Under the pieces are notes generated by a model. The model did no database searches. It was not told where the DNA came from and saw nothing but the letters and a program-made list of their open reading frames with translations. Below are positions 1-64,000 of a stretch of 64,000 nucleotides of DNA, in pieces. The position numbers and the translations under genes were made by a program. The stretch comes from Bacillus sp. CH30_1T (GTDB taxonomy: Bacteria > Bacillota > Bacilli > Bacillales > Bacillaceae_B): assembly GCF_008364765.1 (NCBI RefSeq), contig NZ_VTUY01000004.1, positions 690,596-754,595 of the forward strand, given 5' to 3'. Numbering within the stretch: the first letter of the stretch is position 1; every line of letters starts with the position of its first letter.

Positions 1-522
1 GGCATTTGTCAATGCAGAGATTCCTATGCCGACTAAAATGAGACGCATAGGTGTCACACCACTCTTCCAAGAAAGGAGATAAATGAAAACCGTGACGACA
101 GCGGCCCCTATTATAGAAGCAAGTGGAAGCCAATGAACACTTACCTCCCCTAGTAAGAACACGATAAAAAGGACAGTTCCTACGGAAGCCCCCCCTGTTA
201 CCCCGACGATATCAGGGGAGCCAAGAGGATTACGGATCATTCCTTGCAGGATCAAGCCAGAGACTCCGAGTCCGGCACCGACAAAGACAGCCATCCATAC
301 GCGCGGTAACCTCAGTTCATTTAAGACAAAAGCATGGTCACTTTCAGAGAATATTTCCTGAATGACAGCGCTGAAAGGGATATAGCTGCTACCGGAAGAT
401 AAACTGATGACAAACACGATACACGCCGCCATTGCTAAAAGAACAAGCGTGGCAAGAGAACGTGTATGAAATTGCATTGAAATGGAATCAGATTTATTCC
501 TGAATGTAAAATACTCAGTCAC
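1..522 (-). CDS. yfhA: Iron-siderophore ABC transporter permease, FecCD family (partial, YfhA-like)
   Basis: Second membrane subunit of a ferric-siderophore importer; only the first 174 codons are inside the window and the frame is open to base 1. The translation is hydrophobic from about residue 22 and contains the FecCD-type segment with RLPRVWMAVFVGAGLGVSG followed by the NPLGSPDIVG loop. The best start is GTG at 522-520, because GGAAAGGAG lies 8 bases upstream. This start overlaps the stop of the preceding permease by 8 bp, suggesting translational coupling. The upstream order is binding protein, permease, permease, as in yfiY-yfiZ-yfhA of B. subtilis. The ATPase gene is not visible; in B. 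subtilis a shared ATPase (YusV) serves several such systems, so it may be elsewhere. Assignment to yfhA rests mainly on the binding protein. Confidence 0.85.
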   Translation of the reverse strand, partial: MTEYFTFRNKSDSISMQFHTRSLATLVLLAMAACIVFVISLSSGSSYIPFSAVIQEIFSESDHAFVLNELRLPRVWMAVFVGAGLGVSGLILQGMIRNPLGSPDIVGVTGGASVGTVLFIVFLLGEVSVHWLPLASIIGAAVVTVFIYLLSWKSGVTPMRLILVGIGISALTNA

Positions 523-1531
523 TTTTTTTCACTCCTTTCCTTGCAATGTAAATAAAGAAGGGAGTTCCGAACAATGCGGTCATAACTCCTATCGGCATTT
601 CCTGAGGTGCAATGATCAATCTTGCGGCAACGTCCGAAAGCAATAATAGAATTGCACCGAACAGACCACTGAGAGGTATCACCCATTGATAGTTTGGGCC
701 GGCTATTCCTTTAGCTATATGCGGCACGACAAGCCCTATGAATCCGACAGATCCAGCAACTGCTACAGACCCCCCTGCAAGAAATACTACAATGATTCCT
801 GCCATCATTTTTACTAAAAGGGTGTTTTGTCCCAGGTTTTTTGCGATATCTTCACCGGACATCAATATATTTAATGGTTTCCCCATAAGGAAAGCTATAG
901 CTGTTGCAATGACAACAAAGGGAAGCACAGGTAGGAGCATATCTAGATCACGTCCCGCCACCGATCCGGCTAGCCAGAACAATACACTTTGCATACGTTG
1001 TTCATCAAGAACAAGCATTCCTTGAGTGAAAGAAACGAATAATGCACTGATGGCAGCCCCTGCAAGAACTAGGCGGATAGGGGAAAGACCATCCATCCCA
1101 ATGGAACCGAGTAAGTATACTAAAGCCCCTGCTGTCATGGCTCCGAGAAACCCAATCCACATGTAACTCGTCAAGGACTGAACTGAAAAAAATGTCGCAG
1201 AGAAGACAATGAAGAAGAGGGCTCCAGCATTAACCCCAAAGATATCAGGGGCGGCCATCGGATTTCGAGTCAAGGCCTGCATAAGGGTGCCAGCAATAGA
1301 TAGGCTTGCACCGACGGTAATTGCCATCAAGGTTCTCGTCAATCGAGATGTCCGAACTATGATGTGATCCGTACTCGAAGGATCATAGTATACAAAAGAT
1401 TCCCAAATGGTAGAGAAGGGAATCGATGTCTTTCCCAGGGCAAGGCTGGTTAATACAGCTCCGAAAAACAGTAGAAGTGAAGCAGTTAGAACGGTCCATC
1501 TTATGTATGGTTTCATTGTGAATATCTTCAT
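515..1531 (-). CDS. yfiZ: Iron-siderophore ABC transporter permease, FecCD family (YfiZ-like)
   Basis: First membrane subunit of the siderophore importer, 338 residues and largely hydrophobic with about nine or ten membrane segments, the usual FecCD size. Typical family signatures are TLMQALTRNPMAAPDIFG in the first third and GSVGFIGLVVPHIAKGIAG near residue 260, the region that contacts the ATPase. The frame is open further upstream to 1567, but ATG 1531 (MKIFTMKPY) is preferred because GGAG sits 9 bases before it and because the longer start would lie inside a strong RNA hairpin (1553-1579). It overlaps the next permease by 8 bp and follows the binding protein by about 50 bp. Expected to be iron-repressed through the Fur boxes upstream of yfiY. 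Confidence 0.92.
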   Translation of the reverse strand: MKIFTMKPYIRWTVLTASLLLFFGAVLTSLALGKTSIPFSTIWESFVYYDPSSTDHIIVRTSRLTRTLMAITVGASLSIAGTLMQALTRNPMAAPDIFGVNAGALFFIVFSATFFSVQSLTSYMWIGFLGAMTAGALVYLLGSIGMDGLSPIRLVLAGAAISALFVSFTQGMLVLDEQRMQSVLFWLAGSVAGRDLDMLLPVLPFVVIATAIAFLMGKPLNILMSGEDIAKNLGQNTLLVKMMAGIIVVFLAGGSVAVAGSVGFIGLVVPHIAKGIAGPNYQWVIPLSGLFGAILLLLSDVAARLIIAPQEMPIGVMTALFGTPFFIYIARKGVKKSD

Positions 1532-1552
1532 AAAACTTCTCTCCATAGAAAC

Positions 1553-1579
1553 AACGATAGGAGACATTCTCCTATCGTT
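1553..1579 (-). terminator. Intercistronic hairpin between yfiY and yfiZ
   Basis: A perfect 12-bp stem (AACGATAGGAGA and its complement) with a 3-base loop begins 4 bases after the yfiY stop codon. On the minus strand it is followed by GTTGTTTC, a poor U-run, so it is more likely a partial terminator or a 3' mRNA stabiliser than a full stop. It would raise binding-protein mRNA relative to permease mRNA, a common arrangement in ABC importers. Confidence 0.75.
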
Positions 1580-1583
1580 GGCA

Positions 1584-2576
1584 TTATTTTTCTAAATTAA
1601 ATCGGTCATATAAATCATCTAACATAAGGTTGGCAGCACGAATACCTCCAGCCATGTTCCAAGTGACTTGATCGACGTTGTAAACTTGATCATTTTTCAC
1701 CGCATCAAGTTTCTGCCATAGAGGGTGCATTGTCCATTCATCGTAAGTTTCTTTCACTGTGGGCTCATCTTCCATGAAGATATAGAATACATCCGCATTC
1801 ATTTCGGTAATGCTTTCTTTATCCGAAAGTTTAATTCCCCATACATCTTCCTGTTGATTTTTGGGGCGAGTGAACCCAGCTTCTCTCAGAATGGAACCGG
1901 CGAAACCGTCAAAGTATATACGAGCATGATCACTGCGAAAGTTGATGAGAGAAACGTTCTTCGGCCATTCGTCTACTAACTTCTCGGTTGCTTTCGTTTG
2001 GAAATCTTCAATACGGTTATTCCAGTCTGAAAGGATCTCATCTGACTTGTCTTGTTGATTCAGAGCATCTCCCATCAATTCGACAGTACCTTTAAAATCA
2101 TACAGTTCTTCAATGGCGATCGTCGGCGCAATTTGGTTCAGCTTTTCGTAAATTTCTTCATGACGCGTTTTTGAGGCGAAAATGACATCTGGTTTCAATG
2201 CTGCAATTTCTTCCAAGTTCGGCTGTGTTTCTTCTCCAATAATCTTAGTTCCTTCCAGGTCATCAAGAAGGTATTTGTAAATTGGCTTTTCCACCCAAGA
2301 TTCCACAATTCCCTCAGGATCTATATCGAAAACTGTGGCTGCATCTGTAGCTCCCTGGTAAAGCGTCACCACTCTTTCTGGCGTTCCTTCAATCGTTGTG
2401 GTCCCCATCGCATGTTCAACATCACGAATATTCGACTCATTTGATGTAGAGTTTCCGGATGTCTTCCCTGAATCCGATGAATCGTCAGAAGAAGCGGAAT
2501 TGCCGCATGCGGCTAGAAGAACAGTAAAAAATAAACCGATAAGTAATAGTCCCCATTTGGACGAGTGTTTTATCAT
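1584..2576 (-). CDS. yfiY: Siderophore-binding lipoprotein of an iron ABC transporter (YfiY-like)
   Basis: Extracytoplasmic solute-binding lipoprotein that delivers ferric siderophore to the YfiZ/YfhA permeases. ATG 2576 gives MIKHSSKWG; an in-frame extension to 2615 is rejected because AAGGTGGG lies just upstream of this ATG. The signal peptide ends in a lipobox (LLAACG) near residue 24, followed by a Ser/Asp-rich linker. The mature part has the PeriBP_2 fold signatures: GTPERVVTLYQGATDAA, a LEEIAALKPDVIFAS motif, and AVKNDQVYNVDQVTWNMAGG near the C-terminus. These closely match B. subtilis YfiY, described as a binder of schizokinen/arthrobactin-type hydroxamates; the exact ligand here is inferred. 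Two Fur boxes lie upstream. Confidence 0.9.
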   Translation of the reverse strand: MIKHSSKWGLLLIGLFFTVLLAACGNSASSDDSSDSGKTSGNSTSNESNIRDVEHAMGTTTIEGTPERVVTLYQGATDAATVFDIDPEGIVESWVEKPIYKYLLDDLEGTKIIGEETQPNLEEIAALKPDVIFASKTRHEEIYEKLNQIAPTIAIEELYDFKGTVELMGDALNQQDKSDEILSDWNNRIEDFQTKATEKLVDEWPKNVSLINFRSDHARIYFDGFAGSILREAGFTRPKNQQEDVWGIKLSDKESITEMNADVFYIFMEDEPTVKETYDEWTMHPLWQKLDAVKNDQVYNVDQVTWNMAGGIRAANLMLDDLYDRFNLEK

Positions 2577-2599
2577 ATGTATCCCACCTTGTTTGAAAT

Positions 2600-2652
2600 T
2601 GAGAATCATTCTCATCTTTGTATAGCTTATTCTAAATGAGAATGGTTGTCAA
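2600..2652 (-). promoter_or_regulatory. Fur boxes and promoter of the yfiY operon
   Basis: TGAGAATCATTCTCA at 2600-2614 is a perfect 7-1-7 inverted repeat close to the Bacillus Fur consensus (TGATAATnATTATCA). A second, weaker copy, TGAGAATGGTTGTCA, is at 2637-2651. A consensus -35 (TTGACA, minus strand, 2652-2647) overlaps the second box; the -10, 17 bp away (TAAGCT), is weak. Fur bound here would block RNA polymerase and iron would repress uptake. Confidence 0.88.
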
Positions 2653-2659
2653 TGGTAGA

Positions 2660-3149
2660 GTGGGCACTCCTATTAGTTTCATAGAAGTAAATAGCCAGCG
2701 ATCACTATGAATCTGCTGAATTATCGTTTAATAGTAACTGGATAATTGACCCTGTATCTCGAGATTCAAGTTTTCCATAATCCTGACCTTTAACGGCATA
2801 ATATTCCATTTGAAGATGAACCTTCTATGTCCTTTGTTCATCCTAAAAAAAGGAGTCTCACAGAAAAGATAATCTTTTTCCATCAAAAGGTGCCACTTCT
2901 ATTTATACCATTCAAAGGCACTATCTACAGTCATCCGTTCTTAAGGCTCTTCACCATATTTACCCAGCAAATTCGCTTACTTTTTTTAATTTTCCCTTCC
3001 ATCATCAAACAAATGAATATTTGCTTACGCCTTTTCTGATAAAAACGCATAGGAAATGTGAGCTCTGCCCAAGCGTATTGGACAAAGTTGCATAGTATAT
3101 AGTAAGTCGGGGTTTTACCCAGACAACTTTCTAGAAGTTAGGGGGATTT
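2660..3149. other. Intergenic stretch, no convincing gene
   Basis: About 490 bp between the Fur boxes and the Cys/His-rich gene. The only minus-strand reading frame of note is 2705-2809 (34 codons, starting MEYYAVKGQDYG) with a poorly placed purine run; it may be a remnant or chance. A plus-strand frame at 2827-3039 lacks a ribosome site and is low complexity. Near the right end, CATAGTATA at 3091-3099 resembles the -10 element of mother-cell sporulation promoters (sigma-E/sigma-K), about 50 bp before the next gene, but no good -35 was found. Confidence 0.5.
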
Positions 3150-3152
3150 ATG

Positions 3153-3473
3153 ATGTGGTTCCCATTTTCCAATCGGTGTGAAAGAGATAGAAGAGATGAT
3201 TTTCATTGTTGCCGTTTTTGGGACAACTTGATGTTCATCCATTGTTCATGCGGTGATGACCATGATGTTTGCGACAAGCCAAGAAGAAGAGAATTCGATG
3301 AAAAAGAAATAAAATGTTTTAAAATAGAGGATAAACATGATTGTGACTGTCATAAAAAAGATCACCATCATCGTGATTGCGGATGCTTTAAGAAGCATGA
3401 ACACCATTGTGGCTGCCATAAAAAGAAACATCACCATAAGTGTAATTGTCATCGATGCAAACACGATTACTAA
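3153..3473 (+). CDS. Small Cys/His-rich, probably metal-binding or spore-coat-like protein
   Basis: Not assigned to a named family. The protein (106 residues from ATG 3153, or one more from ATG 3150) is remarkably rich in Cys, His, Lys and Asp. The first part has paired cysteines in HCCRFW and IHCSCGDDHDVC. The last 45 residues are built of imperfect units of the form C-x-C-HKK-x-HHH (CDCHKKDHHHRDCGCFK, then HHCGCHKKKHHHKCNCH). No signal peptide or membrane segment. GGGGG at 3141-3145 gives better spacing to ATG 3153. Multiple CxC and HHH groups suggest binding of Zn, Cu or Ni. Cys/His-rich low-complexity proteins are also common in Bacillus spore coats, and a possible mother-cell -10 lies upstream. 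A terminator follows directly, so the gene is monocistronic. Function is inference. Confidence 0.75.
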   Translation: MWFPFSNRCERDRRDDFHCCRFWDNLMFIHCSCGDDHDVCDKPRRREFDEKEIKCFKIEDKHDCDCHKKDHHHRDCGCFKKHEHHCGCHKKKHHHKCNCHRCKHDY

Positions 3474-3493
3474 TTAATCAATCTGTAATGCTG

Positions 3494-3526
3494 GACCCAC
3501 CCTGGTTGGGATGGGCTCTTTTTTTA
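3494..3526 (+). terminator. Rho-independent terminator after the Cys/His-rich gene
   Basis: CCCACCC pairs with GGGATGGG (one bulged A, loop TGGTT), followed by CTC and a run of seven T, 20 bp after the stop codon. Confidence 0.85.
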
Positions 3527-3727
3527 TTCTCTATTCCATTACTTTTTCAAACAACCCATATAAAATTGAAGAAAGAAGAATTATATTTTACATAAATTCA
3601 GATTCAACTTACTCCTTTTCCCCACTTAAAAAACCCCAGATTCAGTATAGACTTATTCTGAAAAAGAGGTTTTTATAGAATATGAGAGTATGTTGTTTAC
3701 CATGCTCTTTATTTTTAAGCAGGATAT

Positions 3728-4897
3728 TTATTCAGTATGTTTTACCGAATAATACTTAACGGGGTTTGTTTGGGAGTTTTTAATAACCTTAGAGATTGCT
3801 CCTGTAAGACTGTATGACCCTTTTGCATCCAGTCCTACCTCCCAGATCATCATTCCTCCAAATCCGTTGTATAATGCCAGGCTTGTTTTCTTTTGCATGG
3901 TTGCTTCACCATTATAGTAGTAAGTTGTGCCGTTCATGCTGATAATGTCCTTGTCGTCAATTTCCGGATTATGGTTAATAATAGCTTCATATGATACTGG
4001 CTTAATTGAGGGGTCTTCAGGCTGTCCATAGAAAGGAACTCCTAGAACCAGCTTATTCCTTGGAATGCTATGTGAATCAAATAGGCTCCCCCAATAGTTT
4101 ACGATTTTCTCAGTAAAAGGATAAGGTGCCATATTGGCCGCATTATAGCCACCATCCCACTGTCCGTCGTATGCCATGATGTTTACATAATCAACATGCT
4201 GAAACATGGAAGCATCGTAATTTACAAAGTCAGTCTCAGTGCCAGTAACACTATGAATCTTTGCATGGACAGCAACCGACAGCTCCTTATTCACAGCATG
4301 GAGCTTTTTACTTAGATCATTGATGAAAGCGGCAAGATATTGAGCATCCTTCTTTGAACGAGGATGCTCAATATCAATATCGATGCCATCTAGATTTTCC
4401 CTGTTAGCGGTGCCAACAAGTTCATTCGCCAACTTTTCCCTAGAAGAAGGGCTTGCTATCGCCGATTTAAAGTAGTCATAGGATTCCCCGCCTTTTATAT
4501 GGAACCATCCGCCTACTGCCAGGATTGCTTTTGCATCATGTTTATGTGCGTTAGAAACCGTACGGCGCAGATTATTCATAGCAGTATCACCATTAAAAGT
4601 AAGGCGTCCATCTTTTTCAGGGTGTGCGAACGAAAATATTACATGTGTTAAATTCGAATAATCAATAGCGGATGGGTCACGATAATCCTGCACGTAACCA
4701 ATCAACACCTTAGAAGGTGCATCCGATATCGTTTTAGGTGAACTTTTTAGAACTGGATTTTTAGTAGATTGTTCTGCTGTCTTTGCTAGTTTTGTGGACA
4801 CCTGGTGAACACTATTTTTTGTGAAAAATGTCCCTGCAGTAAAACCGATAGCAAAGATGGTCGCAATCATAATTAGAATCTGAACTTTTTTAATCAT
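3728..4897 (-). CDS. Secreted or membrane-anchored glycoside hydrolase family 18 (chitinase-like)
   Basis: Predicted hydrolase of beta-1,4-linked N-acetylglucosamine polymers (chitin or peptidoglycan-derived). The N-terminus (MIKKVQILIMIATIFAIGF) is an uncleaved anchor or signal peptide, followed by a Ser/Thr/Lys-rich linker to about residue 60 and then a single GH18 TIM barrel. The catalytic signature DxxDxDxE is intact as DGIDIDIE at about residues 170-177, with Glu as the acid. Other family segments are ILAVGGW near residue 127, VNIMAYDGQWD, and MIWEVGLD near the end. ATG 4897 is chosen over the GTG six bases upstream because GGAGG at 4911-4907 is 9 bases away. No chitin-binding or LysM domain is present, so this may be a short chitinase or a spore/cell-wall enzyme. 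It is monocistronic. Confidence 0.9.
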   Translation of the reverse strand: MIKKVQILIMIATIFAIGFTAGTFFTKNSVHQVSTKLAKTAEQSTKNPVLKSSPKTISDAPSKVLIGYVQDYRDPSAIDYSNLTHVIFSFAHPEKDGRLTFNGDTAMNNLRRTVSNAHKHDAKAILAVGGWFHIKGGESYDYFKSAIASPSSREKLANELVGTANRENLDGIDIDIEHPRSKKDAQYLAAFINDLSKKLHAVNKELSVAVHAKIHSVTGTETDFVNYDASMFQHVDYVNIMAYDGQWDGGYNAANMAPYPFTEKIVNYWGSLFDSHSIPRNKLVLGVPFYGQPEDPSIKPVSYEAIINHNPEIDDKDIISMNGTTYYYNGEATMQKKTSLALYNGFGGMMIWEVGLDAKGSYSLTGAISKVIKNSQTNPVKYYSVKHTE

Positions 4898-5080
4898 AAA
4901 CACTAACCTCCGTATTGAAACCCTTTAAAGTGTAACAAAAAAGGGGGAGGTCAGGTTATGGTAATATATTGCTTGCATTCCTTAACTGTTAATAATCTGT
5001 GCATTTCCGATTGCCCATTTATATTCTGTTTGTTATTTCTCCATTAAATGGTATCATATTACCCAAAAGGAGGTGGAATG

Positions 5081-5398
5081 ATGTCATCATCTGTTTTTAT
5101 GGCACTTTATCGTCCCAAACCAGGAAAAGAAAGAGAATTAAAGGAAATTCTTAAAGTGCATATCCCTACTCTTCGAGAAGAAGGATTGATTACAAATCGT
5201 GAATTATTAACGCTTCAAGCGGAAGATGGGACCATTATTGAAATTGCTGAGTGGAAATCTAATGAGGCAATAGAAATGGCACATCAATCAAAAAATGTGA
5301 TGTCCATTTGGGATAAAATCGGTTCAGTTGCTGAACTTACCAACCTATCCACGCTTAACGAGTCAAAGGAACCTTTTCCTAATTTCAAACCTTTATAA
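5081..5398 (+). CDS. Antibiotic biosynthesis monooxygenase (ABM)-fold protein
   Basis: Small cytoplasmic protein (105 residues) of the dimeric alpha-beta barrel superfamily. It starts with SSVFMALYRPKPGKERELKE, a typical ABM first strand and helix, and contains the later strand IIEIAEWKSNEAIEMAHQS. This fold includes heme-degrading enzymes and small oxygenases, but the substrate cannot be read from sequence and many members are stress or housekeeping proteins. ATG 5081 is preferred because AAGGAGGTG at 5067-5075 is 5 bases upstream; the frame is open to 5048. It stands alone, with no clear partner gene. Confidence 0.75.
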   Translation: MSSSVFMALYRPKPGKERELKEILKVHIPTLREEGLITNRELLTLQAEDGTIIEIAEWKSNEAIEMAHQSKNVMSIWDKIGSVAELTNLSTLNESKEPFPNFKPL

Positions 5399-5519
5399 CC
5401 TTACATCTTGACTCTACATATTTCTGTTACTGATATATAAATCAAATATATTTACAACACCTCTCTTGGTATAGTTTCATTCCTTTTTTGAGACAATAGT
5501 AAATGGAGGTGGATAAAAA

Positions 5520-5669
5520 ATGTCAAGTCATCGCAAAGATTTTACATCATTTAAATATAGTATATGGAATACACGAACAGAAGAAAATCTCCATGGTTTT
5601 AAAGAAAAAAAGCTGACAGAATCAATTGAAAAAGACAACAACCATTCAATTAACGAAAAACAGAAATAA
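5520..5669 (+). CDS. Small hypothetical protein, 49 residues
   Basis: A short reading frame with an unusually good ribosome site: GGAGGTGG 8 bases before ATG 5520. The product begins MSSHRKDFTSFKYSIWNTR and ends in a Lys/Glu/Asn-rich tail. It is hydrophilic, charged, without cysteine, signal peptide or membrane segment. The codon pattern looks coding and a weak stem (AGCAA/TTGCT) with a T-run at 5678-5705 could terminate it. I do not recognise a family. The small size, Ser/Lys/Glu content and isolation would fit a minor spore or stress protein, but nothing proves that. Confidence 0.55.
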   Translation: MSSHRKDFTSFKYSIWNTRTEENLHGFKEKKLTESIEKDNNHSINEKQK

Positions 5670-5909
5670 CCATGTACAGCAAGCATAACCGGTTGCTTTT
5701 TGTTAATGATTTAACTTAATAAAAGGTATTCATATAAAATCCTTCTTCGTTATATTTATTTATATTTCTACTGCTTTGTATTCAAATAGAATAAATCACC
5801 AGGAATCTGCAAAATTTAATAAACATAAAGTAGTTCGAAATCCAAATGAATATTTTACACAATGCTCATGTTATATAATCGAATCTTATAACAAGTAAGG
5901 ATGGATATT

Positions 5910-6659
5910 ATGCAATCATTGGGTCATACAATACATCGCCCATTCCCACCACCTGAAAAAAAATGGATCATGCAACAAACATGGTCGAATCTTTTGTTTG
6001 TTCATTTTCCAGTATCAATAAACTCATTAAAAGAAGTTGTCCCAAGATCATTATCCATAGATACTTATACAGAAGTAGCTTGGGTAAGCCTTGTACTATT
6101 TACCATCGAAAATATATCTTTTAAAAACTTTCGAATGTTTACTCTGATACCATCATTTGCTGAAATGAACATTAGAACGTATGTAACCTATAAAGGTAAA
6201 CCAGGTGTATATTTCATCAGCTGTGATGCAGGGAATCGATTCGTCTGTAACGTCGTCAAACGTTGGTATTCTATCAATTTCTATTTTGCAAAAAATATAC
6301 TGATAAAGAAAAATCATAATAATCAACTATTCTTTAAAAGTAGCCGCATGGATAAGAACATGAATGATCAAAACATCGAAGCTCTATATCAACCAACATC
6401 ATCCGTAATTTCTCACGCTAAGAAAGACACACTTGACTACTTTCTAACAGAACGTTATTGCCTTTTCAGCTGTAATATTAAGAATGACCTTTTCATTGGA
6501 AATATTCATCATGACCAATGGCCTCTTCAGCCTGCATATGCGGAACTTAATACCCCGGAGATACAAATATCCAATGACGTTTATATTCCTGTTTCTCCTA
6601 CTAAGCTTCACTATGTTAAAAGGATGGATGCCCTATTTTGGAACATAGAAAAACTATAG
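5910..6659 (+). CDS. DUF2071 (YqjF-like) family protein
   Basis: Cytoplasmic protein of the YqjF/DUF2071 family, which shares a fold with acetoacetate decarboxylase; the physiological reaction is not established. Diagnostic segments are the N-terminal WIMQQTWSNLLFVHFPVS, then LSIDTYTEVAWVSLVLFTI, then the MNIRTYVTYKGKPGVYFIS block where the family has a conserved Asn-x-Arg-Thr-Tyr. The length (249 residues) is normal. ATG 5910 is favoured over ATG 5901 because AAGGATGG (5897-5904) has proper spacing to it. The gene is plus-strand and convergent with the following FMN-binding gene. Confidence 0.8.
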   Translation: MQSLGHTIHRPFPPPEKKWIMQQTWSNLLFVHFPVSINSLKEVVPRSLSIDTYTEVAWVSLVLFTIENISFKNFRMFTLIPSFAEMNIRTYVTYKGKPGVYFISCDAGNRFVCNVVKRWYSINFYFAKNILIKKNHNNQLFFKSSRMDKNMNDQNIEALYQPTSSVISHAKKDTLDYFLTERYCLFSCNIKNDLFIGNIHHDQWPLQPAYAELNTPEIQISNDVYIPVSPTKLHYVKRMDALFWNIEKL

Positions 6660-6693
6660 ATATTCACTTCATCCCACTTTGTGATGCTATTCC

Positions 6694-8082
6694 CTAATCA
6701 TTATAGGTATTAAATGAATAGGGAATACCTAAATATTTTGCTGTTTTTTCATCATAAGAAACGATGTCAGTTGAAGATAATTGTTTTAAAGATGTTTTCC
6801 CCATCGCTCTCAGTGCCACTTTCATTTCTTCTGTACATGCTGTTAAGAATTTATGCCCTGCTTCTGCCCCCTTCTCAACGTCGAAACGATCTTCATATTT
6901 ACCTCCATACCACACAAGCTGTGTTGGCGGCTCCCAAGGCATGGATTTGTTTAGTTGACTATGAGAAATCGCATATAGCATGGATGATCCTAAATAAACC
7001 GCATCTGCACCCATTGCAATCACTTTTAAGAAATCACCAGGAGTCGTCAAACCTCCCGATACAATCAAACTTATTTTCTCTTTCACTCCTCTAGCTTTTA
7101 AATAATTGGATGCACGAACGACGGCATGTAAAGTGGGGATTCCAAAATCATCTTGAATGATCGTTGGAGAATCGTGAGTAGATGCTTGTCCTCCGTCAAC
7201 TGCAATAAAGTCAATGTCCAATTCAATTATTCGATTGAGGTCTTCCTCTAATTTCCCACCTGCCCCTATTTTGACCCCTATTGGGACCCCTTTTGAAAAT
7301 TTCCGCAGATCTTCTACCAACTCCTTAAAATCCTCTAAGGTTTGATTTTCGAAGAAATGCTCATGGATGATCGCATCTTCTCCGTCTTTTATATTCATAA
7401 TCTCTCTTGCTCTTCCTTTAAGCTTTTCAGGTGGGATCCTTGCTCCCATACCACCAAGGGCACCTTGGCCCAGCTTGATTTCAATCATCTTTGCTTTACT
7501 AATTTCATACTCATCTTTTCCCCAAGATGTTTTTGAAAACTGAAGAATGAAGTTTTCAGCTGCTTCTACTTCCTCCGGCAAAATTCCTCCTTCACCTGAA
7601 TTAATAGCCGTGCCTGCTTTTGTAGCCGCTTGTGCCAATGCTATTTTTGATTTTTCACTTAATCCAACTCCATACCCCATCCCACTAATAAGCAAGGGAA
7701 TTTTTAAATGAAGTGGTTTCTTAGCTTTTGGCCCGATAGTAATTGAGACATCGATATCAGTTTCATTACTTGTAGGAAATGGAAAAGTCTGTGCAGGGAT
7801 AAATGTAATCGTTTCAAAGTTCGGCCAATTGCGTGGAGATCCCATTGGCCGATGAAGGACGTTTCCTCCTTCAGCACGCAAGCTATTTTCAATGATGGTC
7901 AATAGTCCAAATCGCTTCGTTCCTGGAAATAACTCTGCTACATTTTCGTCATAGGCATCGGATAAAATTCTTTTCATCATCATGTGATATATGATCGAAA
8001 CAAGCCTTTTCCAATTCAAGAGGATAATAAAAAAGATGACATTCGATAGAATGAGAATGGCTAAAAGAATTTCAGTAACCAT
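6694..8082 (-). CDS. FMN-binding glutamate-synthase-like protein with N-terminal membrane anchor
   Basis: A 462-residue protein consisting of the FMN/2-oxoglutarate TIM-barrel domain of glutamate synthase, related to B. subtilis YerD. A single membrane segment (ILLAILILSNVIFFIILL) forms residues 5-22. Barrel motifs are clear: SGMGYGVGLSEKSK, SGEGGILPEEVE, KLGQGALGGMGARIPPEK, GVPIGVKIGAGGKLEEDL, and AVDGGQASTHDSP where classical GltB has DGGxGGTG. There is no glutaminase domain and no typical Fe-S cysteine cluster, so it is not a full GltB. The loop change from GGTG to ASTH suggests a different substrate. The gene is single, not near gltD, with AAGGAGGGA upstream. A loose 9-bp inverted repeat (6688-6727) spans its stop codon. 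Confidence 0.85.
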   Translation of the reverse strand: MVTEILLAILILSNVIFFIILLNWKRLVSIIYHMMMKRILSDAYDENVAELFPGTKRFGLLTIIENSLRAEGGNVLHRPMGSPRNWPNFETITFIPAQTFPFPTSNETDIDVSITIGPKAKKPLHLKIPLLISGMGYGVGLSEKSKIALAQAATKAGTAINSGEGGILPEEVEAAENFILQFSKTSWGKDEYEISKAKMIEIKLGQGALGGMGARIPPEKLKGRAREIMNIKDGEDAIIHEHFFENQTLEDFKELVEDLRKFSKGVPIGVKIGAGGKLEEDLNRIIELDIDFIAVDGGQASTHDSPTIIQDDFGIPTLHAVVRASNYLKARGVKEKISLIVSGGLTTPGDFLKVIAMGADAVYLGSSMLYAISHSQLNKSMPWEPPTQLVWYGGKYEDRFDVEKGAEAGHKFLTACTEEMKVALRAMGKTSLKQLSSTDIVSYDEKTAKYLGIPYSFNTYND

Positions 8083-8167
8083 GGTCCCCTACTTCCCTCC
8101 TTTCATGAAATGAAATGTCCCTAAATATGAAGTCTTTCTGGTTCATTACTATAATAAAAAAATGAGT

Positions 8168-9337
8168 TTATTCTTGTTTATTAATCTTTCTACCCTGTGT
8201 TTGAAACTGTCGAATATGTACATTCACTTTAGTATCGATTTCTGTATCAACAAACCGTTCTTCCCAGTCTTCTTTTATTTTCTTCCACATTTTCGGGTGA
8301 TGGATACGTAAACTATCTCCGAAGCCGGCGACATCAACCCTCAAGTCTTGTTGCGTTTTCATTAATCCGGATTCTATCATCCGTTTGATTTCTTTTTTTA
8401 TTTGTTCTTCTGCTTTTTGAATAAACTTTTCATCAAATGCATCGCTGCTTTCAATCCAATCTTCTGATAATCGTCCTTCCGTGTCGATGTTTACATTAAA
8501 TGAAATTTCTTCACCTTTCACCTTTGGAACAATTCTGCTCCTCAGGTTGTCAATTTCATAAGTAATGATTTGATCTGTTCTATCATCTTTCCCTGTAATA
8601 GCACCCGCTTTCGCTTCTCCAGTCACGAGATTTATTCCAAAGGTTTCCTCATCATTTAACTCTCCTATCATTTTATGGGTGTGACCTTTAATAATAGCTG
8701 TACCGATTACTTGAACTCCTCCATTAATTGCTTTTACTTTTTGTATCATAACACTGGAATTCGAAGACATTTTTTCAGAGAAATCCCCCAAGGTCGAGAC
8801 AGGAGGCATTTTTCCTGTTTTTGTTTCCATATGTTCTGAAATAGAATACAAAGTTAAGGCAGGGATAGGTTCGATCCCTCCCTTAATATCTAAGATTTCA
8901 CTTGCATCTTCTTCGGAGATTAATACATGGACGGTCCTTCTTATTTCATGATCGCGAAAAAAAAAGTTCAATAATTGAAGCAAATTAATGGATCGAGCAA
9001 ATTTTTTACTGATAACCAAGACTTTCAAATGGGCATAATTAGGACTGCGGCTTGTGACTGTCGAATGTGTTCTACCACCTTCAAACAAAGAAGATTCCTG
9101 GATCGAAACGTTATGGAATGGCAATTCCTGGCCACCACCCTTTTCACCAGCCAACACGCTGGGTACAACATACTGTAATGTGAATTGGGGTGTGTGACGT
9201 TCATCTTCCATGTTATCAAGGGCTACACCAATTACCAGCCCGGTATCTTCAATTTCAACACGATCCCAACACCCTGTCGTGAACAGAAGAGAGAGGCAAC
9301 AACAAGAAACCAATAAACCTTTTTTTACTCTTATCAT
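8168..9337 (-). CDS. Spore germination protein, Ger(x)C family (germinant receptor C subunit)
   Basis: Lipoprotein subunit of a nutrient germinant receptor in the spore inner membrane. From ATG 9337 (AAGGAGGG lies 8 bases upstream, so the open extension to 9373 is rejected) the signal peptide runs to the lipid-modified Cys in LLFTTGCWDRVEIED, the family hallmark. The rest forms the usual three-domain Ger(x)C ectodomain, about 390 residues in all. Third gene of the operon: A subunit, B subunit, then this one after 62 bp. The germinant cannot be deduced from sequence. In Bacillus such operons are made in the forespore under sigma-G; I could not find a convincing sigma-G promoter. Confidence 0.93.
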   Translation of the reverse strand: MIRVKKGLLVSCCCLSLLFTTGCWDRVEIEDTGLVIGVALDNMEDERHTPQFTLQYVVPSVLAGEKGGGQELPFHNVSIQESSLFEGGRTHSTVTSRSPNYAHLKVLVISKKFARSINLLQLLNFFFRDHEIRRTVHVLISEEDASEILDIKGGIEPIPALTLYSISEHMETKTGKMPPVSTLGDFSEKMSSNSSVMIQKVKAINGGVQVIGTAIIKGHTHKMIGELNDEETFGINLVTGEAKAGAITGKDDRTDQIITYEIDNLRSRIVPKVKGEEISFNVNIDTEGRLSEDWIESSDAFDEKFIQKAEEQIKKEIKRMIESGLMKTQQDLRVDVAGFGDSLRIHHPKMWKKIKEDWEERFVDTEIDTKVNVHIRQFQTQGRKINKQE

Positions 9338-9399
9338 GTCGCACCCTCCTTTTTTCATCTGGTAATAAATCAATCAGGATAATGAGAAAGTCATCTTTA

Positions 9400-10512
9400 T
9401 TAAGATTCCTCGGAATTTGCTTTTCTACTTTTCTTCTTCACTAATGTTATGAACCATAAGGATAGTGGGAAGATCCCGCTGACTAAAATTCCAAAGTAAC
9501 CAACATAATCACCATATTTAAATACGCTATTAATATCCTGTGGATACATCGCTGCTAAATAAATGACAGGTATTAAGACATACGTAATGATTGAACTCTT
9601 CTTATTAAAGGTTTGTTGCCAACCTAAAGAGGCAATGTACAAAGAAATAGTGAAAGTTGTGAAGGTAGTGATCACCCACATAATAATAAAGAATGTTTCA
9701 AACCTTTCCAGGAAAAACCCTTTAAGTTCAATCGATTTTACCAGTTCCATTGTAGGGAAGGTAAGGAGCCGCACCTCTTCTACAGTTAGTGCCCCGATAA
9801 CCAGGACCAACATGATCAAATAGATGACCATGGTTAATCCAATACCCATTAATGTTGTGTAGAGGGCCTTTTGTGGCTTGTCCATATAGGCTGTTAAAAT
9901 AAACATGATTTCAAAACCGAAATACGAAAGTGCTGTCGGTTTAATTCCTTGAATGATAGGCCTTATCCCGTCACCTAAGACAGGTCTGACATTATCTACT
10001 TCAAAGTTGGTAAAACTTAAGATAAACATAAATAGAAAAAAAACAAGAATGATTGGAAAATAAAGTTCAAAGAGTTTAACAATCGGCTTTATCCCTCCAA
10101 CCACTAAATACACACCTACACTGATAAAGATGGACATTGTCACTTCAATCGGTGTTTGGTCCAATAAATAACCACGAATAACCTCTGCCATTGCACGCAC
10201 TTCATATCCAGATAATGTTATGAAATAACTTGCGATGGTCAAGTTAAGCAGGAAGCCAATTGGCTTTCCAGTGATATGACGGCTATATTGGTAAAACGTT
10301 TGCCTTGGGAACTTCCTGCTGAGACTGACGACGAAAAATGCAAAAATCATTGCAATGCATCCTGACAAGATCACACTTAACCAAATATCGGGTGTTTTAA
10401 CAGCTTCTGCACTTACCCTTGGGAGTGATATGATTCCTACACCCATGATCATCATAAACACTGCAACCGAAGCTTGAACATTTGTGATCTTGTTTTGTGA
10501 ATTCGGAATCAT
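9400..10512 (-). CDS. Spore germination protein, GerAB family (germinant receptor B subunit)
   Basis: Integral membrane subunit of the germinant receptor, 370 residues with about ten membrane segments, belonging to the endospore germination permease group of the APC superfamily. It starts MIPNSQNKITNVQAS with GGAGGTGAG at correct distance; the VFMMIMGVGIISLPR segment is the family's first helix, with the helix-breaking GxG(I)xxLP motif. B subunits form the germinant-binding pocket in GerA-type receptors. It lies between the A and C subunit genes (27 bp and 62 bp gaps). Confidence 0.93.
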   Translation of the reverse strand: MIPNSQNKITNVQASVAVFMMIMGVGIISLPRVSAEAVKTPDIWLSVILSGCIAMIFAFFVVSLSRKFPRQTFYQYSRHITGKPIGFLLNLTIASYFITLSGYEVRAMAEVIRGYLLDQTPIEVTMSIFISVGVYLVVGGIKPIVKLFELYFPIILVFFLFMFILSFTNFEVDNVRPVLGDGIRPIIQGIKPTALSYFGFEIMFILTAYMDKPQKALYTTLMGIGLTMVIYLIMLVLVIGALTVEEVRLLTFPTMELVKSIELKGFFLERFETFFIIMWVITTFTTFTISLYIASLGWQQTFNKKSSIITYVLIPVIYLAAMYPQDINSVFKYGDYVGYFGILVSGIFPLSLWFITLVKKKSRKANSEES

Positions 10513-10539
10513 TCAACTCACCTCCAACTATTAAAACGG

Positions 10540-12102
10540 TTAGTCCATGCGTTTGGAGTCTTTTGGTTTAAACATATCCGGTCTTTGGGTTAAAGACTTT
10601 GTTGGAAAACGAACGATCGCATCTTTCCAATCGCTGAATGAATATGGAACGAGAGGAGAGGTGTAATCCACACCAAAGCTTTTTAATTTCACGAGATGGA
10701 TAGATATGACCATGGCAAACATGATAATGCCGTACAATCCAAGTATGGCAGCAGTTAACATCATACCAAATCGTAGTATTCGGATTGCAATCCCAACTCC
10801 ATATTGTGGCAATGCGAAGGAAGAGACAGCTGTAAGAGCTACAACAATAACCATCATTGGACTTACTAAACCTGCTGATACAGCTGCCTCACCGATGACC
10901 AGTCCACCAACAATTCCTACGGTTTGCCCAATTGGTTTTGGCAATCTTACCCCTGCTTCGCGTAGGATTTCAATTGTCACTTCCATCATTAAAGCTTCCG
11001 CAATGGACGGAAACGGGACCCCTTCACGGCTTCCTGCAATGGAGATCACCAAGTCGGTTGGAATAAGACCGGGATGATAAGATACAAGGGCCACATATAA
11101 AGAAGGAGCAAACAATGAAACGATCACTGCGCCAAATCTCATTAATCTCAGGAGTGTTCCCACGAACCATCTTTCATAGTAGTCTTCAGGTCCCTGAAGA
11201 ATGGATTTAATGGTTATTGGGAGTAGCAGAACAAACGGAGTTCCATCTATTACAATCGCTATGCGTCCTTCTAATAGACTAGTCGCCACTTTATCTGGCC
11301 GTTCAGTTGTCAAAATCTGTGGAAATGGTGAATAGATATCATCTTCAATTAACTGCTCAATGATTCCTGATTCAGGAACTTGATCAATGTCTATTTGATC
11401 TAAGCGTTTTTTTACCTCTTTGATCAGCGTTTCATTAGTAATATCTTTCATATATGTAAGAATAACCGTTGTTTTACTCCTTCTTCCAATGGTATATTTC
11501 TCAAACATTAAATTCGCATCTTTAATTCGCCTTCTAATTAAAGATATGTTTACAAGAAAATTCTCTACAAATCCTTCTCTAGAACCCCTGACCGTAGCTT
11601 CAGTAATGGGTTCTTCTATTTGTCTTGAAGGCCACTGTTTCGTTCCCAACAGAAGAGCAGTATCACACCCGTCAATGAATAAAGCTGTATCTCCACTTAA
11701 AATGTCCATAAGGCCATCTTCAATTTCTTTAACTTCCTTGACATCGGTTAAGGTAACGACATGTTTATTTATTTCATTTATTATGGAACCGCTATTCCAT
11801 TCTTTATTATCATTGTTCCCATGCTTATCAAGATCTAACATGATGGATTTTAAAATTTGCTCATATATTTGCTCTTTATCAACAAGCCCTTTAATAAATA
11901 CAATGGCAGCATTGACGTTAAAAACATCAATATAAAATTTCCGAATGGCGAAATCAGGATTATTCCCTAAAATCATTTGTAATTGTTCGAGATTAGAATT
12001 CAGGCTCGATGAAAAGAACTCTTCACTTGATACCATAGTCGTTTGTTGTTGAGAAAAATGAATCTGTTTTTTCTTCTTTTGTGACCAAACCCATTTATTC
12101 AT
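10540..12102 (-). CDS. Spore germination protein, GerA family (germinant receptor A subunit)
   Basis: A subunit of the nutrient germinant receptor, 520 residues. The N-terminal cytosolic part (to about residue 280) has the family segments RKFYIDVFNVNAAIVFIKG and TVRGSREGFVENFLVNISL. The C-terminal part carries about five membrane helices, with the conserved GSREGVPFPSIAEALMMEV loop and PKPIGQTVGIVGGLVIGEA block. ATG 12102 is chosen since AAGGTGG is 8 bases upstream; a GTG extension lies inside the ribosome site. It is preceded 75 bp upstream by a 45-codon membrane microprotein gene that could be part of the same transcript. Recent structural work on GerA-type A subunits describes oligomeric ion channels; that role is from the family, not this sequence. 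Confidence 0.95.
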   Translation of the reverse strand: MNKWVWSQKKKKQIHFSQQQTTMVSSEEFFSSSLNSNLEQLQMILGNNPDFAIRKFYIDVFNVNAAIVFIKGLVDKEQIYEQILKSIMLDLDKHGNNDNKEWNSGSIINEINKHVVTLTDVKEVKEIEDGLMDILSGDTALFIDGCDTALLLGTKQWPSRQIEEPITEATVRGSREGFVENFLVNISLIRRRIKDANLMFEKYTIGRRSKTTVILTYMKDITNETLIKEVKKRLDQIDIDQVPESGIIEQLIEDDIYSPFPQILTTERPDKVATSLLEGRIAIVIDGTPFVLLLPITIKSILQGPEDYYERWFVGTLLRLMRFGAVIVSLFAPSLYVALVSYHPGLIPTDLVISIAGSREGVPFPSIAEALMMEVTIEILREAGVRLPKPIGQTVGIVGGLVIGEAAVSAGLVSPMMVIVVALTAVSSFALPQYGVGIAIRILRFGMMLTAAILGLYGIIMFAMVISIHLVKLKSFGVDYTSPLVPYSFSDWKDAIVRFPTKSLTQRPDMFKPKDSKRMD

Positions 12103-12177
12103 CCCCTTCACCACCTTCTATAAATCATAATTAGATTCGAAAGGGTTACAAGCCCGTAATATTTCTTCGGTTACATC

Positions 12178-12315
12178 CTAACTTACATTTCCTTCTTTTT
12201 TACTTGAGTTCCGTAACCACCTTGATATCCTCGAAATCGTAAATGGAATAATAAACGCAATAAAAGCCCCTACTATATGATCCCATTGTGGGAGATAAGC
12301 CAATACTTTTTCCAT
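12178..12315 (-). CDS. Membrane microprotein upstream of the ger operon (45 residues)
   Basis: A short frame starting MEKVLAYLPQWDHIVG, followed by a single hydrophobic helix (AFIAFIIPFTI) and a basic, Ser/Lys-rich tail. AGGTG lies 9 bases before ATG 12315. It ends 75 bp before the GerA-type gene on the same strand, so it can be co-transcribed. Some germinant receptor operons have an added small D-subunit gene (for example gerUD and gerVD in Priestia megaterium), but those products usually have two membrane helices, so homology is uncertain. No other gene fits this 400-bp gap. Confidence 0.55.
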   Translation of the reverse strand: MEKVLAYLPQWDHIVGAFIAFIIPFTISRISRWLRNSSKKEGNVS

Positions 12316-12480
12316 AACTGCATCACCTACTGCTTATATTTCCCAATCTATCCTTATTCATTCAGTTCAATAATCGTTTATTAGCCTCTTATCTTTTTGT
12401 AACGGGTCAATAGATCTTCTCCTAAGTTGATCACGATATTGAGAATACTTTTTTAAAAATTTTCCATGCCTATGAAAAAA

Positions 12481-12797
12481 GAAAGAGGCTGGGACAAAAC
12501 TAAAAAACCACGATAAAAAGACGAACAATAGAAGTGTAGGTTCTTCATACCGCTAATGATTTCCGTGCAAGACTACGCTTTCCGCGGGTAGCCCGTGAGC
12601 CTCCACGGCAAGCCTGCGGGGTCTCACATAAGCTACTTTCCCGCAGGAGTCTTCGTCTTGCACTCCAATCAACCGCTGGAAACAGCTAAAATCAAATGAT
12701 TCGAAAATAAATAATAAACCCGAACAAATCTGCTCACTAAGAAGCAGGTTTGTTCGGGTTTGACTTAGGATAAAAAACTTTTGTCCCAGCCTCTTTC
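12481..12797. repeat. Nested inverted-repeat intergenic element (MITE/REP-like)
   Basis: The ends are a perfect 19-bp inverted repeat: GAAAGAGGCTGGGACAAAA at 12481-12499 and its complement at 12779-12797. Inside are GTGCAAGAC (12565-12573) and GTCTTGCAC (12655-12663), enclosing a GC-rich core (TTTCCGCGGG, CTCCACGG, GCCTGCGGGG, CCCGCAGGAG), and a separate long hairpin at 12717-12760. GC content is well above the flanks. There is no real ORF; the frame at 12553-12807 is chance. Elements with this end and core type recur between genes in Bacillaceae genomes, from my general knowledge; copy number here cannot be tested from one window. It sits just after the racemase stop codon. Confidence 0.85.
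12717..12760 (-). terminator. Long hairpin inside the repeat element, possible terminator of the racemase operon
   Basis: AACCCGAACAAATCTGCT pairs with AGCAGGTTTGTTCGGGTT (18 bp, one G-T pair) around an 8-base loop. On the minus strand it is followed by TATTATTTATTTT, moderately U-rich, so it could end the operon coming from 18.2 kb. Confidence 0.6.
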
Positions 12798-12824
12798 TTC
12801 TAATCACCCATTCTATTAAGGAAT

Positions 12825-13934
12825 CTAAAAATGATAAACCCTACTAAACAAAGTCAAAGCCTCAATCTGATTGAAATCCGGCTCATAACCGATTCCTGGC
12901 GTTTCAGGTACAGCAATGTATCCGTCCTTCATGGATACCTCCGGCTTAATGATATCCCGTTTCCAATAATGTGATGAAGGAGCGGTATCTCCTGGAAGAA
13001 TAAAGTTACTCAGTGAGGTAATGGCGAGATTATGAGCTCTTCCAATCCCTGCTTCAAGCATTCCACCGCACCACATCGGAATATGATTCTCGACACATAA
13101 GTCGTGAATTCTCTTTGATTCCGTAAGCCCGCCTACCCGACCGATTTTTAGATTCATGATTCTACAGCTTCCAAGCTCAATCGCCTTTCTCGCATCCTCA
13201 TAGCTGTGGATGCTTTCGTCCAAGCAGATGGGCGTTTTAAGCTGAGACTGCAGCTTGGCGTGGTCAATGATATCATCATGATCCAATGGCTGTTCAATCA
13301 TCATTAAATCGAATTCATCCAGAGCTTTGAGGGTTTTAATGTCTTTTAGAGAATAAGCGCAGTTTGCATCGGCCATGAGTGGGATATTCGGAAATTCCTG
13401 TCGAATCGATCTAATGATTCCGGTATCCCATCCTGGTTGAATTTTCACCTTGATCCGCTTATAGCCTTCTTTCAAATAATCTTCAATTTGCTTTAACATA
13501 AGGGTCTCGGATTGCTGAATACCTACACTTACTCCTACTTCGATTCTGTCTTTCGTCCCCCCCAGAGCTTTTGCTAGCGAGAGGTTGTTCTCCTTTGCAT
13601 ATAGGTCCCAAATCGCACATTCAATGGCCGCTTTGGCATTATAATTGCCTCTGATTTTCTTAAATCTGCTGTATGCCTCATCAGGATGTTGGACCGCTTC
13701 CCTCTGCAGAAGAGGAATCAAGTGGTCGCTCATCATATGCCAGTTGGTTTCCACCGTTTCTTCGTTATAGATCGGCTGGGTAATCGCAACCGACTCCCCC
13801 CATCCTGATAAACCTGATGCTGACTTCACTTCAACAAGAATAATCGTTTTATCTGTTTCCGTCCCTACACTCGTCGTAAAAGGATGCAGTAAATCCATCT
13901 TGATCTGTCTAAGAATGATTCGTTTGATTTCCAT
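12825..13934 (-). CDS. N-succinylamino acid racemase / o-succinylbenzoate synthase-family enolase superfamily enzyme
   Basis: Muconate-lactonizing-subgroup enolase enzyme, about 369 residues. Catalytic features are all present: the KVK pair in [11 protein letters not shown] (second Lys as base), metal ligands in [19 protein letters not shown] and ICLDESIHS, and the opposite-face Lys in NLKIGRVGG. The motif [13 protein letters not shown] is typical of the MenC/NSAR group. No menaquinone genes are nearby; instead it follows a GNAT acyltransferase and an M20 deacylase, the context of succinylamino acid racemase in Geobacillus kaustophilus, where the three convert D- to L-amino acids. OSB synthase activity is often retained as a side reaction. 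Start ATG 13934 (AAAGGTG 9 bases upstream) overlaps the GNAT gene by 26 bp. Confidence 0.88.
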
Positions 13935-14745
13935 ATTGATGTTCACCTTTCTCCATGAGGTATAGGTATTGCCCGTGATGTTCTTTATCTTCGACGAGGT
14001 CTGTCACGATCCAACCATGATTTAAGTAGTGAGAAAAGACTTCTCTTGTTTTTTTCCGCCAATCGATAGCAAGTGAAAGATTTGCCCTTTTGATTTCCTG
14101 GAAATGGCCAGGAACCGAAACGGAAATGTGATTTTGGTTGAGGGTTAAATCTACCTTATCTACAAGCCAACCATGTTCACATTCTTTTAAATCAATAGCA
14201 CAATGAAGGTTTTTCCCTGTCACGCTATTACGATTCGTTTGACGTACCCACCACTCTACAAGAAACCTGTCGGTCGCTATTCCCGCATTCAATTGATCAG
14301 ACATTTCTCCATAAATATTGGGGATATACTTACGGACAACAGCCCCAAGTTTATGTAAGTTCAGGTTACCGTTCACGGTTTCCAACGGATCATATGTCCA
14401 AGTGATGACATCATACCCCATCTCGCCAGCCGTATTTTTTTGTGCTCTTTTCAGGATTTCTCCAATCCCAAATTTCCTGAAATCGGGATGGATTCCTAAA
14501 CTATGTGATACAAGATACACCTTTTTTCCATCAAAACCGGGAAAACTATATTGAAAGCCGATAAGCTTCTCATGATAATAGGCTCCAAGAATGAATCCGC
14601 CATTCTTTACCACAGCTACACTTTGATTAACCGGTACAGAATCTTCAAAACTCCACACAAGTGACTCCAATCTTCTGACAGCCTCTAAATCCTCTAGAGA
14701 GTGCAGCGTCCGGATCTTCAATGATGTTTGTATGTCTTGTTTCAC
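13909..14745 (-). CDS. GNAT acyltransferase, probable D-amino acid N-succinyltransferase
   Basis: GCN5-family N-acyltransferase of 278 residues with GTG start (GGAGGT 7 bases upstream). The acetyl-CoA-binding motif A is seen around residues 85-105 ([20 protein letters not shown], the R/Q-x-x-G-x-G/A loop as RKFGIG). The N-terminal half is the GNAT fold; the C-terminal half is an extra domain of unknown fold found in this subgroup. In the G. kaustophilus pathway the homologous GNAT moves succinyl from succinyl-CoA to D-amino acids, giving the racemase substrate. The overlap with the racemase gene and position after the M20 gene support the same role. The acyl group and amino acid range are inferred. 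Confidence 0.78.
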
Positions 14746-14761
14746 GATCTTTACCTCCTCA

Positions 14762-15880
14762 TTACCAGTCGTGTCGATCCGCTACTAATAACATCTCTAT
14801 TAATATCTTTGTTCCATAAACCAGAGATTCTTGATTAAATTCCATGTGAGGATGATGTAATCCTGGTGAGAGACCACATCCAAGCCCGATCATAGTCGAA
14901 GATAAACCAGGATGTTTGATCGAATAAAAATGAAAGTCTTCTGCTCCAGGAGAAATACATTCTAATACCTCATTTTTCTCTCCAAGAACCGAACGAATTG
15001 CTTCACGAGCTAGTTCGATTGCCCGTGGATCCTTTACAGCAGCTGGCAGATATTCTTCCACTTGATAGGTGATGTCGGTATCCGTCTCCTGTTGAATATC
15101 TGAAATCAGCTGTTCTGCTTTTTCCAATAATGCTGTCATGGTGTCATTCGATTCAGCTCTTAAATCGAAGGTGAAATGTGCATTTTCCGGAATGGAGTTG
15201 GATGATTCGCCTCCGTGCAGCTCAGTGATCTTAATGGAATAACGATTTTTGACATTCAATCTGATCTGCTTGACCGCTTGAATCAATAAAGACGCAGCCT
15301 CCAGAGGATTGTTCCCATGTTCCGGCCTTGCTGCATGTGCAGGTATTCCTTTAATCGTTCCCTTTAGCGCTGCAGTAGAACTATGAACGATAACAGGAGC
15401 AGCCATTTCATAAGGGACCTCCATTTCTGGTCGAAGATGAATTCCGCCAAGAAACTTTACATCATCGAGAACATTCTCTTCTATCATTTTCAGTGCCCCC
15501 GCTGCCTTTTCTTCAGCTGGCTGAAAGATGAAGCGAATCGTATAATTTAATTTTCTTTTCGCTAGTGCAAGAGCTGTATACAAAACCATCGTACTATGGG
15601 CATCATGACCACAAGAATGATTCGGTTTAACCACTCCATCCACTTCTTGAAGCAATGCATCCATATCGGCACGAAGAGCAATTACCTTTGACTGCTCACC
15701 CTTTAACTCTGCAATAAATCCGAAATGCCCTTCGTACGTTTTAACAGAAAAGCCGGCTTCTAAAAGTTTAGTTTTTAAATAGGTGGATGTCTTTTCTTCC
15801 AACCAGCTCGGTTCAGCCAGTTGATGCAGCTCCTGATAGGTTTTTAGAATCTCATAACGATGTTCATTTACAAAGTTCAT
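14762..15880 (-). CDS. M20 family metallo-aminoacylase (probable N-succinyl-L-amino acid desuccinylase)
   Basis: Zinc/manganese amidohydrolase of the M20/AmhX-IAA-amidohydrolase class, 372 residues from ATG 15880 (GGAGGAAG upstream; a 22-residue extension is rejected because it runs into the transporter gene). Metal ligand motifs are LRADMDALLQ, NHSCGHDAHSTM, FQPAEEKAAG with catalytic Glu, and GGIHLRPEM; the dimerisation domain lies between residues about 180 and 290, and the last ligand is the His of GLHHPHMEFN. In context it should remove the succinyl (acyl) group from the L-isomer made by the racemase, which pulls the D-to-L conversion forward. A general aminoacylase role is the alternative. 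Confidence 0.85.
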   Translation of the reverse strand: MNFVNEHRYEILKTYQELHQLAEPSWLEEKTSTYLKTKLLEAGFSVKTYEGHFGFIAELKGEQSKVIALRADMDALLQEVDGVVKPNHSCGHDAHSTMVLYTALALAKRKLNYTIRFIFQPAEEKAAGALKMIEENVLDDVKFLGGIHLRPEMEVPYEMAAPVIVHSSTAALKGTIKGIPAHAARPEHGNNPLEAASLLIQAVKQIRLNVKNRYSIKITELHGGESSNSIPENAHFTFDLRAESNDTMTALLEKAEQLISDIQQETDTDITYQVEEYLPAAVKDPRAIELAREAIRSVLGEKNEVLECISPGAEDFHFYSIKHPGLSSTMIGLGCGLSPGLHHPHMEFNQESLVYGTKILIEMLLVADRHDW

Positions 15881-15897
15881 AGTGTTTCTTCCTCCTA

Positions 15898-17277
15898 TCA
15901 AAAAATCATATGTGCAATCACTACGACAATAGGTAGAGTAATGCATGTCCGGATTAAAAAGATCAAGATCAAATCTACGATGCTGACAGGCAGCTTCGAA
16001 CCAAGAAGCAATCCACCCATTTCAGACATATAGATTAATTGTGTAACAGATACACATGCAATGACAAACCGGGTAAGTTCACTTTCAATTCCACTACCGA
16101 TGACCGCGGGAAGGAACATGTCGGCAAATCCGACTACCATGGTCTGGGCCGCTTCACTTGCTTCAGGAACCTGCATGATGGTAAGGATAGGTTCGAAAGG
16201 TTTCCCAAGATAGGTGAAGAGAGGTGTATAATCTGCTATCACCAGTGCGACTGTCCCTATCGCCATAACGATCGGTAAGACCCCCAGCCACATATCCAAT
16301 ACGTTCTGAACGCCTTCTTTTACGACAGAAACAGGTCCATTATTCTTTTTAGCCTTTGTTACAGCTTGATGAAAACCCCATTTAACAACGGAAAAATCGG
16401 ATGGAATCCCTTTTTCGTTCTTTAATTCCGTTCTTTCATAACCAGTATTCGGTTTTCTTGACAATGGTGGTATACGTGGCATGATCAATGCCGCTACAAG
16501 CCCGGCAAAGATGATCGTTGCGTAATAGTGCAGGAAATATTGCTCTAAATTCAAATAAGAAATGACTACAATCGTAAACGTAATCGAAACAACAGAAAAG
16601 GTAGTGGCAATCACAGCCGCTTCACGTTTGGTATAATACCCTTCTTCATATTGCTTGGTCGTCAGAAGAACGCCTATTGTGCCATCTCCCACCCACGATG
16701 CCAGACAGTCGAGTGAAGAACGGCCAGGTAATGTAAAAACAGGTCTCATCACTTTCAACAACAAGGCACCAAAGAACTCTAATAAACCAAAATTAAGAAG
16801 GAGAGGAAGCAGTAGACCTGCCAGTAGAAAAGTAGAAAATAGTATAGGAATCAGATCATAGATTAAGAGTCCACCAGTGTTTTCTGAGAAAACCATCACT
16901 GGTCCAAATTGATAAATCGTCATCACAGCAAACAATGTGCCGAGGACACGTGCAACAAGCCAAAACGGACTAATGATTAAAAGAGTGCTTAAATATCGAC
17001 TATTTGTAATAAAAGCTGGTTTGATCGTTATCGCTATGAGTGACCCTATGACAGATAGCGCCATAATTAGCGCTGTTATTGCAGGGATAACTTCACCTAG
17101 ATACACATTTATTTGTCCAGCTAAATAAGCGACAGGAATCGTGATGCCATCTTCTGTTGTAATCGGTACAATAAATAATAGGATTCCAATTAATGATGGA
17201 ATCAGGAATTTCCATATGTCACTGGTAGTATATGCTTTCGCTTCTATTTTTTGATTCGTTTGTGATGCCCCGTTCAT
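15898..17277 (-). CDS. YjiH-family membrane transporter (nucleoside-recognition/gate domain)
   Basis: Polytopic membrane protein of 459 residues, about eleven helices, matching the YjiH group with gate (nucleoside recognition) domains. Typical segments include GLLEFFGALLLKVMRPVF, WVGDGTIGVLLTTKQYEEG, and a second gate-like half with FADMFLPAVIGSGIE. YjiH proteins are commonly found beside M20 peptidases in Firmicutes and are presumed to import the peptidase substrate; here N-acyl or D-amino acids would fit. GGGTGGAG lies before ATG 17277. It sits between the RpiR regulator (24 bp) and the M20 gene (17 bp) in one operon. Substrate is inference. Confidence 0.8.
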   Translation of the reverse strand: MNGASQTNQKIEAKAYTTSDIWKFLIPSLIGILLFIVPITTEDGITIPVAYLAGQINVYLGEVIPAITALIMALSVIGSLIAITIKPAFITNSRYLSTLLIISPFWLVARVLGTLFAVMTIYQFGPVMVFSENTGGLLIYDLIPILFSTFLLAGLLLPLLLNFGLLEFFGALLLKVMRPVFTLPGRSSLDCLASWVGDGTIGVLLTTKQYEEGYYTKREAAVIATTFSVVSITFTIVVISYLNLEQYFLHYYATIIFAGLVAALIMPRIPPLSRKPNTGYERTELKNEKGIPSDFSVVKWGFHQAVTKAKKNNGPVSVVKEGVQNVLDMWLGVLPIVMAIGTVALVIADYTPLFTYLGKPFEPILTIMQVPEASEAAQTMVVGFADMFLPAVIGSGIESELTRFVIACVSVTQLIYMSEMGGLLLGSKLPVSIVDLILIFLIRTCITLPIVVVIAHMIF

Positions 17278-17301
17278 AAATTCTCCACCCCTCTATTTGT
17301 C

Positions 17302-18159
17302 TTATTCAATAAATAATCCCTCATTTGTATATAATTGCTCTAGCTTCCTTTGCCGAATACTTATGTTGTCTTGATCTCGATGTTGAAGACCTATTAAAAT
17401 GAGTTCGACTAAACTAACGACAGATGCAATCGAATGATGTCCTGAATTCATCCCTTCCTCGGTTGTGAGTGTAAGGTCAGAAATTTGTCCGAGGGGTGAT
17501 AATTGTCTATTGGTGATCGCAATGACATAAGAACCTTGTTTTTTTGCCTTCTCCACAAGCTCAATGGATTCAGTGCGGAACCGGGGAAACGAAAACATAA
17601 CCACAGTAGAACGTTGATCCAAATCACATATATCTTCAGGGGGAAATCCTGCTGGACTAGAGAGGAACACGTTTGTCCTGTATTGTTTTAACGTATAATA
17701 CATCCAATAAGCCGCTCCATAAGAACTCCCAAATCCACCAATATAAACTCGCTCTGATAGTTTTAAGCGATCAATGGTTTTCCATATTTCTTTCACGTCT
17801 AATTGACTCATTAGCTGCTCCAGTACGGATTTTTCTTTCTCAATGACCTTGCTGAATACACTCTCCTCATCACCATCTGTTGAGGATGAAGGAAATGATT
17901 CATTTTCATTAACCTGCTTCTTCTCTAACCAATCCCTTCGCACCACTTCCTGCATTTCAGAATATCCTTTAAAGCCTAACGCGTATCCTAATCGAATCAC
18001 AGTTGTTTCACTTACACCAACTTTCCTCCCCATCTGAAAAGCCGTGAGTATCGCTGCTTCACCTTGCTGCTGAAGAATCAACTCAGCGACTTTTTTTTGC
18101 CCGGCAGATAAGGAAGAATAGTTTTCTTTAATAATTCGTGCAATTGATTTTTGAACCAT
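17302..18159 (-). CDS. MurR/RpiR-family transcriptional regulator
   Basis: 285-residue regulator with an N-terminal RpiR-type helix-turn-helix (AFQMGRKVGVSETTVIRLGY at about residues 40-59) and a C-terminal SIS domain (VYIGGFGSSYGAAYWMYY, then ITNRQLSPLGQISDLTL). SIS domains normally bind phosphosugars, so the ligand in an amino acid operon is unclear; YjiH/M20 clusters often carry RpiR regulators. First gene of the five-gene operon and therefore likely to control it and itself. Upstream, TTGAAT and TATACT 18 bp apart could be its promoter, next to an inverted repeat (CGAAGGA/TCCTTCG, 18180-18195) between promoter and ribosome site. Confidence 0.88.
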   Translation of the reverse strand: MVQKSIARIIKENYSSLSAGQKKVAELILQQQGEAAILTAFQMGRKVGVSETTVIRLGYALGFKGYSEMQEVVRRDWLEKKQVNENESFPSSSTDGDEESVFSKVIEKEKSVLEQLMSQLDVKEIWKTIDRLKLSERVYIGGFGSSYGAAYWMYYTLKQYRTNVFLSSPAGFPPEDICDLDQRSTVVMFSFPRFRTESIELVEKAKKQGSYVIAITNRQLSPLGQISDLTLTTEEGMNSGHHSIASVVSLVELILIGLQHRDQDNISIRQRKLEQLYTNEGLFIE

Positions 18160-18319
18160 GACTACTCCTTTCTGTGCACCGAAGGAAATCCTTCGTTTTT
18201 TATAGTATAGTGTATGATATACTTCATATTCAATGAGAAATTTTATAATTCTGATATTTCCAAGTAAAAAGAATGCAATCGATGCGAACTACATTCTTTT
18301 AATAAGATTTCACAACCTA
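18160..18319. promoter_or_regulatory. Upstream region of the RpiR operon
   Basis: Contains a possible minus-strand promoter (TTGAAT, 18 bp, TATACT), an imperfect GTATA/TATAC dyad around 18205-18222 and the 16-bp hairpin CGAAGGAAATCCTTCG at 18180-18195 just before the ribosome site. The hairpin or dyad may be an RpiR target, but this is a guess from position. Confidence 0.4.
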
Positions 18320-18354
18320 AAAATGGCGTCCGATATAATACCAGACGCCATTTT
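18320..18354 (-). terminator. Terminator of the peptidoglycan-binding repeat gene
   Basis: AAAATGGCGTC pairs exactly with GACGCCATTTT (11 bp, 13-base loop), with T-rich sequence on the minus strand after the stem, 36 bp beyond the stop of the gene ending at 18391. Confidence 0.85.
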
Positions 18355-18390
18355 ATGGAAAATCATTGAATGATCTCTTGTTTATTCAAC

Positions 18391-19290
18391 CTAGTTACTT
18401 TCTTGAGATCCTTTATATTGTTTTGGTTTCTTGATAGGCTCTTTGCTTGGTTCTTTTGTTGGTTCTTTCACTGGTTCCTTGGTTGGTTCTTTGCTTGGTT
18501 CTTTCACTGGTTCTTTGCTTGGTTCTTTCGCTGGTTCTTTACTTGGTTCTTTAGCTGGTTCTTCAAATTTTACAGGACCTTCTTTTTCAGGCTTTTGTTC
18601 TTCTCCCAAGTCTTCGTCTTTTCCTTGGCCATCACCTGCTCCTTGACCTTCACCTGCTCCTTGACCTTCGCCTGCTCCTTGACCTTCACCTGCTCCTTGA
18701 CCTTCGCCTGCTCCTTGGCCTTCACCTACTCCTTGGCCTTCGCCTGCTCCTTGACCTTCACCTGCTCCTTGGCCATCACCTGCTCCTTGCCCTTTACCTG
18801 CTCCTTGGCCATCACCTGCTCCTTGGCCTTCACCTGCTCCTTGACCTTCGCCTGCTCCTTGGCCTTCACCTGCTCCTTGGCCTTCACCTGCTCCTTGGCC
18901 ATCACCTGCTCCTTGGCCTTTGTTTTTACCACCACCTGATGGTGATGGGAACTTTAGTTTAGAGTAAGTATAGGTAATTGATTCAAACGTTTTACTATCC
19001 ACTGCACCTGTTGCTGGGAGGCCATGTTTTTTCTGGAAATATTTCACTCCCTGAACAGTGGTACCATCATACTTCCCATGAATTTTACCTGCGTAGCTCC
19101 CTATGGACTTAAGCATTCCCTGAATGACGTAAACATCAGGTCCTTTTGCATCTTTTCCAACAGCATTACTGACTGATGACATGGAAAGTAGCAATATAAG
19201 AGCCAGAACAAAAGTACCAACCCCCTTAATGATTTTATCCCCCAGACTCCTTTTTTCTTTGTAAGATTTTTTGGTTAAATACTTTTTCAT
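18391..19290 (-). CDS. Secreted peptidoglycan-binding protein with GQGAGE hexapeptide and KEP repeats
   Basis: 299 residues. After a basic N-terminus there is a hydrophobic signal segment (GTFVLALILLLSMSSVSNA, about residues 25-43), then one PG_binding_1 domain (about 50-112: VYVIQGMLKSIGSYAGKI, GKYDGTTVQGVKYFQKKHG, LPATGAVDSKTF) of the kind found in SleB and other spore cortex proteins. The middle (about 120-220) is 16 tandem GQGAGE/D/K hexapeptides; the C-terminus is a (x-KEP)n stretch and ends YKGSQESN. No catalytic domain. AAGGAAGGTG lies before ATG 19290. The neighbour upstream is cwlJ, in the same direction but with a terminator between, so a spore envelope or cortex-binding role is plausible but inferred. 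Confidence 0.85.
   Translation of the reverse strand: MKKYLTKKSYKEKRSLGDKIIKGVGTFVLALILLLSMSSVSNAVGKDAKGPDVYVIQGMLKSIGSYAGKIHGKYDGTTVQGVKYFQKKHGLPATGAVDSKTFESITYTYSKLKFPSPSGGGKNKGQGAGDGQGAGEGQGAGEGQGAGEGQGAGEGQGAGDGQGAGKGQGAGDGQGAGEGQGAGEGQGVGEGQGAGEGQGAGEGQGAGEGQGAGEGQGAGDGQGKDEDLGEEQKPEKEGPVKFEEPAKEPSKEPAKEPSKEPVKEPSKEPTKEPVKEPTKEPSKEPIKKPKQYKGSQESN
18623..18919 (-). repeat. 18-bp tandem repeat array encoding GQGAGE/D
   Basis: About 16 direct copies of an 18-bp unit (plus strand CCTTGGCCATCACCTGCT with CCTTGACCTTCGCC variants), all in frame and differing mostly at third positions. Copy number could change by slippage or recombination without frameshift. It is coding, not CRISPR: there are no unique spacers. 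Confidence 0.92.
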
Positions 19291-19512
19291 TTAAGTACAC
19301 CTTCCTTATGTTGAGAGTTATAGTTACAAATCTTACTATCCCCAAAATATCTCGTATCATGACGCGAATTCCAGACTTTTTTCAATTAACCTTTACCGGC
19401 CTTTATGTACTTTTGAAAAGAAATCCTAACCAGCATATTTGTACTTTAATTAAAATTTTCCATCACCATTTTTTTAAATAGGCGATTTGAACAGAGAAAA
19501 AAACAAAAAAAA

Positions 19513-19533
19513 ACACTTGAAAAATTCAAATGT
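19513..19533 (-). terminator. Terminator of cwlJ
   Basis: ACATTTGAA and TTCAAGTGT (minus strand) form a 9-bp stem with a 3-base loop and eight or more T follow, about 40 bp after the cwlJ stop. Confidence 0.85.
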
Positions 19534-19575
19534 TTTTTTGTCCGAGATTTTCAAATCAGTATAAATATATCCTTA

Positions 19576-20016
19576 CTACCCTTGCAAACCTGATTGAAAT
19601 ACAGTTGGACAATCAGTACGAGTAGGCTGATAAAAGCAATGACTTTTAAATCTGCCTGAGTTTGCTTGATTATACCATTTACTTGGACAATTACCAGATG
19701 GCTTGAAAAACCACATGCTAAAACTAGCAGGATGTATTCGTCGGCCATTTATTACTTTTCTAGCCATGTCGAGTTCGTTACTTCTTGCCCTTTGATAAAA
19801 GTATCCTTTTTGCGTTGCTTCAAATCCTCCAGGGCTTTGGTAGACCATTTGCTTGATACTTCTGATTTTCTTAAAATCCAAACAATCCCCTAATACCCGA
19901 TTAACACCTACATTACCGACCATCATCATCCCTTGATTTCCTTCACCCTCAGCTTCTGCCCTCATTAATCTGGCAAGAAGTTTAACTTCTTCTTCATTGT
20001 GTTTTATTAATGGCAC
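19576..20016 (-). CDS. cwlJ: Spore cortex-lytic hydrolase CwlJ
   Basis: Cell wall hydrolase of the SleB/CwlJ fold (146 residues; B. subtilis CwlJ is 142), which degrades cortex peptidoglycan during germination and is activated by calcium-dipicolinate. The N-terminal LLARLMRAEAEGEGNQGM contains the catalytic Glu (Glu21); further family blocks are VGNVGVNRVLGDCLDFK, KGYFYQRARS, SMWFFKPSGNCPSKWYNQ and SGRFKSHCFYQPT. Unlike SleB it has no signal peptide or peptidoglycan-binding domain. The start is GTG 20016 with GGGAGG 9 bases upstream. In many Bacillus species cwlJ is next to gerQ; here it is alone behind a sigma-E-like promoter, with a PG-binding repeat protein downstream. Confidence 0.95.
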   Translation of the reverse strand: MPLIKHNEEEVKLLARLMRAEAEGEGNQGMMMVGNVGVNRVLGDCLDFKKIRSIKQMVYQSPGGFEATQKGYFYQRARSNELDMARKVINGRRIHPASFSMWFFKPSGNCPSKWYNQANSGRFKSHCFYQPTRTDCPTVFQSGLQG

Positions 20017-20046
20017 TTTTATCAGCCTCCCTCATATCCTCATATC

Positions 20047-20075
20047 AATATATGGGTGGTCAGACTGTCCTATAC
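20047..20075 (-). promoter_or_regulatory. Sigma-E-type promoter of cwlJ
   Basis: Minus-strand GTATA (20075-20071), a 16-bp spacer, and CATATATT (20054-20047) fit the sigma-E pattern (ATA, 16-18 bp, CATAnnnT). It is 31 bp before the cwlJ start. cwlJ of B. subtilis is expressed in the mother cell under sigma-E, which agrees. Confidence 0.7.
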
Positions 20076-20100
20076 TAGGTGCAGACATCATCATATAATG

Positions 20101-20128
20101 AAAATAAGGTCCCACAAAGGACCTCATT
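20101..20128 (-). terminator. Hairpin after the acyl-CoA ligase gene
   Basis: AAATGAGGTCC and GGACCTTATTTT (minus strand) form a stem with a 6-base loop, just beyond the stop at 20132. The T-run is short. Confidence 0.65.
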
Positions 20129-20131
20129 TCG

Positions 20132-21694
20132 TTATCGTGTATTTTCTTTCCGGTAAATATTTTCTCGAAGTAAAAACTTTTGAATCTTACCACTTGCATT
20201 CCGAGGAAGTTCTTCTACGAATATATATTCACGAGGCCTCTTATAATCGGCCAACAGATCCCCATTTTTCATAAAGAGATCGAGATCTTGCGAAGACAAT
20301 GAAGGATTTTTGGACACGACAACGGCAATCACCTGTTCTCCCCATTTTTCATGAGGCCGACCGAGTACCGCAACATCTACAATATCTTCATGGGCGTGCA
20401 AAGCATCCTCTACTTCACGGGGGTACACATTTTCTCCTCCCGATATCACCAAATCATCCACCCGATCAGCGACGTATAGATACCCGTCCTCATCCATATA
20501 GCCTAAATCACTGGAATGATACCAGCCTTTATACAATGCTCTTTCCGTCGCTTCCTTGCGATTGAAATATTCAAGCATTGTACAGGAACCACGAACAATG
20601 ATTTCCCCGACTTCACCAGGCTTGCAAAGTTCATCCGGTTCAGAAGGGCCGTTTTCATTCGGTTTGACTACACGTATTTCATGATTATAGGCAGCCCTTC
20701 CTGCCGAGCCTGTCTTGATTAGCTGCTCATCCTGAAGGAGGAAGGTAACCGCTGGACCCATCTCAGTCTGACCATAGGCTTGTATCAAGTCAATCTTCAT
20801 TTTCTCATGGAGAGCACTCACAAGGACTGGTGCCATTGGGGCAGCCCCATAAAGACCAACCCGTAAAGATGAAGTATCGTAATCATCCACCCCGTGTTGC
20901 AGAAGCATATTCCACATCGTTGGAGCGGCAAAAAAAGAACTGACCTTTTCCCGCTCAATCACTTCCAATACGGTTTGCGGATGAAACTGATGAACGATAA
21001 TATTCTTCGCTCCCGCTTGAACACGTGGAAGGAAACAGCAATGAAGCTCTGCACAATGAAACATAGGTGCTGTAACTAGCCCTATGTCATTAGGTGTCAG
21101 TCCCATAACAGACGTACAAATCAAGCTCTGCTCAGCCATATCCCTATGCCTGTGCAGCACACCCTTTGGTCTTCCGGTTGTCCCGCTCGTATACATAATC
21201 GCATATGCGTCCGTTTCTTTTACCGGGATGTCTATTAAGACATTCGAACATTGATTCACAACTTCTTTATAGTTTTGAGAAAAAATAGGGGCATCGTCTC
21301 CAACATACCAAAAAAGGGTCTGTCGAAAATCTTGTGAAATCCGCTCAATCGGTAGGGTGAGGGCTTCTTCAAAAATCACTACCTTTGGTTCGGCATCTTC
21401 TAAAATGTAGTGTATTTCTTGAGACTTCAATCGGAAATTAATTGGGTTAATCACCGCACCAATCTTTCCACACGCAAAGTACACAGTTGCTAACTCCAGA
21501 GTATTAAATAGATACGTCGAAACCCGATCTCCCTTTTTCACACCTGCCTTTAGCAACGCATTGGCTGCACGATGAACTTCATCCTGCCACTGTGCAAATG
21601 TTAACCTGGTACCTGTTTTCTCTTCTACAATCGCCTCTTTGTTCCGAAATTTTTCTACCGTTTGATCAAAAATGGATCCTGTGGTTGCGTACAT
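20132..21694 (-). CDS. Fatty acyl-CoA ligase (AMP-forming)
   Basis: Acyl-adenylate-forming enzyme of 520 residues that makes acyl-CoA from fatty acid, ATP and CoA. Motif P-loop is YTSGTTGRPKGVLHRH (about residue 165); the A5-type motif YGQTEMGPAV, the A8-type motif HSSDLGYMDEDGYLYVADR, and the C-terminal Lys in PRNASGKIQK are all present. ATG 21694 (AAAGGAGGAG upstream) replaces an 11-residue open extension. Chain length preference cannot be told; similarity is to medium/long-chain FadD and YngI-type enzymes. It is a single gene; a perfect palindrome (21714-21727) lies just upstream. Confidence 0.9.
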   Translation of the reverse strand: MYATTGSIFDQTVEKFRNKEAIVEEKTGTRLTFAQWQDEVHRAANALLKAGVKKGDRVSTYLFNTLELATVYFACGKIGAVINPINFRLKSQEIHYILEDAEPKVVIFEEALTLPIERISQDFRQTLFWYVGDDAPIFSQNYKEVVNQCSNVLIDIPVKETDAYAIMYTSGTTGRPKGVLHRHRDMAEQSLICTSVMGLTPNDIGLVTAPMFHCAELHCCFLPRVQAGAKNIIVHQFHPQTVLEVIEREKVSSFFAAPTMWNMLLQHGVDDYDTSSLRVGLYGAAPMAPVLVSALHEKMKIDLIQAYGQTEMGPAVTFLLQDEQLIKTGSAGRAAYNHEIRVVKPNENGPSEPDELCKPGEVGEIIVRGSCTMLEYFNRKEATERALYKGWYHSSDLGYMDEDGYLYVADRVDDLVISGGENVYPREVEDALHAHEDIVDVAVLGRPHEKWGEQVIAVVVSKNPSLSSQDLDLFMKNGDLLADYKRPREYIFVEELPRNASGKIQKFLLRENIYRKENTR

Positions 21695-21713
21695 ATTTCT
21701 CCTCCTTTTAAGT

Positions 21714-21727
21714 ATGGGATATCCCAT
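21714..21727. promoter_or_regulatory. Palindrome upstream of the acyl-CoA ligase gene
   Basis: ATGGGATATCCCAT is a perfect 14-bp inverted repeat 20 bp before the start codon, close to a second dyad (ATTACTGTAAT). It differs from the 18-bp TetR-type palindromes of the 35-44 kb locus. Position suits a repressor site; the protein is unknown. Confidence 0.45.
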
Positions 21728-21820
21728 TACTGTAATATTCCCTAATCAATTATGTTCGAGATTGTTGTACGTATACCCTCCTTTAATATCTGATAATTCA
21801 GAAATATATTCATAAAGAAA

Positions 21821-21853
21821 AACGTCACCTTCTACTTGAGAAAAGGTGACGTT
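21821..21853 (-). terminator. Terminator of the xpt-pbuX operon
   Basis: AACGTCACCTT and AAGGTGACGTT form an 11-bp stem with an 11-base loop; TTTTTC follows on the minus strand. Confidence 0.9.
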
Positions 21854-21869
21854 CTTTCTGCAACAATGA

Positions 21870-23173
21870 TTACGAAGCTTTCTGCTCATTCAACACAACA
21901 TTGAGCTTGCGTTTAGAAAACACGTTAAAAAACATATTCAGTCCAATGGCTGTTATACTTCCAGCAACAATCCCGTTATCCGTCAAGATTCGGATGCTGG
22001 ATGGCATCTGAGCAAATAATTCCGGAACAGCAGTTACTCCTAATCCCATTCCAACTGAACAGGCGATAATCAATAGATTTTCTTGAGATGCAAAATTCAC
22101 ATGGCTAAGCATCTTAATCCCATAAGCTACCACCATCCCGAACATGGCCACCATCGCCCCGCCTAATACTGAAGCAGGAATCACTGTCGTTAAAGCACCA
22201 ATCTTTGGTACCAATCCAAGGATCACGAGAAATGCTCCTGTTGCATAAATCACACTGTTGCGCTTCACACCTGAAAGCTGAACCAAACCTACGTTTTGTG
22301 AATAAGCGGTGTAAGGGAATGCATTGAATAAACCACCTAGTACGATTGCCAGCCCTTCAGCACGGTAGCCCCTTGATAAATCCTCTTCTGTAATCTCTTT
22401 ATCGCTGATATCTGCAAGAGCAAAATAAACACCTGTTGATTCCACCAAACTCACCATCGCTACTAAAATCATGGTTAGTATGGCTGTTATTTCAAACGTC
22501 GGCATCCCAAAGTAGAAAGGTTTTGCCATATGAAACCAGGATGCATCCCCAACCGCACTAAAATCTACTTTGCCTAAAACAAATGCAACGGCTGTTCCTG
22601 CCATCAACCCGAGTAGAATGGAGACAGAGCGAACAAAACCGGTAAAGAACTTATAAAGGATTAAAATAAAAAATAACGTTCCAAAAGCCAGAGACAAATT
22701 TTCCAATGATCCGAAATCAGCGCTCCCTTGTCCTCCTGCCATATTGTTCATGGCTACTGGAATCAAGGTAATCCCTATGATCGTTACTACAGAACCAGTC
22801 ACTACAGGAGGGAAGAAACGAACCAGTTTCCCAAAGTACTTACTGATTACAACAACGAATAATCCTGAAACCAGTATGGAACCGTAGATCGCTGAAATAC
22901 CATATTGCCCACCAATCGCGATCATTGGCCCTACTGCCGTAAACGTACATCCGAGTACGACCGGAAGTCCTATCCCAAAGAAACGATTCTTCCATACTTG
23001 AAGCAAAGTTGCGATCCCGCACATAAAGATATCAATGGAGACCAGATAAGTGAGTTGTTCTCCCGTTAATCCTAATGCTCCTCCTACGATCAGAGGAACA
23101 ATGACCGCTCCCGCATACATAGCGAGAACGTGCTGAATCCCGAGTGACGCGAGTTTGATAGGCTGATTTTTCA

Positions 23174-23174
<1 letters not shown>
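21870..23174 (-). CDS. pbuX: Xanthine permease (NCS2 family)
   Basis: Nucleobase:cation symporter of 434 residues with about 12-14 membrane segments. It begins with ASLGIQHVLAMYAGAVIVPL, the NCS2 first-helix block, and contains VVLGCTFTAVGPMIAIG and the NCS2 signature near AIVLGGLFNAFPYTAYSQN. Its start ATG shares one base with the xpt stop (TAATG), and GGAGG lies inside the end of xpt, so translation is coupled. Xanthine specificity rests on pairing with xpt and the guanine riboswitch, as in B. subtilis. Confidence 0.94.
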
Positions 23175-23967
<793 letters not shown>

Positions 23968-23994
23968 AAAACGAATATTGATTTGATATTGGAT

Positions 23995-24023
23995 AGTATA
24001 ACGGGAACTCAGCAGTTTGTAAA
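23995..24023 (-). promoter_or_regulatory. Sigma-A promoter of xpt-pbuX
   Basis: Minus-strand TTTACA (24023-24018), 17 bp, TATACT (24000-23995). It is about 28 bp before the aptamer, so the transcript would begin just upstream of P1. Confidence 0.8.
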
Positions 24024-24078
24024 GGTTCATTTCTTAACAATATGTGCATTTTATATAAAAATGTTCGTATAATGAGTA

Positions 24079-24113
24079 AACGGGCATAAAGTTTCATCCA
24101 CTTTACACCCGTT
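24079..24113 (-). terminator. Hairpin at the end of the sulfate/siroheme operon
   Basis: AACGGGTGTAAAGT and ACTTTATGCCCGTT (minus strand) form a 14-bp stem with one mismatch; the left arm includes the stop region of the last gene. The following T-run is poor. Confidence 0.65.
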
Positions 24114-24654
24114 CAGATAGTTCCTTTAATCGTTTCCTTTTCTCCCCATCAGATAAGTCTGATGCCTTGATTTCTTTTCTCTTTGTGGCAATGAAATCTA
24201 GCTTTTCTATATAGGAATCATCAAATGGTTGGAAGATTTGATTGGTAAGCCTTTTTGCTAAGAATGGACTAGCTCCGCCGGTGGAAACGGCAATCGTTAA
24301 GTTCCCTTTTTGTCTAAAGGAGACCATCTGCAAATTTCCGCAATCACCGTCATCCACCACACATAATAGTTGATTTTCCTCGGATTGCATTTTCACCTGT
24401 TCATTCACCCATCGTTCATTCGTGGCAGCGATGACGATAAAAGCACCTCGTAAATCATCACGTTCCACTTCTCTTTTGATCCATATAATTCTTTTTTCTT
24501 CATGTAATGCTTGAATTCCATCAATAGCGTCAGGACTGATGACTGTTATCATCGCTCCCTGCTCTAAAAATACAAAGAGCTTCCTATATGCCACTTTCCC
24601 TCCGCCTACAATCGTAACTTGTTTTCCGTTCACATCAATCATGACAGGCAGCAT
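24103..24654 (-). CDS. sirC: Precorrin-2 dehydrogenase (siroheme synthesis, YlnF/SirC-like)
   Basis: NAD-dependent oxidation of precorrin-2 to sirohydrochlorin, the second step to siroheme. 183 residues from ATG 24654 (AAAGGAG 6 bases upstream); it overlaps sirB by 20 bp. The Rossmann motif VTIVGGGKVAYRKLFVFLEQ is at residues about 13-32, followed by VIAATNERWVNEQV and the CysG N-terminal-type SPFLAKRLTNQI region. The domain for ferrochelation is not separate here, since sirB is present. Last gene of the operon. Confidence 0.92.
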   Translation of the reverse strand: MLPVMIDVNGKQVTIVGGGKVAYRKLFVFLEQGAMITVISPDAIDGIQALHEEKRIIWIKREVERDDLRGAFIVIAATNERWVNEQVKMQSEENQLLCVVDDGDCGNLQMVSFRQKGNLTIAVSTGGASPFLAKRLTNQIFQPFDDSYIEKLDFIATKRKEIKASDLSDGEKRKRLKELSERV

Positions 24655-25390
24655 GTAATTCTCCTTTATCGCATAGGGTTTCATTCACGCGGTCCAGAAA
24701 TGCTTCTTCCACAAGGGGGTCATACCCTAAATAATCACCCAGAATAATATGCTCATTTTTCGTTTGGCTGATCTCCCTTTCAATTCCTTTCATGAGTAAA
24801 CCGGTAAATAGCAAGTAGGGAATGAAAATGACGTTTCTCTCTGTATTCTTGACAGATTCCAAGGTGTCTGAAAAGCTTGGTGAGGCTGCTGTTAAGTAAC
24901 AGGTCCTCACATCTGCTAACGGGCTATTTTCATACACAAGTTCAGCTAGGGCCCCTAAATCCTTTGTAACATCAGGGTCTGAACTACCTCTACCTATCAA
25001 TATGGCAACGGTAGAAGAGTCAATTGAAGCTGCATCGTGTATTTTCTTCATGACACTTTCAGCCATCTTATTGTGAACCCCAATAGGCTTTCCATACTTT
25101 ACCTTAATCCAAGGATAGGCTTCTTGACATTTTTGAACTTCATCTGGAATGTCTTTTTTTGCATGAACCGCCGTCAAAAGGAGAAGGGGAACGACGGAAA
25201 CGTGTGAAGCTCCTTTTTCCACGCATGCTTTAAACCCTTCTTCAATGGTAGGTGATGCAAGCTCAAGAAAGCTTATTTCCTGAATATCCGCTTCCACTTG
25301 GTTCTGGCATCTTTTAATAAAATCAATGGCTTCTTCACGGGCTTTCACAATACGACTTCCATGACAGACGTATAAGATCGCGCGTCTCAC
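24635..25390 (-). CDS. sirB: Sirohydrochlorin ferrochelatase (SirB/YlnE)
   Basis: CbiX/SirB-type chelatase of 251 residues which inserts Fe(II) into sirohydrochlorin. The N-terminal active-site motif is ILYVCHGSR with His10 as metal ligand, and the second metal-site region is VSVVPLLLLTAVHAKKDIP with a further His. The second half (from about residue 125) repeats the fold (VAILIGRGSSDPDV). Start codon is GTG 25390, directly after the sumT stop codon. Confidence 0.93.
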   Translation of the reverse strand: MRRAILYVCHGSRIVKAREEAIDFIKRCQNQVEADIQEISFLELASPTIEEGFKACVEKGASHVSVVPLLLLTAVHAKKDIPDEVQKCQEAYPWIKVKYGKPIGVHNKMAESVMKKIHDAASIDSSTVAILIGRGSSDPDVTKDLGALAELVYENSPLADVRTCYLTAASPSFSDTLESVKNTERNVIFIPYLLFTGLLMKGIEREISQTKNEHIILGDYLGYDPLVEEAFLDRVNETLCDKGELHAACHD

Positions 25391-26167
25391 TTAGAGTGCC
25401 TCGCTCATGATCGATTTCTTTTCAAAGGCTTCTTCAAACCATTGAATCTTCTCCCGGAAACGGACCACTTCTCCGACGATGATCATACTTGGATTCTCAA
25501 TTTTTTCTTCTTTCACAATATCGATTATCGTTTCCAGCGTCCCTGTTACAGTCCTTTGTACTTCTGTTGTTCCCCAGTGGACGAGAGCCACAGGAGTATC
25601 CTTGCACTTCCCATAATGAATGAGCTTTTCTTTAATGTAAGGGAGATTGCCGACTCCCATATAAATGGCCAGGGTATCGATTCCTTTGGCCAGACTCTCC
25701 CACTTTTCATCTTCTTGTTGATTATTTTGTTTATGCCCGGTAACAAAGGCGACACTTGAACTGGCTTCCCGGTGTGTAACGGGAATCCCTGCGTAGGCTG
25801 CCGCTGCTATTCCTGAAGTGATACCGGGGACAATTTCAAAGGGAATCCCTTTTTTTGCAAGTGCTTCAGCTTCTTCTCCACCCCTTCCAAACACGAAGGG
25901 ATCTCCACCTTTTAATCTCACCACTACCTTGCCGCTGGAAGCATATCGCACGAGAAAATGATTGATCGTATCTTGTTTCATTGTATGATAGTTTGGCAGT
26001 TTCCCGCAGTATATCAAATCGGCTCCTTTTTTTGCATCGGAGAGAAGCTCTTTATTCACCAGACGGTCATATAATATGACATCTGCCTTTTGTATTGATT
26101 TCAATGCTTTTAGTGTGATTAATTCAGGATCTCCAGGACCCGCTCCCACCAAGTAAACTTTCCCCAT
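25391..26167 (-). CDS. sumT: Uroporphyrinogen-III C-methyltransferase (SUMT, YlnD)
   Basis: SAM-dependent methylase making precorrin-2 from uroporphyrinogen III, the branch point to siroheme. 258 residues, single domain. Motifs: VYLVGAGPGDPELITLKA at the N-terminus, VVRLKGGDPFVFGRGGEEA in the middle, and VPGITSGIAAAAYAGIPVTH, all standard for CobA/SUMT. AAGGAGG lies 8 bases before ATG 26167. It follows DUF3906 by 13 bp; sirB starts at the next base after its stop codon. Confidence 0.95.
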   Translation of the reverse strand: MGKVYLVGAGPGDPELITLKALKSIQKADVILYDRLVNKELLSDAKKGADLIYCGKLPNYHTMKQDTINHFLVRYASSGKVVVRLKGGDPFVFGRGGEEAEALAKKGIPFEIVPGITSGIAAAAYAGIPVTHREASSSVAFVTGHKQNNQQEDEKWESLAKGIDTLAIYMGVGNLPYIKEKLIHYGKCKDTPVALVHWGTTEVQRTVTGTLETIIDIVKEEKIENPSMIIVGEVVRFREKIQWFEEAFEKKSIMSEAL

Positions 26168-26180
26168 CCATTATTCCTCC

Positions 26181-26405
26181 TTAAGATTTGATGATTGTTT
26201 CTTGTTCATGCAGAACAAACCCTGCACCATTTCCCCGGATTCTACGTTTCTCGTAAAGAGAGATGTCTATCACATCAGGCTTTTTCAAAAAATACTTCTC
26301 AAGTTCAATTTCTACAAGATCAAAGGCTTTCTCATCTGATTCAGCCGCTACTACGACAATCGTGACAAATACGTGAGTAGTGACTTCAAATCGATACAAA
26401 TTCAT
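26181..26405 (-). CDS. DUF3906 family protein
   Basis: 74-residue protein of unknown function, starting MNLYRFEVTTHVFVTIVVVA and with an acidic helix (DEKAFDLVEIELEKYFLKK). It resembles small alpha/beta proteins with a ferredoxin-like fold and has no membrane segment or cysteines, so it is not itself an Fe-S protein. AAGGAGG precedes ATG 26405. It sits between sulfite reductase and SUMT with 13-bp gaps on both sides, which suggests a role in siroheme or sulfite reductase function, but only by location. Confidence 0.85.
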   Translation of the reverse strand: MNLYRFEVTTHVFVTIVVVAAESDEKAFDLVEIELEKYFLKKPDVIDISLYEKRRIRGNGAGFVLHEQETIIKS

Positions 26406-26418
26406 CCCATGTGCCTCC

Positions 26419-28029
26419 TTAAGCTTCCTGAAGTAATTGATCTAACGATTCTTGAAAGGGAGCGGTACCAACCCGGTTGATATAGTCAAAAAAGGCTTCT
26501 CCAGGTTCTTTTGTTTGCTTAAAATGAAGGAGGAGTTGCTTTACCACTCCTGTCAAATTGCCAGCCTCCACTTTCCCTTTTAACTTTTCATTCAGCTTTC
26601 CACCGTCTTGAAGTGTTCCTCCGACATATATTTCAAATGCTTCGATCATCTTCTTATCTTTCGTTCTCATTTTAATTCCTTGAAGACCGATATCTGCGAT
26701 TTGTCGTTGACCGCATGAATTAGGGCATCCGACCATGTGGATTCTGACAGGGACATCCAATGAAAGTTCCTGATCCAATTGATTCGCGATTTGTCTCATC
26801 CGTTCCTTCGTTTCCACTAAAGCTAGATTACAATATTCGATCCCTGTGCATGATACAGAATACCCGATGAAGGATAGGGGACTTGTTGAAATGCGATCAA
26901 AGATTTTCTCAGAAAGCAAAGCATCAACGTGTTCATCTGGTATGTTGGGAATGATGAGATTTTGAGAATTACAGTTTCTCAGTTCTCCATTCCCATATTT
27001 CTTGGAAATCCTCGCAAGTTCATATACTTCATCAGAATTTAAGCGTCCAACCGGTACATTCAGCCCCACATAATTGAGTCCTTCCTGTTTCTGTGGATGT
27101 ACTCCGTAGAAATATCCCGCATTCCACCCTTCCACGGCATCAACTCCCGCAGGTAAAAGTTCAACATACTGTAATAGCGTTTCCTTGAATTTCTCTGGTC
27201 CCCAATCGGCCATTAAGAATTTCAACCGGGCCAAATGTCTTTTTTCCCGATAACCGAAGTCGCGAAAAATCGTGGTGACCGCTATCGCAACTTCCTTCAC
27301 TTGATGAGGAAGGATGAATACATCCAACTCTTGGGCGAGGAATGGTCTTGCGGACAATCCTCCACCAATCTTCAGATGGAAGCCGGCTTCTTCTTTACCG
27401 TCTATCTGCTTTTTTGCCGGAACAAAGGAAACACAATTGATTTCAGCATTCGACGCATTATTGATATTTGCGGAGATTGCTACTTTATATTTCCGCGGTA
27501 AATTTGAGAAATCTTCGTTGTGCTGAAAGAAATCATATACTTCTTTCACAATGCTCCTTGTATCGAAAAGTTCATCAGGATCGATTCCTGCCAGGGGGTT
27601 CCCGACGATATTACGTGTGATATCACCGCATGCACCGGCAGAAGACAATCCAACTTTTTCCAGACGTTTAAAGATGTCGGGAATCTGTTCAATCTTTAAC
27701 CAGTGAAATTGGATCGCCTGGCGGGTGGTGATGTCATAGACGTCTCTTCCATACTCTTTACAAATGGCAGCAAGTTCCCGTGACTGTTCATAGGTCAAAA
27801 TGCCCGACGGGACGTTCACTCTCATCATGAAATAGCCGTCTTCCTTTGGTCTTTGTAAATACAAACCTGCCCATTTAAACTTATCCCACTCTTCTTTCGG
27901 AATCGAAGAGAAGCCATTTTCCGCATAGTACGGAATATCTTCAAAGATAGACAACCCGTCTTTCTCCAGTTTCCATTGTTCCGTTTTGTTTAATTTCTCA
28001 TTTGACTCCCAAGATTTTGAATATGCCAT
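26419..28029 (-). CDS. Assimilatory sulfite reductase, siroheme/[4Fe-4S] (ferredoxin-type, single subunit)
   Basis: Six-electron reduction of sulfite to sulfide. 536 residues from ATG 28029 (GGGGGAG upstream); the open extension into cysC is discarded. The two nitrite/sulfite reductase half-domains are visible (ferredoxin-like half with YFMMRVNVPSGILTYEQ; second half with LNYVGLNVPVGRLNSDE). The [4Fe-4S]-siroheme cysteines are in SCTGIEYC (C-x5-C) and VGCPNSCG (C-x3-C). No flavoprotein subunit gene (cysJ) is adjacent, and similarity is to ferredoxin-dependent enzymes. A nitrite reductase reading is possible but the sulfate operon argues for sulfite. Siroheme for it is made by the next genes. 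Confidence 0.93.
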   Translation of the reverse strand: MAYSKSWESNEKLNKTEQWKLEKDGLSIFEDIPYYAENGFSSIPKEEWDKFKWAGLYLQRPKEDGYFMMRVNVPSGILTYEQSRELAAICKEYGRDVYDITTRQAIQFHWLKIEQIPDIFKRLEKVGLSSAGACGDITRNIVGNPLAGIDPDELFDTRSIVKEVYDFFQHNEDFSNLPRKYKVAISANINNASNAEINCVSFVPAKKQIDGKEEAGFHLKIGGGLSARPFLAQELDVFILPHQVKEVAIAVTTIFRDFGYREKRHLARLKFLMADWGPEKFKETLLQYVELLPAGVDAVEGWNAGYFYGVHPQKQEGLNYVGLNVPVGRLNSDEVYELARISKKYGNGELRNCNSQNLIIPNIPDEHVDALLSEKIFDRISTSPLSFIGYSVSCTGIEYCNLALVETKERMRQIANQLDQELSLDVPVRIHMVGCPNSCGQRQIADIGLQGIKMRTKDKKMIEAFEIYVGGTLQDGGKLNEKLKGKVEAGNLTGVVKQLLLHFKQTKEPGEAFFDYINRVGTAPFQESLDQLLQEA

Positions 28030-28040
28030 GATTTCTCCCC

Positions 28041-28643
28041 CTATATAAGCTGTTTTTGATTCAATACAGTTAGTAAGTACTCCACGCATTCTTCAATTGA
28101 ATGTTTCTCTGTATCCAGTACCACTTCCGGTTTTTCAGGTGCCTCATAAGGAGCACTGATTCCTGTGAAATGAGTGATTTCCTCATTCCGAGCTTTTTTG
28201 TACAAACCTTTTGGGTCACGTTTTTCACATTCTTCTAATGAACAATGCACATATACTTCGATGAATTCATCTTTCTCCACTAAATTTCGTACGAGAGCAC
28301 GGTCTTCCCTATATGGTGAAATAAAGGCCGTTAGCACAATTTGTCCGCTATCGATGAAAAGTTTGGACACTTCGCCGATTCTCCTGATATTCTCCTTACG
28401 ATCTTCTTCCTTGAATCCCAAATCATGATTTAATCCATGACGGACATTATCTCCGTCCAGAACATAGACTTGTTTTCCTTGATGGAAAAGGGAGTGAGAC
28501 AATGCATTGGCAACACTCGATTTCCCTGAAGCGGATAAACCCGTGAACCATAAAATAAAGCTTTGATGTCTATTTTTTTTTCGTCTCTCTTTTTTCGTTA
28601 CTGCGGTTTCATGCCATACGATGTTTTCTGTTTTTTCATTCAA
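28041..28643 (-). CDS. cysC: Adenylylsulfate kinase
   Basis: Phosphorylates APS to PAPS. 200 residues with the P-loop [14 protein letters not shown] near residue 35, [16 protein letters not shown], and the lid region with [12 protein letters not shown] and [10 protein letters not shown]. Start is TTG 28643, with AAGGAGG 10 bases upstream. It follows sat by 13 bp. Confidence 0.96.
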
Positions 28644-28656
28644 CCCTGTATCCTCC

Positions 28657-29802
28657 TTAAGTCGTTTGTCCAGCTTCTTGTTTTAGACCTTTAATTAACA
28701 CTTCGATCACTTCAGGGCGACTGAATGTTGAAGGGGGAACTTCCCCGTTTCGGAGCATCCCTCTCACTTTTGTCCCTGATAAAATAACGTGATCGGTCTT
28801 ATCATGAGGACATGTCTTCGTAGTCGCCATCCCTTCGCATCTCTCACAGTAAAAACTATGCTCAAAGCGGAGAGGGATAATACCAATCTCATCTTCACTG
28901 AACTGATTAAATATTTTCTGCGCATCATAGGTACCATAATAATCCCCAACACCTGCATGATCTCTCCCGACGATAAAATGCGTGCATCCATAATTTTTCC
29001 GTACCAGTGCATGAAAGATGGCTTCCCTTGGACCTGCATACCTCATAGCAGCAGGGAAGACTCCTAAAAACACACGATCTTTAGGGTAATAGTTCTGTAA
29101 CAGAACTTCATAGCTCTCCATTCTGATGCCGGCTGAAATATCATCCGCCTTTGTTTCGCCTACCAACGGATTTAAGAAGAGTGCATCAACGGTTTCCAAT
29201 GCCGTTTTTTGAATATATTCATGGGCCCTGTGAACAGGATTTCTCGTTTGGAAACCGACAATCGTTTCCCATCCCTTTTCCTTAAACAACTTTCTGGTTT
29301 CACTTGGGTCAAATGTATACTCGGTGAAAGGTTTGGAAAGACGTTTAATAAGGGTGATCTTCCCTCCTACGTACGCATCTCCGCGTTGGAATAATTTCTT
29401 GACACCTGGATGATCAACGTCGGTCGTTCCGTATACGAGAAGGGCTTCTTTCTGTTTATCTGGTTCATAAATATCCTCGACCTCAATGAGTCCATAGGTT
29501 TCTCCCTTATAAACAAGGCGACTCTTTAAGCCTTTCTTTACGTCTCTTGCTTTTTCTATTCCAATGGGGAGGGTAATCGGGATACTCCACACATTGCCAT
29601 TTCGCAATCGTAATGTTTCCACCACATGTTGATAATCAACTTCGGTCAAGAAACCATTTATAGGGCTGTAGGCACCTATTCCAATGAGTTCCAAATCACT
29701 TAACGCGGTTTCGTCTAAAGGGATCTCATTGAGAATATCCTCATAAGGTTCTTCTGGTAAATATGATTGAACAAGCTTTCCTCCGTGGGGCTGTAAACTC
29801 AT
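28657..29802 (-). CDS. sat: Sulfate adenylyltransferase (ATP sulfurylase)
   Basis: Converts sulfate and ATP to APS, the activation step. 381 residues, single-domain homo-oligomeric Sat as in B. subtilis. Active-site motifs are [17 protein letters not shown] (QxRN and HxxH) and [12 protein letters not shown] zinc-like cysteine set ([15 protein letters not shown]) near residue 320 is typical of this class. AAGGAGG precedes ATG 29802. Confidence 0.97.
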
Positions 29803-29843
29803 TATTTATCCTCCTTAACATATTGTTTTAATCGGAATTAAGA

Positions 29844-30908
29844 TTAAATTCCGCCTCCGTCTTCGTGAACGGATCGCCTTTCTTCATTGATCACACGCAT
29901 AAGGGATAATGCTCCCACAGTAGCGATAATGACGCATATTGGAACCACGATCGAATACAGATCGCTATCAATCACGAGCTTTACTAAAAAATATGAAATA
30001 CTGAGTGAAATAAGGGGAGAAACCACCCATATTTTGACGATTTTTTTGACAATTTTCTTTTGCAGCATATGTTTGCCGTTCTTCGCCATCCCGAGGCCTA
30101 TGATAGAGGACGAAGTAACCTGAGTTAGCGGGATCGGTAATCCGTACAGTGAGCTCATCATCACCAGGATCGCTCCCGTAAAGGAAATGAGAATTCCTTC
30201 GGCTTTTGAATATTGTGTAATTTTTTTCCCGTTTGTTTCCACTACTTTTTTCCCCAGTAAGACAGCTCCGAGGGCAACGAATAATCCACCCAGCCAAATC
30301 CCACGGGAGGGAGACAGTAAACCCGCACCCACTAATGGACCGACGGCGTTGGCTACATTATTCATCCCTGCCGAAAAGGCTTCAAAGAACCCGGCGATAA
30401 TCAAAAGGTACGCAAGCCATTTTTTTTCAAAATGGAAACCGCGCTTTTCAAGTTTTACTAATCCTGTACCGAATACCCATGTAACTCCGAAGGCAATGAC
30501 CGGGACGATCACCCAGAATGACATAATCGTTAAGAGTGACTTCACATAAAGAACTTGAAATGCGACTCCAACTCCTACAACCGCTCCGACCGTTACTTCA
30601 CTTGTAGACAACGGGATTCCAATCACATTTGCCAGAAACAAGGAAATGGTGGCGGATAACAAAATGATAACCACTATTTTGATGGAGAGTACATGCTGAG
30701 GGATAATCCCTGAACTTATGGTTTTAACTACTTCCCCACCACCTAAAACCGCCCCGCTCAGCACACCGGCTGCGCATATCCATAATGAAACCCTGATGTT
30801 TTTTATGGCTCCTGCACCATACGCAACCCCCATCGATGCTGCCGCTCCACTGGCACCGATGTTCATAGCGAAAAACAAACTTATGATCAGGGCGAATACT
30901 TCAATCAA
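29844..30908 (-). CDS. cysP: Sulfate permease of the PiT family (CysP)
   Basis: Membrane transporter of 354 residues, about ten to eleven helices, related to inorganic phosphate transporters (PiT) but used for sulfate in B. subtilis cysP (ylnA), with the same operon place after cysH. The PiT repeats are seen as GMNNVANAVGPLVGAGLLS and the N-terminal FAMNIGASGAAASMGVAYG. Start is TTG 30908 with AAAAGGGG 9 bases upstream. Phosphate transport cannot be excluded from sequence alone. Confidence 0.92.
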   Translation of the reverse strand: MIEVFALIISLFFAMNIGASGAAASMGVAYGAGAIKNIRVSLWICAAGVLSGAVLGGGEVVKTISSGIIPQHVLSIKIVVIILLSATISLFLANVIGIPLSTSEVTVGAVVGVGVAFQVLYVKSLLTIMSFWVIVPVIAFGVTWVFGTGLVKLEKRGFHFEKKWLAYLLIIAGFFEAFSAGMNNVANAVGPLVGAGLLSPSRGIWLGGLFVALGAVLLGKKVVETNGKKITQYSKAEGILISFTGAILVMMSSLYGLPIPLTQVTSSSIIGLGMAKNGKHMLQKKIVKKIVKIWVVSPLISLSISYFLVKLVIDSDLYSIVVPICVIIATVGALSLMRVINEERRSVHEDGGGI

Positions 30909-30923
30909 AGAATGTAACCCCTT

Positions 30924-31622
30924 TTAATGAAGACCGCATTCGGTTTTCCCTTTTCCTTGCCATCTTCCGGAGCGGAGATCATTGATGTCTATGGCTGGAG
31001 TTGTACAATGGAAGCATCCGATACTTGGATACCCCTGATCATGAAGTGGATTATAGGATAGGTTATGTTTATGGACATACCTCCAAATCTCCTTCCAAGT
31101 CCAGTGAATCAAAGGACAAATCTTAACCGATTGAAACTTGTCATCCTTATTGATGAATTCAACCTGACTTCTTGTCGGTGATTGCTCTCTTCTTAATCCT
31201 GAAATCCAGGCATTTCCTTTGGATAAGGTTTCTTTTAAAGGGTTGAGCTTTCGAATTTGACAGCATTGGTTCGCATTTCTCTCCCACAACTTATCTCCAT
31301 ATGTTTCTGCTTGCTCTTGGAGCGTTAAATCAGGCTTTTTCATATAAATGGTGATACCAGGATACTTCTCCTTCACCTTTTCAATCGTTTCGTAGGTTTG
31401 CTTGAAATGAACACCTGTATCAAGAAATACTATGGTTGCTTCCGGTTGTACTTTGGTTAAAAGGTCGATTAATACGATCCCTTCTATCCCAAAACTGCAT
31501 GCATATACGACACTTTCACCGTAATGATCATACGTCCACTCAAGTACGTTTACAGCTCCTTTATATACCGGATCAATTTCAAATTGGACAGATGGTTTAT
31601 TCCAAGTTTGATAGGTTAACAT
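30924..31622 (-). CDS. cysH: Phosphoadenylyl-sulfate / adenylyl-sulfate reductase
   Basis: Thioredoxin-dependent reduction of PAPS (or APS) to sulfite. 232 residues. The ATP-PPase-like motif is [16 protein letters not shown]; the iron-sulfur cysteines CC ([15 protein letters not shown]) and CxxC (GCFHCTTPA) are present, as in [4Fe-4S] assimilatory APS reductases, and the catalytic C-terminal Cys is in KTECGLH. Because cysC is also present, both APS and PAPS may be substrates, as reported for B. subtilis CysH. It follows a hairpin and a small yezD-like gene. Confidence 0.95.
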
Positions 31623-31654
31623 GATACACCCCTTTCCCGCTCATCCAAACAAAA

Positions 31655-31705
31655 AGAGGCGATAACAAGATATAGGGATTTCCCTTATCTGTGTTATGCG
31701 CCTCT
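31655..31705 (-). terminator. Hairpin between yezD-like gene and cysH
   Basis: A long stem on the minus strand: AGAGGCG with CGCCTCT at the base, then ATAACA with TGTTAT (mismatch between), AGATA with TATCT and AGGGA with TCCCT at the tip. TTTTTG follows. It would end part of the transcripts after the leader gene, so cysH expression must depend on read-through. Confidence 0.8.
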
Positions 31706-31721
31706 AGTTTGTCTAGTCAGC

Positions 31722-31877
31722 TTATTTAATTCGCACTTTCTCGTTTTTCTCTAATTGAATGACTTTACCGTCCTGAACCACAATGGTAATTGATCCAAAA
31801 CTCATCGTCTTCAACATCGAAGTGATTTTCTCGACTACTACATCATACTGTGCCTCTTGATTATTTTCTTTAGTCAC
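31722..31877 (-). CDS. yezD: YezD-like DUF2292 family small protein
   Basis: 51-residue protein with GTG start (GGGGGA 5 bases upstream). The family core is KTMSFGSITIVVQDGKVIQL, followed by EKNEKVRIK. YezD/DUF2292 proteins are usually found beside sulfur-metabolism genes and S-box leaders. It lies directly after the SAM riboswitch and before cysH, with a hairpin on each side. Function is unknown. Confidence 0.9.
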   Translation of the reverse strand: MTKENNQEAQYDVVVEKITSMLKTMSFGSITIVVQDGKVIQLEKNEKVRIK

Positions 31878-31918
31878 ATGATTCCCCCAATTTTCATCTT
31901 ATCCAGAAAATCATGAAT

Positions 31919-31950
31919 GAAAAAACAACCTTCCATTTTGGAAGGTTGTT
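31919..31950 (-). terminator. Terminator of the SAM riboswitch
   Basis: AACAACCTTCC and GGAAGGTTGTT (minus strand) make an 11-bp stem with a 5-base loop, then TTTTTTC. It lies between the aptamer and yezD. Confidence 0.95.
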
Positions 31951-31963
31951 CAGGTAAGGATAC

Positions 31964-32066
31964 CTTATCTTCCAAAATGACTTCACATTTTGCTGGAATT
32001 AGCACCTTACATACGTAGGTTGCTGGGCTTCGCGGGGCCAGATCCCTCCACCACTCTGGATAAGAG
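31964..32066 (-). ncRNA. SAM-I riboswitch (S-box) of the cysH operon
   Basis: On the minus strand CTCTTATCCAGAG opens the element, then GGTGGAGGGATCTGGCCC, GAAGCCCAGCAACC, GGTGCTAATTCC and finally GATAAG, which closes P1 with CTTATC. All core S-box blocks are conserved. SAM binding should favour the terminator at 31919-31950 and turn the sulfate operon off, consistent with the S-box known for cysH in B. subtilis. Confidence 0.97.
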
Positions 32067-32087
32067 TTATTATTTTTAATATTCTAA

Positions 32088-32115
32088 ATAATATCACATT
32101 CTGCAGGGAAGTCAA
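32088..32115 (-). promoter_or_regulatory. Sigma-A promoter of the S-box/sulfate operon
   Basis: Minus-strand TTGACT (32115-32110), 16 bp, TATTAT (32093-32088), ending about 21 bp before the aptamer. Between here and the gene ending at 32231 nothing else was seen. Confidence 0.8.
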
Positions 32116-32230
32116 CCCGAGTTTTTCTATCGGATTTAAGTCTTTTGACTTATTTTTTCTTTCAGAACATTAATTCTCTTTATTTCTATTCGCTCTATGA
32201 AAGCTATAGGACACAATTTCACATGAATGC

Positions 32231-32632
32231 TCAAAATAGTTGAAACATCAATTTACCCTCGATCACTTTCTTCTGGTCCTGATTGACGGCAAAGACTTTA
32301 AAATGTAAGAGATCATCCTGTTTTTCTGATACTTCTGCAAACATTGTAATGACATCGTCCAAAAAAACCATCCCTTTAAAGCGAACGGTGTAATCTTTGA
32401 TAAATCCTTCTTCATAATGATCACTAAAAAGCTTGGAGACATTGCCCATTGTCCACATGCCATGAGCAATGATTCCTGGAAGCCCCAGTTTATGGGCTTC
32501 CTCATCGATCGTATGAATGGGGTTATAATCCCCAGATGCTCCTGCATATTTGATTAAGTCGATTCTCGAGACTGGAGCTAATTCGACAATGGGAATCGTT
32601 TCACCTATATTAATGGATGATAGTATAGTCAT
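32231..32632 (-). CDS. MaoC-like dehydratase, C-terminal half type
   Basis: 133-residue hot-dog protein of the MaoC/R-specific enoyl-CoA hydratase group. The hydratase motif is seen as YAGASGDYNPIHTIDEEA (Asp and His for water addition), followed by GIIAHGMWTMG. With the preceding gene it probably makes a two-part hydratase acting on (R)-3-hydroxyacyl-CoA or a related thioester. Its ATG overlaps the stop of that gene by 4 bp (ATGA), so the two are made together. Last gene of the unit that starts at the 35.1-kb operator. Confidence 0.88.
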   Translation of the reverse strand: MTILSSINIGETIPIVELAPVSRIDLIKYAGASGDYNPIHTIDEEAHKLGLPGIIAHGMWTMGNVSKLFSDHYEEGFIKDYTVRFKGMVFLDDVITMFAEVSEKQDDLLHFKVFAVNQDQKKVIEGKLMFQLF

Positions 32633-33078
32633 TTTCCCAACCTCTCTCTGACCGCTTCAGTGATAATGACAATCGCCTCGGAGGTGAAAATCCTTTTCCC
32701 TCCTGAGTCTTCACCTATATCTTCGATTACAAGAAAGCCTAGTGTTCCACCCGATCCTTTCCGCTCATAGTAATCTTTTATCTCTGTATAACACTGAATA
32801 CGTTCCCCAACCTTCAGTGGTCTTACATAGTGAAAAGATTGTTCCCCATGAATTAACCCGATATTCGGTAGATGAAAACCCTCAATTGTTCCATAGTCAA
32901 ATACTCTGGGAAACGTGGGGGGAGCGATATTCCCCCTGTATTTAGATCGCTTTCCTGCTTCTTCATCCACATAAATGGGATGTAGATCTCCGATGGCTTC
33001 GGCAAACTTATGAACCGCTCCTTTTTCTACACAATTTTCTACGGAAGTTGAGCGTTTACCGATATAAGATTGAAACAT
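32629..33078 (-). CDS. MaoC-like dehydratase, FAS1/N-terminal-domain type
   Basis: 149-residue hot-dog protein of the MaoC_dehydrat_N class. It has the N-terminal VHKFAEAIGDLHPIYVDEEA block (degenerate hydratase motif) and GLIHGEQSFHYVRPLKVGE, but the catalytic set is less complete than in the neighbour, as is normal for the partner half. ATG 33078 is used because GAGGTG is correctly placed; a GTG three codons upstream lies within it. Heterodimer with the next gene is likely. Confidence 0.85.
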   Translation of the reverse strand: MFQSYIGKRSTSVENCVEKGAVHKFAEAIGDLHPIYVDEEAGKRSKYRGNIAPPTFPRVFDYGTIEGFHLPNIGLIHGEQSFHYVRPLKVGERIQCYTEIKDYYERKGSGGTLGFLVIEDIGEDSGGKRIFTSEAIVIITEAVRERLGK

Positions 33079-33099
33079 ATCCTTCACCTCTTTCTCCCA

Positions 33100-33858
33100 T
33101 TAGGCTTTCGGCCCTCCAGCTACGTAGAGGATTTGTCCATTAACGAATGACGATCTTTCATCCGCAAAAAACGCCACTGCATTCGCTATATCTTCCGGCT
33201 GCCCGCTTCTCCCGACAGGAATACCTTGAAGACTTGCTTCCACCAATTCTTCAAAGGTAATTCCGATTCGCATAGCTGTTTCTCTAGTCATATCCGTTTC
33301 GATGAATCCGGGGGCTACTGCATTGGTCGTAATACCAAGAGGACCAAGCTCTATAGCCAAAGTTTTCGTTAAGCCTTGAAGACCCGCTTTAGCCGTAGCG
33401 TAATTTGCCTGACCCCGGTTACCGAGTGCCGAGGTAGAAGAGATATTAATCATCCGGCCATACCTATTCTTCACCATATAACCTTGCGCTGCTTTCGCTA
33501 CGTTAAATGCTCCTTTCAAATGCACATCCATGACCGTTTGCCAATCTGTATCAGTCATTTTAAACAACAGGTTATCTCTGATGACTCCTGCATTGTTGAC
33601 AACAATGTCAACGGACCCGAAAGTTTCAAAGACTTCGTTGACGGCCTCTTCTACTTCTTTGAATTCTACTACATTCGCAATTCTTGTATATATTTCATAC
33701 TCTCTCAATTCCTCACTGACTTCCAAGAGTGCCTCTTCATTCACGTCAATGATGGCAACCTTTGCCCCTTCTCCTGCAAAGAGCTTGGCAATCGCTTTAC
33801 CGATCCCCCGGCTCCCGCCTGTTACTAAAGCTACTTTCCCTCTGAATCTTTCACCCAT
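33100..33858 (-). CDS. Short-chain dehydrogenase, FabG/PhaB-like 3-oxoacyl reductase or 3-hydroxyacyl dehydrogenase
   Basis: Classical SDR of 252 residues. TGGSRGIGKAIA is the cofactor glycine motif; NNAG and the Ser-Tyr-Lys triad (SSTSALGNRGQANYATAKAG) are intact. The C-terminal PEDIANAVAFFADERSSFVN block is FabG-like. In this unit with an acyl-CoA dehydrogenase and MaoC pair, it should oxidise or reduce the 3-hydroxy/3-oxoacyl-CoA pair. GGAGGTAA before ATG 33858. Confidence 0.88.
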   Translation of the reverse strand: MGERFRGKVALVTGGSRGIGKAIAKLFAGEGAKVAIIDVNEEALLEVSEELREYEIYTRIANVVEFKEVEEAVNEVFETFGSVDIVVNNAGVIRDNLLFKMTDTDWQTVMDVHLKGAFNVAKAAQGYMVKNRYGRMINISSTSALGNRGQANYATAKAGLQGLTKTLAIELGPLGITTNAVAPGFIETDMTRETAMRIGITFEELVEASLQGIPVGRSGQPEDIANAVAFFADERSSFVNGQILYVAGGPKA

Positions 33859-33879
33859 TTACATTACCTCCTTATCCCT

Positions 33880-35055
33880 TTAAACAAATTGGCCCACTTT
33901 CACATGCCCTTTTAATAGATTCCGAGAAATGATCAGTTTTTGAATTTCATCAGTACCATCATAAATACGCCACAATCTTGCTTCACGATACCAGCGTTCA
34001 ATCGGAAGTTCTCTTGTGTAGCCCATCCCTCCGTGAATTTGAAGGACCCGATCCGCTACCCGATTTCCCATGTTCGATCCGTACAGTTTGGCAATCGATG
34101 CAACATGGCGATTATCTTCTCCTTGATCCAGCGTGAATGCTGCATTTAACACAAGCCATCTGGCAGCTTCAATTTCCACGGCAGAATCAGCAATCTGCCA
34201 TTGAATCGCCTGTCGATCCGCGATTGGCTTTCCAAATGTCTCTCTTTCCTTGGAATAATCAATCGCCATTTGCAGTAAACGTTCTGCTGCGCCTACCGCT
34301 TGTGCACCAACAATCCAGCGTGCGAACCCGATCCATTCCAGTCCCAAATTGTAACCACCATCGATTTCACCGAGAATATTTTCTTCAGGTACCCGCACGT
34401 CATCAAAAAACAGACTGGCCGGTCCCCATTCCCCCATGGTATGAATGTATTCGGATGTCCAACCCATACTTCGATCGGCTATAAAACAGGTTACTCCTTC
34501 CCGACCCGTTCTCCGATGCTTTTCCTTATCGGTCACCGCCATGACCATGACAAAGTCTGCTTCATTTCCGCCAGTAATAAACGTTTTTTCACCATTTAAT
34601 ACCCACTCATTTCCATCCTTCACTGCGGTCATCCGAATGTTTTGAGTATCGGATCCAGCTCCCGGTTCCGTCATGGCAAAGCAGGACTTTTTCTCTCCGT
34701 TTATCGTGGGGATCAAATAGTTCTTTTTCTGTTCTTCGTTGGCATAGTATAGGATGTTATCTGCATAACCACCGAAACTGAAAGGCACAAAGGTTTTAGA
34801 GATTTCCATATAAACAATGGCCATCATCATTTGCCCGAGATCCGCTCCGCCGTACTCTTCTGGTGTATTGATCCCCCAGAACCCTGCTTCCTTTGCTTTT
34901 AACTGCAGCTCGCTCCTTTTTTCCGGGGAAAGACTTGGTTTTCCTTCCCGTTCATTTCTTAGCACTTCATTTTCTAAAGGTATTAGTTCTTTCTCAACAA
35001 ATTTACGGATGGTTTTTTGGATCATCCTTTGTTCATCTGATAACCGTAAGTTCAT
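33880..35055 (-). CDS. Acyl-CoA dehydrogenase
   Basis: FAD-dependent alpha,beta-dehydrogenation of acyl-CoA; 391 residues with the usual three ACAD domains. Recognisable are CFAMTEPGAGSDTQNIRM (FAD contact), NGEKTFITGG, GGMGYTRELPIERWYREARL and the C-terminal IYDGTDEIQ. In medium-chain enzymes the catalytic base is Glu in YEGTSxIQ; here that place is Asp (YDGTD), which may indicate another substrate class. First gene of a unit behind the palindrome at 35084-35101. GGGGGG precedes ATG 35055. Confidence 0.9.
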   Translation of the reverse strand: MNLRLSDEQRMIQKTIRKFVEKELIPLENEVLRNEREGKPSLSPEKRSELQLKAKEAGFWGINTPEEYGGADLGQMMMAIVYMEISKTFVPFSFGGYADNILYYANEEQKKNYLIPTINGEKKSCFAMTEPGAGSDTQNIRMTAVKDGNEWVLNGEKTFITGGNEADFVMVMAVTDKEKHRRTGREGVTCFIADRSMGWTSEYIHTMGEWGPASLFFDDVRVPEENILGEIDGGYNLGLEWIGFARWIVGAQAVGAAERLLQMAIDYSKERETFGKPIADRQAIQWQIADSAVEIEAARWLVLNAAFTLDQGEDNRHVASIAKLYGSNMGNRVADRVLQIHGGMGYTRELPIERWYREARLWRIYDGTDEIQKLIISRNLLKGHVKVGQFV

Positions 35056-35083
35056 CCCGGTTCCCCCCTATAAGATGGATCGT

Positions 35084-35101
35084 ATACTAACTGGTTAGTA
35101 T
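35084..35101. promoter_or_regulatory. TetR-type operator 1
   Basis: ATACTAACTGGTTAGTAT, an almost perfect 18-bp inverted repeat, 28 bp upstream of the acyl-CoA dehydrogenase start; its last base is the first base of the preceding gene's stop codon. Shares the ATACTAAC-CA-GTTGGTAT pattern with the sites at 38419 and 43603. Confidence 0.8.
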
Positions 35102-36075
35102 TATGGCTGCAGGATTACCTTTCCTACCGTTTTTCTTGCTTGCATGAGTGTATGAACCTTAGCTGCATCTTCTAAAGGAAATACATGTCCAACCGTTACT
35201 TTCAATTCCCCGGACGCTACATAATGAAAGATTTCATGAAGGGTTTTCTGGGTCAGTTCAGCATCTCTCATGAGAGGAGGTAGGAAGAACCCGATAACAG
35301 ACTGATTCTTTGCCATCAAAGAAGAAGGATAAAATCTGCTCTGCTCTCCGCTTGCTACTCCGTAAATCACCATTCTTCCGAAATAGTCAAGACATTTTAA
35401 CGTTTTATAGAAAACATCACCGCCTGCCATTTCCAATGCCAGGTTTACACCCTTTCCATTTGTGGCTTCCAGAACTTCTGATTCCCAGCCCTCTTGAGTG
35501 TAGTTGACTAACACATTCGCTCCCATACCCTCAGCCAGACGTAATTTTTCTTCTGTGCTGGCCGTAGCGATGATCTTACCTGCACCAAATCGTTTTGCCA
35601 GTTGGACGGCAAGCAGGCCTACTCCACCAGCCGCTGCATGAATGAGGACGGTTTCTCCCTGCTGCAACCTTCCCAAGGTTTTTAATATGTGATAGGCACT
35701 TAATCCTTGAACAGGGATGGCGGCCGCTTCTTTGAAATCCAATCCATATGGGAGGGGGATCAATGAACGCTCATCTGTCAGGGCAAATTCTGCATAGCCT
35801 CCGGAATCCAACATGGCTACAACCCGGTCTCCTTTTCTTACTCTCTTCACATCTTCTCCCACTTCAGTGACGATTCCCGCCACTTCAGAACCCGGGATAT
35901 ATGGGAGTGGAGTTTTCACCACATATTGCCCTTCCCGTCTTGCTGTATCAGCATAATTGACTGCAGATGCATGAACATCAATAAGGACTTCTCTCCCCCG
36001 AGGCGTCGGAACATTTATATCCACATTTTCTAATACATTAGGGCTTCCAAACTCCCTGAACTGAATGGCTTTCAT
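35101..36075 (-). CDS. Zinc-independent medium-chain dehydrogenase/reductase (quinone oxidoreductase/enoyl reductase type)
   Basis: NADPH-dependent MDR protein of 324 residues. The N-terminal catalytic GroES-like fold has VHASAVNYADTARREGQY and GSEVAGIVTEVGEDVKRV; the Rossmann part has HAAAGGVGLLAVQLAKRFGA (AAGGVG dinucleotide motif). No cysteine ligands for catalytic or structural zinc. Possible reaction: reduction of an enoyl-CoA or an alpha,beta-unsaturated ketone. It is the last gene of the unit starting at 38.4 kb, 11 bp after the enoyl-CoA hydratase. Confidence 0.87.
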   Translation of the reverse strand: MKAIQFREFGSPNVLENVDINVPTPRGREVLIDVHASAVNYADTARREGQYVVKTPLPYIPGSEVAGIVTEVGEDVKRVRKGDRVVAMLDSGGYAEFALTDERSLIPLPYGLDFKEAAAIPVQGLSAYHILKTLGRLQQGETVLIHAAAGGVGLLAVQLAKRFGAGKIIATASTEEKLRLAEGMGANVLVNYTQEGWESEVLEATNGKGVNLALEMAGGDVFYKTLKCLDYFGRMVIYGVASGEQSRFYPSSLMAKNQSVIGFFLPPLMRDAELTQKTLHEIFHYVASGELKVTVGHVFPLEDAAKVHTLMQARKTVGKVILQP

Positions 36076-36086
36076 CCTAATCCCTC

Positions 36087-36863
36087 CTATTTTCCAGAAA
36101 ACGATGGTCTTCTTTTGTTTTTAAATGCTGAAACTCCCTCACCATGATCTTCAGTTGTAATCATCAAGGTTTGTGTGATTCGTTCTTGTTCAAGTATCTC
36201 ATCCAAAGATGAGGTGAATGAACGATCAATCATTTTCTTCATCATTCCATAAGCTTTACTTGGCCCTAAGGCTAACTCTCTAGCCCAATCAGTTGTTTCC
36301 TTATCAAGTCTTTCAAAAGGGACAATACGGTTTACCACACCTAAGTTATACATTCTTCCGGCAGCCACAGGTTCTCCTGAAAAGAAGAATTCTTTCGCTA
36401 AATGTGGGCCTATGATGCGTGGAAGAAAATACGAACCTCCGCCATCGGAAATAAGACCTACTTTAGAGAAGCTTAAAGCGAATTGACTATCTTCTGAAGC
36501 GATAATCAAATCACTGGCCAGGGCTAAATTAAAACCGGCACCTGCTGCAAAGCCGTGTACCGAGGCGATGACCGGTTTATCTATTTCTTTTATTGCTTTA
36601 ATGCATGTATTTAATATCCCGATGTGTTCATAGACTTCGGTTGAAGTGGCACTCCCCATCGTTTTCACGTCGCCGCCTGCAGAAAAGGCCCTCCCGGCAC
36701 CGCGAATCACAATGGCTCTGATTTCCTGATTATGCTCTGCCTGCTCTAGTGCTTCAACGATTCCCGTAAGCATGTTCTCATCAAAGGAATTCAAGCTATC
36801 CGGTCTATTTAATGTCAATGTCAGTACCCGGTCAGTTGTTTCTAGTAGTAAAGAGGATTTCAT
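36087..36863 (-). CDS. Enoyl-CoA hydratase/isomerase (crotonase family)
   Basis: Crotonase-fold protein, 258 residues. The CoA-binding/oxyanion-hole segment is GAGRAFSAGGDVKTMGS and a second one ASVHGFAAGAGFNLALA. The catalytic region reads FSKVGLISDGGGSYFLPRI: the second acidic residue is Asp where hydratases have Glu, and the first catalytic Glu is not in its usual place, similar to PaaG/ECI-like isomerases. A double-bond isomerase may therefore be more likely than a hydratase. Located between the APH kinase and the MDR gene. Confidence 0.85.
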   Translation of the reverse strand: MKSSLLLETTDRVLTLTLNRPDSLNSFDENMLTGIVEALEQAEHNQEIRAIVIRGAGRAFSAGGDVKTMGSATSTEVYEHIGILNTCIKAIKEIDKPVIASVHGFAAGAGFNLALASDLIIASEDSQFALSFSKVGLISDGGGSYFLPRIIGPHLAKEFFFSGEPVAAGRMYNLGVVNRIVPFERLDKETTDWARELALGPSKAYGMMKKMIDRSFTSSLDEILEQERITQTLMITTEDHGEGVSAFKNKRRPSFSGK

Positions 36864-36886
36864 CGTTTTCGTTCATCTCCTTGTCT

Positions 36887-37963
36887 TTATTCCTGGCGAT
36901 CAAATGCAGCTTGACTTCCCAGGGTGATCAACGATTTCGCAAACCGATCAAATTGAGAAAATCGTGAATCGCTGGTTTGCCCCATCTTAAAGCGGTAATA
37001 GATTTGTTGCACAATGACTGCGAGCTTAAAATAAGCAAAAGATAAATAAAAATGAATATTGTTCACGTCTCTACTGCTTTTCCTGGCATATTCTTCGATA
37101 AATTGTCTTCTGCTGTAAAAACCGTCCATGATCGTTACTGGAGGCTTCCCAAGACCAAATTTTAATAACTCTGGATCATCATTTTGTATCCAATACCCCA
37201 TAGCGACACCTAAATCAGCAAGAGGATCACCAACGGTCGCCATCTCCCAGTCAAATAACCCCACCATAGATTTAAGGTCAGAAGAAAACATGGAATTGTT
37301 TAATTTAAAATCATAATGAATGATTGTCGATTCAGCATTTCCTGGAACATTCTTTATCAACCAGTGTGTCAGGTGATCCACTTCGCGAATCTCACTTGTT
37401 TTGGCACGCTCGTAACGTTTGATCCATCCATATACTTGTCTTTCCATAAAGTGTTCGGGCTTACTGATTTCATGAAGAGTTGTTTTTCTGTGATCAATGG
37501 AATGAAGATCGACCAGTTTAGAAACCATTTCCTCCGATATTTTCCTGCAGATATCTGGTGTCACATGGAGGTGAGGGGGAAAGGAAGTATCAAATACTTC
37601 ACCTTTTATTCGCTCCATGATGAAAAATGGGCTGCCTACGATCCTTTCATCATCAGAGAATACATACGGCTCAGGTGTAACACAGAATAATGGTTGAATT
37701 TCTGAAAGAATCCTATATTCTCTTTTCATATCGTGAGCCTTCGGGGCGACAGGTCCTAATGGAGGACGTCTCAGTACACCTTCCCATTCACCCATTTTAA
37801 GTAGATACGTAAGATTTGAGTGTCCTGCAGAAAATTGTTTAATAGAGAGCTCTTCATGAAGGAGGTGAGGGAAATGCTCATTCAAAAAGCTTTTTAGATT
37901 GGTAGTATTCAGCTCTTCTCCTTCTCGCACCGATACCGTTTCATACCCAGTTTTTTCAGACAT
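36887..37963 (-). CDS. APH-family kinase, ACAD10/11-N-terminal or LvaA type (hydroxyacyl-CoA kinase candidate)
   Basis: Phosphotransferase of 358 residues with an aminoglycoside-phosphotransferase fold. Ligand-binding SAGHSNLTYLL (46-56) and LRRPPLGPVAPKAHDMKREY (64-83) are characteristic of the ACAD10/11 kinase domain rather than antibiotic kinases. The catalytic loop is HYDFKLNN (216-223; Asp218, Asn223) and the metal site DWE (238-240), so it should be active. In Pseudomonas, LvaA of this family phosphorylates 4-hydroxyacyl-CoA (levulinate pathway) and the phosphate is then eliminated by a dehydrogenase-fold partner. Here the partner may be the ACAD at 41.5-42.7 kb. Second gene after the operator at 38.4 kb. 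Confidence 0.9.
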   Translation of the reverse strand: MSEKTGYETVSVREGEELNTTNLKSFLNEHFPHLLHEELSIKQFSAGHSNLTYLLKMGEWEGVLRRPPLGPVAPKAHDMKREYRILSEIQPLFCVTPEPYVFSDDERIVGSPFFIMERIKGEVFDTSFPPHLHVTPDICRKISEEMVSKLVDLHSIDHRKTTLHEISKPEHFMERQVYGWIKRYERAKTSEIREVDHLTHWLIKNVPGNAESTIIHYDFKLNNSMFSSDLKSMVGLFDWEMATVGDPLADLGVAMGYWIQNDDPELLKFGLGKPPVTIMDGFYSRRQFIEEYARKSSRDVNNIHFYLSFAYFKLAVIVQQIYYRFKMGQTSDSRFSQFDRFAKSLITLGSQAAFDRQE

Positions 37964-37978
37964 CTTACCCCTCCAACA

Positions 37979-38395
37979 TTAAGAATATTCAGTTTTCTCT
38001 GAGCGCAAATGAGTGTTTAACTGCGCCTTTAACAACTCAGGGATCATTTTGCTTTGCTGCTCAAGAAAATCAAAATAAACGATCACCGCATTTCCCTTTG
38101 CAATCAATTGATGGGTGTTCGCACATAAGATATCATGCTCTAACTGAAAGCTCTTCGATCCAATTTTTGATAGATAGGTGGTGATCTTTAACTCTTGATT
38201 AAAATACCCTTGTGACACAAAGTCACATTTGGTTGAAGCGAGAATAAATCGCCAGTCTTTCACCTCCATATCAAATCCGAGTGATTGAAAGAATTTAATT
38301 CTTGCTTCTTCTAAATAAACAAAATAAGTTGTATTGTTGATATGACCTAATGCATCCGTTTCGCAAAATCTACTCGTTACCGTAATGGTTTCCAT
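37979..38395 (-). CDS. Acyl-CoA thioesterase, 4HBT family
   Basis: 138-residue hot-dog thioesterase. The active-site loop is CETDALGHINNTTYFVYLEE (Asp in D-x-x-G-H-x-N-N), of the 4-hydroxybenzoyl-CoA thioesterase/YbgC type. It probably releases free acid from an acyl-CoA and recycles CoA. First gene of the unit; the TetR-type operator is 23 bp upstream. Confidence 0.87.
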   Translation of the reverse strand: METITVTSRFCETDALGHINNTTYFVYLEEARIKFFQSLGFDMEVKDWRFILASTKCDFVSQGYFNQELKITTYLSKIGSKSFQLEHDILCANTHQLIAKGNAVIVYFDFLEQQSKMIPELLKAQLNTHLRSEKTEYS

Positions 38396-38418
38396 TAGCC
38401 CGCCATCTCCCTATATAA

Positions 38419-38436
38419 ATACTAACCAGTTGGTAT
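38419..38436. promoter_or_regulatory. TetR-type operator 2
   Basis: ATACTAACCAGTTGGTAT lies between the end of the tetR gene and the thioesterase start. 18-bp inverted repeat with one mismatched pair, the same pattern as operators 1 and 3. Confidence 0.8.
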
Positions 38437-38472
38437 GTTATTCATAAGGAAATCCTTTAGATGATTTCCCAT

Positions 38473-39039
38473 TTACTCTGTCTCAATCCCTTTTAATACC
38501 ATATCGACAAAAGTCTGGGCAATTTCCTGATCGGATTTCGCACCATCAGGCTTATACCATTGATAGCTCCAATTCATCATACCGAGAATTCCAAAAGCTA
38601 CAATCGATACGTCAAAGTCCTCATGAAAGTCTCCGTTCTTCCTACCTTCTTTCAGGAGAGTTTCTATATTATAGCGATACATATCCCGCTTAGGCTCAAT
38701 TGCATCCAGACTTTCCTTGCTCAAGTGCCTCATTTCTCTAAAAAATACTTTGGCACTGGCCCCTTGCTCTTTAATGTCCAGAATGGAAAGATGGACAATA
38801 TCATAAAGTTTTTCCATGTAGCTCTTCCGATCATCTCCAAGAACTCTTTCCTGTTTAGATAATAAGCCATCAATATAGCGCATGTGAATTTCCTTTAACA
38901 GCTCTTCCTTACTGGAGAAATAGTAATAGAATGTTCCTTTTGTTACACCAATGGATTCTACTATGTCCTGAATGGAAGTAACGGTAAATCCTTTTTCATC
39001 AAATAAGCGTACAGCATGTTCTGTAAGTTTTTCTTTCAT
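38473..39039 (-). CDS. TetR-family repressor of the acyl-CoA locus
   Basis: 188-residue TetR protein. The DNA-binding domain (about 5-50) has FDEKGFTVTSIQDIVESIG and VTKGTFYYYFSSKEELLKE. The C-terminal domain is helical and similar in size to FadR (YsiA)-type acyl-CoA-binding repressors. ATG 39039 is preferred over an upstream TTG, as AGAGGA is correctly spaced. It is the last gene of the unit starting at 43.6 kb and stands right before operator 2, so it probably controls all three units and itself. The inducer is likely an acyl-CoA of the pathway (inference). Confidence 0.88.
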   Translation of the reverse strand: MKEKLTEHAVRLFDEKGFTVTSIQDIVESIGVTKGTFYYYFSSKEELLKEIHMRYIDGLLSKQERVLGDDRKSYMEKLYDIVHLSILDIKEQGASAKVFFREMRHLSKESLDAIEPKRDMYRYNIETLLKEGRKNGDFHEDFDVSIVAFGILGMMNWSYQWYKPDGAKSDQEIAQTFVDMVLKGIETE

Positions 39040-39083
39040 CTGAAATCCTCTCAATCTGCAAATATCACCTAAATTATATCATA

Positions 39084-40688
39084 TTACCTCACGTTTTCAC
39101 GCAGGGCTCTTCGTAATATTTTCCCAACACTCGTCTTTGGAAGCTCCCCACGAAACTCAATGATTTTTGGAACCTTAAATGATGACATGTTCTCCTCACA
39201 GAAATGAACCAATTCTTTTTCAGTTGCCTGTTCCCCTGACTTTAAGACGATCACTGCCTTAACCGTTTCGCCTCTATAAGAGTCCGGGACACCGATTACG
39301 ACAGCTTCCTGTACGCTTGGATGCTCGTAAATGATTTCCTCGACTTCCCGGGGATACACATTGTATCCTGATGCAATGATCAGATCTTTCTTTCGGTCCA
39401 CAATCGATATATACCCTTCTTCATCCATTCGGGCGATGTCTCCTGTGTAAAGCCAACCATCTCGAAGGGCGTGAGCAGTCTCTTCAGGTAAATTCCAGTA
39501 GCCTTTCATTACTTGAGGGCCTTTAATAATGAGTTCGCCCACATCTCCTAAAGGAACCTCCGTAGTGCCTGTTGCTAAATCAACTACCTTATAGTCTGTG
39601 GATGGAAATCCAATTCCAACCGTTCCCGGCTTTCTTTCTGCAAAAGCGGGGTTGCAATGAGTCGTTGGTGAAGCCTCTGATAATCCGTATCCCTCTAATA
39701 TTTTCGCTCCTGTTTTCTTTTCGAATTGATTCAATAACTCAACTGGCATCGGGGCGCTACCGCTATTACAAATTTTTATTGAATCAATGCCGTACTCTTC
39801 TGCCTGTGGATGATTGGTGATCGCCACGTACATAGTCGGCACACCTGGAAACAGGGTGGGCTGTTCGTTCTTAATGGTGGTTAGCACTTCTGACAATTCA
39901 AACCTTGGAAGTAAGATCATTTCATTTGCTGAATAAACCGCAAAGTTCATACATGAATTCATCCCAAATACATGAAAGAACGGAATCACACTCAGGCTTC
40001 TTTCTTTCCCTGTTTCAATGCTGTCTTTAAAGAAGAGTTGACTTTGAATGACATTTGAAAGGATGTTTTTATGAGTGAGCATGACTCCCTTGGATGCACC
40101 GGTAGTTCCACCAGTATATTGAAGGACTGCCACATCTTCTTCAGGGTTGATCGACACCTGGGATACTTCACCATCCCCTACCATCAAAAATTCATCAAAG
40201 TCATAGTCTGGTGGGACAAGTTGGTATTCTCCCTCAAAGCTTACTACAATAATCCTCTTGACTTTTGTCTCCTTTTGAATGGAATGGACCATTGGATAAA
40301 AACGGTCCAATACGACGATTGTCTCAGCTCCCGAGTCATTGAGCAGATGGATTAATTCCCTTTCAACTGACATCGGATTCACCTGTGTGACAATTCCCCC
40401 GGAGGTAAGGATTCCATAATAAGAGATCACATATTGCGGACAGTTCGGGAGCATGATCGCCACCCTGTCTCCTTTCTTCACTCCAATATGTTGAAAGGAT
40501 GAAGCAAGCATGGAGACGGCACCTTGAAGTTCACCATACGTTATCCGTTTTTGATAAAAGCTAATACATGGATGAGCCGGGAATGAAGAAACGGTATGTC
40601 GAAGCATTTCTGGTATTGAAAAATCAACCTCAGGAATTTCAGTCTCATACGCTTCAGGGTAATGACTGAGCCAAGATTTAGTTGTCAT
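39084..40688 (-). CDS. Long-chain fatty acid-CoA ligase
   Basis: AMP-forming acyl-CoA ligase of 534 residues. Phosphate-binding motif LQYTGGTTGASKGVMLTHKN near residue 190, the A5 region GYGLSEASPTTHCNP, WLYTGDIARMDEEGYISI, and the C-terminal Lys in PKTSVGKILRR. Activates the acid that enters the pathway. 44 bp before tetR in the same unit. Confidence 0.92.
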   Translation of the reverse strand: MTTKSWLSHYPEAYETEIPEVDFSIPEMLRHTVSSFPAHPCISFYQKRITYGELQGAVSMLASSFQHIGVKKGDRVAIMLPNCPQYVISYYGILTSGGIVTQVNPMSVERELIHLLNDSGAETIVVLDRFYPMVHSIQKETKVKRIIVVSFEGEYQLVPPDYDFDEFLMVGDGEVSQVSINPEEDVAVLQYTGGTTGASKGVMLTHKNILSNVIQSQLFFKDSIETGKERSLSVIPFFHVFGMNSCMNFAVYSANEMILLPRFELSEVLTTIKNEQPTLFPGVPTMYVAITNHPQAEEYGIDSIKICNSGSAPMPVELLNQFEKKTGAKILEGYGLSEASPTTHCNPAFAERKPGTVGIGFPSTDYKVVDLATGTTEVPLGDVGELIIKGPQVMKGYWNLPEETAHALRDGWLYTGDIARMDEEGYISIVDRKKDLIIASGYNVYPREVEEIIYEHPSVQEAVVIGVPDSYRGETVKAVIVLKSGEQATEKELVHFCEENMSSFKVPKIIEFRGELPKTSVGKILRRALRENVR

Positions 40689-40739
40689 AAAATCATTCCT
40701 TCCATTTCAGATTTCTCATATACTAATTCTGCATGTACC

Positions 40740-41495
40740 TTAAAAGATTAATCCTCCACCATCAACAGATAGTGTGGCACCGGTTATAAAGGACGCCTCA
40801 TCAGAAGCTAAAAACAGAATCGCTGATGCGACTTCTTCTGGATTTCCAATCCGTCTTAGAGCATTTGATTGAGAGATCGCCGACCATTTCCTCTCATCCT
40901 TCTTCCAACCATTGATGATGTTCGTATCTATAACCCCAGGCGCTACTGCATTCACTCGAATATTATCCTTTCCATATTCCAGGGCAGCATTTTGTGTCAG
41001 TAGTATGACACCACCTTTTGCCGAATTGTAGGCTGACACGTATTTGCGGCCCTTTAAACCGAGAAGGCTCGATACATTCACAATTACACCATCTTTTTTC
41101 ATCAATTCAGGTATGGCATACTTCATTCCCAGAAAAATGCTCTTTAAGTTTGTATCCAATACGGCATCCCATTCGTTTTCGTCCAGATCAATACTCCTGA
41201 CTTCCGACTGTCCGATTCCTGCATTATTGATAAGGATATCGAAACCTCCGAAATGTTCCACCGTAGTATGTACGAGGGATTGAATGCTTTCACTTTCCCG
41301 CACGTTCGTTTTGATAAAAAGTGCAATTCCTTTTTTTTCGTGAATGAGTCTGACCGTTTCTTCACCTCTTGCATCATCCAAATCTGCTACGACCACAGCA
41401 GCACCTTCTTTCGAGAACCTTAGTGCTGTAGCGCGCCCAATTCCTCCGCCTCCCCCTGTAATAACGGAAACTTTCCCTTGTAATCTCATCAGCAT
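40740..41495 (-). CDS. Short-chain dehydrogenase (SDR)
   Basis: 251-residue classical SDR with TGGGGGIGRATAL cofactor motif, NNAGIG and SSLLGLKGRKYVSAYNSAKG (Ser, Tyr, Lys). Asp in VVADLDDARG at the end of beta-2 suggests NAD(H). The start may be ATG 41495 or ATG 41489; the ribosome site is weak. It lies 12 bp downstream of the ACAD10/11-like dehydrogenase. Substrate presumably a hydroxyacyl-CoA. Confidence 0.86.
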   Translation of the reverse strand: MLMRLQGKVSVITGGGGGIGRATALRFSKEGAAVVVADLDDARGEETVRLIHEKKGIALFIKTNVRESESIQSLVHTTVEHFGGFDILINNAGIGQSEVRSIDLDENEWDAVLDTNLKSIFLGMKYAIPELMKKDGVIVNVSSLLGLKGRKYVSAYNSAKGGVILLTQNAALEYGKDNIRVNAVAPGVIDTNIINGWKKDERKWSAISQSNALRRIGNPEEVASAILFLASDEASFITGATLSVDGGGLIF

Positions 41496-41507
41496 CCAAC
41501 TCTCTTC

Positions 41508-42737
41508 CTAGCCTTCTACAGGAGAAGCTTTTTCGTGTTTTCTCAATTCTAATTTTGCCAATTGGGCACGGTGTACTTCATCAGGTCCATCAGCAAGTCG
41601 CAGTGTACGGGCATTTGCCCATTGAGCTGCCATCGTGTAGTCATCCGATACTCCTGCTGCCCCGAAAGCTTGAATGGCCCGGTCGATCACACGTAAAGCC
41701 ATTGAAGGAGCCACCACTTTAATCATGGCGATTTCCTGTTTCGCTGCTTTATTGCCGACGGTATCCATCATGTAGGCTGCTTTCATCGTAAGAAGACGGG
41801 CTTGTTCGATTTCAATCCTTGAATTCGCAATCCATTCTCTTACGACCCCCTGACTTGCCAATGCCATTCCGAATGCATCACGTCCCTGAACACGCTTACA
41901 TAATTCTTCAAGTGCCCGCTCTGCTGCACCGATCAATCTCATGCAATGATGAATTCGCCCAGGTCCCAACCTTCCTTGAGCAATAGCGAAACCTTTTCCT
42001 TCACCCCAAATCATATTTTCTAAAGGAACTCTTACATCGGTAAAGGTGATTTCTCCATGACCATGAGGGGCATGATCGTAACCGAACACAGGAAGCATGC
42101 GCTCAATTTTCACACCTGGTGTATTCAGCGGGATGATAATCATTGATTGCTGTTCATGACGACTCGCCTTGGGATCTGTTTTCCCCATTAGTATGGAAAA
42201 GGTGCATCGAGGGTCACCGGCGCCTGATGACCACCATTTCTTCGCGTTAATGATGTATTCGTCTCCATCCCGGATGATACTCGCCTTAATATTCGTTGCA
42301 TCGGAAGACGCGACATCAGGCTCGGTCATAGAGAAACATGAACGGATATCACCATTTAGCAGAGGGATAAGATACTGTTGTTTTTGAGTAGGAGTCCCAT
42401 AACGTTCCAACACTTCCATATTCCCTGTATCAGGAGCATTGCAATTAAACACTTCCGGACCGATCAGGGATCTCCCCATGATTTCACAAAGAGGGGCGTA
42501 TTCGACATTATTAAGCCCGGCACCATATTCGCTTTGAGGAAGAAATAGGTTCCATAATCCCTGTTTCCTCGCTTCAGCTTTTAGTTCTTCCATGATTGTG
42601 GGAACCCCGCTCCAGCGGGTTTCTTGCTGATTGAGCTGATTTTCATAGAGAGATTCATTCGGGTACACGTATTCTTCCATAAAACGGGATATTCTATTTT
42701 GATATTCTTGTACTTTTGGAGAATAGGAGAAATCCAT
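41508..42737 (-). CDS. Acyl-CoA dehydrogenase, ACAD10/11-like
   Basis: 409-residue ACAD from ATG 42737 (AAAGGATGG gives correct spacing; the ATG at 42746 is too near). Characteristic of the ACAD10/11 subgroup are [47 protein letters not shown] and the C-terminal [19 protein letters not shown], with Asp replacing the usual catalytic Glu. In animals this domain is fused to an APH kinase; in LvaA/LvaC it is separate. Here the kinase gene is 3.5 kb downstream under the same operator type. It probably acts on phosphorylated 4-hydroxyacyl-CoA, giving enoyl-CoA. Confidence 0.9.
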
Positions 42738-42783
42738 TACATCCATCCTTTCTTAACCAAAACATGTAATACTCCGCACTCGG

Positions 42784-43557
42784 TTACATCGCTGAGGATC
42801 CACCGTCTACGACGAGAACTGAACCAGTGACAAAATCAGATGCACGAGCCGCCAGGAAAAGTGCCGCTCCTTTAAGATCATTCTCGGTACCGAATCGATT
42901 TAATGGTGTTCCGTTTAAAATGGCTTCCCCTGCATGAGATAGAATTCCTTTTGACATTTTTGTTGGAAAGAATCCCGGTGCGATTGCATTCACATGAATC
43001 CCGCGGGAACCCCATTTCACGGCTAGATCCTTCGTGAAATTGATGACCGCTGCTTTACTCGTGCTATAGCCAATGGCATCCATATAACGTGGGTCTGTAC
43101 CTTGAAGACCTGCTACTGAAGCAATATTAATGATTTTACCTTGCTGTTGCTCGAGCATTAATTTCCCCACGGCCTGTGACATAATAAAAGTCCCATTTAC
43201 ATTCACATTGATAACTTTATGCCAAGCGTCAAGAGGCATTTCTTCTGCAGGTGCCCCCCAGGAAGCACCACTGTTATTCACTAAAATATCAATGCGGCCA
43301 AACACCTTCTTCGATTCATCTACAACACGCTGTACGTCTTCAGGATTAGTGACATCACACTTCAATGCCAGTGATTGGACACCTATTTCTTCTAATTCCT
43401 TCTTCACGTCTTCACATGCTTCAACGTTTCTCGAGCATACTACAACGTTTGCCCCCGCTTCAGCAAACCCTGTCGCGATTTGTTTCCCCAACCCTCTGCC
43501 TCCTCCGGTCACAAGGGCAACTTTACCTGATAAATCAAATAATTCATTCACATGCAC
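42784..43557 (-). CDS. Short-chain dehydrogenase (SDR)
   Basis: 257-residue classical SDR, GTG start with GGAGG 7 bases upstream. TGGGRGLGKQIA cofactor site; VVVCSRNVEACED after beta-2 with Arg points to NADP(H). Catalytic SVAGLQGTDPRYMDAIGYST then SKAAV (Ser, Tyr, Lys). Similar to gluconate 5-dehydrogenase/FabG-like proteins found in acyl-CoA clusters. First gene of the unit, directly behind operator 3. Confidence 0.86.
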   Translation of the reverse strand: MHVNELFDLSGKVALVTGGGRGLGKQIATGFAEAGANVVVCSRNVEACEDVKKELEEIGVQSLALKCDVTNPEDVQRVVDESKKVFGRIDILVNNSGASWGAPAEEMPLDAWHKVINVNVNGTFIMSQAVGKLMLEQQQGKIINIASVAGLQGTDPRYMDAIGYSTSKAAVINFTKDLAVKWGSRGIHVNAIAPGFFPTKMSKGILSHAGEAILNGTPLNRFGTENDLKGAALFLAARASDFVTGSVLVVDGGSSAM

Positions 43558-43602
43558 GTTCGTGCCTCCTCATCTTTACAGCATTTCATTTACATACCTC
43601 AG

Positions 43603-43620
43603 ATACTAACCAGTCGGTAT
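43603..43620. promoter_or_regulatory. TetR-type operator 3
   Basis: ATACTAACCAGTCGGTAT, 45 bp upstream of the first gene of the SDR-ACAD-SDR-ligase-tetR unit. Differs from operator 2 at a single base. Confidence 0.8.
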
Positions 43621-43701
43621 GTTTAATTCTATAGTAAAGAATATAGTCTGAATTTTCAATTATAATTACTCAAAATAACTAAATTTATTTTCATACAAAA
43701 G

Positions 43702-43730
43702 AAAAACTGACTCATATATGTATGAGCCAG
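43702..43730 (-). terminator. Terminator of tcyP
   Basis: CTGGCTCATA and TATGAGTCAG (minus strand) form a 10-bp stem with one G-T pair and 4-base loop, followed by TTTTTC. Confidence 0.9.
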
Positions 43731-43739
43731 CCCACTTGT

Positions 43740-45125
43740 TTAAGCTTCTGCTTCAATGATTTCTTTGTTATACGCTTCGTTATCCAAATCACCTGTCACT
43801 TTACTTGTTATGATTCCAGATGTCATTGCACCACTCACATTTACTGCTGTTCGCCCCATGTCAATCAAAGGTTCAACAGAAATCAATAGACCCGCTAACG
43901 CTACTGGAAGATCCAAGGCGGATAGAACAAGGATAGCAGCAAATGTAGCTCCGCCTCCAACGCCAGCAACACCGAAGGAGCTAATGGCCACCACTACGAT
44001 GAGCGTAAGAATAAAGGAAGGGGTTAATGGATTAATCCCGACAGTCGGTGCAATCATCACTGCAAGCATGGCAGGATACACACCTGCACAACCGTTCTGA
44101 CCGATGGATAACCCGAATGATCCCGAGAAGTTGGCAACCCCTTCTGAAACACCCAATTTATGCTTTTGTGTTTGAATGTTAAGTGGCAGTGTTCCGGCAC
44201 TGGATCTCGACGTAAAAGCAAATGCTAATACAGGAAATACTTTTTTCATGTAAGTGACCGGATTTAAGCCCGCAAGAGTAAGCATGATTAAGTGAATGGC
44301 AAACATGATAATCAAGGCCACATAAGATGCTCCAACAAATTCTCCAAGCTTCATGATGGCATCAAAATTACTTAATGCAACCGTTTTAGCCATGATGGCC
44401 AACACACCGAATGGAGTGAGTCGTAACACCAAAGTCACAATTCTCATGACTACAGCATAGACAGAATCAACGATTTTCTTGAAGAATTCAGCAGCCTCAG
44501 GCTCTTTGCGCTGAGCCCCCAAGTAAGCGATACCGATGAAAGCTGCGAAAATCACGACAGCGATCGTCGAGGTTGCTCTTTGTCCCGTAAAGTCCAGGAA
44601 CGGATTCGCAGGTAAAAGCTCGAGAATTTTTTGAGGATAACTCTGACCTTCTAAAGATGTCGCTCTCTCCTCTAATTGAACTCCCCTTGCCGTTTCTGCC
44701 TCTCCTTGATCAATCTGGATCGCTTCCAAATCAAAAGCCACGGTCGTAGCAATCCCGACAGCTGCAGCAACGGCTGTTGTGCCTACCAGCAATCCAATGA
44801 TCAGCACAGAGATCTTCCCTAAATTATGAGACCGTTTTAATTTAGAGAAGGCTGAAATAATCGACACAAATACTAAAGGCATGACAATCATTTGCAGAAG
44901 TTTAATATAGCCGGATCCGACGATGTTAAACCATTCAATCGATTGTGTGACATTTTCATCCCCGGCTTCATATACCCACTGTAATCCAAGACCAAATAAT
45001 ATCCCCAGCCCCAGAGCGGTAAACACCCGTTTTGAAAATGAAACATTTTTCCTTTGCATATAAAGTAATACACCGATGAGAACAAGAAACACCAAAATGT
45101 TTAACAAAACAAACCAGACATTCAT
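43740..45125 (-). CDS. tcyP: Sodium-dicarboxylate-type symporter, L-cystine transporter TcyP
   Basis: Membrane transporter of 461 residues (B. subtilis TcyP 463), SDF/DAACS family. N-terminal helices, then LLQMIVMPLVFVSIISAF; the TSRSSAGTLPLNIQ loop (serine-rich re-entrant hairpin) and GGGATFAAILVLSALDLPV with MGRTAVNVSGAM (substrate/sodium site) are conserved. TcyP takes up cystine, so this gene complements the sulfate operon as a sulfur source. Single gene, own terminator, with a perfect palindrome upstream (45164-45177). A dicarboxylate or glutamate substrate is less likely given its length and similarity. Confidence 0.9.
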   Translation of the reverse strand: MNVWFVLLNILVFLVLIGVLLYMQRKNVSFSKRVFTALGLGILFGLGLQWVYEAGDENVTQSIEWFNIVGSGYIKLLQMIVMPLVFVSIISAFSKLKRSHNLGKISVLIIGLLVGTTAVAAAVGIATTVAFDLEAIQIDQGEAETARGVQLEERATSLEGQSYPQKILELLPANPFLDFTGQRATSTIAVVIFAAFIGIAYLGAQRKEPEAAEFFKKIVDSVYAVVMRIVTLVLRLTPFGVLAIMAKTVALSNFDAIMKLGEFVGASYVALIIMFAIHLIMLTLAGLNPVTYMKKVFPVLAFAFTSRSSAGTLPLNIQTQKHKLGVSEGVANFSGSFGLSIGQNGCAGVYPAMLAVMIAPTVGINPLTPSFILTLIVVVAISSFGVAGVGGGATFAAILVLSALDLPVALAGLLISVEPLIDMGRTAVNVSGAMTSGIITSKVTGDLDNEAYNKEIIEAEA

Positions 45126-45163
45126 TCTTACCCCTCCCTCTTATCATTGATGTTGATACAAGT

Positions 45164-45177
45164 TAGACCGAGGTCTA
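45164..45177. promoter_or_regulatory. Palindrome upstream of tcyP
   Basis: TAGACCGAGGTCTA, perfect 6-2-6 inverted repeat about 40 bp before the tcyP start. On the minus strand it is just after a weak TACTAT -10-like box. It does not fit the CymR consensus as I recall it, so the regulator is open. Confidence 0.45.
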
Positions 45178-45244
45178 CTGTATAGTATGATGAGGGAGTA
45201 AGAGATATGTTGCTATGGTGGTTTTATTTTTCATTGTGGACCGA

Positions 45245-45886
45245 TTACAATCGTAATAGCTTTTGTTGGACAGCTTGGGCTAAGTTTTCTGTGCGAAAGG
45301 GATGTTTTGAAATCGCAGAAATGACTGCGACACCGTCCGCACCTGCTTCCAATACTTGAGAAGCATTACTGTAATGAATGCCTCCAATCCCGACAAGGGG
45401 GATATCGATACCATTTGTTCTTATTAATTGGATGATTTTCGGGCCACGAACCTCTCTACAATTATTCTTTGTATTGGTAGGAAACATTGGACCAACTCCA
45501 AGATAGTCTGCTCCGGAATCCAAAGCTAACCTGGCTTCATTCACGTCATGAGAGGAGACACCAAGTATTCTATTTCCTATTTTCCGACGGACTTTTTCGA
45601 TAGGTTCATCCTCCTGACCTATATGTACTCCATCTGCGTTCATTAATAACGCCAGCTCCACATCATCATTCACGATAAAAGGAACACCGTGTTTACGACA
45701 TAAACGCTGTAGCTCATGAGCCAGCTCAACTTTCGCATCGCCTTCTAAACCTTCCATACCTTTTTCACGAAACTGAAACATGGTAACTCCGCCTAAAAGG
45801 GCTTGCTCTAATACTAGTGCCGGATGCTTATCACAATTATAGCTTCCCATCACAAAATATAACTGTAAACTTTCTCTGAGATTCAT
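45245..45886 (-). CDS. thiE: Thiamine-phosphate synthase
   Basis: Joins HMP-PP and thiazole phosphate to thiamin phosphate. 213 residues, TIM barrel with VTMFQFREKGMEG, FIVNDDVELALLMNADGVHIGQ, GVSSHDVNEARLA, GADYLGVGPMFPTNTK and GVAVISAI. ATG 45886 overlaps the thiD stop by 4 bp (ATGA). Last gene of the thiamin operon; in B. subtilis thiE is elsewhere with thiM. Confidence 0.95.
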   Translation of the reverse strand: MNLRESLQLYFVMGSYNCDKHPALVLEQALLGGVTMFQFREKGMEGLEGDAKVELAHELQRLCRKHGVPFIVNDDVELALLMNADGVHIGQEDEPIEKVRRKIGNRILGVSSHDVNEARLALDSGADYLGVGPMFPTNTKNNCREVRGPKIIQLIRTNGIDIPLVGIGGIHYSNASQVLEAGADGVAVISAISKHPFRTENLAQAVQQKLLRL

Positions 45887-46692
45887 ACATTCATACCTGC
45901 GTGGTACGCCCAATGATTCGTTGGGCCGTGTTCACTCCCAATGCCCAGTGAGTCACTGATCGCTGCAGTAATAAATTGTTTGGCAGTATGGACAGAATCA
46001 TAGACCGTATGTCCTTTTGCTAATTGCGATGTAATCACAGCAGAGAATGTACACCCTGTTCCGTGTGTATGTGGTGTGAAGACTCTCGGACTGCTAAAAT
46101 CATAAAATCTTTTTCCATCAAAGAGGATGTCAGTCGCTTGAACAAATTGAGCATGAGATTGATGCCCACCTTTAATCACCACATGTTTTGCCCCCATTTG
46201 GAACAATACCTCCGCCGCTTTCTTACGATCAACATCATTCAGGATGTCTATCCCTGTCAATGCCTCAGCTTCAGGAATGTTCGGCGTTACCACGAACGCA
46301 AGGGGAATCAATTCATTGATTAATGCATTAACGGATTCCCTCTCCAATAAAGATGCCCCCCCTTTTGCTATCATGACAGGATCTACTACGAGCTTCTTCC
46401 AGGAATGTAATCGAACAAAGTCTGCAACATGAGAAATAATGTCTCCGTTCACCAGCATGCCCGTTTTGATGGCTTGGGGAGGTAAATCTTCAGCAATCGA
46501 TGTTAATTGATCAATGACAGCATCCGCTGACAATGGATACACGCCTTGTACACCTCTTGTATTTTGCGCCGTCACTGCTGTGATGGCAGACATTCCATAG
46601 ACATTCAGCTCCTGAAACGTCTTGAGGTCTGCCTGGATTCCAGCCCCACCGCCACAATCCGATCCGGCAATCGTTAATGCTTTTTGAATCAT
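45883..46692 (-). CDS. thiD: Hydroxymethylpyrimidine/phosphomethylpyrimidine kinase
   Basis: Phosphorylates HMP and HMP-P. 269 residues of the ribokinase fold: ALTIAGSDCGGGAGIQADLK at the start, KTGMLV, DPVMIAKGGASLL, and the HTHGTGCTFSAVITSQLA motif with catalytic Asp-equivalent region. GGGAGG before ATG 46692; 15 bp after thiF. Confidence 0.95.
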   Translation of the reverse strand: MIQKALTIAGSDCGGGAGIQADLKTFQELNVYGMSAITAVTAQNTRGVQGVYPLSADAVIDQLTSIAEDLPPQAIKTGMLVNGDIISHVADFVRLHSWKKLVVDPVMIAKGGASLLERESVNALINELIPLAFVVTPNIPEAEALTGIDILNDVDRKKAAEVLFQMGAKHVVIKGGHQSHAQFVQATDILFDGKRFYDFSSPRVFTPHTHGTGCTFSAVITSQLAKGHTVYDSVHTAKQFITAAISDSLGIGSEHGPTNHWAYHAGMNV

Positions 46693-46707
46693 GCTGTTCT
46701 CCTCCCT

Positions 46708-47730
46708 TTATCCCAAATAACGATGATAAACCGATTTTGCTTTCCTTATATCTTTTGTTCCGTGAATGAGAGTACGTCCATCACGAAAGAGTACGATTCG
46801 ATAAGATTCAACCTCGAATGAAATCAGATAAGGATTTCTATCTACTTGTTTTCCCTGAAGTTCTAAAGATTTTGATCGTTCCAAAAGATTCACATCTTGT
46901 TTTACAGCTGGTCGGATTTGAACAGAATCCCTACCACAGAGGACGGCTGTTTTGGTTTGATTTTCGTATTTCAGACCGGGGAATGTATGATGCTCTCCAC
47001 ATGAAAGGCATTCATCCCTTTTCAGCTTGCTCACATCCAGCGAAGTATGCTCATTTTTCCATAAATCAAAAGAGACCACTTTATTACCCAGTGCCTCCAT
47101 GTCTTCTACCAGTATCTTTAATGCTTCAGTAGTTTGGTAGGCCACAACCGTGGACACGGCAGGGCTGATGATGCCCGCTGTATCACAGGTCATTCCACCC
47201 ATTGGAACAGTGTCGATCAAACATTGAAGACAGGGAGTGATACCGGGAAGGATAGTGAATGATATTCCATAACTCCCAACACAAGCACCATAAATCCAAG
47301 GAATGGAATATTTTTGAGAAATATCATTTATGATCATTCTCGTATCAAAGTTATCCGTTGCATCGATGATAAGATCTACGCTCTTGGCAAGTTTCAACAT
47401 CTCTTCTGGCATAGCATCGAGTATATGTCCTTCGATTTTCACAGTTGAATTAATCGCTTGGAGTCTTTTTTTTGCCGCTACAGCTTTGGGGATTCGGTTT
47501 CTTGCATCTTCCTCGTTATACAGCTGCTGACGTTGTAAATTACTCCATTCTACATAATCACGATCCACAACCGTCAACTTCCCTATACCAGCACGTACAA
47601 GTGCTTCTGCATTGCCTGTTCCCAGTGCTCCCGCCCCGATCAACAACACATGTTTATTTCTTATTAACTTTTGTCCCTCTGTTCCGATGGGGTGAAACAG
47701 CGTTTGTCTTGAATATCTATCTTCTTTCAA
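46708..47730 (-). CDS. thiF: ThiF-type adenylyltransferase
   Basis: Activates the C-terminus of ThiS by adenylation. 340 residues, E1-like fold with [32 protein letters not shown] (ATP site), [16 protein letters not shown] (Asn, Arg, Gln) and two CxxC pairs (CLQC, CLSC) for zinc. TTG start overlapping thiG stop by 4 bp. A C-terminal extension of about 90 residues beyond the MoeB-like core is typical for some Bacillus ThiF. Confidence 0.92.
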
Positions 47731-48491
47731 ACACTCATCCCCTCCATTGGGCTGCTTGCTGTTGCATAACGTTTCTTCGGAATTCTTCCAGCCTCATATC
47801 CGAATCGTCCCCCTTCAATCGCAAGCCTCATGGCATTCGCCATCATAACGGGATCGTTAGCCGAAGAGACGGCTGTATTGAGCAATACAGCATCAGCCCC
47901 GAGTTCCATTGCAAGAGCTGCATCTGAAGGAGAACCAATTCCGGCATCCACAATGACCGGTACCTTTGTTTGCTCAATAATGAAACGGAGATTGACTGGA
48001 TTGATGATTCCCTGTCCAGATCCTATAGGGGAAGCACCGGGCATGATGGCATGTGCCCCTAACTCTTCCAATCTCCTTGCAAGAACAACATCGTCAGACG
48101 TATAAGGAAGCACTGTAAAGCCTTCTTTTATTAATTCTTCAGTTGCTTTCAGTGTTTCGACGGGATCGGGCAGCAGCGTTTTATCACATCCGATCACTTC
48201 TACCTTAATCATGTCACAAAGCCCTGAAGCTCTCGCTAATTGTGCATGTCGAACCGCTTCCTGAGCACATTTAGCCCCTGCTGTATTCGGTAACAATGAA
48301 TAGTTTTCAAGATTCAGTTTTTCTAAGAAATTAGGTTGACCAGGCTCAAAGATATTCATGCGCCTTACCGTGAACGTAAGAATTTCTGCACCGGAAATCT
48401 CGACAGCTCTTTTCTGAATATCAAAATCAGGATATTTTCCCGTTCCCAGTAAAAGTCTTGAATGGAATGTATACTTTCCGATTTTCAACAT
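47727..48491 (-). CDS. thiG: Thiazole synthase
   Basis: Forms the thiazole ring from DXP, glycine imine and ThiS thiocarboxylate. 254 residues; [20 protein letters not shown] at the N-terminus, catalytic Lys region in [17 protein letters not shown], then [13 protein letters not shown] and [20 protein letters not shown], all conserved. Begins next to the thiS stop. Confidence 0.97.
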
Positions 48492-48492
48492 T

Positions 48493-48696
48493 TCAACCGC
48501 CTCCTACAAATTGTACTAACTCTAAGATATCCCCATTTTTCACTTTGGTGATCTTATGCTCCTGTTTTTCAAGGATGGTTTGGTTCTGTTCAACGATGAT
48601 CATTCGATTTTCCAAGTTAAAATGATGAATCAATTCCAATACTGTTGAAATGGATTCCGGCACCGTGACCAACTGTCCGTTTATTCGTAATTCCAC
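48493..48696 (-). CDS. thiS: Sulfur carrier protein ThiS
   Basis: Ubiquitin-like carrier of 67 residues whose C-terminal Gly is converted to thiocarboxylate. It starts [15 protein letters not shown] and ends with ELVQFVGGG, the expected Gly-Gly end. GTG start, AAGGAG 9 bases upstream. Gene lies between thiO and thiG. Confidence 0.95.
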
Positions 48697-48700
48697 CTTC

Positions 48701-49798
48701 TCAACTCCTTAAATATGAATGCAGGGGATGGGATTCCTTCCCCTCTATCAGATCTGCCATCAATACTCCTGTTATGGGTGCCAAGAGTATACCATTACGG
48801 TAATGCCCCGTTGCAATGGAAAGCCCTTCCCATTCCTCACTCCTCCCCATAAACGGCACTCCTTGTTCTGTTTGAGGCCGTATCCCGGCCCACGCTTTTT
48901 CCCACTTGGCATCAACCAATTCTGGAAGGATGGTTGTGGCCAAATGCATTAGGTTCATTAATCCACCTATGGTAATCGTTTCATCGAAGGTATAGGGGTG
49001 CTCCGTTGCACCGATTAAAAGGCGCCCACCAACTTTTGGAACAATGTAGCATCCTTCTGTGAAGATGGTCCGCTCCAGTATTTTACCGGGGACCTTAACG
49101 GAAAAGCATTCACCCTTGACTGGAAAACTTCTGAACTTCATTTCCAGTCGTTCCATGAGGAATGGACTCCAAGCACCGCCCGCTACAATCGTTTCGTCTG
49201 CATAATAGTCTCCTTTAGACGTCTTGACCCCAGTGATTTTGTTTCTCTCTTTCATAAAATCATACACGTCTGTATATTCACTAATTTCTGCACCCAGCAT
49301 GATCGAAGCCGAACCTAAGGCTTGTGTAAGCTTTGATGCTGAGACGTTTCCATCCTTCGGGATATATAATCCCCCTGACACATCCTTTGAAAGATGAGGT
49401 TCATAGGTAAATAGAGTGTGGGGTGAAAGCCATTTAACTTGTTCCCCTGGTGATGTTAAGGAAGCCGTTGTTACTAATTCTTGTGCTTCCTCCTCCGTTC
49501 TCGCCAATTTAATCATTCCATTTTCAACATATTCAATGTCCATTCCACTGATTTCTTTTAAATCCCTTGATAAGGAAGGATACATATCACGGCTTGCCTT
49601 CGCCAAATGATACAGAGGATCGTTTCCCTTCAATTCGCTTTGAACGCCAAGCATGCCTGCAGCTGCTTTCGATGCTTTTCCCGCCAATTGATTTCTCTCA
49701 ATCAGGAGAACTTTCTTTCCTCTTTTGGATAATTGATACGCAATGGAGCAGCCAATTACTCCTCCACCCACAATCAAAGCATCATACTGTTTTACCAA
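48701..49798 (-). CDS. thiO: Glycine oxidase
   Basis: FAD enzyme converting glycine to the imine for thiazole formation. 365 residues, DAAO fold; ALIVGGGVIGCSIAYQLSKR and the KAAAGMLG segment bind FAD, and GHYRNGILLAPITG near the C-terminus carries the glycine-carboxylate-binding Arg/Tyr region. TTG start with GGGGGTG upstream. Replaces ThiH (tyrosine lyase) of anaerobes, consistent with an aerobe. Confidence 0.94.
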   Translation of the reverse strand: MVKQYDALIVGGGVIGCSIAYQLSKRGKKVLLIERNQLAGKASKAAAGMLGVQSELKGNDPLYHLAKASRDMYPSLSRDLKEISGMDIEYVENGMIKLARTEEEAQELVTTASLTSPGEQVKWLSPHTLFTYEPHLSKDVSGGLYIPKDGNVSASKLTQALGSASIMLGAEISEYTDVYDFMKERNKITGVKTSKGDYYADETIVAGGAWSPFLMERLEMKFRSFPVKGECFSVKVPGKILERTIFTEGCYIVPKVGGRLLIGATEHPYTFDETITIGGLMNLMHLATTILPELVDAKWEKAWAGIRPQTEQGVPFMGRSEEWEGLSIATGHYRNGILLAPITGVLMADLIEGKESHPLHSYLRS

Positions 49799-49804
49799 GC
49801 TACT

Positions 49805-50422
49805 TCACCCCCTGTGTAATTGTTTATAATAGGATCGGGCTGCATCTAATGGATCCTTTGAAAGCAAAATACCTGATAAGACAGCGATCCCTTTTGCTCC
49901 GGTTCCCGTAATTTCACACACGCGTTCAGGAGTAATGCCTCCTATGGAAATAGTTGGAATCGGGACGGATTGAACCACTTTTTCTAAGTTTGCTACACCT
50001 CTGCCAGGCTTACCTGCCTTTGAAGAGGTAGCATAGATATTTCCATAAAGTAGATAATCCGCTCCTTTATCCATTGCCTGTTGTGCTTCTTCCAGGGAAT
50101 GTACAGAAGCTCCAATCTGTAAGGAAGGAAAAGCACTCTTCACTAAGCTGATATCCGCACTTTGATGGCCAAGCTGAACCACTCTTACATGCTTCATAAA
50201 GGCAATGTCTGCCCGATCATTGACACATAATTTTGTTAATGGGACTCCTGCTGCTACTAATCGATCAATGGCCACAGCCATTTCTTTCCCCGTCCACTGC
50301 TTTTCGCGAAGATGGAGCATGTCGAGAAATGGATAAATGGACTTCGAGATTTTCACTAATTCTTCCACTGATTGTTTTCCTGTTGAAATCACATGTAATT
50401 GTTTTCTCGTTTCAATTCCCAT
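49805..50422 (-). CDS. tenI: Thiazole tautomerase TenI
   Basis: ThiE-like TIM barrel of 205 residues which aromatises the thiazole product. ATG 50422 (MGIETRKQLHV) chosen because GGGAG is 9 bases upstream. Blocks LREKQWTGKEMAVAIDRL, KLCVNDRADIAF, VQLGHQSADI, LLYGNIYATSSKAG, and PTISIGGITPERV. Compared with ThiE, the pyrophosphate-binding set is changed, in keeping with TenI. Overlaps the ykoC stop by 11 bp. Confidence 0.9.
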   Translation of the reverse strand: MGIETRKQLHVISTGKQSVEELVKISKSIYPFLDMLHLREKQWTGKEMAVAIDRLVAAGVPLTKLCVNDRADIAFMKHVRVVQLGHQSADISLVKSAFPSLQIGASVHSLEEAQQAMDKGADYLLYGNIYATSSKAGKPGRGVANLEKVVQSVPIPTISIGGITPERVCEITGTGAKGIAVLSGILLSKDPLDAARSYYKQLHRG

Positions 50423-51215
50423 AGCGAACATCTCCCGGCGGAAAAATAGGTAGATGGGTAGAAAAATAATAACTGAGCACAATCATGAAGAGAACGCTCC
50501 CCAAGAAATATCCATCATATTTCGAAAAGGTTACTCTGTAGTAATAGGTTCGTTGCCCACTTCCTTTAAAACCCTTTGTTTCCATAGCCACGGCAATTCT
50601 GTGAGCTCTTCTGATGCTCTGGGCAAGCAGGGGAATGGAATACGATTTCATTTTATGGAATATGTGCTTTATTCCTTTCCGTTCTTCAACTCCCCTGACT
50701 CTCATGGCGTTTCGTATCGTGAAGAATTCTTCAATCATAATAGGGATTAATCTGAATCCGGCCATAAAACTATACGCATACTTAGGTTTTAATCTCAGTT
50801 GCTGCATGAGGGAGTAGAAAAGCTTCACCGGTCTCGTTGTAAGAGCAAATAATAATCCCAATATAGCGAATACGATGGTACGCAATCCAACATGGATCCC
50901 CCGATAAAAACTCTCTTCAGTAATGTGGATCAATCCAAATTTCATCCATGTTGTTTCACCTTTCCCAAATAAAATCATTGATGAAGCTGTAGAGATGAAA
51001 ACAAGGAAAAAGGGTAGAATCATTAAACTGACCGTTCTATATGAATATCCTGAGAACAACCATAATAGGAGAAAAAAGAGTAAGCTCAAATATAACAACC
51101 AGTTAAGATAATGAATAAAAAGCAGTAATACAAAAAGCCCGATCAAGGTCATTAGCTTGAAGCTGGGATTGATTTGGTGAAGCCAGGTTTCACTATACTC
51201 GAGTTCTATATTCAT
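50412..51215 (-). CDS. ykoC: ECF transporter transmembrane component (EcfT, YkoC-like)
   Basis: Membrane scaffold of an energy-coupling factor transporter, 267 residues, about five to six helices. The two ATPase-coupling motifs are AMRVRG (near residue 168) and METKGF (near 212), the ARG-type boxes. Its ATG overlaps the ykoD stop by 4 bp. With YkoD and YkoE it forms the thiamin/HMP-precursor importer. Confidence 0.9.
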   Translation of the reverse strand: MNIELEYSETWLHQINPSFKLMTLIGLFVLLLFIHYLNWLLYLSLLFFLLLWLFSGYSYRTVSLMILPFFLVFISTASSMILFGKGETTWMKFGLIHITEESFYRGIHVGLRTIVFAILGLLFALTTRPVKLFYSLMQQLRLKPKYAYSFMAGFRLIPIMIEEFFTIRNAMRVRGVEERKGIKHIFHKMKSYSIPLLAQSIRRAHRIAVAMETKGFKGSGQRTYYYRVTFSKYDGYFLGSVLFMIVLSYYFSTHLPIFPPGDVRYGN

Positions 51216-52639
51216 ATTGCCTTACTACCTGCAATCTCATTATAGAAATCCTGGGTGAGACGCCCATTTTCAATTACCCATACTCTGGATGCAAAGTGAG
51301 TAATGATATTTTCATCATGTGTCACCATTAGAATGGTACAACCTTCTTTTTGATAGTTTTGAAGCATCTCAAGTAACGCAAACGTATTTTGGGAATCCTG
51401 GCCAAAGGTCGGTTCATCCAATAATAGAATATCTTTATTCCTGACAAGGGACGCTGCGACGCTTAATCTGCGCTTTTGCCCCATGGATAAATGATAGGGA
51501 TGATGATGTTTGTATGGATCAAGCTTGAATCGCTTCAATAGTGCATGCACCTTTTCCTCCACTATTCCTTCATCCACTTTCTTGAGCCGAAAGGTATACG
51601 CAACTTCATCAAACACACTGTGTGTCACAAACTGAAACTCGGGATTTTGAAAAACAAATGTACATTCCTCTGGAACATTCTTTCCTTTTACCTGTCTTCC
51701 ATATAATTCATACGTTCCGGTCGTTTGGATGAATTTCATAAGACTGTGGAGTAATGTTGATTTCCCAGCTCCGTTCTTTCCGGTGATTGCAATCCATTCA
51801 CCTTTAAGGCTGACGGCATTTTGAAGGTGGATCTTCACCTCTTTTTGTACATACCCTTTGAAGTTCTCTAGCCTTAAATTCTCTTTCCCAAACGGGGCAA
51901 CCTTCTCCGGAGGGTGGGAAGAAAGATAATCTTTCCACGCTTCCGGATACCATACCCCAACTGATTTCAATGTTTCCTTGAAATTTGATAAAATGTGAGC
52001 CTTTGGACCATCAGCCACTATCCTTCCATTAGCATCGAAAAGAATTATACGATCAATGATCTCCAGTACGTGACTCAGCTTATGCTCAACGATAAGTAAC
52101 GTTTTATCTTTACATGTCGTTTTCACTGTTTCCCATACAGATTTTGTACTCTCATCATCCAACATCGCTGTAGGTTCATCCAAAAATAGTGTATGGGGAT
52201 GGAGCGCAAGGGCAGAAGCAATGGCCAATTTTTGTTTCATCCCCCCTGATAGAGAGGAGATTTTCGTATGGGAATCCCCCAGACTTAAATTCACCTTCTC
52301 CAACAGTTCTTTAATTTCCTCTGGCATTTCGTCTCTTGGAATTTGGTTGTTCTCCAAAACAAAGGCAATTTCCTCATCAACATAGGGCATACAAAATTGA
52401 GCGTCCGGATCTTGAAAGACATACCCGAAAGATTCAGGACGCTCAATCGAGTCAGCTTTCATCGGCACATCTATAGAATGGGGTATCACACCGGATAAAA
52501 CCTGGAGGAGTGTAGATTTGCCACAACCAGAAGGTCCGAGTAGCAATATCTTTTCCCCGTCTTTTATCGAAAGGCTTACGTCTTTAAACATCAGTTTCTC
52601 TGAACCGGGAAATGTAAGGCGCAGATTTTCAACATGCAT
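51212..52639 (-). CDS. ykoD: ECF transporter dual ATPase (YkoD-like)
   Basis: Two ABC ATPase domains in one chain (475 residues). Domain 1: LLGPSGCGKSTLLQ Walker A (about 30), SSLSGGMKQKLAIASALALH signature, LFLDEPTAML. Domain 2: ITGKNGAGKSTLLHS (about 290), HLSMGQKRRLSVAASLVRN, LLLDEPTFGQD. ATG 52639 chosen over ATG 52645 because of spacing from AGGAGG. Both sites look active. It drives YkoE/YkoC transport. Confidence 0.93.
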   Translation of the reverse strand: MHVENLRLTFPGSEKLMFKDVSLSIKDGEKILLLGPSGCGKSTLLQVLSGVIPHSIDVPMKADSIERPESFGYVFQDPDAQFCMPYVDEEIAFVLENNQIPRDEMPEEIKELLEKVNLSLGDSHTKISSLSGGMKQKLAIASALALHPHTLFLDEPTAMLDDESTKSVWETVKTTCKDKTLLIVEHKLSHVLEIIDRIILFDANGRIVADGPKAHILSNFKETLKSVGVWYPEAWKDYLSSHPPEKVAPFGKENLRLENFKGYVQKEVKIHLQNAVSLKGEWIAITGKNGAGKSTLLHSLMKFIQTTGTYELYGRQVKGKNVPEECTFVFQNPEFQFVTHSVFDEVAYTFRLKKVDEGIVEEKVHALLKRFKLDPYKHHHPYHLSMGQKRRLSVAASLVRNKDILLLDEPTFGQDSQNTFALLEMLQNYQKEGCTILMVTHDENIITHFASRVWVIENGRLTQDFYNEIAGSKAI

Positions 52640-52653
52640 CGTCATTCCCTCCT

Positions 52654-53232
52654 TTACTGATTCAGGGCATCATAATCTTTTTGGTCCGCACGTCTGACCA
52701 AACTGGTTACCCCCGTTTTCTCCAGAGCCTTAACGAGATAGAAGGCACCTATGCCTGCTATCACGATGGATCCGATTAACCTGGCACCGATAAAAAGTGA
52801 TAAATTCCACAGAACCAAGTCTCCCATGTATCCCTTAAAGTAGTCCATCAGGATTGAGCCAATTGCTGAGCCCACAGCTGCAGTGCAAATGATGATGACA
52901 TCATAACGCTTATAGCCGGTGATAAGAAAAATCAACTCTGCAAACAAACCTTGAATCAGACCGAATAGGAGTACCTCTAGGCCCCATTCACTCCCCATGA
53001 GAAATTCCCCTGAAGAAGCTGCAATCTCTGCCAGAAGTGCGACGCCAGGTTTCCGAATGATTAAAAATGCCACGGTTGCCGCCATGAACCACATGCCATA
53101 GATCAGTTGATCAGCATGCAATCCAAATGGCTTTAACAAGTTGTAAACCGGTCCCCAAAGCTTATATATAATCCCAAAACCTATTGAGATGACGACCGTT
53201 ACTAAAATATCCGTCAGCTTTAATTTAGACAT
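52654..53232 (-). CDS. ykoE: ECF transporter substrate-binding S component (YkoE-like; thiamin/HMP)
   Basis: S-component membrane protein of 192 residues with about five to six helices. It begins MSKLKLTDILVTVVISIGFG and contains KLWGPVYNLLKPFGLHADQL, as in YkoE. YkoE-type S components serve HMP or thiamin-related precursors. The YkoF periplasmic/cytosolic thiamin-binding protein of B. subtilis ykoFEDC is missing; tenA takes its place. Overlaps the tenA stop by 8 bp. Confidence 0.9.
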   Translation of the reverse strand: MSKLKLTDILVTVVISIGFGIIYKLWGPVYNLLKPFGLHADQLIYGMWFMAATVAFLIIRKPGVALLAEIAASSGEFLMGSEWGLEVLLFGLIQGLFAELIFLITGYKRYDVIIICTAAVGSAIGSILMDYFKGYMGDLVLWNLSLFIGARLIGSIVIAGIGAFYLVKALEKTGVTSLVRRADQKDYDALNQ

Positions 53233-53923
53233 GTATTCTACCTTCTTTACCTAGAGATGTATGAAACGGCCACTTCTCAAGTGTGTATGCCATTTCCCAA
53301 AACTGTAATTCATAAATGCTGCTCAAAATAAAATTCTCTCTCATTCTTTCCTTATCTGTTTCCGTCATCGTTTCTGCCAATCCATCCAGTCGCTGGATCT
53401 GTTCTTCTACTAGTTCCCCAAACCACTCTCCACCATAAGCTGCGATCCATTCCTGATAAATAGCTTCCTCAGGTGTACATGATTTCAAGCGTTCACCGAT
53501 CTCATAATACAACCAGTAGCAGGGAAGTATTGCCGCCAGAATATCTGCGAGACCTCCATACTGTGCGGAACGATACATATGAGACGTGTAGGCATAAGCC
53601 GTAGGAGCAGGTTTAAACTGCAGTTTTTCTTCTTCCGTAATCCCTAAACGGTTTGAGAAATTTTCATGAAGGGAAAGCTCAGCTTCATTTGTCCCCACAG
53701 CGTGTGTTGCCATTCTCGATGTAGTATGTAAGTCTGTTGCTTTGGCTGCACCAAGTGCCTGCACCTTCGAAAAGTGTGAGAGGTAATAGGCATCCTGGAG
53801 AAGGTAGTATCTGAAGTTTTCAAGGGGGAGGGTTCCATCCCCAATTCCTTTAACGAAAGGATGGTTAAAACTTGCTTCCCAAATTTCCTTCACTTCGTTT
53901 CTTAAGTACTTTGTAAATGTCAT
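53225..53923 (-). CDS. tenA: Aminopyrimidine aminohydrolase (thiaminase II)
   Basis: Salvages the pyrimidine of degraded thiamin (formylaminopyrimidine/aminoHMP to HMP). 232 residues, all-helical TenA fold. ATG 53923 (AAAGGAG upstream) replaces the longer open frame that overlaps the riboswitch. Active-site residues: Cys in AAILPCYWLYYEIGE and Glu in ELQFWEMAYTLEKWP, plus Asp in YLLQDAYYLSHFSK. First gene of the operon, right after the TPP terminator. Confidence 0.95.
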   Translation of the reverse strand: MTFTKYLRNEVKEIWEASFNHPFVKGIGDGTLPLENFRYYLLQDAYYLSHFSKVQALGAAKATDLHTTSRMATHAVGTNEAELSLHENFSNRLGITEEEKLQFKPAPTAYAYTSHMYRSAQYGGLADILAAILPCYWLYYEIGERLKSCTPEEAIYQEWIAAYGGEWFGELVEEQIQRLDGLAETMTETDKERMRENFILSSIYELQFWEMAYTLEKWPFHTSLGKEGRIHV

Positions 53924-53963
53924 ATTATCTTTCTCCTTTTCCAGACGACCCGAAATGGGCAAC

Positions 53964-54007
53964 AAAAAAGCCACTTTCATTATGCATACCGCATACAGAA
54001 AGTGGCT
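53964..54007 (-). terminator. Terminator of the TPP riboswitch
   Basis: AGCCACTTTC and GAAAGTGGCT (minus strand), 10-bp stem, followed by TTTTTTG, 40 bp before tenA. It forms when TPP is bound. Confidence 0.94.
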
Positions 54008-54051
54008 TGAGATCAGTTTGATAGAATTCGATTCTATGTGACCGTCAAACA

Positions 54052-54142
54052 CCACTTCCCTACGCTGGTCTCAACCAGATCAGGTTCAAAGGGTCTTAAA
54101 GTCACACTTTAATCTCAGCCTTTTATAAGGCACCCCTAGTGG
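54052..54142 (-). ncRNA. TPP riboswitch (THI box)
   Basis: Minus strand shows P1 CCACT with AGTGG, AGGGGTGCC, GGCTGAGA, then ACCCTTTGAACCTGATCTGG and GAGACCAGCGTAGGGAAG, which are the conserved THI-box blocks. TPP binding should stop expression of the eleven-gene thiamin operon. Confidence 0.98.
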
Positions 54143-54172
54143 ATCGTCCTATGAAATTTTGTATTCGATGTT

Positions 54173-54200
54173 ATCGTACCATGATTCTTTTACTTGTCAA
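54173..54200 (-). promoter_or_regulatory. Sigma-A promoter of the thiamin operon
   Basis: Minus-strand TTGACA (54200-54195), 16 bp, TACGAT (54178-54173), about 30 bp before the aptamer. The rest up to 54394 (about 195 bp) holds nothing else I can recognise. Confidence 0.75.
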
Positions 54201-54394
54201 CACCAAAAAGAAAACCTTTCATCATTTTCCCATTGCCCTTTCCATACAAAACCAATCGTAGCAAAGGGTACTCCCTATGAAAATTTAAATGAAATTCATT
54301 TAGAATAAATCTCTTGTAAAGCAAAATTAAGAGTCTGCTGGAGTTGTATAAATATACACCCTTTAGATAATGGCAATACAAAACTACCATAAAG

Positions 54395-54431
54395 GCAGGG
54401 ACGGACCTCCATGTTGGAGCTCCGTCCCTGC
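54395..54431 (-). terminator. Hairpin after desR
   Basis: GCAGGGACGGA pairs with TCCGTCCCTGC and, inside, CTCCA with TGGAG. Very stable and directly after the desR stop, though the following U-run (CTTTATGG) is short. Confidence 0.8.
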
Positions 54432-54434
54432 ACA

Positions 54435-55034
54435 TCATTTAAACCATCCTTTTTCTTTAGATTGAGTGATGGCTTCGATTCGATTTTTAACTTCAAGCTT
54501 ATCGAGTATGGTTGAGATGTAGTTTCGGACGGTACCCGTTTTGAGGCTAAGCTCATCGGCTATCTCCTTCGTGTTTTTCCCGTCAGCAACCAGCTCCAAC
54601 ACTTCTTTTTCACGGTCTGTCAGGGGGTTCTCTTCACTATACACATCGTCCATGAGCTCTGGTGCATAAATACGTTTACCCTCCATGACAAGACGAATCG
54701 AGTTCGCCAGTTCTTCACTTGGGCTGTCCTTTAACAAATAACCCTTCACCCCACCTTTTAACGCACGCTGGAAATAACCGGACCTGGCAAAAGTTGTCAG
54801 GATAATCACTTTGCAATTTTCGCCTTTTAATTCCTCTGCTGCTTCAAGACCGGTCTTTTTAGGCATTTCAATATCCATGATACAAATATCCGGCTGCAGC
54901 TCGTGGACGAGGGCAATGGCTTCTTCTCCATTGCCCGCCTTTCCAACCACTTCCATATCATCCTCTAAACTAAGTAACGAGCCTAAGGCACCTAATAGCA
55001 TTCGCTGGTCTTCTGCTATAACAATTCGAATCAT
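54435..55034 (-). CDS. desR: Response regulator DesR-like (NarL/LuxR family)
   Basis: 199 residues, receiver domain with phospho-Asp54 in DICIMDIEMP and acidic IAEDQ at 6-10, and a LuxR-type HTH (NPLTDREKEVLELVADGKNT, then KTGTVRNYISTILDKLEVKN). The identity to B. subtilis DesR is high in LGALGSLLSLEDDMEVVGK, GVKGYLLKDSPSEELAN and the C-terminal RIEAITQSKEKGWFK. DesR activates the fatty acid desaturase gene after cold shock. The ATG overlaps the desK stop by 4 bp. Confidence 0.94.
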   Translation of the reverse strand: MIRIVIAEDQRMLLGALGSLLSLEDDMEVVGKAGNGEEAIALVHELQPDICIMDIEMPKKTGLEAAEELKGENCKVIILTTFARSGYFQRALKGGVKGYLLKDSPSEELANSIRLVMEGKRIYAPELMDDVYSEENPLTDREKEVLELVADGKNTKEIADELSLKTGTVRNYISTILDKLEVKNRIEAITQSKEKGWFK

Positions 55035-56173
55035 TCCATTCCCTCCCTGTCTGTTTGCTTGATTACTTTCGGCACTCTCATTATCAAAGTGGTCCCATTC
55101 TCGGAAAAAACGTCTAAGCTCCCATTTACAAATTCTAACCGTTCTCTCATTCCGATTAAGCCGCTGCCTTTAGACTGTGTGTAATCTCCCTCGATTCCCA
55201 TACCATCATCCTTCACTATGATAGTCATCTCTTTATCCGACTCTTCGATGGTTAGCTTACAGTACGACGCCTTGCTGTGTTTGACAACATTCGTCACGGC
55301 TTCTTTTAGACACATGCTCAAGATATTTTCCAGAAAGAGTGATGCTTGGGGCAGCATGACCTCATCATCCATCACGAATTCAATTTCCGCTGCCTTTAAC
55401 AGCTGTTTGATCCGGACGATTTCATCTTTTAATCGAATGCCCCTCATTTGAGATACCATTGTCCTTACTTCACTCAAAGCGGTTCGTGCCGTTTGCTGAA
55501 CATCCTTTAATTCACTCCTGGCCTGCTCTGGATCCTTGTACACCAATTTTCTGGCCAGATCGCTCTTCAGACCGATAAGAGAAAGCTTTTGACCCAAAGT
55601 ATCGTGTAGATCACGGGCAATCCTCTGGCGTTCTTCCTGCTTGACCAAGTCTGAAATACGTTTATTAGCATCTTCCAACTGATCTTCGAGCTGCACCTGT
55701 TTATTTCGATTATAAATATTAAACGGCAACAGAATGACGCTTATCCAAATGATCAGAATAAAAGGAAATTGAGATAAAAATAATTCATCCTGTATAACAA
55801 AATTATAATTGATCGATGCCGTCGTTAACACAAGGTGGATAATATAAAGGGTTAAAAACGCCACCCGGTTTTTTATATTCCCATTATAATAGGCAATGTA
55901 AAAAGCAAAATAGATAAAATTAAATTGAATGGTCATGGTAATGGATATCGCTATTAAAATCGATGTCCATAAATAAACCGGCCAATCCTTTGAAATAAAA
56001 GCAAATCGTAAAGAAATAAAGAACATGATGGTCAAGGAAATCCCTACAACAATTTCGATCGTAGAGGAGGACTGAAAGATAAAATAAAATGGCAGGATGC
56101 TGATGATGCTCCATATATACGGGGAAATACCAGAACCTTTTTGAATATTGATTAACTTTTTCGGCATTTGCAC
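55031..56173 (-). CDS. desK: Sensor histidine kinase DesK-like
   Basis: Membrane thermosensor kinase, 380 residues. About four to five N-terminal helices (20-150), a linker coiled coil (QLEDQLEDANKRISDLVKQE), the HisKA_3 box EERQRIARDLHDTLGQKLSL with phospho-His190, and HATPase_c with MCLKEAVTNVVKHSKA and VKDDGMGIEGDY. The pattern IGLKSDLARKLVYKDPEQAR is nearly the B. subtilis DesK one. Start is GTG 56173 (AGAGG upstream). It controls DesR phosphorylation by membrane thickness/fluidity. Confidence 0.94.
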   Translation of the reverse strand: MQMPKKLINIQKGSGISPYIWSIISILPFYFIFQSSSTIEIVVGISLTIMFFISLRFAFISKDWPVYLWTSILIAISITMTIQFNFIYFAFYIAYYNGNIKNRVAFLTLYIIHLVLTTASINYNFVIQDELFLSQFPFILIIWISVILLPFNIYNRNKQVQLEDQLEDANKRISDLVKQEERQRIARDLHDTLGQKLSLIGLKSDLARKLVYKDPEQARSELKDVQQTARTALSEVRTMVSQMRGIRLKDEIVRIKQLLKAAEIEFVMDDEVMLPQASLFLENILSMCLKEAVTNVVKHSKASYCKLTIEESDKEMTIIVKDDGMGIEGDYTQSKGSGLIGMRERLEFVNGSLDVFSENGTTLIMRVPKVIKQTDREGME

Positions 56174-56314
56174 AATATAACCTCTTTTACTTTCAGTTTT
56201 TTAACTATGTAACCTATAGTATGACATAAATTATACCAATTTTCATACAAACGGTTTAAGAATTCCCCCACCGTATAGACAAGAAAATCGTATAAAATTC
56301 TCCATTAAATAATA

Positions 56315-56512
56315 CTAATATTTCCGATTTTGAATTACTTTTTGCTTCTGCATGATCTCATAGGATTTATGGATGATATCTGTTAACACATCACCTTTGT
56401 AAACTCTTCCAATTTTCGTGTTTTGCTGATAGTATTCAACAATTTCATCCAATTTCTTTGATGTTTCCTTATCAACTCTTACATTAAGCTGCATTCTTCC
56501 TTGATCTGACAA
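56315..56512 (-). CDS. Small hypothetical protein, ribbon-helix-helix-like
   Basis: 65 residues beginning MSDQGRMQLNVRVDKETSKK, then LDEIVEYYQQNTKIGRVYKG and DVLTDIIHKSYEIM. A beta strand (MQLNVRVD) followed by two helices is the layout of Arc/CopG-type ribbon-helix-helix DNA-binding proteins, so a small regulator is possible. TTG 56512 is preferred (GGAGGG 6 bases upstream). No partner toxin gene is adjacent. Upstream gene desK is unrelated. Confidence 0.65.
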   Translation of the reverse strand: MSDQGRMQLNVRVDKETSKKLDEIVEYYQQNTKIGRVYKGDVLTDIIHKSYEIMQKQKVIQNRKY

Positions 56513-56696
56513 GGTTCGCCCTCCTTCCGTATCAATATGCTAGCAACTGATATCACTTTGTTATCACTAGTATATCAGATGCTATCAGTCAAATATACCG
56601 GCCATATGAAATAAAAAGTTATCCGCACTTAAAAAGCCCCGAGCTTCAATTCGCCCAAGACTCGCGTTTAATTCTATTTGTAAATAAACGAAAAAA

Positions 56697-56735
56697 CACC
56701 CTTTACATTCGTTTAGTATCGAACATAAAGGGCAC
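56697..56735 (-). terminator. Terminator of the DUF6509-like gene
   Basis: GTGCCCTTTATGTTCG and CGAATGTAAAGGGTG (minus strand) pair with minor mismatch, followed by TTTTTTCG. Confidence 0.88.
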
Positions 56736-56746
56736 ACGCCTCACTC

Positions 56747-57028
56747 TTATCTGATATTTTCCTCGCAATAAGAAAGAAGGAGATTTTCTTCATCTTCTTC
56801 TAATTCAAAATCAAGATACATCTCAGTATTTCGTTCTATAATGGTCGACTGTACGATCCTGGAACCGTTCTCGTCTCGAACAAAAATGACCTTTATGTAA
56901 ATACCCTGAACTCTATAAAGCTCATCATCCTCGGGTACTTCAATATCAAGAACAACTTCATATCGATCTCCATTTAGTATTCCGGTAGGATCTTTCAGTT
57001 CCTCGGCACTATGACTGGTAATGTTCAT
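56747..57028 (-). CDS. DUF6509 family protein (hypothetical)
   Basis: 93-residue acidic protein starting MNITSHSAEELKDPTGIL, then GDRYEVVLDIEVPEDDELY and a C-terminal LDFELEEDEENLLLSYCEEN. It looks like the small DUF6509 proteins of Bacillus, which are sometimes mis-labelled pullulanase. No known function, no signal peptide. AAAGGAAG before the ATG. Confidence 0.75.
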   Translation of the reverse strand: MNITSHSAEELKDPTGILNGDRYEVVLDIEVPEDDELYRVQGIYIKVIFVRDENGSRIVQSTIIERNTEMYLDFELEEDEENLLLSYCEENIR

Positions 57029-57200
57029 TTATATAACTTCCTTTCAAAGTGAAACAATTTCTTTCATCATCCTATTATACACCTAAACCGGTGGATATTA
57101 AAAACGTATTCCTCTAAACAGCCTAATAAGTAAATGAATGGGCTTGCTCCCCAAACTTCGTTATAATAGAAGTAGATACGAAGCTTAAGGAGAGAATGCA

Positions 57201-57509
57201 ATGAATTCTAAAGAGATGCAAGAAAAAATCATTGAAAATTATCAAAAGGACGAGCATATGATGATTCTTGTGTTTGCGCAGTGGTGTGTGAATCATGACC
57301 TTGACCCTGCTGCCCTTTATCAGAAAGCTTACCCCCATCAAGGGGAAAATCCCGCATTATTGCATGGAATTGACTTAACGGTCCCTAAAGAAGAGTCTGA
57401 AGAAATTCCCGACACGACTTTACTGGGTGTCCTCTCCCTATTCGGTAATGATGACCTGGCCCATGTCGTAACAGAAGAAATCAACATGCGCCCTGGTAAT
57501 AAGGGATAA
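57201..57509 (+). CDS. Hypothetical protein, 102 residues
   Basis: Plus-strand gene with AAGGAGAG before ATG 57201 and TATAAT at 57162-57167 as possible -10. The protein starts MNSKEMQEKIIENYQKDEHM and is acidic and soluble; motif FAQWCVNHDLDPAALYQKAY resembles a small helical domain. I cannot name the family. The following gene fragment (57529) starts 20 bp after its stop. Confidence 0.7.
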   Translation: MNSKEMQEKIIENYQKDEHMMILVFAQWCVNHDLDPAALYQKAYPHQGENPALLHGIDLTVPKEESEEIPDTTLLGVLSLFGNDDLAHVVTEEINMRPGNKG

Positions 57510-57528
57510 TAGTAAGAGGGAATGAGCT

Positions 57529-57672
57529 ATGCAGGGTAAATATATTTATATTTTACTAACAGACACGGGAACTTTGTTCACCAAATCCATCAAGAAATAT
57601 ACAAAGGCACCTTACAACCATGCCTCAATCTCCTTTGACCGAGACTTGAACGAACTATACAGTTTTAATTGA
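57529..57672 (+). pseudogene. Truncated N-terminal fragment of a YycO/NlpC-P60-like hydrolase-family gene
   Basis: A frame of 47 codons with a good ribosome site (AGAGGG 8 bases upstream), starting MQGKYIYILLTDTGTLFTK and with APYNHASISFDRDLNELYSF, then stop. The text around PYNHASISFD is the N-terminal Cys/His-hydrolase-like start of longer Bacillus proteins (about 170-190 residues, from memory), in which His is part of the active site. After the stop only 28 bp separate it from a terminator, so the C-terminal three quarters has been lost by deletion or rearrangement rather than by a point mutation. Confidence 0.7.
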
Positions 57673-57700
57673 ATACGAACCAATCAAACGAAAAAGAGCA

Positions 57701-57741
57701 AAAAAATCCCCCCTCGATCGTGAATACGAGGGGGATTTTTT
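57701..57741. terminator. Bidirectional terminator
   Basis: AAAAAATCCCCCCTCG pairs with CGAGGGGGATTTTTT around a 10-base loop; T-runs on both strands serve the plus-strand fragment and the minus-strand gene ending at 57744. Confidence 0.93.
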
Positions 57742-57743
57742 CT

Positions 57744-58322
57744 TTAAGCCTCATCCATCGTTTGAAGAAGATGAAAAAGGAAATCGTATATGAGCTCGTA
57801 GGAAACAAGCATCGTCAGTCCTTCATGAAAATCAGGGAGATCGTTTAAAGTAATGTTTAAATCCCATAATCCATCCTCACCATTAAACAATAAGTCATAA
57901 GATGATTCGTCTTTAAGGGTATTTTCCAAGTAATGCTCTATTTGACTGCGGTATCTTTTTTGAAGTTTCAACCCCAGCATTGCATCATACGTTCCAAACA
58001 CGTCATCCACTTCAATTGAAACAGCCTCCACACCGATCACATTAAACCATTCCAATTCCAGGAAGACGAACTCGTTTTTATGTTTTTTTAAGTAAGTGAT
58101 CGGCTGATTGAGGAATATGAATGATTCTTGAGCGATTAGTTCTTCCGTTTCTTTCTCGCAACGTTCGATATAAGCTTCTTCAAATCGTGAATCTGATTCC
58201 CGTGTCGCTATCTTGTCAGCATCCAGTAATCCATGCTTGACTGCATATTCTTTTTCTTGTGGAAATAAAACAACGCTACCACTCGATTCTTCGATATACT
58301 GCAGAAATCTCTTTCTTAACAT
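57744..58322 (-). CDS. Conserved hypothetical protein, 192 residues
   Basis: Acidic soluble protein starting MLRKRFLQYIEESSG. Conserved-looking parts include EEAYIERCEKETEELIAQES and DDVFGTYDAMLGLKLQKRY; it ends LHLLQTMDEA-like in an acidic helix. Similar Bacillus proteins are often mis-named branched-chain aminotransferase, but no PLP site is present. GGAGGG before the ATG. Single gene. No function assigned. Confidence 0.75.
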   Translation of the reverse strand: MLRKRFLQYIEESSGSVVLFPQEKEYAVKHGLLDADKIATRESDSRFEEAYIERCEKETEELIAQESFIFLNQPITYLKKHKNEFVFLELEWFNVIGVEAVSIEVDDVFGTYDAMLGLKLQKRYRSQIEHYLENTLKDESSYDLLFNGEDGLWDLNITLNDLPDFHEGLTMLVSYELIYDFLFHLLQTMDEA

Positions 58323-58365
58323 CCTTTACCCTCCACAAATGTAATTACTCTACTTCTTTTATGCA

Positions 58366-59118
58366 CTACTCTAACTCTAAGTATACAGGACAGTGATCAC
58401 TTCCGAGTATTTCAGAGTGGATCTCTGCAGCCTTTACAGCAGATGTTAAACGGTTTGACACAATAAAGTAGTCAATTCTCCACCCAATATTCCGTTCACG
58501 GACATTACTCATATAGGACCACCAACTAAAGGCATCTTCCTTTGTTGGATGGATATATCGAAAGCTATCGATAAACCCTCCCTGCAGGAGCATGGTCATT
58601 TTCCCGCGCTCTTCATCTGTAAAGCCTGAATTCCCTCGATTTGATTTATCATTTTTCAAATCTATTTCGGTATGTGCTACATTTAGGTCCCCACATAGAA
58701 CAACAGGTTTATGTTGATCCAAATCAAGAAGATACTCCCTTAATGTATCCTCCCACTCCAGACGTTCACCAATTCTCGACAGATCCCTTTTGGAATTAGG
58801 GGTATATACATTCACCAAATAAAAAGAATCAAACTCACATGTAATGATCCTTCCCTCTGGCTCTATAAGGTCATCATTGAAACCATATGAGACAGACAGT
58901 GGCTTCTTTTTAGTGAAAACTGAAGTTCCTGAATATCCCTTTCGCATCGCATAGTTCCAATATTGATGGTATCCCTCTAACTCTAATGAGATTTGCCCTT
59001 CTTGAAGCTTTGTTTCTTGAAGGCAAAAAATATCTGCGTCCATATGTTTAAAATAATCTAAAAATCCTTTTTTCACACACGCTCTAATTCCATTTACATT
59101 CCATGATACTAATTTCAT
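58366..59118 (-). CDS. exoA: Exodeoxyribonuclease III / AP endonuclease
   Basis: Base-excision repair nuclease, 250 residues. Motifs: SWNVNGIRAC, IFCLQETKLQEG (catalytic Glu), YTPNSKRD, GDLNVAHTEIDL (Asp, Asn) and LGSDHCPVYLEL (Asp-His). Matches the ExoA group of B. subtilis, which acts in vegetative and spore DNA repair. The Shine-Dalgarno AAAGGAG is about 14 bases from ATG 59118, longer than usual. Confidence 0.95.
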   Translation of the reverse strand: MKLVSWNVNGIRACVKKGFLDYFKHMDADIFCLQETKLQEGQISLELEGYHQYWNYAMRKGYSGTSVFTKKKPLSVSYGFNDDLIEPEGRIITCEFDSFYLVNVYTPNSKRDLSRIGERLEWEDTLREYLLDLDQHKPVVLCGDLNVAHTEIDLKNDKSNRGNSGFTDEERGKMTMLLQGGFIDSFRYIHPTKEDAFSWWSYMSNVRERNIGWRIDYFIVSNRLTSAVKAAEIHSEILGSDHCPVYLELE

Positions 59119-59272
59119 ATTAATCTATTTAACTCCTTTACTCATAGCAATACCCCTTATTATCCTACCATAAAACCACCCAAAGACATTCATTATACTG
59201 ATATAACACATTAGAACTTGTGATATTTTTCTGATATAACTTTAATTCTCCCTCGAAATTATGGCACAATAA

Positions 59273-59294
59273 AAACCATGCTTGTGCATGGTTT
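59273..59294 (-). terminator. Terminator of the DEAD-box helicase gene
   Basis: AAACCATGC, 4-base loop, GCATGGTTT, followed on the minus strand by TTATTG; begins at the stop codon of the helicase gene. Confidence 0.88.
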
Positions 59295-60673
59295 TATCGT
59301 TTATTTTTTTGATTATAAGATTTAGAAGGAGATTTCTTTCCTGTTTTTCTCCCTGTAAAGTCCGGCTTCTTTTCTGTTGCTGTCCGCTCCGAATGTTTTG
59401 ATGATTTTTGTTTTAGAGAGTTAGAGGACTTTCTGCTCGTCAATTGTTTATCTTTGACCTCGTCCTTTGTTCTTGTCAGGGATTTCCGATCTTTGCTATT
59501 CCTCTTCCCTTGTCTTTTAACTCCCTTTTTCTTAGAGGTTGTTTTGGATTTTAAAGAAATGGTATTCCCTAGGTTCTGCTTTTGAATGCGACTATTCAGC
59601 TCTGTTTCAATTCCGTCCAGTAGGCTTCTTTCTTCAGAAGAATAAAGGGTATAAGCTAAACCTGTTTCACCTGCTCTCCCGGTTCTTCCAATACGGTGAA
59701 TGTAGGTTTCGGCATTTTCAGGCATGTCATAATTAAATACGTGAGTGACTCCCTCAATATCCAATCCCCTGGAAGCCACGTCAGTCGCAACCAGCATTGG
59801 TACGTCGCCCGTTCTAAATTGCTCCATTACCATTTCACGCTTCTCTTGTGGGATATCCCCATGAAGTTCAGCCACTTTGAAACCTTTTGATTTCAGGACT
59901 TGATATAATTTCGCGACCCGTCGTTTCGTTCTGCAAAAGACGATGGATTTACTTGGTTGAAACGCTTCTATTAATTGAATGACTGTGTCTTGCTTGGCCC
60001 GATCCACTGTATAAATGGCAAATTGATTAATCGAAGTGGATTTTTCAACTTCCGCCACTTCGATAAATTGAGGAGATTTCATATATTTGCGACCCATTTT
60101 TTTGATTTCAGCAGGTATCGTCGCAGAAAATAACATCGTTTGACGATGAGCTGGCGTTTTCCTTAAAATTTCTTCTACTTTATTTAGAAAACCTATTTGC
60201 AGAAGTTGATCTGCTTCGTCAATAACCAAAAACATAAGATGAGATAAATCGAGAGTCCCTCTTTTCAGATGATCCAATAGCCGCCCTGGAGTTCCAACCA
60301 CAATATTTACATTCTGTTCCAGTTCCTTGATCTCTTCCTCATGACTTTTACCACCATATACAGAGAGAACGCTAAACCCTTTGTTTTTCGTTGTGAGCTT
60401 TCTTATTTCACTTGTTACTTGAATAGCCAGCTCACGTGTCGGGGTAATAATCATACTCTGAATATGATGAGTGGCAGATTTACTTTTCTCCAGTATGGGT
60501 AAAACGTAAGCAAAGGTTTTGCCAGTCCCGGTTTGAGCCATAGCCATGACATCTTTTCCCTCTAAAAGGGTCGGTATCACATTTACTTGTATGAGTGTCG
60601 GTTTACTTATTCCATTAGTGGATAAGGTTTTCTGAAGACTTTTTGATAGTCCCAGTGATCCAAACGAGTTCAA
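59294..60673 (-). CDS. DEAD-box ATP-dependent RNA helicase
   Basis: 459 residues. Core motifs: Q motif region GISKPTLIQVNVIP, MAQTGTGKTFAYVLP (I), PTRELAIQV (Ia), GTPGRLLDHL (Ib), LVIDEADQLL (II), FSATIPAEI (III), LVATDVASRGLDIEGV (V) and HRIGRTGRAGETG (VI). The last 95 residues are a disordered basic tail rich in Lys, Ser, Thr and Arg. Start is TTG 60673 (AGGA 8 bases upstream). Which cold-shock helicase it equals (CshB, YfmL or another) is not decided by reading. RNA unwinding in ribosome assembly or mRNA decay is likely. Confidence 0.92.
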   Translation of the reverse strand: MNSFGSLGLSKSLQKTLSTNGISKPTLIQVNVIPTLLEGKDVMAMAQTGTGKTFAYVLPILEKSKSATHHIQSMIITPTRELAIQVTSEIRKLTTKNKGFSVLSVYGGKSHEEEIKELEQNVNIVVGTPGRLLDHLKRGTLDLSHLMFLVIDEADQLLQIGFLNKVEEILRKTPAHRQTMLFSATIPAEIKKMGRKYMKSPQFIEVAEVEKSTSINQFAIYTVDRAKQDTVIQLIEAFQPSKSIVFCRTKRRVAKLYQVLKSKGFKVAELHGDIPQEKREMVMEQFRTGDVPMLVATDVASRGLDIEGVTHVFNYDMPENAETYIHRIGRTGRAGETGLAYTLYSSEERSLLDGIETELNSRIQKQNLGNTISLKSKTTSKKKGVKRQGKRNSKDRKSLTRTKDEVKDKQLTSRKSSNSLKQKSSKHSERTATEKKPDFTGRKTGKKSPSKSYNQKNKR

Positions 60674-60825
60674 TAATTATTCCTACTTTCTTAATACGAG
60701 ATTTGACTTGTCTACTAATAGTGAAGGTTTCGTGTTGAAAAAGCAAGAACAAAACGGATCCCGAATTAGAATCCTTCATGTTGATCGTGTATTAACCTAC
60801 ACGGTTATTTTGCCAACCACATAAA

Positions 60826-60853
60826 AACGCGATCACCTAATGATCATCGCGTT
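60826..60853 (-). terminator. Terminator of the double-P-loop ATPase gene
   Basis: AACGCGATGATCA and TGATCGCGTT (minus strand) with TTTTTATG after. Confidence 0.85.
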
Positions 60854-60872
60854 CCGGTGTCCACTCACTATA

Positions 60873-61967
60873 CTACTTCTTTATTATCTCATATATGTCC
60901 TGAAAGATTTCTTCTCTAATCGTATTCACCATTGAAAAGTCCATGGCTCTTATATAGATGGATTCAAGTTGTTCACGAAGGCATTTAGCTTCTTTAAGAT
61001 ATGAGATTGCTTCTTTCATTTTATCCTTATAGGCTTTTGTGGTTCGTTCTATATCGGCAGCATATTTTTCATCTGTCCCTTGAGTAATACATCTTTCATA
61101 CATATCGATGATTTCATCAGATTCCAGGTCTGGGAAATATTCATGTGGTGCAGTACTATCGAAAATAGCGATTCCTTTTTCTCTAATGATCAACATATCA
61201 AGACTATCGGGGTCAAATCCACAATGATATACCTCTACATCATAGCCTTTTTCCTCTCCAGCAGAAGCAATTTTCTTTAACATCGTAGACTTACCAGACC
61301 CTGCCCGCCCTTTGATAAAGTAGCGCTTATCGACATCCTCTGTTAAATTCTGAATGTAGTCAACAGCACCATCAGGAGTCGCGGCACCTAAGAACCGATG
61401 TTTGACGGTAGAGGATTTAGAAAGGCTATCTTCTTCAAAGAAGAGTGAAATTAACTCATTTGTTAATTCATTCGCTTTTGTGAAGTTCATGTTGGAAATG
61501 TATATTTCTTCAATGTCGTCATGAGCACTCAGGGATGCAGCAAAGGTATCGTAAGCTTTCTGAAAGAGTGAGGCAATTTTATCATTTAAGACAAGGATTT
61601 CTTCTTTGTGCGGCAATAGCTTCTTTGAGTCCCATGCCACTCCTAAATTCACATATTCTTCAATAACGCCGGGTACTTTCGGTTCTATAATATGAGGAGC
61701 CGTCCCATCCACAATGCCGACCCCAAATTCAGGGAGGAGAACACCATCGATTGAGTGATTATCGGAAGCGCAATGTAAATATTCAACTTCTAATCCTATA
61801 TCCTCAAATCGTTCTCCAACCGACTTCATCAATGATGATTTACCTGTTCCGGGACCACCCTTCAGGATATAAACCCGCTCTAATCCATCTAACACCGAAT
61901 CATATAGACTGTAGAAACCTTTAGCTGTATTCCCCCCAGCATAATAATGACGAACCTTTCCAGTCAT
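60873..61967 (-). CDS. ATPase with two tandem P-loop domains (PRK06851-like)
   Basis: 364 residues made of two similar halves. The first has GGPGTGKS at 37-44, VEYLHCASDNHSIDGVLL, and VDGTAPHIIEPKVPG; the second has GRAGSGKS at 220-227, VEVYHCGFDPDSLDMLI, and FDSTAPHEYFPDLE. Both halves end with a helical part holding EIYISNMNF and SIYIRAMDF. The internal duplication is plain. No known function; such proteins are conserved in Firmicutes and have been listed as putative nucleotide kinases. ATG 61967 preceded by AAAGGGTG. Single gene with terminators on both sides. Confidence 0.85.
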   Translation of the reverse strand: MTGKVRHYYAGGNTAKGFYSLYDSVLDGLERVYILKGGPGTGKSSLMKSVGERFEDIGLEVEYLHCASDNHSIDGVLLPEFGVGIVDGTAPHIIEPKVPGVIEEYVNLGVAWDSKKLLPHKEEILVLNDKIASLFQKAYDTFAASLSAHDDIEEIYISNMNFTKANELTNELISLFFEEDSLSKSSTVKHRFLGAATPDGAVDYIQNLTEDVDKRYFIKGRAGSGKSTMLKKIASAGEEKGYDVEVYHCGFDPDSLDMLIIREKGIAIFDSTAPHEYFPDLESDEIIDMYERCITQGTDEKYAADIERTTKAYKDKMKEAISYLKEAKCLREQLESIYIRAMDFSMVNTIREEIFQDIYEIIKK

Positions 61968-62062
61968 GAAATCACCCTTTCACATCATTTACTTAAACAT
62001 ATGATGCAGGATCTAAATAGGTGAATACCCAACTAAAGAGGAGACGGCTTGAACACAATAAA

Positions 62063-62086
62063 AGCACTTCCACCAATGGAAATGCT
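62063..62086 (-). terminator. Terminator of the TIGR00266-family gene
   Basis: AGCATTTCCA, TTGG, TGGAAGTGCT with a T-run on the minus strand (and a TTTTT on plus as well). Confidence 0.85.
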
Positions 62087-62106
62087 TTTTAATGTATAGC
62101 CGTGAT

Positions 62107-62907
62107 TCAATCGTCTCCGTTTAGAAAATCACCGATTCCACCAAGTAAACTTCCCTCACCAGTCGAACGACCTCCACCCTGAGGAGCACTTGCATAAATT
62201 CTTTCAGCTAAACGACTGAATGGAAGGGACTGAATCCAGACGGTTCCAGGTCCACGGACCGTGGCAAAAAACAATCCTTCTCCACCAAGGAAGGCAGATT
62301 TGATTTTCCCTACATACTCGATATTGTAGTCCACATCTTTCGTCATGGCCACTAAGCAACCCGTATCTACCCGTAACATTTCGCCAGGTTGAAGTTCTTT
62401 TCTATAAATCGTCCCTCCTGCATGAAGAAAGGCTAACCCGTCGCCCTCAAGCTTCTGCATAATTAATCCCTCACCTCCGAAGAAGCCTGTTCCTAATTTC
62501 TTTTGAAAATCGATTCCAACCGAAACTCCCTTTGCTGCACATAAAAAGGCATCTTTTTGACAAACAACTTTCCCGCCTAATTCACTTAGATCAACCGGGA
62601 TGATTTTTCCTGGATAAGGAGCAGCAAATGATACATGCTTTTTACCCATCCCCTCATTGGTGAATACAGTCATGAACAAGCTTTCACCCGTTAATACACG
62701 CTTTCCTGCACCAACAAGCTTTCCTAAAAACCCCCCGGTTCCACTACCCTTGGAACCATCTCCAAAGATCGTTTCCATCTCTATACCGTCTTCCATCATC
62801 ATCATTCCACCAGCTTCGGCTACGGCACTTTCTCCTGGATCCAATTCTATTTCAACAAACTGCATATCATCCCCATGCAATTTATACTCAATTTCATGTG
62901 AATTCAT
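62107..62907 (-). CDS. AIM24/TIGR00266 family protein
   Basis: 266-residue protein with a double-stranded beta-helix of the AIM24 (TIGR00266) family. It starts [40 protein letters not shown] and [20 protein letters not shown] are characteristic. The C-terminal tail is Gly/Ser-rich ([20 protein letters not shown]). The bacterial function is unknown; the yeast member affects mitochondrial membrane organisation. AAAAGGAGG before the ATG. Confidence 0.9.
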
Positions 62908-63013
62908 TCATTATTCCTCCTTTTAAATTCAAGCATAATTACCTATTCTCCAAGACAGGTACATTTCCCTTCTCTCGTTGATTTTTCACAATAATGAGAT
63001 TTCAAGCAAAAAA

Positions 63014-63046
63014 ACACCACGTTACGAATCAATTCGTACATGGTGT
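63014..63046 (-). terminator. Terminator of speD
   Basis: ACACCA with TGGTGT and inner GTACGAAT with ATTCGTAAC (minus strand), then a run of seven T. Confidence 0.9.
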
Positions 63047-63059
63047 CTTTCCCTCATGA

Positions 63060-63872
63060 TTACGGTTTAGATATGTTCTTACCGTAGAAGATTTCATCCA
63101 TTTCCATTTTCACTTTATCTGTAATTTCATCCATTTCACTTTCATCCAGTTTCTCTTTTGTATAGCCGAATAAATAGTTATTTAAATCAAATTCTTTCAA
63201 CTTACATTTTGTATGAAAGATATTTTGAGGATATACATTTACATCAATCATGTCATATTCATCTTTGATTTCCTCTGGTATGTAATTCTGAATCGAATTA
63301 ATATCATGATCGATAAATAATTTTCGTCCGTTGATATCACGTGTAAATCCTCTCACCCGATAATCCATCGTCATGATGTCTGTGTCAAATGAGTGAATAA
63401 GATAATTCAACGCTTTAAGTGGAGAAATCTCTCCGCAAGTAGAGACATCAATATCTGCCCGGAAAGTAGAAATCCCTTCGTGAGGATGATACTCAGGATA
63501 CGTATGAACCGTAATATGGCTCTTATCAAGGTGCATCGTAACTGTGGATGGTAACGGTCCGGGTGATTCATCAAAATGTTCCGTAGGTACTTCAACTATA
63601 GGTCCTTCAGAAACCAGGATTGTCACACTCGCACCCTGTGGGACATAATCCTGCTTAGAAACGTTCAAGACGTGTGCGCCAATAATATCCGATACATGTG
63701 TCAGTATCTTTGTTAACCGATCAGCGTTGTATTGTTCATCGATATATTCAATATACGCTTCACGCTCTTCACGGGTCTTGGTATAGCAAATATCGTACAT
63801 ATTAAAACTTAATGACTTCGTTAAGTTATTAAATTCATGTAGTTGAATTCGTTCTTCATGAGATAGTTTCAT
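63060..63872 (-). CDS. speD: S-adenosylmethionine decarboxylase proenzyme, long (E. coli-type) form
   Basis: Makes decarboxylated SAM, the aminopropyl donor for spermidine. 270 residues, of the size of the E. coli enzyme (264), not of the short 126-residue B. subtilis SpeD. The self-cleavage site is [13 protein letters not shown]: Lys117-Ser118, with Ser118 becoming the pyruvoyl group, and the catalytic Cys is likely in [20 protein letters not shown]. The gene is single; no spermidine synthase gene is visible in the window. AGGGGAAA before ATG 63872. From 63873 to the window end nothing is visible. Confidence 0.95.
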
Positions 63873-64000
63873 TGTGAATTTCCCCTTATATGTAAGTTTG
63901 TCGTGTCTGCCTATGCTTTTATCTTACCCAGAGCCCACCATACTAAAACAGGTTCTTTTGATTGAAGATGGTTGAGAATGGGTACTAAACATAGTGAATA

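Follow-up and report, generated by a model that had tools for sequence, protein, structure and literature searches.

Mammalian ACAD10 and ACAD11, in each of which a kinase and an acyl-CoA dehydrogenase (ACAD) are fused in one protein, act in the breakdown of 4-hydroxy fatty acids, a reaction assigned in 2024 and 2025 for the mammalian enzymes and a few proteobacterial proteins (PMC12440821, PMC11342911). In Pseudomonas putida the kinase, ACAD, short-chain dehydrogenase (SDR) and ligase are, in the descriptions of the lva operon, separate genes of one operon (PMC6692424, PMC12440821, PMC11342911). The PfmR operon of Thermus thermophilus HB8 (TTHB023-TTHB014) has a published role in phenylacetate and fatty acid metabolism (PMC7022988). 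Here we analyze a cluster of 13 minus-strand genes (32231-43557) of a Rossellomorea-like member of Bacillaceae, which includes an APH-fold kinase and an ACAD10/11-like gene, both intact ORFs; it lies in a 64-kb stretch of DNA, henceforth the window. Gene content, active-site residues, the kinase-ACAD pairing and a conserved operator-like palindrome were read from the sequence, and from these we consider it quite probable that the cluster is a catabolic unit feeding 4-hydroxy acids into beta-oxidation, its reactions, substrate, inducer and repression all being predictions.

Like the mammalian proteins, the cluster pairs a kinase with an ACAD and conserves the catalytic aspartate, the R626/H634/R637 set of the ACAD and D220/N225/R176 of the kinase. 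Unlike them, it has two separate genes, a kinase of a different clade and no HAD domain, and its operon adds a ligase, SDRs and beta-oxidation genes. It differs from the lva operon, as the latter is described, in its TetR/PfmR-type regulator gene, the sole regulator gene of the cluster, and in adding a second ACAD (ACAD2), a MaoC pair, FabG, a quinone-oxidoreductase-like protein (QOR) and a thioesterase. With the Thermus operon it shares the TetR repressor (31% identity), an ACAD with the R/H/R/D signature (TTHB015, 35%), a homologue of its first SDR, SDR1 (TTHB016, 49%), FabG, MaoC, thioesterase, ligase and phosphotransferase genes, and the operator core ACYRACNNGTYRGT. The Thermus phosphotransferase TTHB014, however, has just 23% identity over 201 residues and sits on a long branch, and that operon has extra DUF6285 and histidine phosphatase genes.

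Organization of the cluster

The first unit comprises: 1) SDR1 (42784-43557), of the PRK08213 ("gluconate 5-dehydrogenase") subfamily (NCBIfam NF006070, 394.8 bits, cut-off 279); 2) the ACAD10/11-like dehydrogenase (41508-42746; human ACAD11 structure 2wbi, E 3e-139); 3) a second SDR, SDR2 (40740-41495), present in 17 of 80 related loci at a minimum of 50% identity; 4) an acyl-CoA ligase (39084-40688; Pfam AMP-binding 8.7e-90; 45/80 loci); and 5) a putative PfmR-like TetR-family repressor (38473-39054; TetR_N and TetR_C_24). The second unit encodes a 4HBT-type thioesterase (37979-38395; 4HBT_2; 48/80), the APH-fold kinase (36887-37963; APH 3.9e-38; 71/80), an enoyl-CoA hydratase/isomerase of the crotonase fold, ECH (36087-36863; ECH_1 1e-58; 35/80), and QOR, an MDR protein (35101-36075; TIGR02824 282.2 bits, under the cut-off of 296.8; 47/80). 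The third encodes ACAD2 (33880-35055; Pfam ACAD domains), a 3-oxoacyl reductase/3-hydroxyacyl dehydrogenase with SDR Pfam domains that we call FabG by resemblance (33100-33858), and two hydratase subunits with a 4-base overlap, FAS1_DH_region (32629-33087; PF13452 2.8e-33) and MaoC (32231-32632; PF01575 1.5e-22); ACAD2, FabG and the two MaoC-type genes each occur in just 10-11 of the 80 loci, within the stretches compared. All these counts depend on identity lines of 42-60%, chosen by us gene by gene, and reach no further than 10-kb flanks and contig ends allow. A consensus scan placed a terminator-like minus-strand hairpin, a 13-pair stem followed by a T run (43704-43733), between the cluster and the upstream gene (43740-45125). 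Since a promoter scan gave 33 sites against 28.1 expected, we make no claim about promoters.

The original prediction of a kinase and an ACAD10/11-like dehydrogenase as separate genes of one regulated locus agrees with these ORFs. Its list of accompanying genes was right in every entry but incomplete, lacking the QOR-like gene, FabG, both MaoC-type hydratases and the TetR regulator.

The ACAD10/11-like dehydrogenase

The structures nearest to the dehydrogenase are ACAD11 and a bacterial homologue (4hr3, 2wbi, 8v3u, 8v3v; E 8e-137 to 1.4e-139). It scores 460-468 bits against ACAD11 and 469 against 4hr3, an uncharacterized bacterial protein, with the next ACAD in the PDB about 330 bits lower at 135; the comparison with ACAD11 proposed earlier thus places it closer to that protein than to any other ACAD in the PDB. 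Residues R259, R264, H267-C-M-R270 and D386 align with mouse ACAD11 R626, R631, H634-C-M-R637 and D753, of which R626, H634 and R637 bind phosphate and D753 is the catalytic aspartate, all shown to matter (PMC12440821, PMC11342911). Each residue of the R, H, R, D signature is kept in 80 of 81 ACAD rows, the remaining row being a gap. Both signature segments named in the original prediction are present in the translated ORF. The aspartate at the usual glutamate position, which it had also listed, is there as well, but is not diagnostic alone: ACAD2 likewise has Asp at the base position, while its phosphate-binding positions are occupied by W, V and Q, and we rejected the Asp-for-Glu exchange as a sole ACAD10/11 signature. 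As ACAD2 shares the aspartate only, it is the R259/H267/R270 set that separates the two ACADs of the cluster; this set is missing from both control ACADs compared. The longest frame starts at 42746 and an alternative in-frame methionine lies three residues downstream at 42737; the previously given span of 41508-42737 begins at this second methionine, which may be the true start, as many homologues align from residue 4 only. By identity and active-site residues the dehydrogenase is of the ACAD10/11-LvaC type, and it would be expected to catalyze the corresponding reaction.

The APH-fold kinase

In the kinase, a protein of 358 residues, APH is the single Pfam match (E 4e-38 when rounded), and an NCBIfam scan gave no family at 1e-10. 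The HxDxxxxN loop predicted at 216-223 reads H216-Y-D218-F-K-L-N-N223 in the ORF, and the predicted ACAD10/11-like segment LRRPPLGPVAPKAHDMKREY is also present. By sequence its closest solved relative is 9o56 (1e-144, about 60% identity judged by eye), with the ACAD11 kinase domain a distant match (2e-44, about 150 bits), and a profile search favours ACAD11. D218, N223 and R175 correspond to the catalytic D220 and N225 and the CoA-contacting R176 of ACAD11, and are invariant in 72 of 72 kinase rows. For the CoA-contacting arginine called "R86" in the ACAD11 paper, native position 86 is a phenylalanine by chain numbering; the arginine beside the alpha-C glutamate aligns with R81 and is invariant in the 30 rows of one kinase alignment.

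A kinase tree united 14 ACAD-partnered kinases and 9o56 in a clade of 15 rows (support 99/98), with a split from seven of the genome's other APH rows supported only at 38/73. It placed the cluster kinase and the mouse kinase in different clades with open branches between them, and left TTHB014 unplaced. In one fold search the kinase model was no nearer to ACAD11, tenth in the list, than to choline kinases; in a second, ACAD11 came seventh, and 9o56 was not among the best 50 matches of either. We propose that the protein may be a 4-hydroxyacyl-CoA kinase, in the role of LvaA and the ACAD10/11 kinase domain.

Co-occurrence and a third partner

Across 61 genomes (the own genome and 60 relatives) the kinase was found in 35 and the ACAD in 34, with both in 34 and the ACAD alone in none; in the one "kinase only" genome (G044) an ACAD of 39% identity with the signature adjoins the kinase. 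In a sample of the phylum both occur in the same 6 of 299 genomes, the own one included and three of the six belonging to one genus. As related genomes are not independent, we attach no probabilities to this co-occurrence. The kinase was not found in 9 of the 80 related loci within the stretch compared, which contig ends cut short in some. After the kinase the most frequent partner is SDR1, found in 66 of the 80 loci. At 62% identity or above, a line drawn after the gap was seen, it is present in 32 of the 34 ACAD-bearing genomes and, at the search cut-off used, in none of the 27 others. In one relative (G041) the ACAD and the kinase are 2 Mb apart, with a copy of SDR1 no more than 1.4 kb from either of them. 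SDR1 is thus a recurrent third partner of the kinase-ACAD pair, and we propose for it an LvaD-like role as a 4-oxo/4-hydroxyacyl-CoA oxidoreductase.

A shared operator-like palindrome and a PfmR-like regulator

An 18-bp palindrome, ATACYRACNNGTYRGTAT, is the putative operator. The 4.9-Mb genome contains it without mismatch at just three places, each within the cluster: upstream of SDR1-ACAD-SDR2-ligase-TetR (43603-43620), of thioesterase-kinase-ECH-QOR (38419-38436) and of ACAD2-FabG-FAS1DH-MaoC (35084-35101). Because the pattern was written, before counting, from the window's own first site, only the other two sites and those in relatives test it independently. No site with one mismatch lies outside the cluster in this genome, and as the sites with up to two mismatches (8) are fewer than those of the reversed control pattern (17), only perfect sites count here. 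Across 82 loci, up to two mismatches gave 122 sites against 3 in a single local shuffle, and such a site precedes the first gene in 71 of the 80 related loci, 9-109 bp from the match. A perfect operator is found somewhere in 27 of the 34 ACAD-bearing genomes, with none in the other 7, and in 2 of the 27 others; the reversed control has none in the 61. In three more ACAD-bearing genomes (G041, G052 and G059) the perfect operators lie at a distance from ACAD and kinase, and in G047 the four-gene ACAD2 unit with its perfect operator is on a contig other than that of the pair. Some off-cluster operators precede genes without clear relevance. The perfect operator is specific enough to find further members by sequence.

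The best PDB match of the TetR protein is 3vpr (6e-29, against 3e-21 for KstR2), which matches the PfmR protein of pTT27 end to end at 407 bits. The 14-bp core is matched exactly just upstream of the T. thermophilus PfmR gene, where the full 18 bp have 3 mismatches; in seven distant loci (L125, L126, L133-L136 and L138), with one strand of the palindrome read, the core had no exact match. PfmR is hence the nearest characterized regulator, with a matching site upstream, and the cluster TetR is predicted to bind and repress.

Proposed pathway and its alternatives

The likeliest sources of the 4-hydroxy acids are gamma-lactones, which would release them, or 4-oxo acids (levulinate, for one), from which they would be made. 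The ligase would convert the acid to its CoA thioester, and SDR1 would interconvert 4-oxo- and 4-hydroxyacyl-CoA, so as to let in 4-oxo acids and, perhaps, a 4-hydroxy acid of the wrong configuration. The kinase would phosphorylate the 4-hydroxyl, and the ACAD10/11-type enzyme would remove the phosphate, using its FAD as a redox shuttle within the reaction; this conversion of 4-hydroxyacyl-CoA via 4-phosphoacyl-CoA to 2-enoyl-CoA is known chemistry and, by analogy, most likely that of the pair. ECH or the MaoC pair would hydrate the 2-enoyl-CoA and FabG would then oxidize it, with thiolysis by genes elsewhere, while the PfmR-type repressor would be released from its three operators by a pathway intermediate. 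The 4-hydroxyacyl-CoA-type route of the original prediction thus gains support from the identity of the ACAD, its active-site match and the pairing, and would now be extended by the operator, the likeness to PfmR, SDR1 as third partner and the lactonase of some related operons.

This lactonase, of the phosphotriesterase-like family, is encoded in 5 of the 80 related loci; the kinase lies within the compared stretch in L075 and L100, and none lies there in L057, L062 and L107. One related operon reads operator-ACAD-ligase-kinase-lactonase, and in G041 the lactonase gene is about 20 bp from an operator, its product having GkaP, GsP and Dr0930 as closest solved relatives (best E 1e-135). No lactonase of this family is encoded within the window. 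The presence of a lactone-opening enzyme in related clusters suggests that the natural substrates are gamma-lactones or 4-hydroxy acids. GkaP, of the studied lactonases the nearest, speaks against the gamma-lactone reading: its preference for delta-decanolactone over a gamma-lactone is about 13-fold (PMC4338136), and delta-lactones would yield 5-hydroxy acids.

Levulinate or another short 4-oxo acid might instead be the true substrate, making the cluster a Bacillales counterpart of the lva operon with SDR1 as its LvaD-like reductase: the two share, in the part of the lva account drawn on, the ligase, SDR, kinase and ACAD roles (PMC6692424), and SDR1 is both frequent among the related loci (66/80) and tracks the ACAD across genomes. 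We regard this as unlikely, given that the lactonase, P450 and full beta-oxidation genes of some related operons suit longer lactones better, and that the ligase passes, among the 25 best models listed, solely the long-chain-fatty-acid subfamily model NF004837 (481.8 against 476). The genome search also found no gene of DUF6285, which we presume, as a guess, to be the LvaB family. It is improbable, in turn, that the kinase targets a different kind of alcohol (for instance, a terpenoid or steroid hydroxyl in a tertiary or side-chain position, in the manner of the related 25-hydroxysteroid kinase) and that the ACAD acts on the product; the ACAD11 kinase is far closer by sequence (2e-44), and the constant companion of the kinase, the ACAD, carries the residues by which ACAD11 holds the 4-phosphate.

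A role in phenylacetate or general fatty-acid metabolism, such as has been assumed for the Thermus operon, accords with the name that its discoverers gave PfmR, as told in a passage of PMC7022988, and with the 233 bits of ECH against the oxepin-CoA hydrolase model, albeit below the cut-off of 300. Yet this genome carries its PaaA/PaaC-family genes on a different contig (C1), and family scans revealed no ring oxygenase among the 13 genes, making this role very improbable. We know of no need in it for a phosphotransferase or an R/H/R-type ACAD. That the kinase, the ACAD and the remaining genes are unrelated lipid genes that just happen to share an operon, as the rarity of ACAD2, FabG and the two MaoC genes (10-11/80) might suggest, is hardly credible against the near-perfect kinase-ACAD co-occurrence, the operators before three units and the operator kept by the ACAD2 unit where it is unlinked.

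Implications

The cluster has a regulator of its own and a third enzyme that recurs with the pair, and its relatives include lactonases; it may thus serve as a simple bacterial system for testing the ACAD10/11 reaction. It would also provide a class of candidate PfmR ligands to test, and the related loci suggest a natural task for some phosphotriesterase-like lactonases, whose biological function a passage of a 2012 paper calls still unknown (PMC3468530). Among the literature matches listed, a weak guide, we found no link of PfmR or these lactonases to the ACAD10/11 reaction. On a broader scale, the evidence leaves evenly balanced the idea that the PfmR-type regulons of Bacillales and Thermus form a dedicated gamma-lactone/4-hydroxy-acid catabolon, in which one TetR operator controls lactonase, ligase, SDR1, kinase and ACAD10/11-type enzyme. 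If so, alkyl-lactone breakdown would be a physiological task of GkaP-type lactonases, and PfmR would be reassigned from phenylacetate to the sensing of an intermediate of 4-hydroxyacyl-CoA metabolism.

The kinase-dehydrogenase pair

The original prediction of an ACAD10/11-like dehydrogenase (here 41508-42746, minus strand) and an APH-fold kinase with an intact catalytic loop (36887-37963, minus strand) was borne out for both proteins. The dehydrogenase scored 460-469 bits with ACAD11 and the bacterial homologue 4hr3, and the next acyl-CoA dehydrogenase (ACAD) reached 135 bits. The residues tested in mouse ACAD11, as described in PMC12440821, were transferred through the printed alignment, with the chain numbering taken as that of the paper minus one, judging from the D220A chain. 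By this alignment R626, R631, H634, R637 and D753 correspond to R259, R264, H267, R270 and D386 of the window enzyme, each present in 80 of 81 rows (the window and 80 related loci), the other row being gapped there. A separate alignment of 15 ACADs contained the R/H/R set in all 13 of the ACAD10/11 type and in neither control, namely TTHB022 of Thermus thermophilus and ACAD2, the second ACAD of the cluster (33880-35055, minus strand), with Asp in place of the usual catalytic Glu and no phosphate-binding set. In the kinase, ACAD11 R176, D220 and N225 align with R175, D218 and N223, kept in 72/72 rows; R86 of the paper found no match by number, the Arg adjacent to the alpha-C Glu being R81.

Across 61 genomes (our own and 60 relatives; E-value cut-offs of 1e-40 for the kinase and 1e-90 for the ACAD) we recovered the kinase in 35, the ACAD in 34 and both in 34, with the ACAD never occurring without the kinase at those cut-offs. 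The sole kinase-only genome, G044, has a 39% identical ACAD with the signature adjoining its kinase. In a phylum-wide sample of 299 genomes including our own, the kinase and the ACAD occur in an identical set of 6, three of them from one genus; the sampled genomes are related to one another, and counts are given without probabilities. The kinase lies within the 10-kb flanks in 71/80 related loci. On plasmid records the pair is close together in Deinococcus, Azospirillum, Streptomyces, Sphingobium, Pseudoalteromonas and Rhodococcus, and Cupriavidus pHG1 has the ACAD with no kinase in the 13-kb stretch examined. More distant Bacillota encode a divergent subtype of the pair (loci L133, L135, L136 and L138; ACAD identity 39-43%); a residue comparison of three of them (L133, L135 and L138) showed HAMR replacing HCMR.

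The short-chain dehydrogenase SDR1 (42784-43557, minus strand) accompanies the pair: at 62% identity or more, a line set after the scores were seen, it is present in 32 of the 34 ACAD-bearing genomes (all except G037 and G059) and none of the 27 others, 7 of which have only a weaker paralogue (55-60%). Genome G041 has its ACAD and kinase separated by 2 Mb, with an SDR1 copy at most 1.4 kb from each. As the SDR LvaD of P. putida reduces levulinyl-CoA (PMC6692424), we infer by analogy that SDR1 would catalyze a step of the same kind.

Gene neighborhoods

The cluster occupies 43557 to 32231 and comprises 13 minus-strand genes, two of which overlap by 4 bases, and no gap between genes exceeds 77 bases. 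Their order is SDR1, ACAD10/11-like, SDR2, ligase, TetR, thioesterase, kinase, enoyl-CoA hydratase/isomerase (ECH), quinone-oxidoreductase-like (QOR), ACAD2, FabG-like, FAS1DH and MaoC. A terminator-like hairpin (43733-43704) separates it from the gene upstream, and a SAM riboswitch (31962-32066, minus strand, 82 bits) lies directly downstream, preceding apparent sulfate-assimilation genes as judged by the gene order of L132; the window also contains TPP (54040-54147, minus strand) and purine (23883-23984, minus strand) riboswitches. L132, on a 690-kb plasmid of Cytobacillus spongiae, has a shorter cluster (SDR1-ACAD-TetR-thioesterase-kinase-FabG-MaoC pair) flanked by thiamine/cystine-transporter and sulfate-assimilation genes, which seem to correspond to the window flanks, as if a chromosomal block resided on a plasmid replicon. 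The window genome is 4.9 Mb in size. Judged by the ACAD gene, its nearest named relatives are a pair of Rossellomorea aquimaris strains (identity 97 and 98%), which suggests that it belongs to Rossellomorea.

Many related operons include, in the region matching window 37979-38395, a 3-hydroxyacyl-CoA dehydrogenase gene that is missing from the window (e.g. L100 8245-9120; 47 loci matched over more than half its length, not counting the query locus and one locus of our own genome), and the window FabG and MaoC genes may cover the steps of this enzyme. Beside the operator in G052, and within the operon in Planococcus, there is a gene of the 2-phosphosulpholactate-phosphatase family with an ECH gene after it; such genes lie at L154 4247-5008 (minus strand) and L057 12982-13707 (plus strand). 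Histidine phosphatases are found in Azospirillum, Pseudoalteromonas and Thermus clusters, and both phosphatase families might clear stray phospho-intermediates.

A shared putative operator

Upstream of SDR1 lies an 18-bp palindrome, ATACYRACNNGTYRGTAT, a putative operator with perfect copies also upstream of the thioesterase and ACAD2 genes. The genome has no perfect copy besides these three and none with 1 mismatch, and it has five 2-mismatch copies elsewhere; since a reversed control pattern occurs 17 times when up to 2 mismatches are allowed, the 2-mismatch copies carry no meaning genome-wide. At 0 mismatches the control is absent from all 61 genomes. With up to 2 mismatches allowed, 82 related loci contain 122 copies, compared with 3 in a single local shuffle, and in 71/80 loci the operator is 9-109 bp ahead of the first gene's match. 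Perfect copies occur in 27/34 ACAD-bearing genomes and 2/27 others, and for 42 of the 50 perfect sites the coordinates place the ACAD, the kinase or SDR1 no more than about 10 kb away.

We inspected the gene surroundings of all 8 remaining sites, and four touch the pathway: 1) in G047, on another contig, the site precedes ACAD2-FabG-FAS1DH-MaoC (84, 72, 64 and 63% identical to those of the window); 2) in G059 it falls where a 3-hydroxyacyl-CoA dehydrogenase gene begins, within the initially called frame, in a ligase-TetR-ECH-SDR-ECH-QOR cluster; 3) in G041 it is about 20 bp ahead of a phosphotriesterase-family gene; 4) in G052 it is 10 bp ahead of a 2-phosphosulpholactate-phosphatase-like gene, which is followed by an ECH gene sharing 60% identity with that of the window, and an exporter gene flanks the site on the opposite side. 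The others adjoin carboxyltransferase and ligase-like genes (G041), lie between a TetR-thioesterase pair and a facing metallo-beta-lactamase-fold gene (G050, L156), accompany a molybdopterin oxidoreductase (G039) or fall within a 1430-aa frame (G008). G050 has neither a kinase nor an ACAD of the pair's kind at the cut-offs used.

Relationship to the PfmR operon

The window TetR protein has as its best solved match 3vpr (6e-29), which the T. thermophilus HB8 repressor PfmR matches end to end. Table 5 of PMC7022988 lists the PfmR operon as TetR, ACAD, hypothetical, FabG, MaoC, hypothetical, ligase, gluconate 5-dehydrogenase, ACAD and phosphotransferase, which we assigned to genes of the Thermus record by order. 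According to the same paper, pfmR deletion gave an adjusted p <0.05 for just two downstream genes, the signature ACAD (TTHB015, logFC 1.68) and the phosphotransferase (TTHB014, 1.86). SDR1 shares 49% identity with TTHB016, and the window ACAD shares 35% with TTHB015, whose signature positions are occupied by R, H, R and D. Immediately ahead of PfmR lies an exact 14-bp operator core, although at that place 3 positions of the full 18-bp pattern are mismatched. TTHB014 is only 23% identical to the window kinase. Genes for a DUF6285 protein and a histidine phosphatase come next; the window genome lacks DUF6285. The PaaA/PaaC-family genes of the window genome are on another contig than the cluster. 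We conclude that the operon under PfmR probably carries out the same reaction as the window cluster, and that its phenylacetate label needs testing.

Lactonases and the likely substrate

The closest solved relatives of the G041 gene under the operator are the lactonases GkaP and GsP (1e-135); we take GsP and Dr0930 to be the names for structures 3f4c and 3fdk. This phosphotriesterase-like lactonase family occurs in 5/80 related loci, L100, L057, L062, L075 and L107 (a partial match), and was not found in the window. The kinase is seen in L100, where the lactonase is the last gene of the operon, and L075, and not in the stretches examined of L057, L062 and L107. The plainest case is L075 (Planomicrobium), with operator, ACAD, ligase, kinase, lactonase and then a cytochrome P450. 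Opening of a gamma-lactone yields a 4-hydroxy acid, whereas that of a delta-lactone does not, and the 4-hydroxy acid would be the substrate of the pathway. GkaP acts on gamma-hexyl-gamma-butyrolactone at 7.3e4 per M per s and prefers delta-decanolactone, at 9.9e5 per M per s (PMC4338136). Because gamma-lactone opening gives a 4-hydroxy acid and lactonases occur in related loci, we judge gamma-lactones or 4-hydroxy acids to be clearly the likelier substrate than levulinate; both may also be used.

The chemistry predicted here from sequence comparisons, a kinase and then an ACAD acting on 4-hydroxyacyl-CoA, is already known, and what is new is its apparent genomic and regulatory setting. This setting offers two concrete new hypotheses, for the role of the PfmR regulon and for the purpose of some phosphotriesterase-like lactonases.
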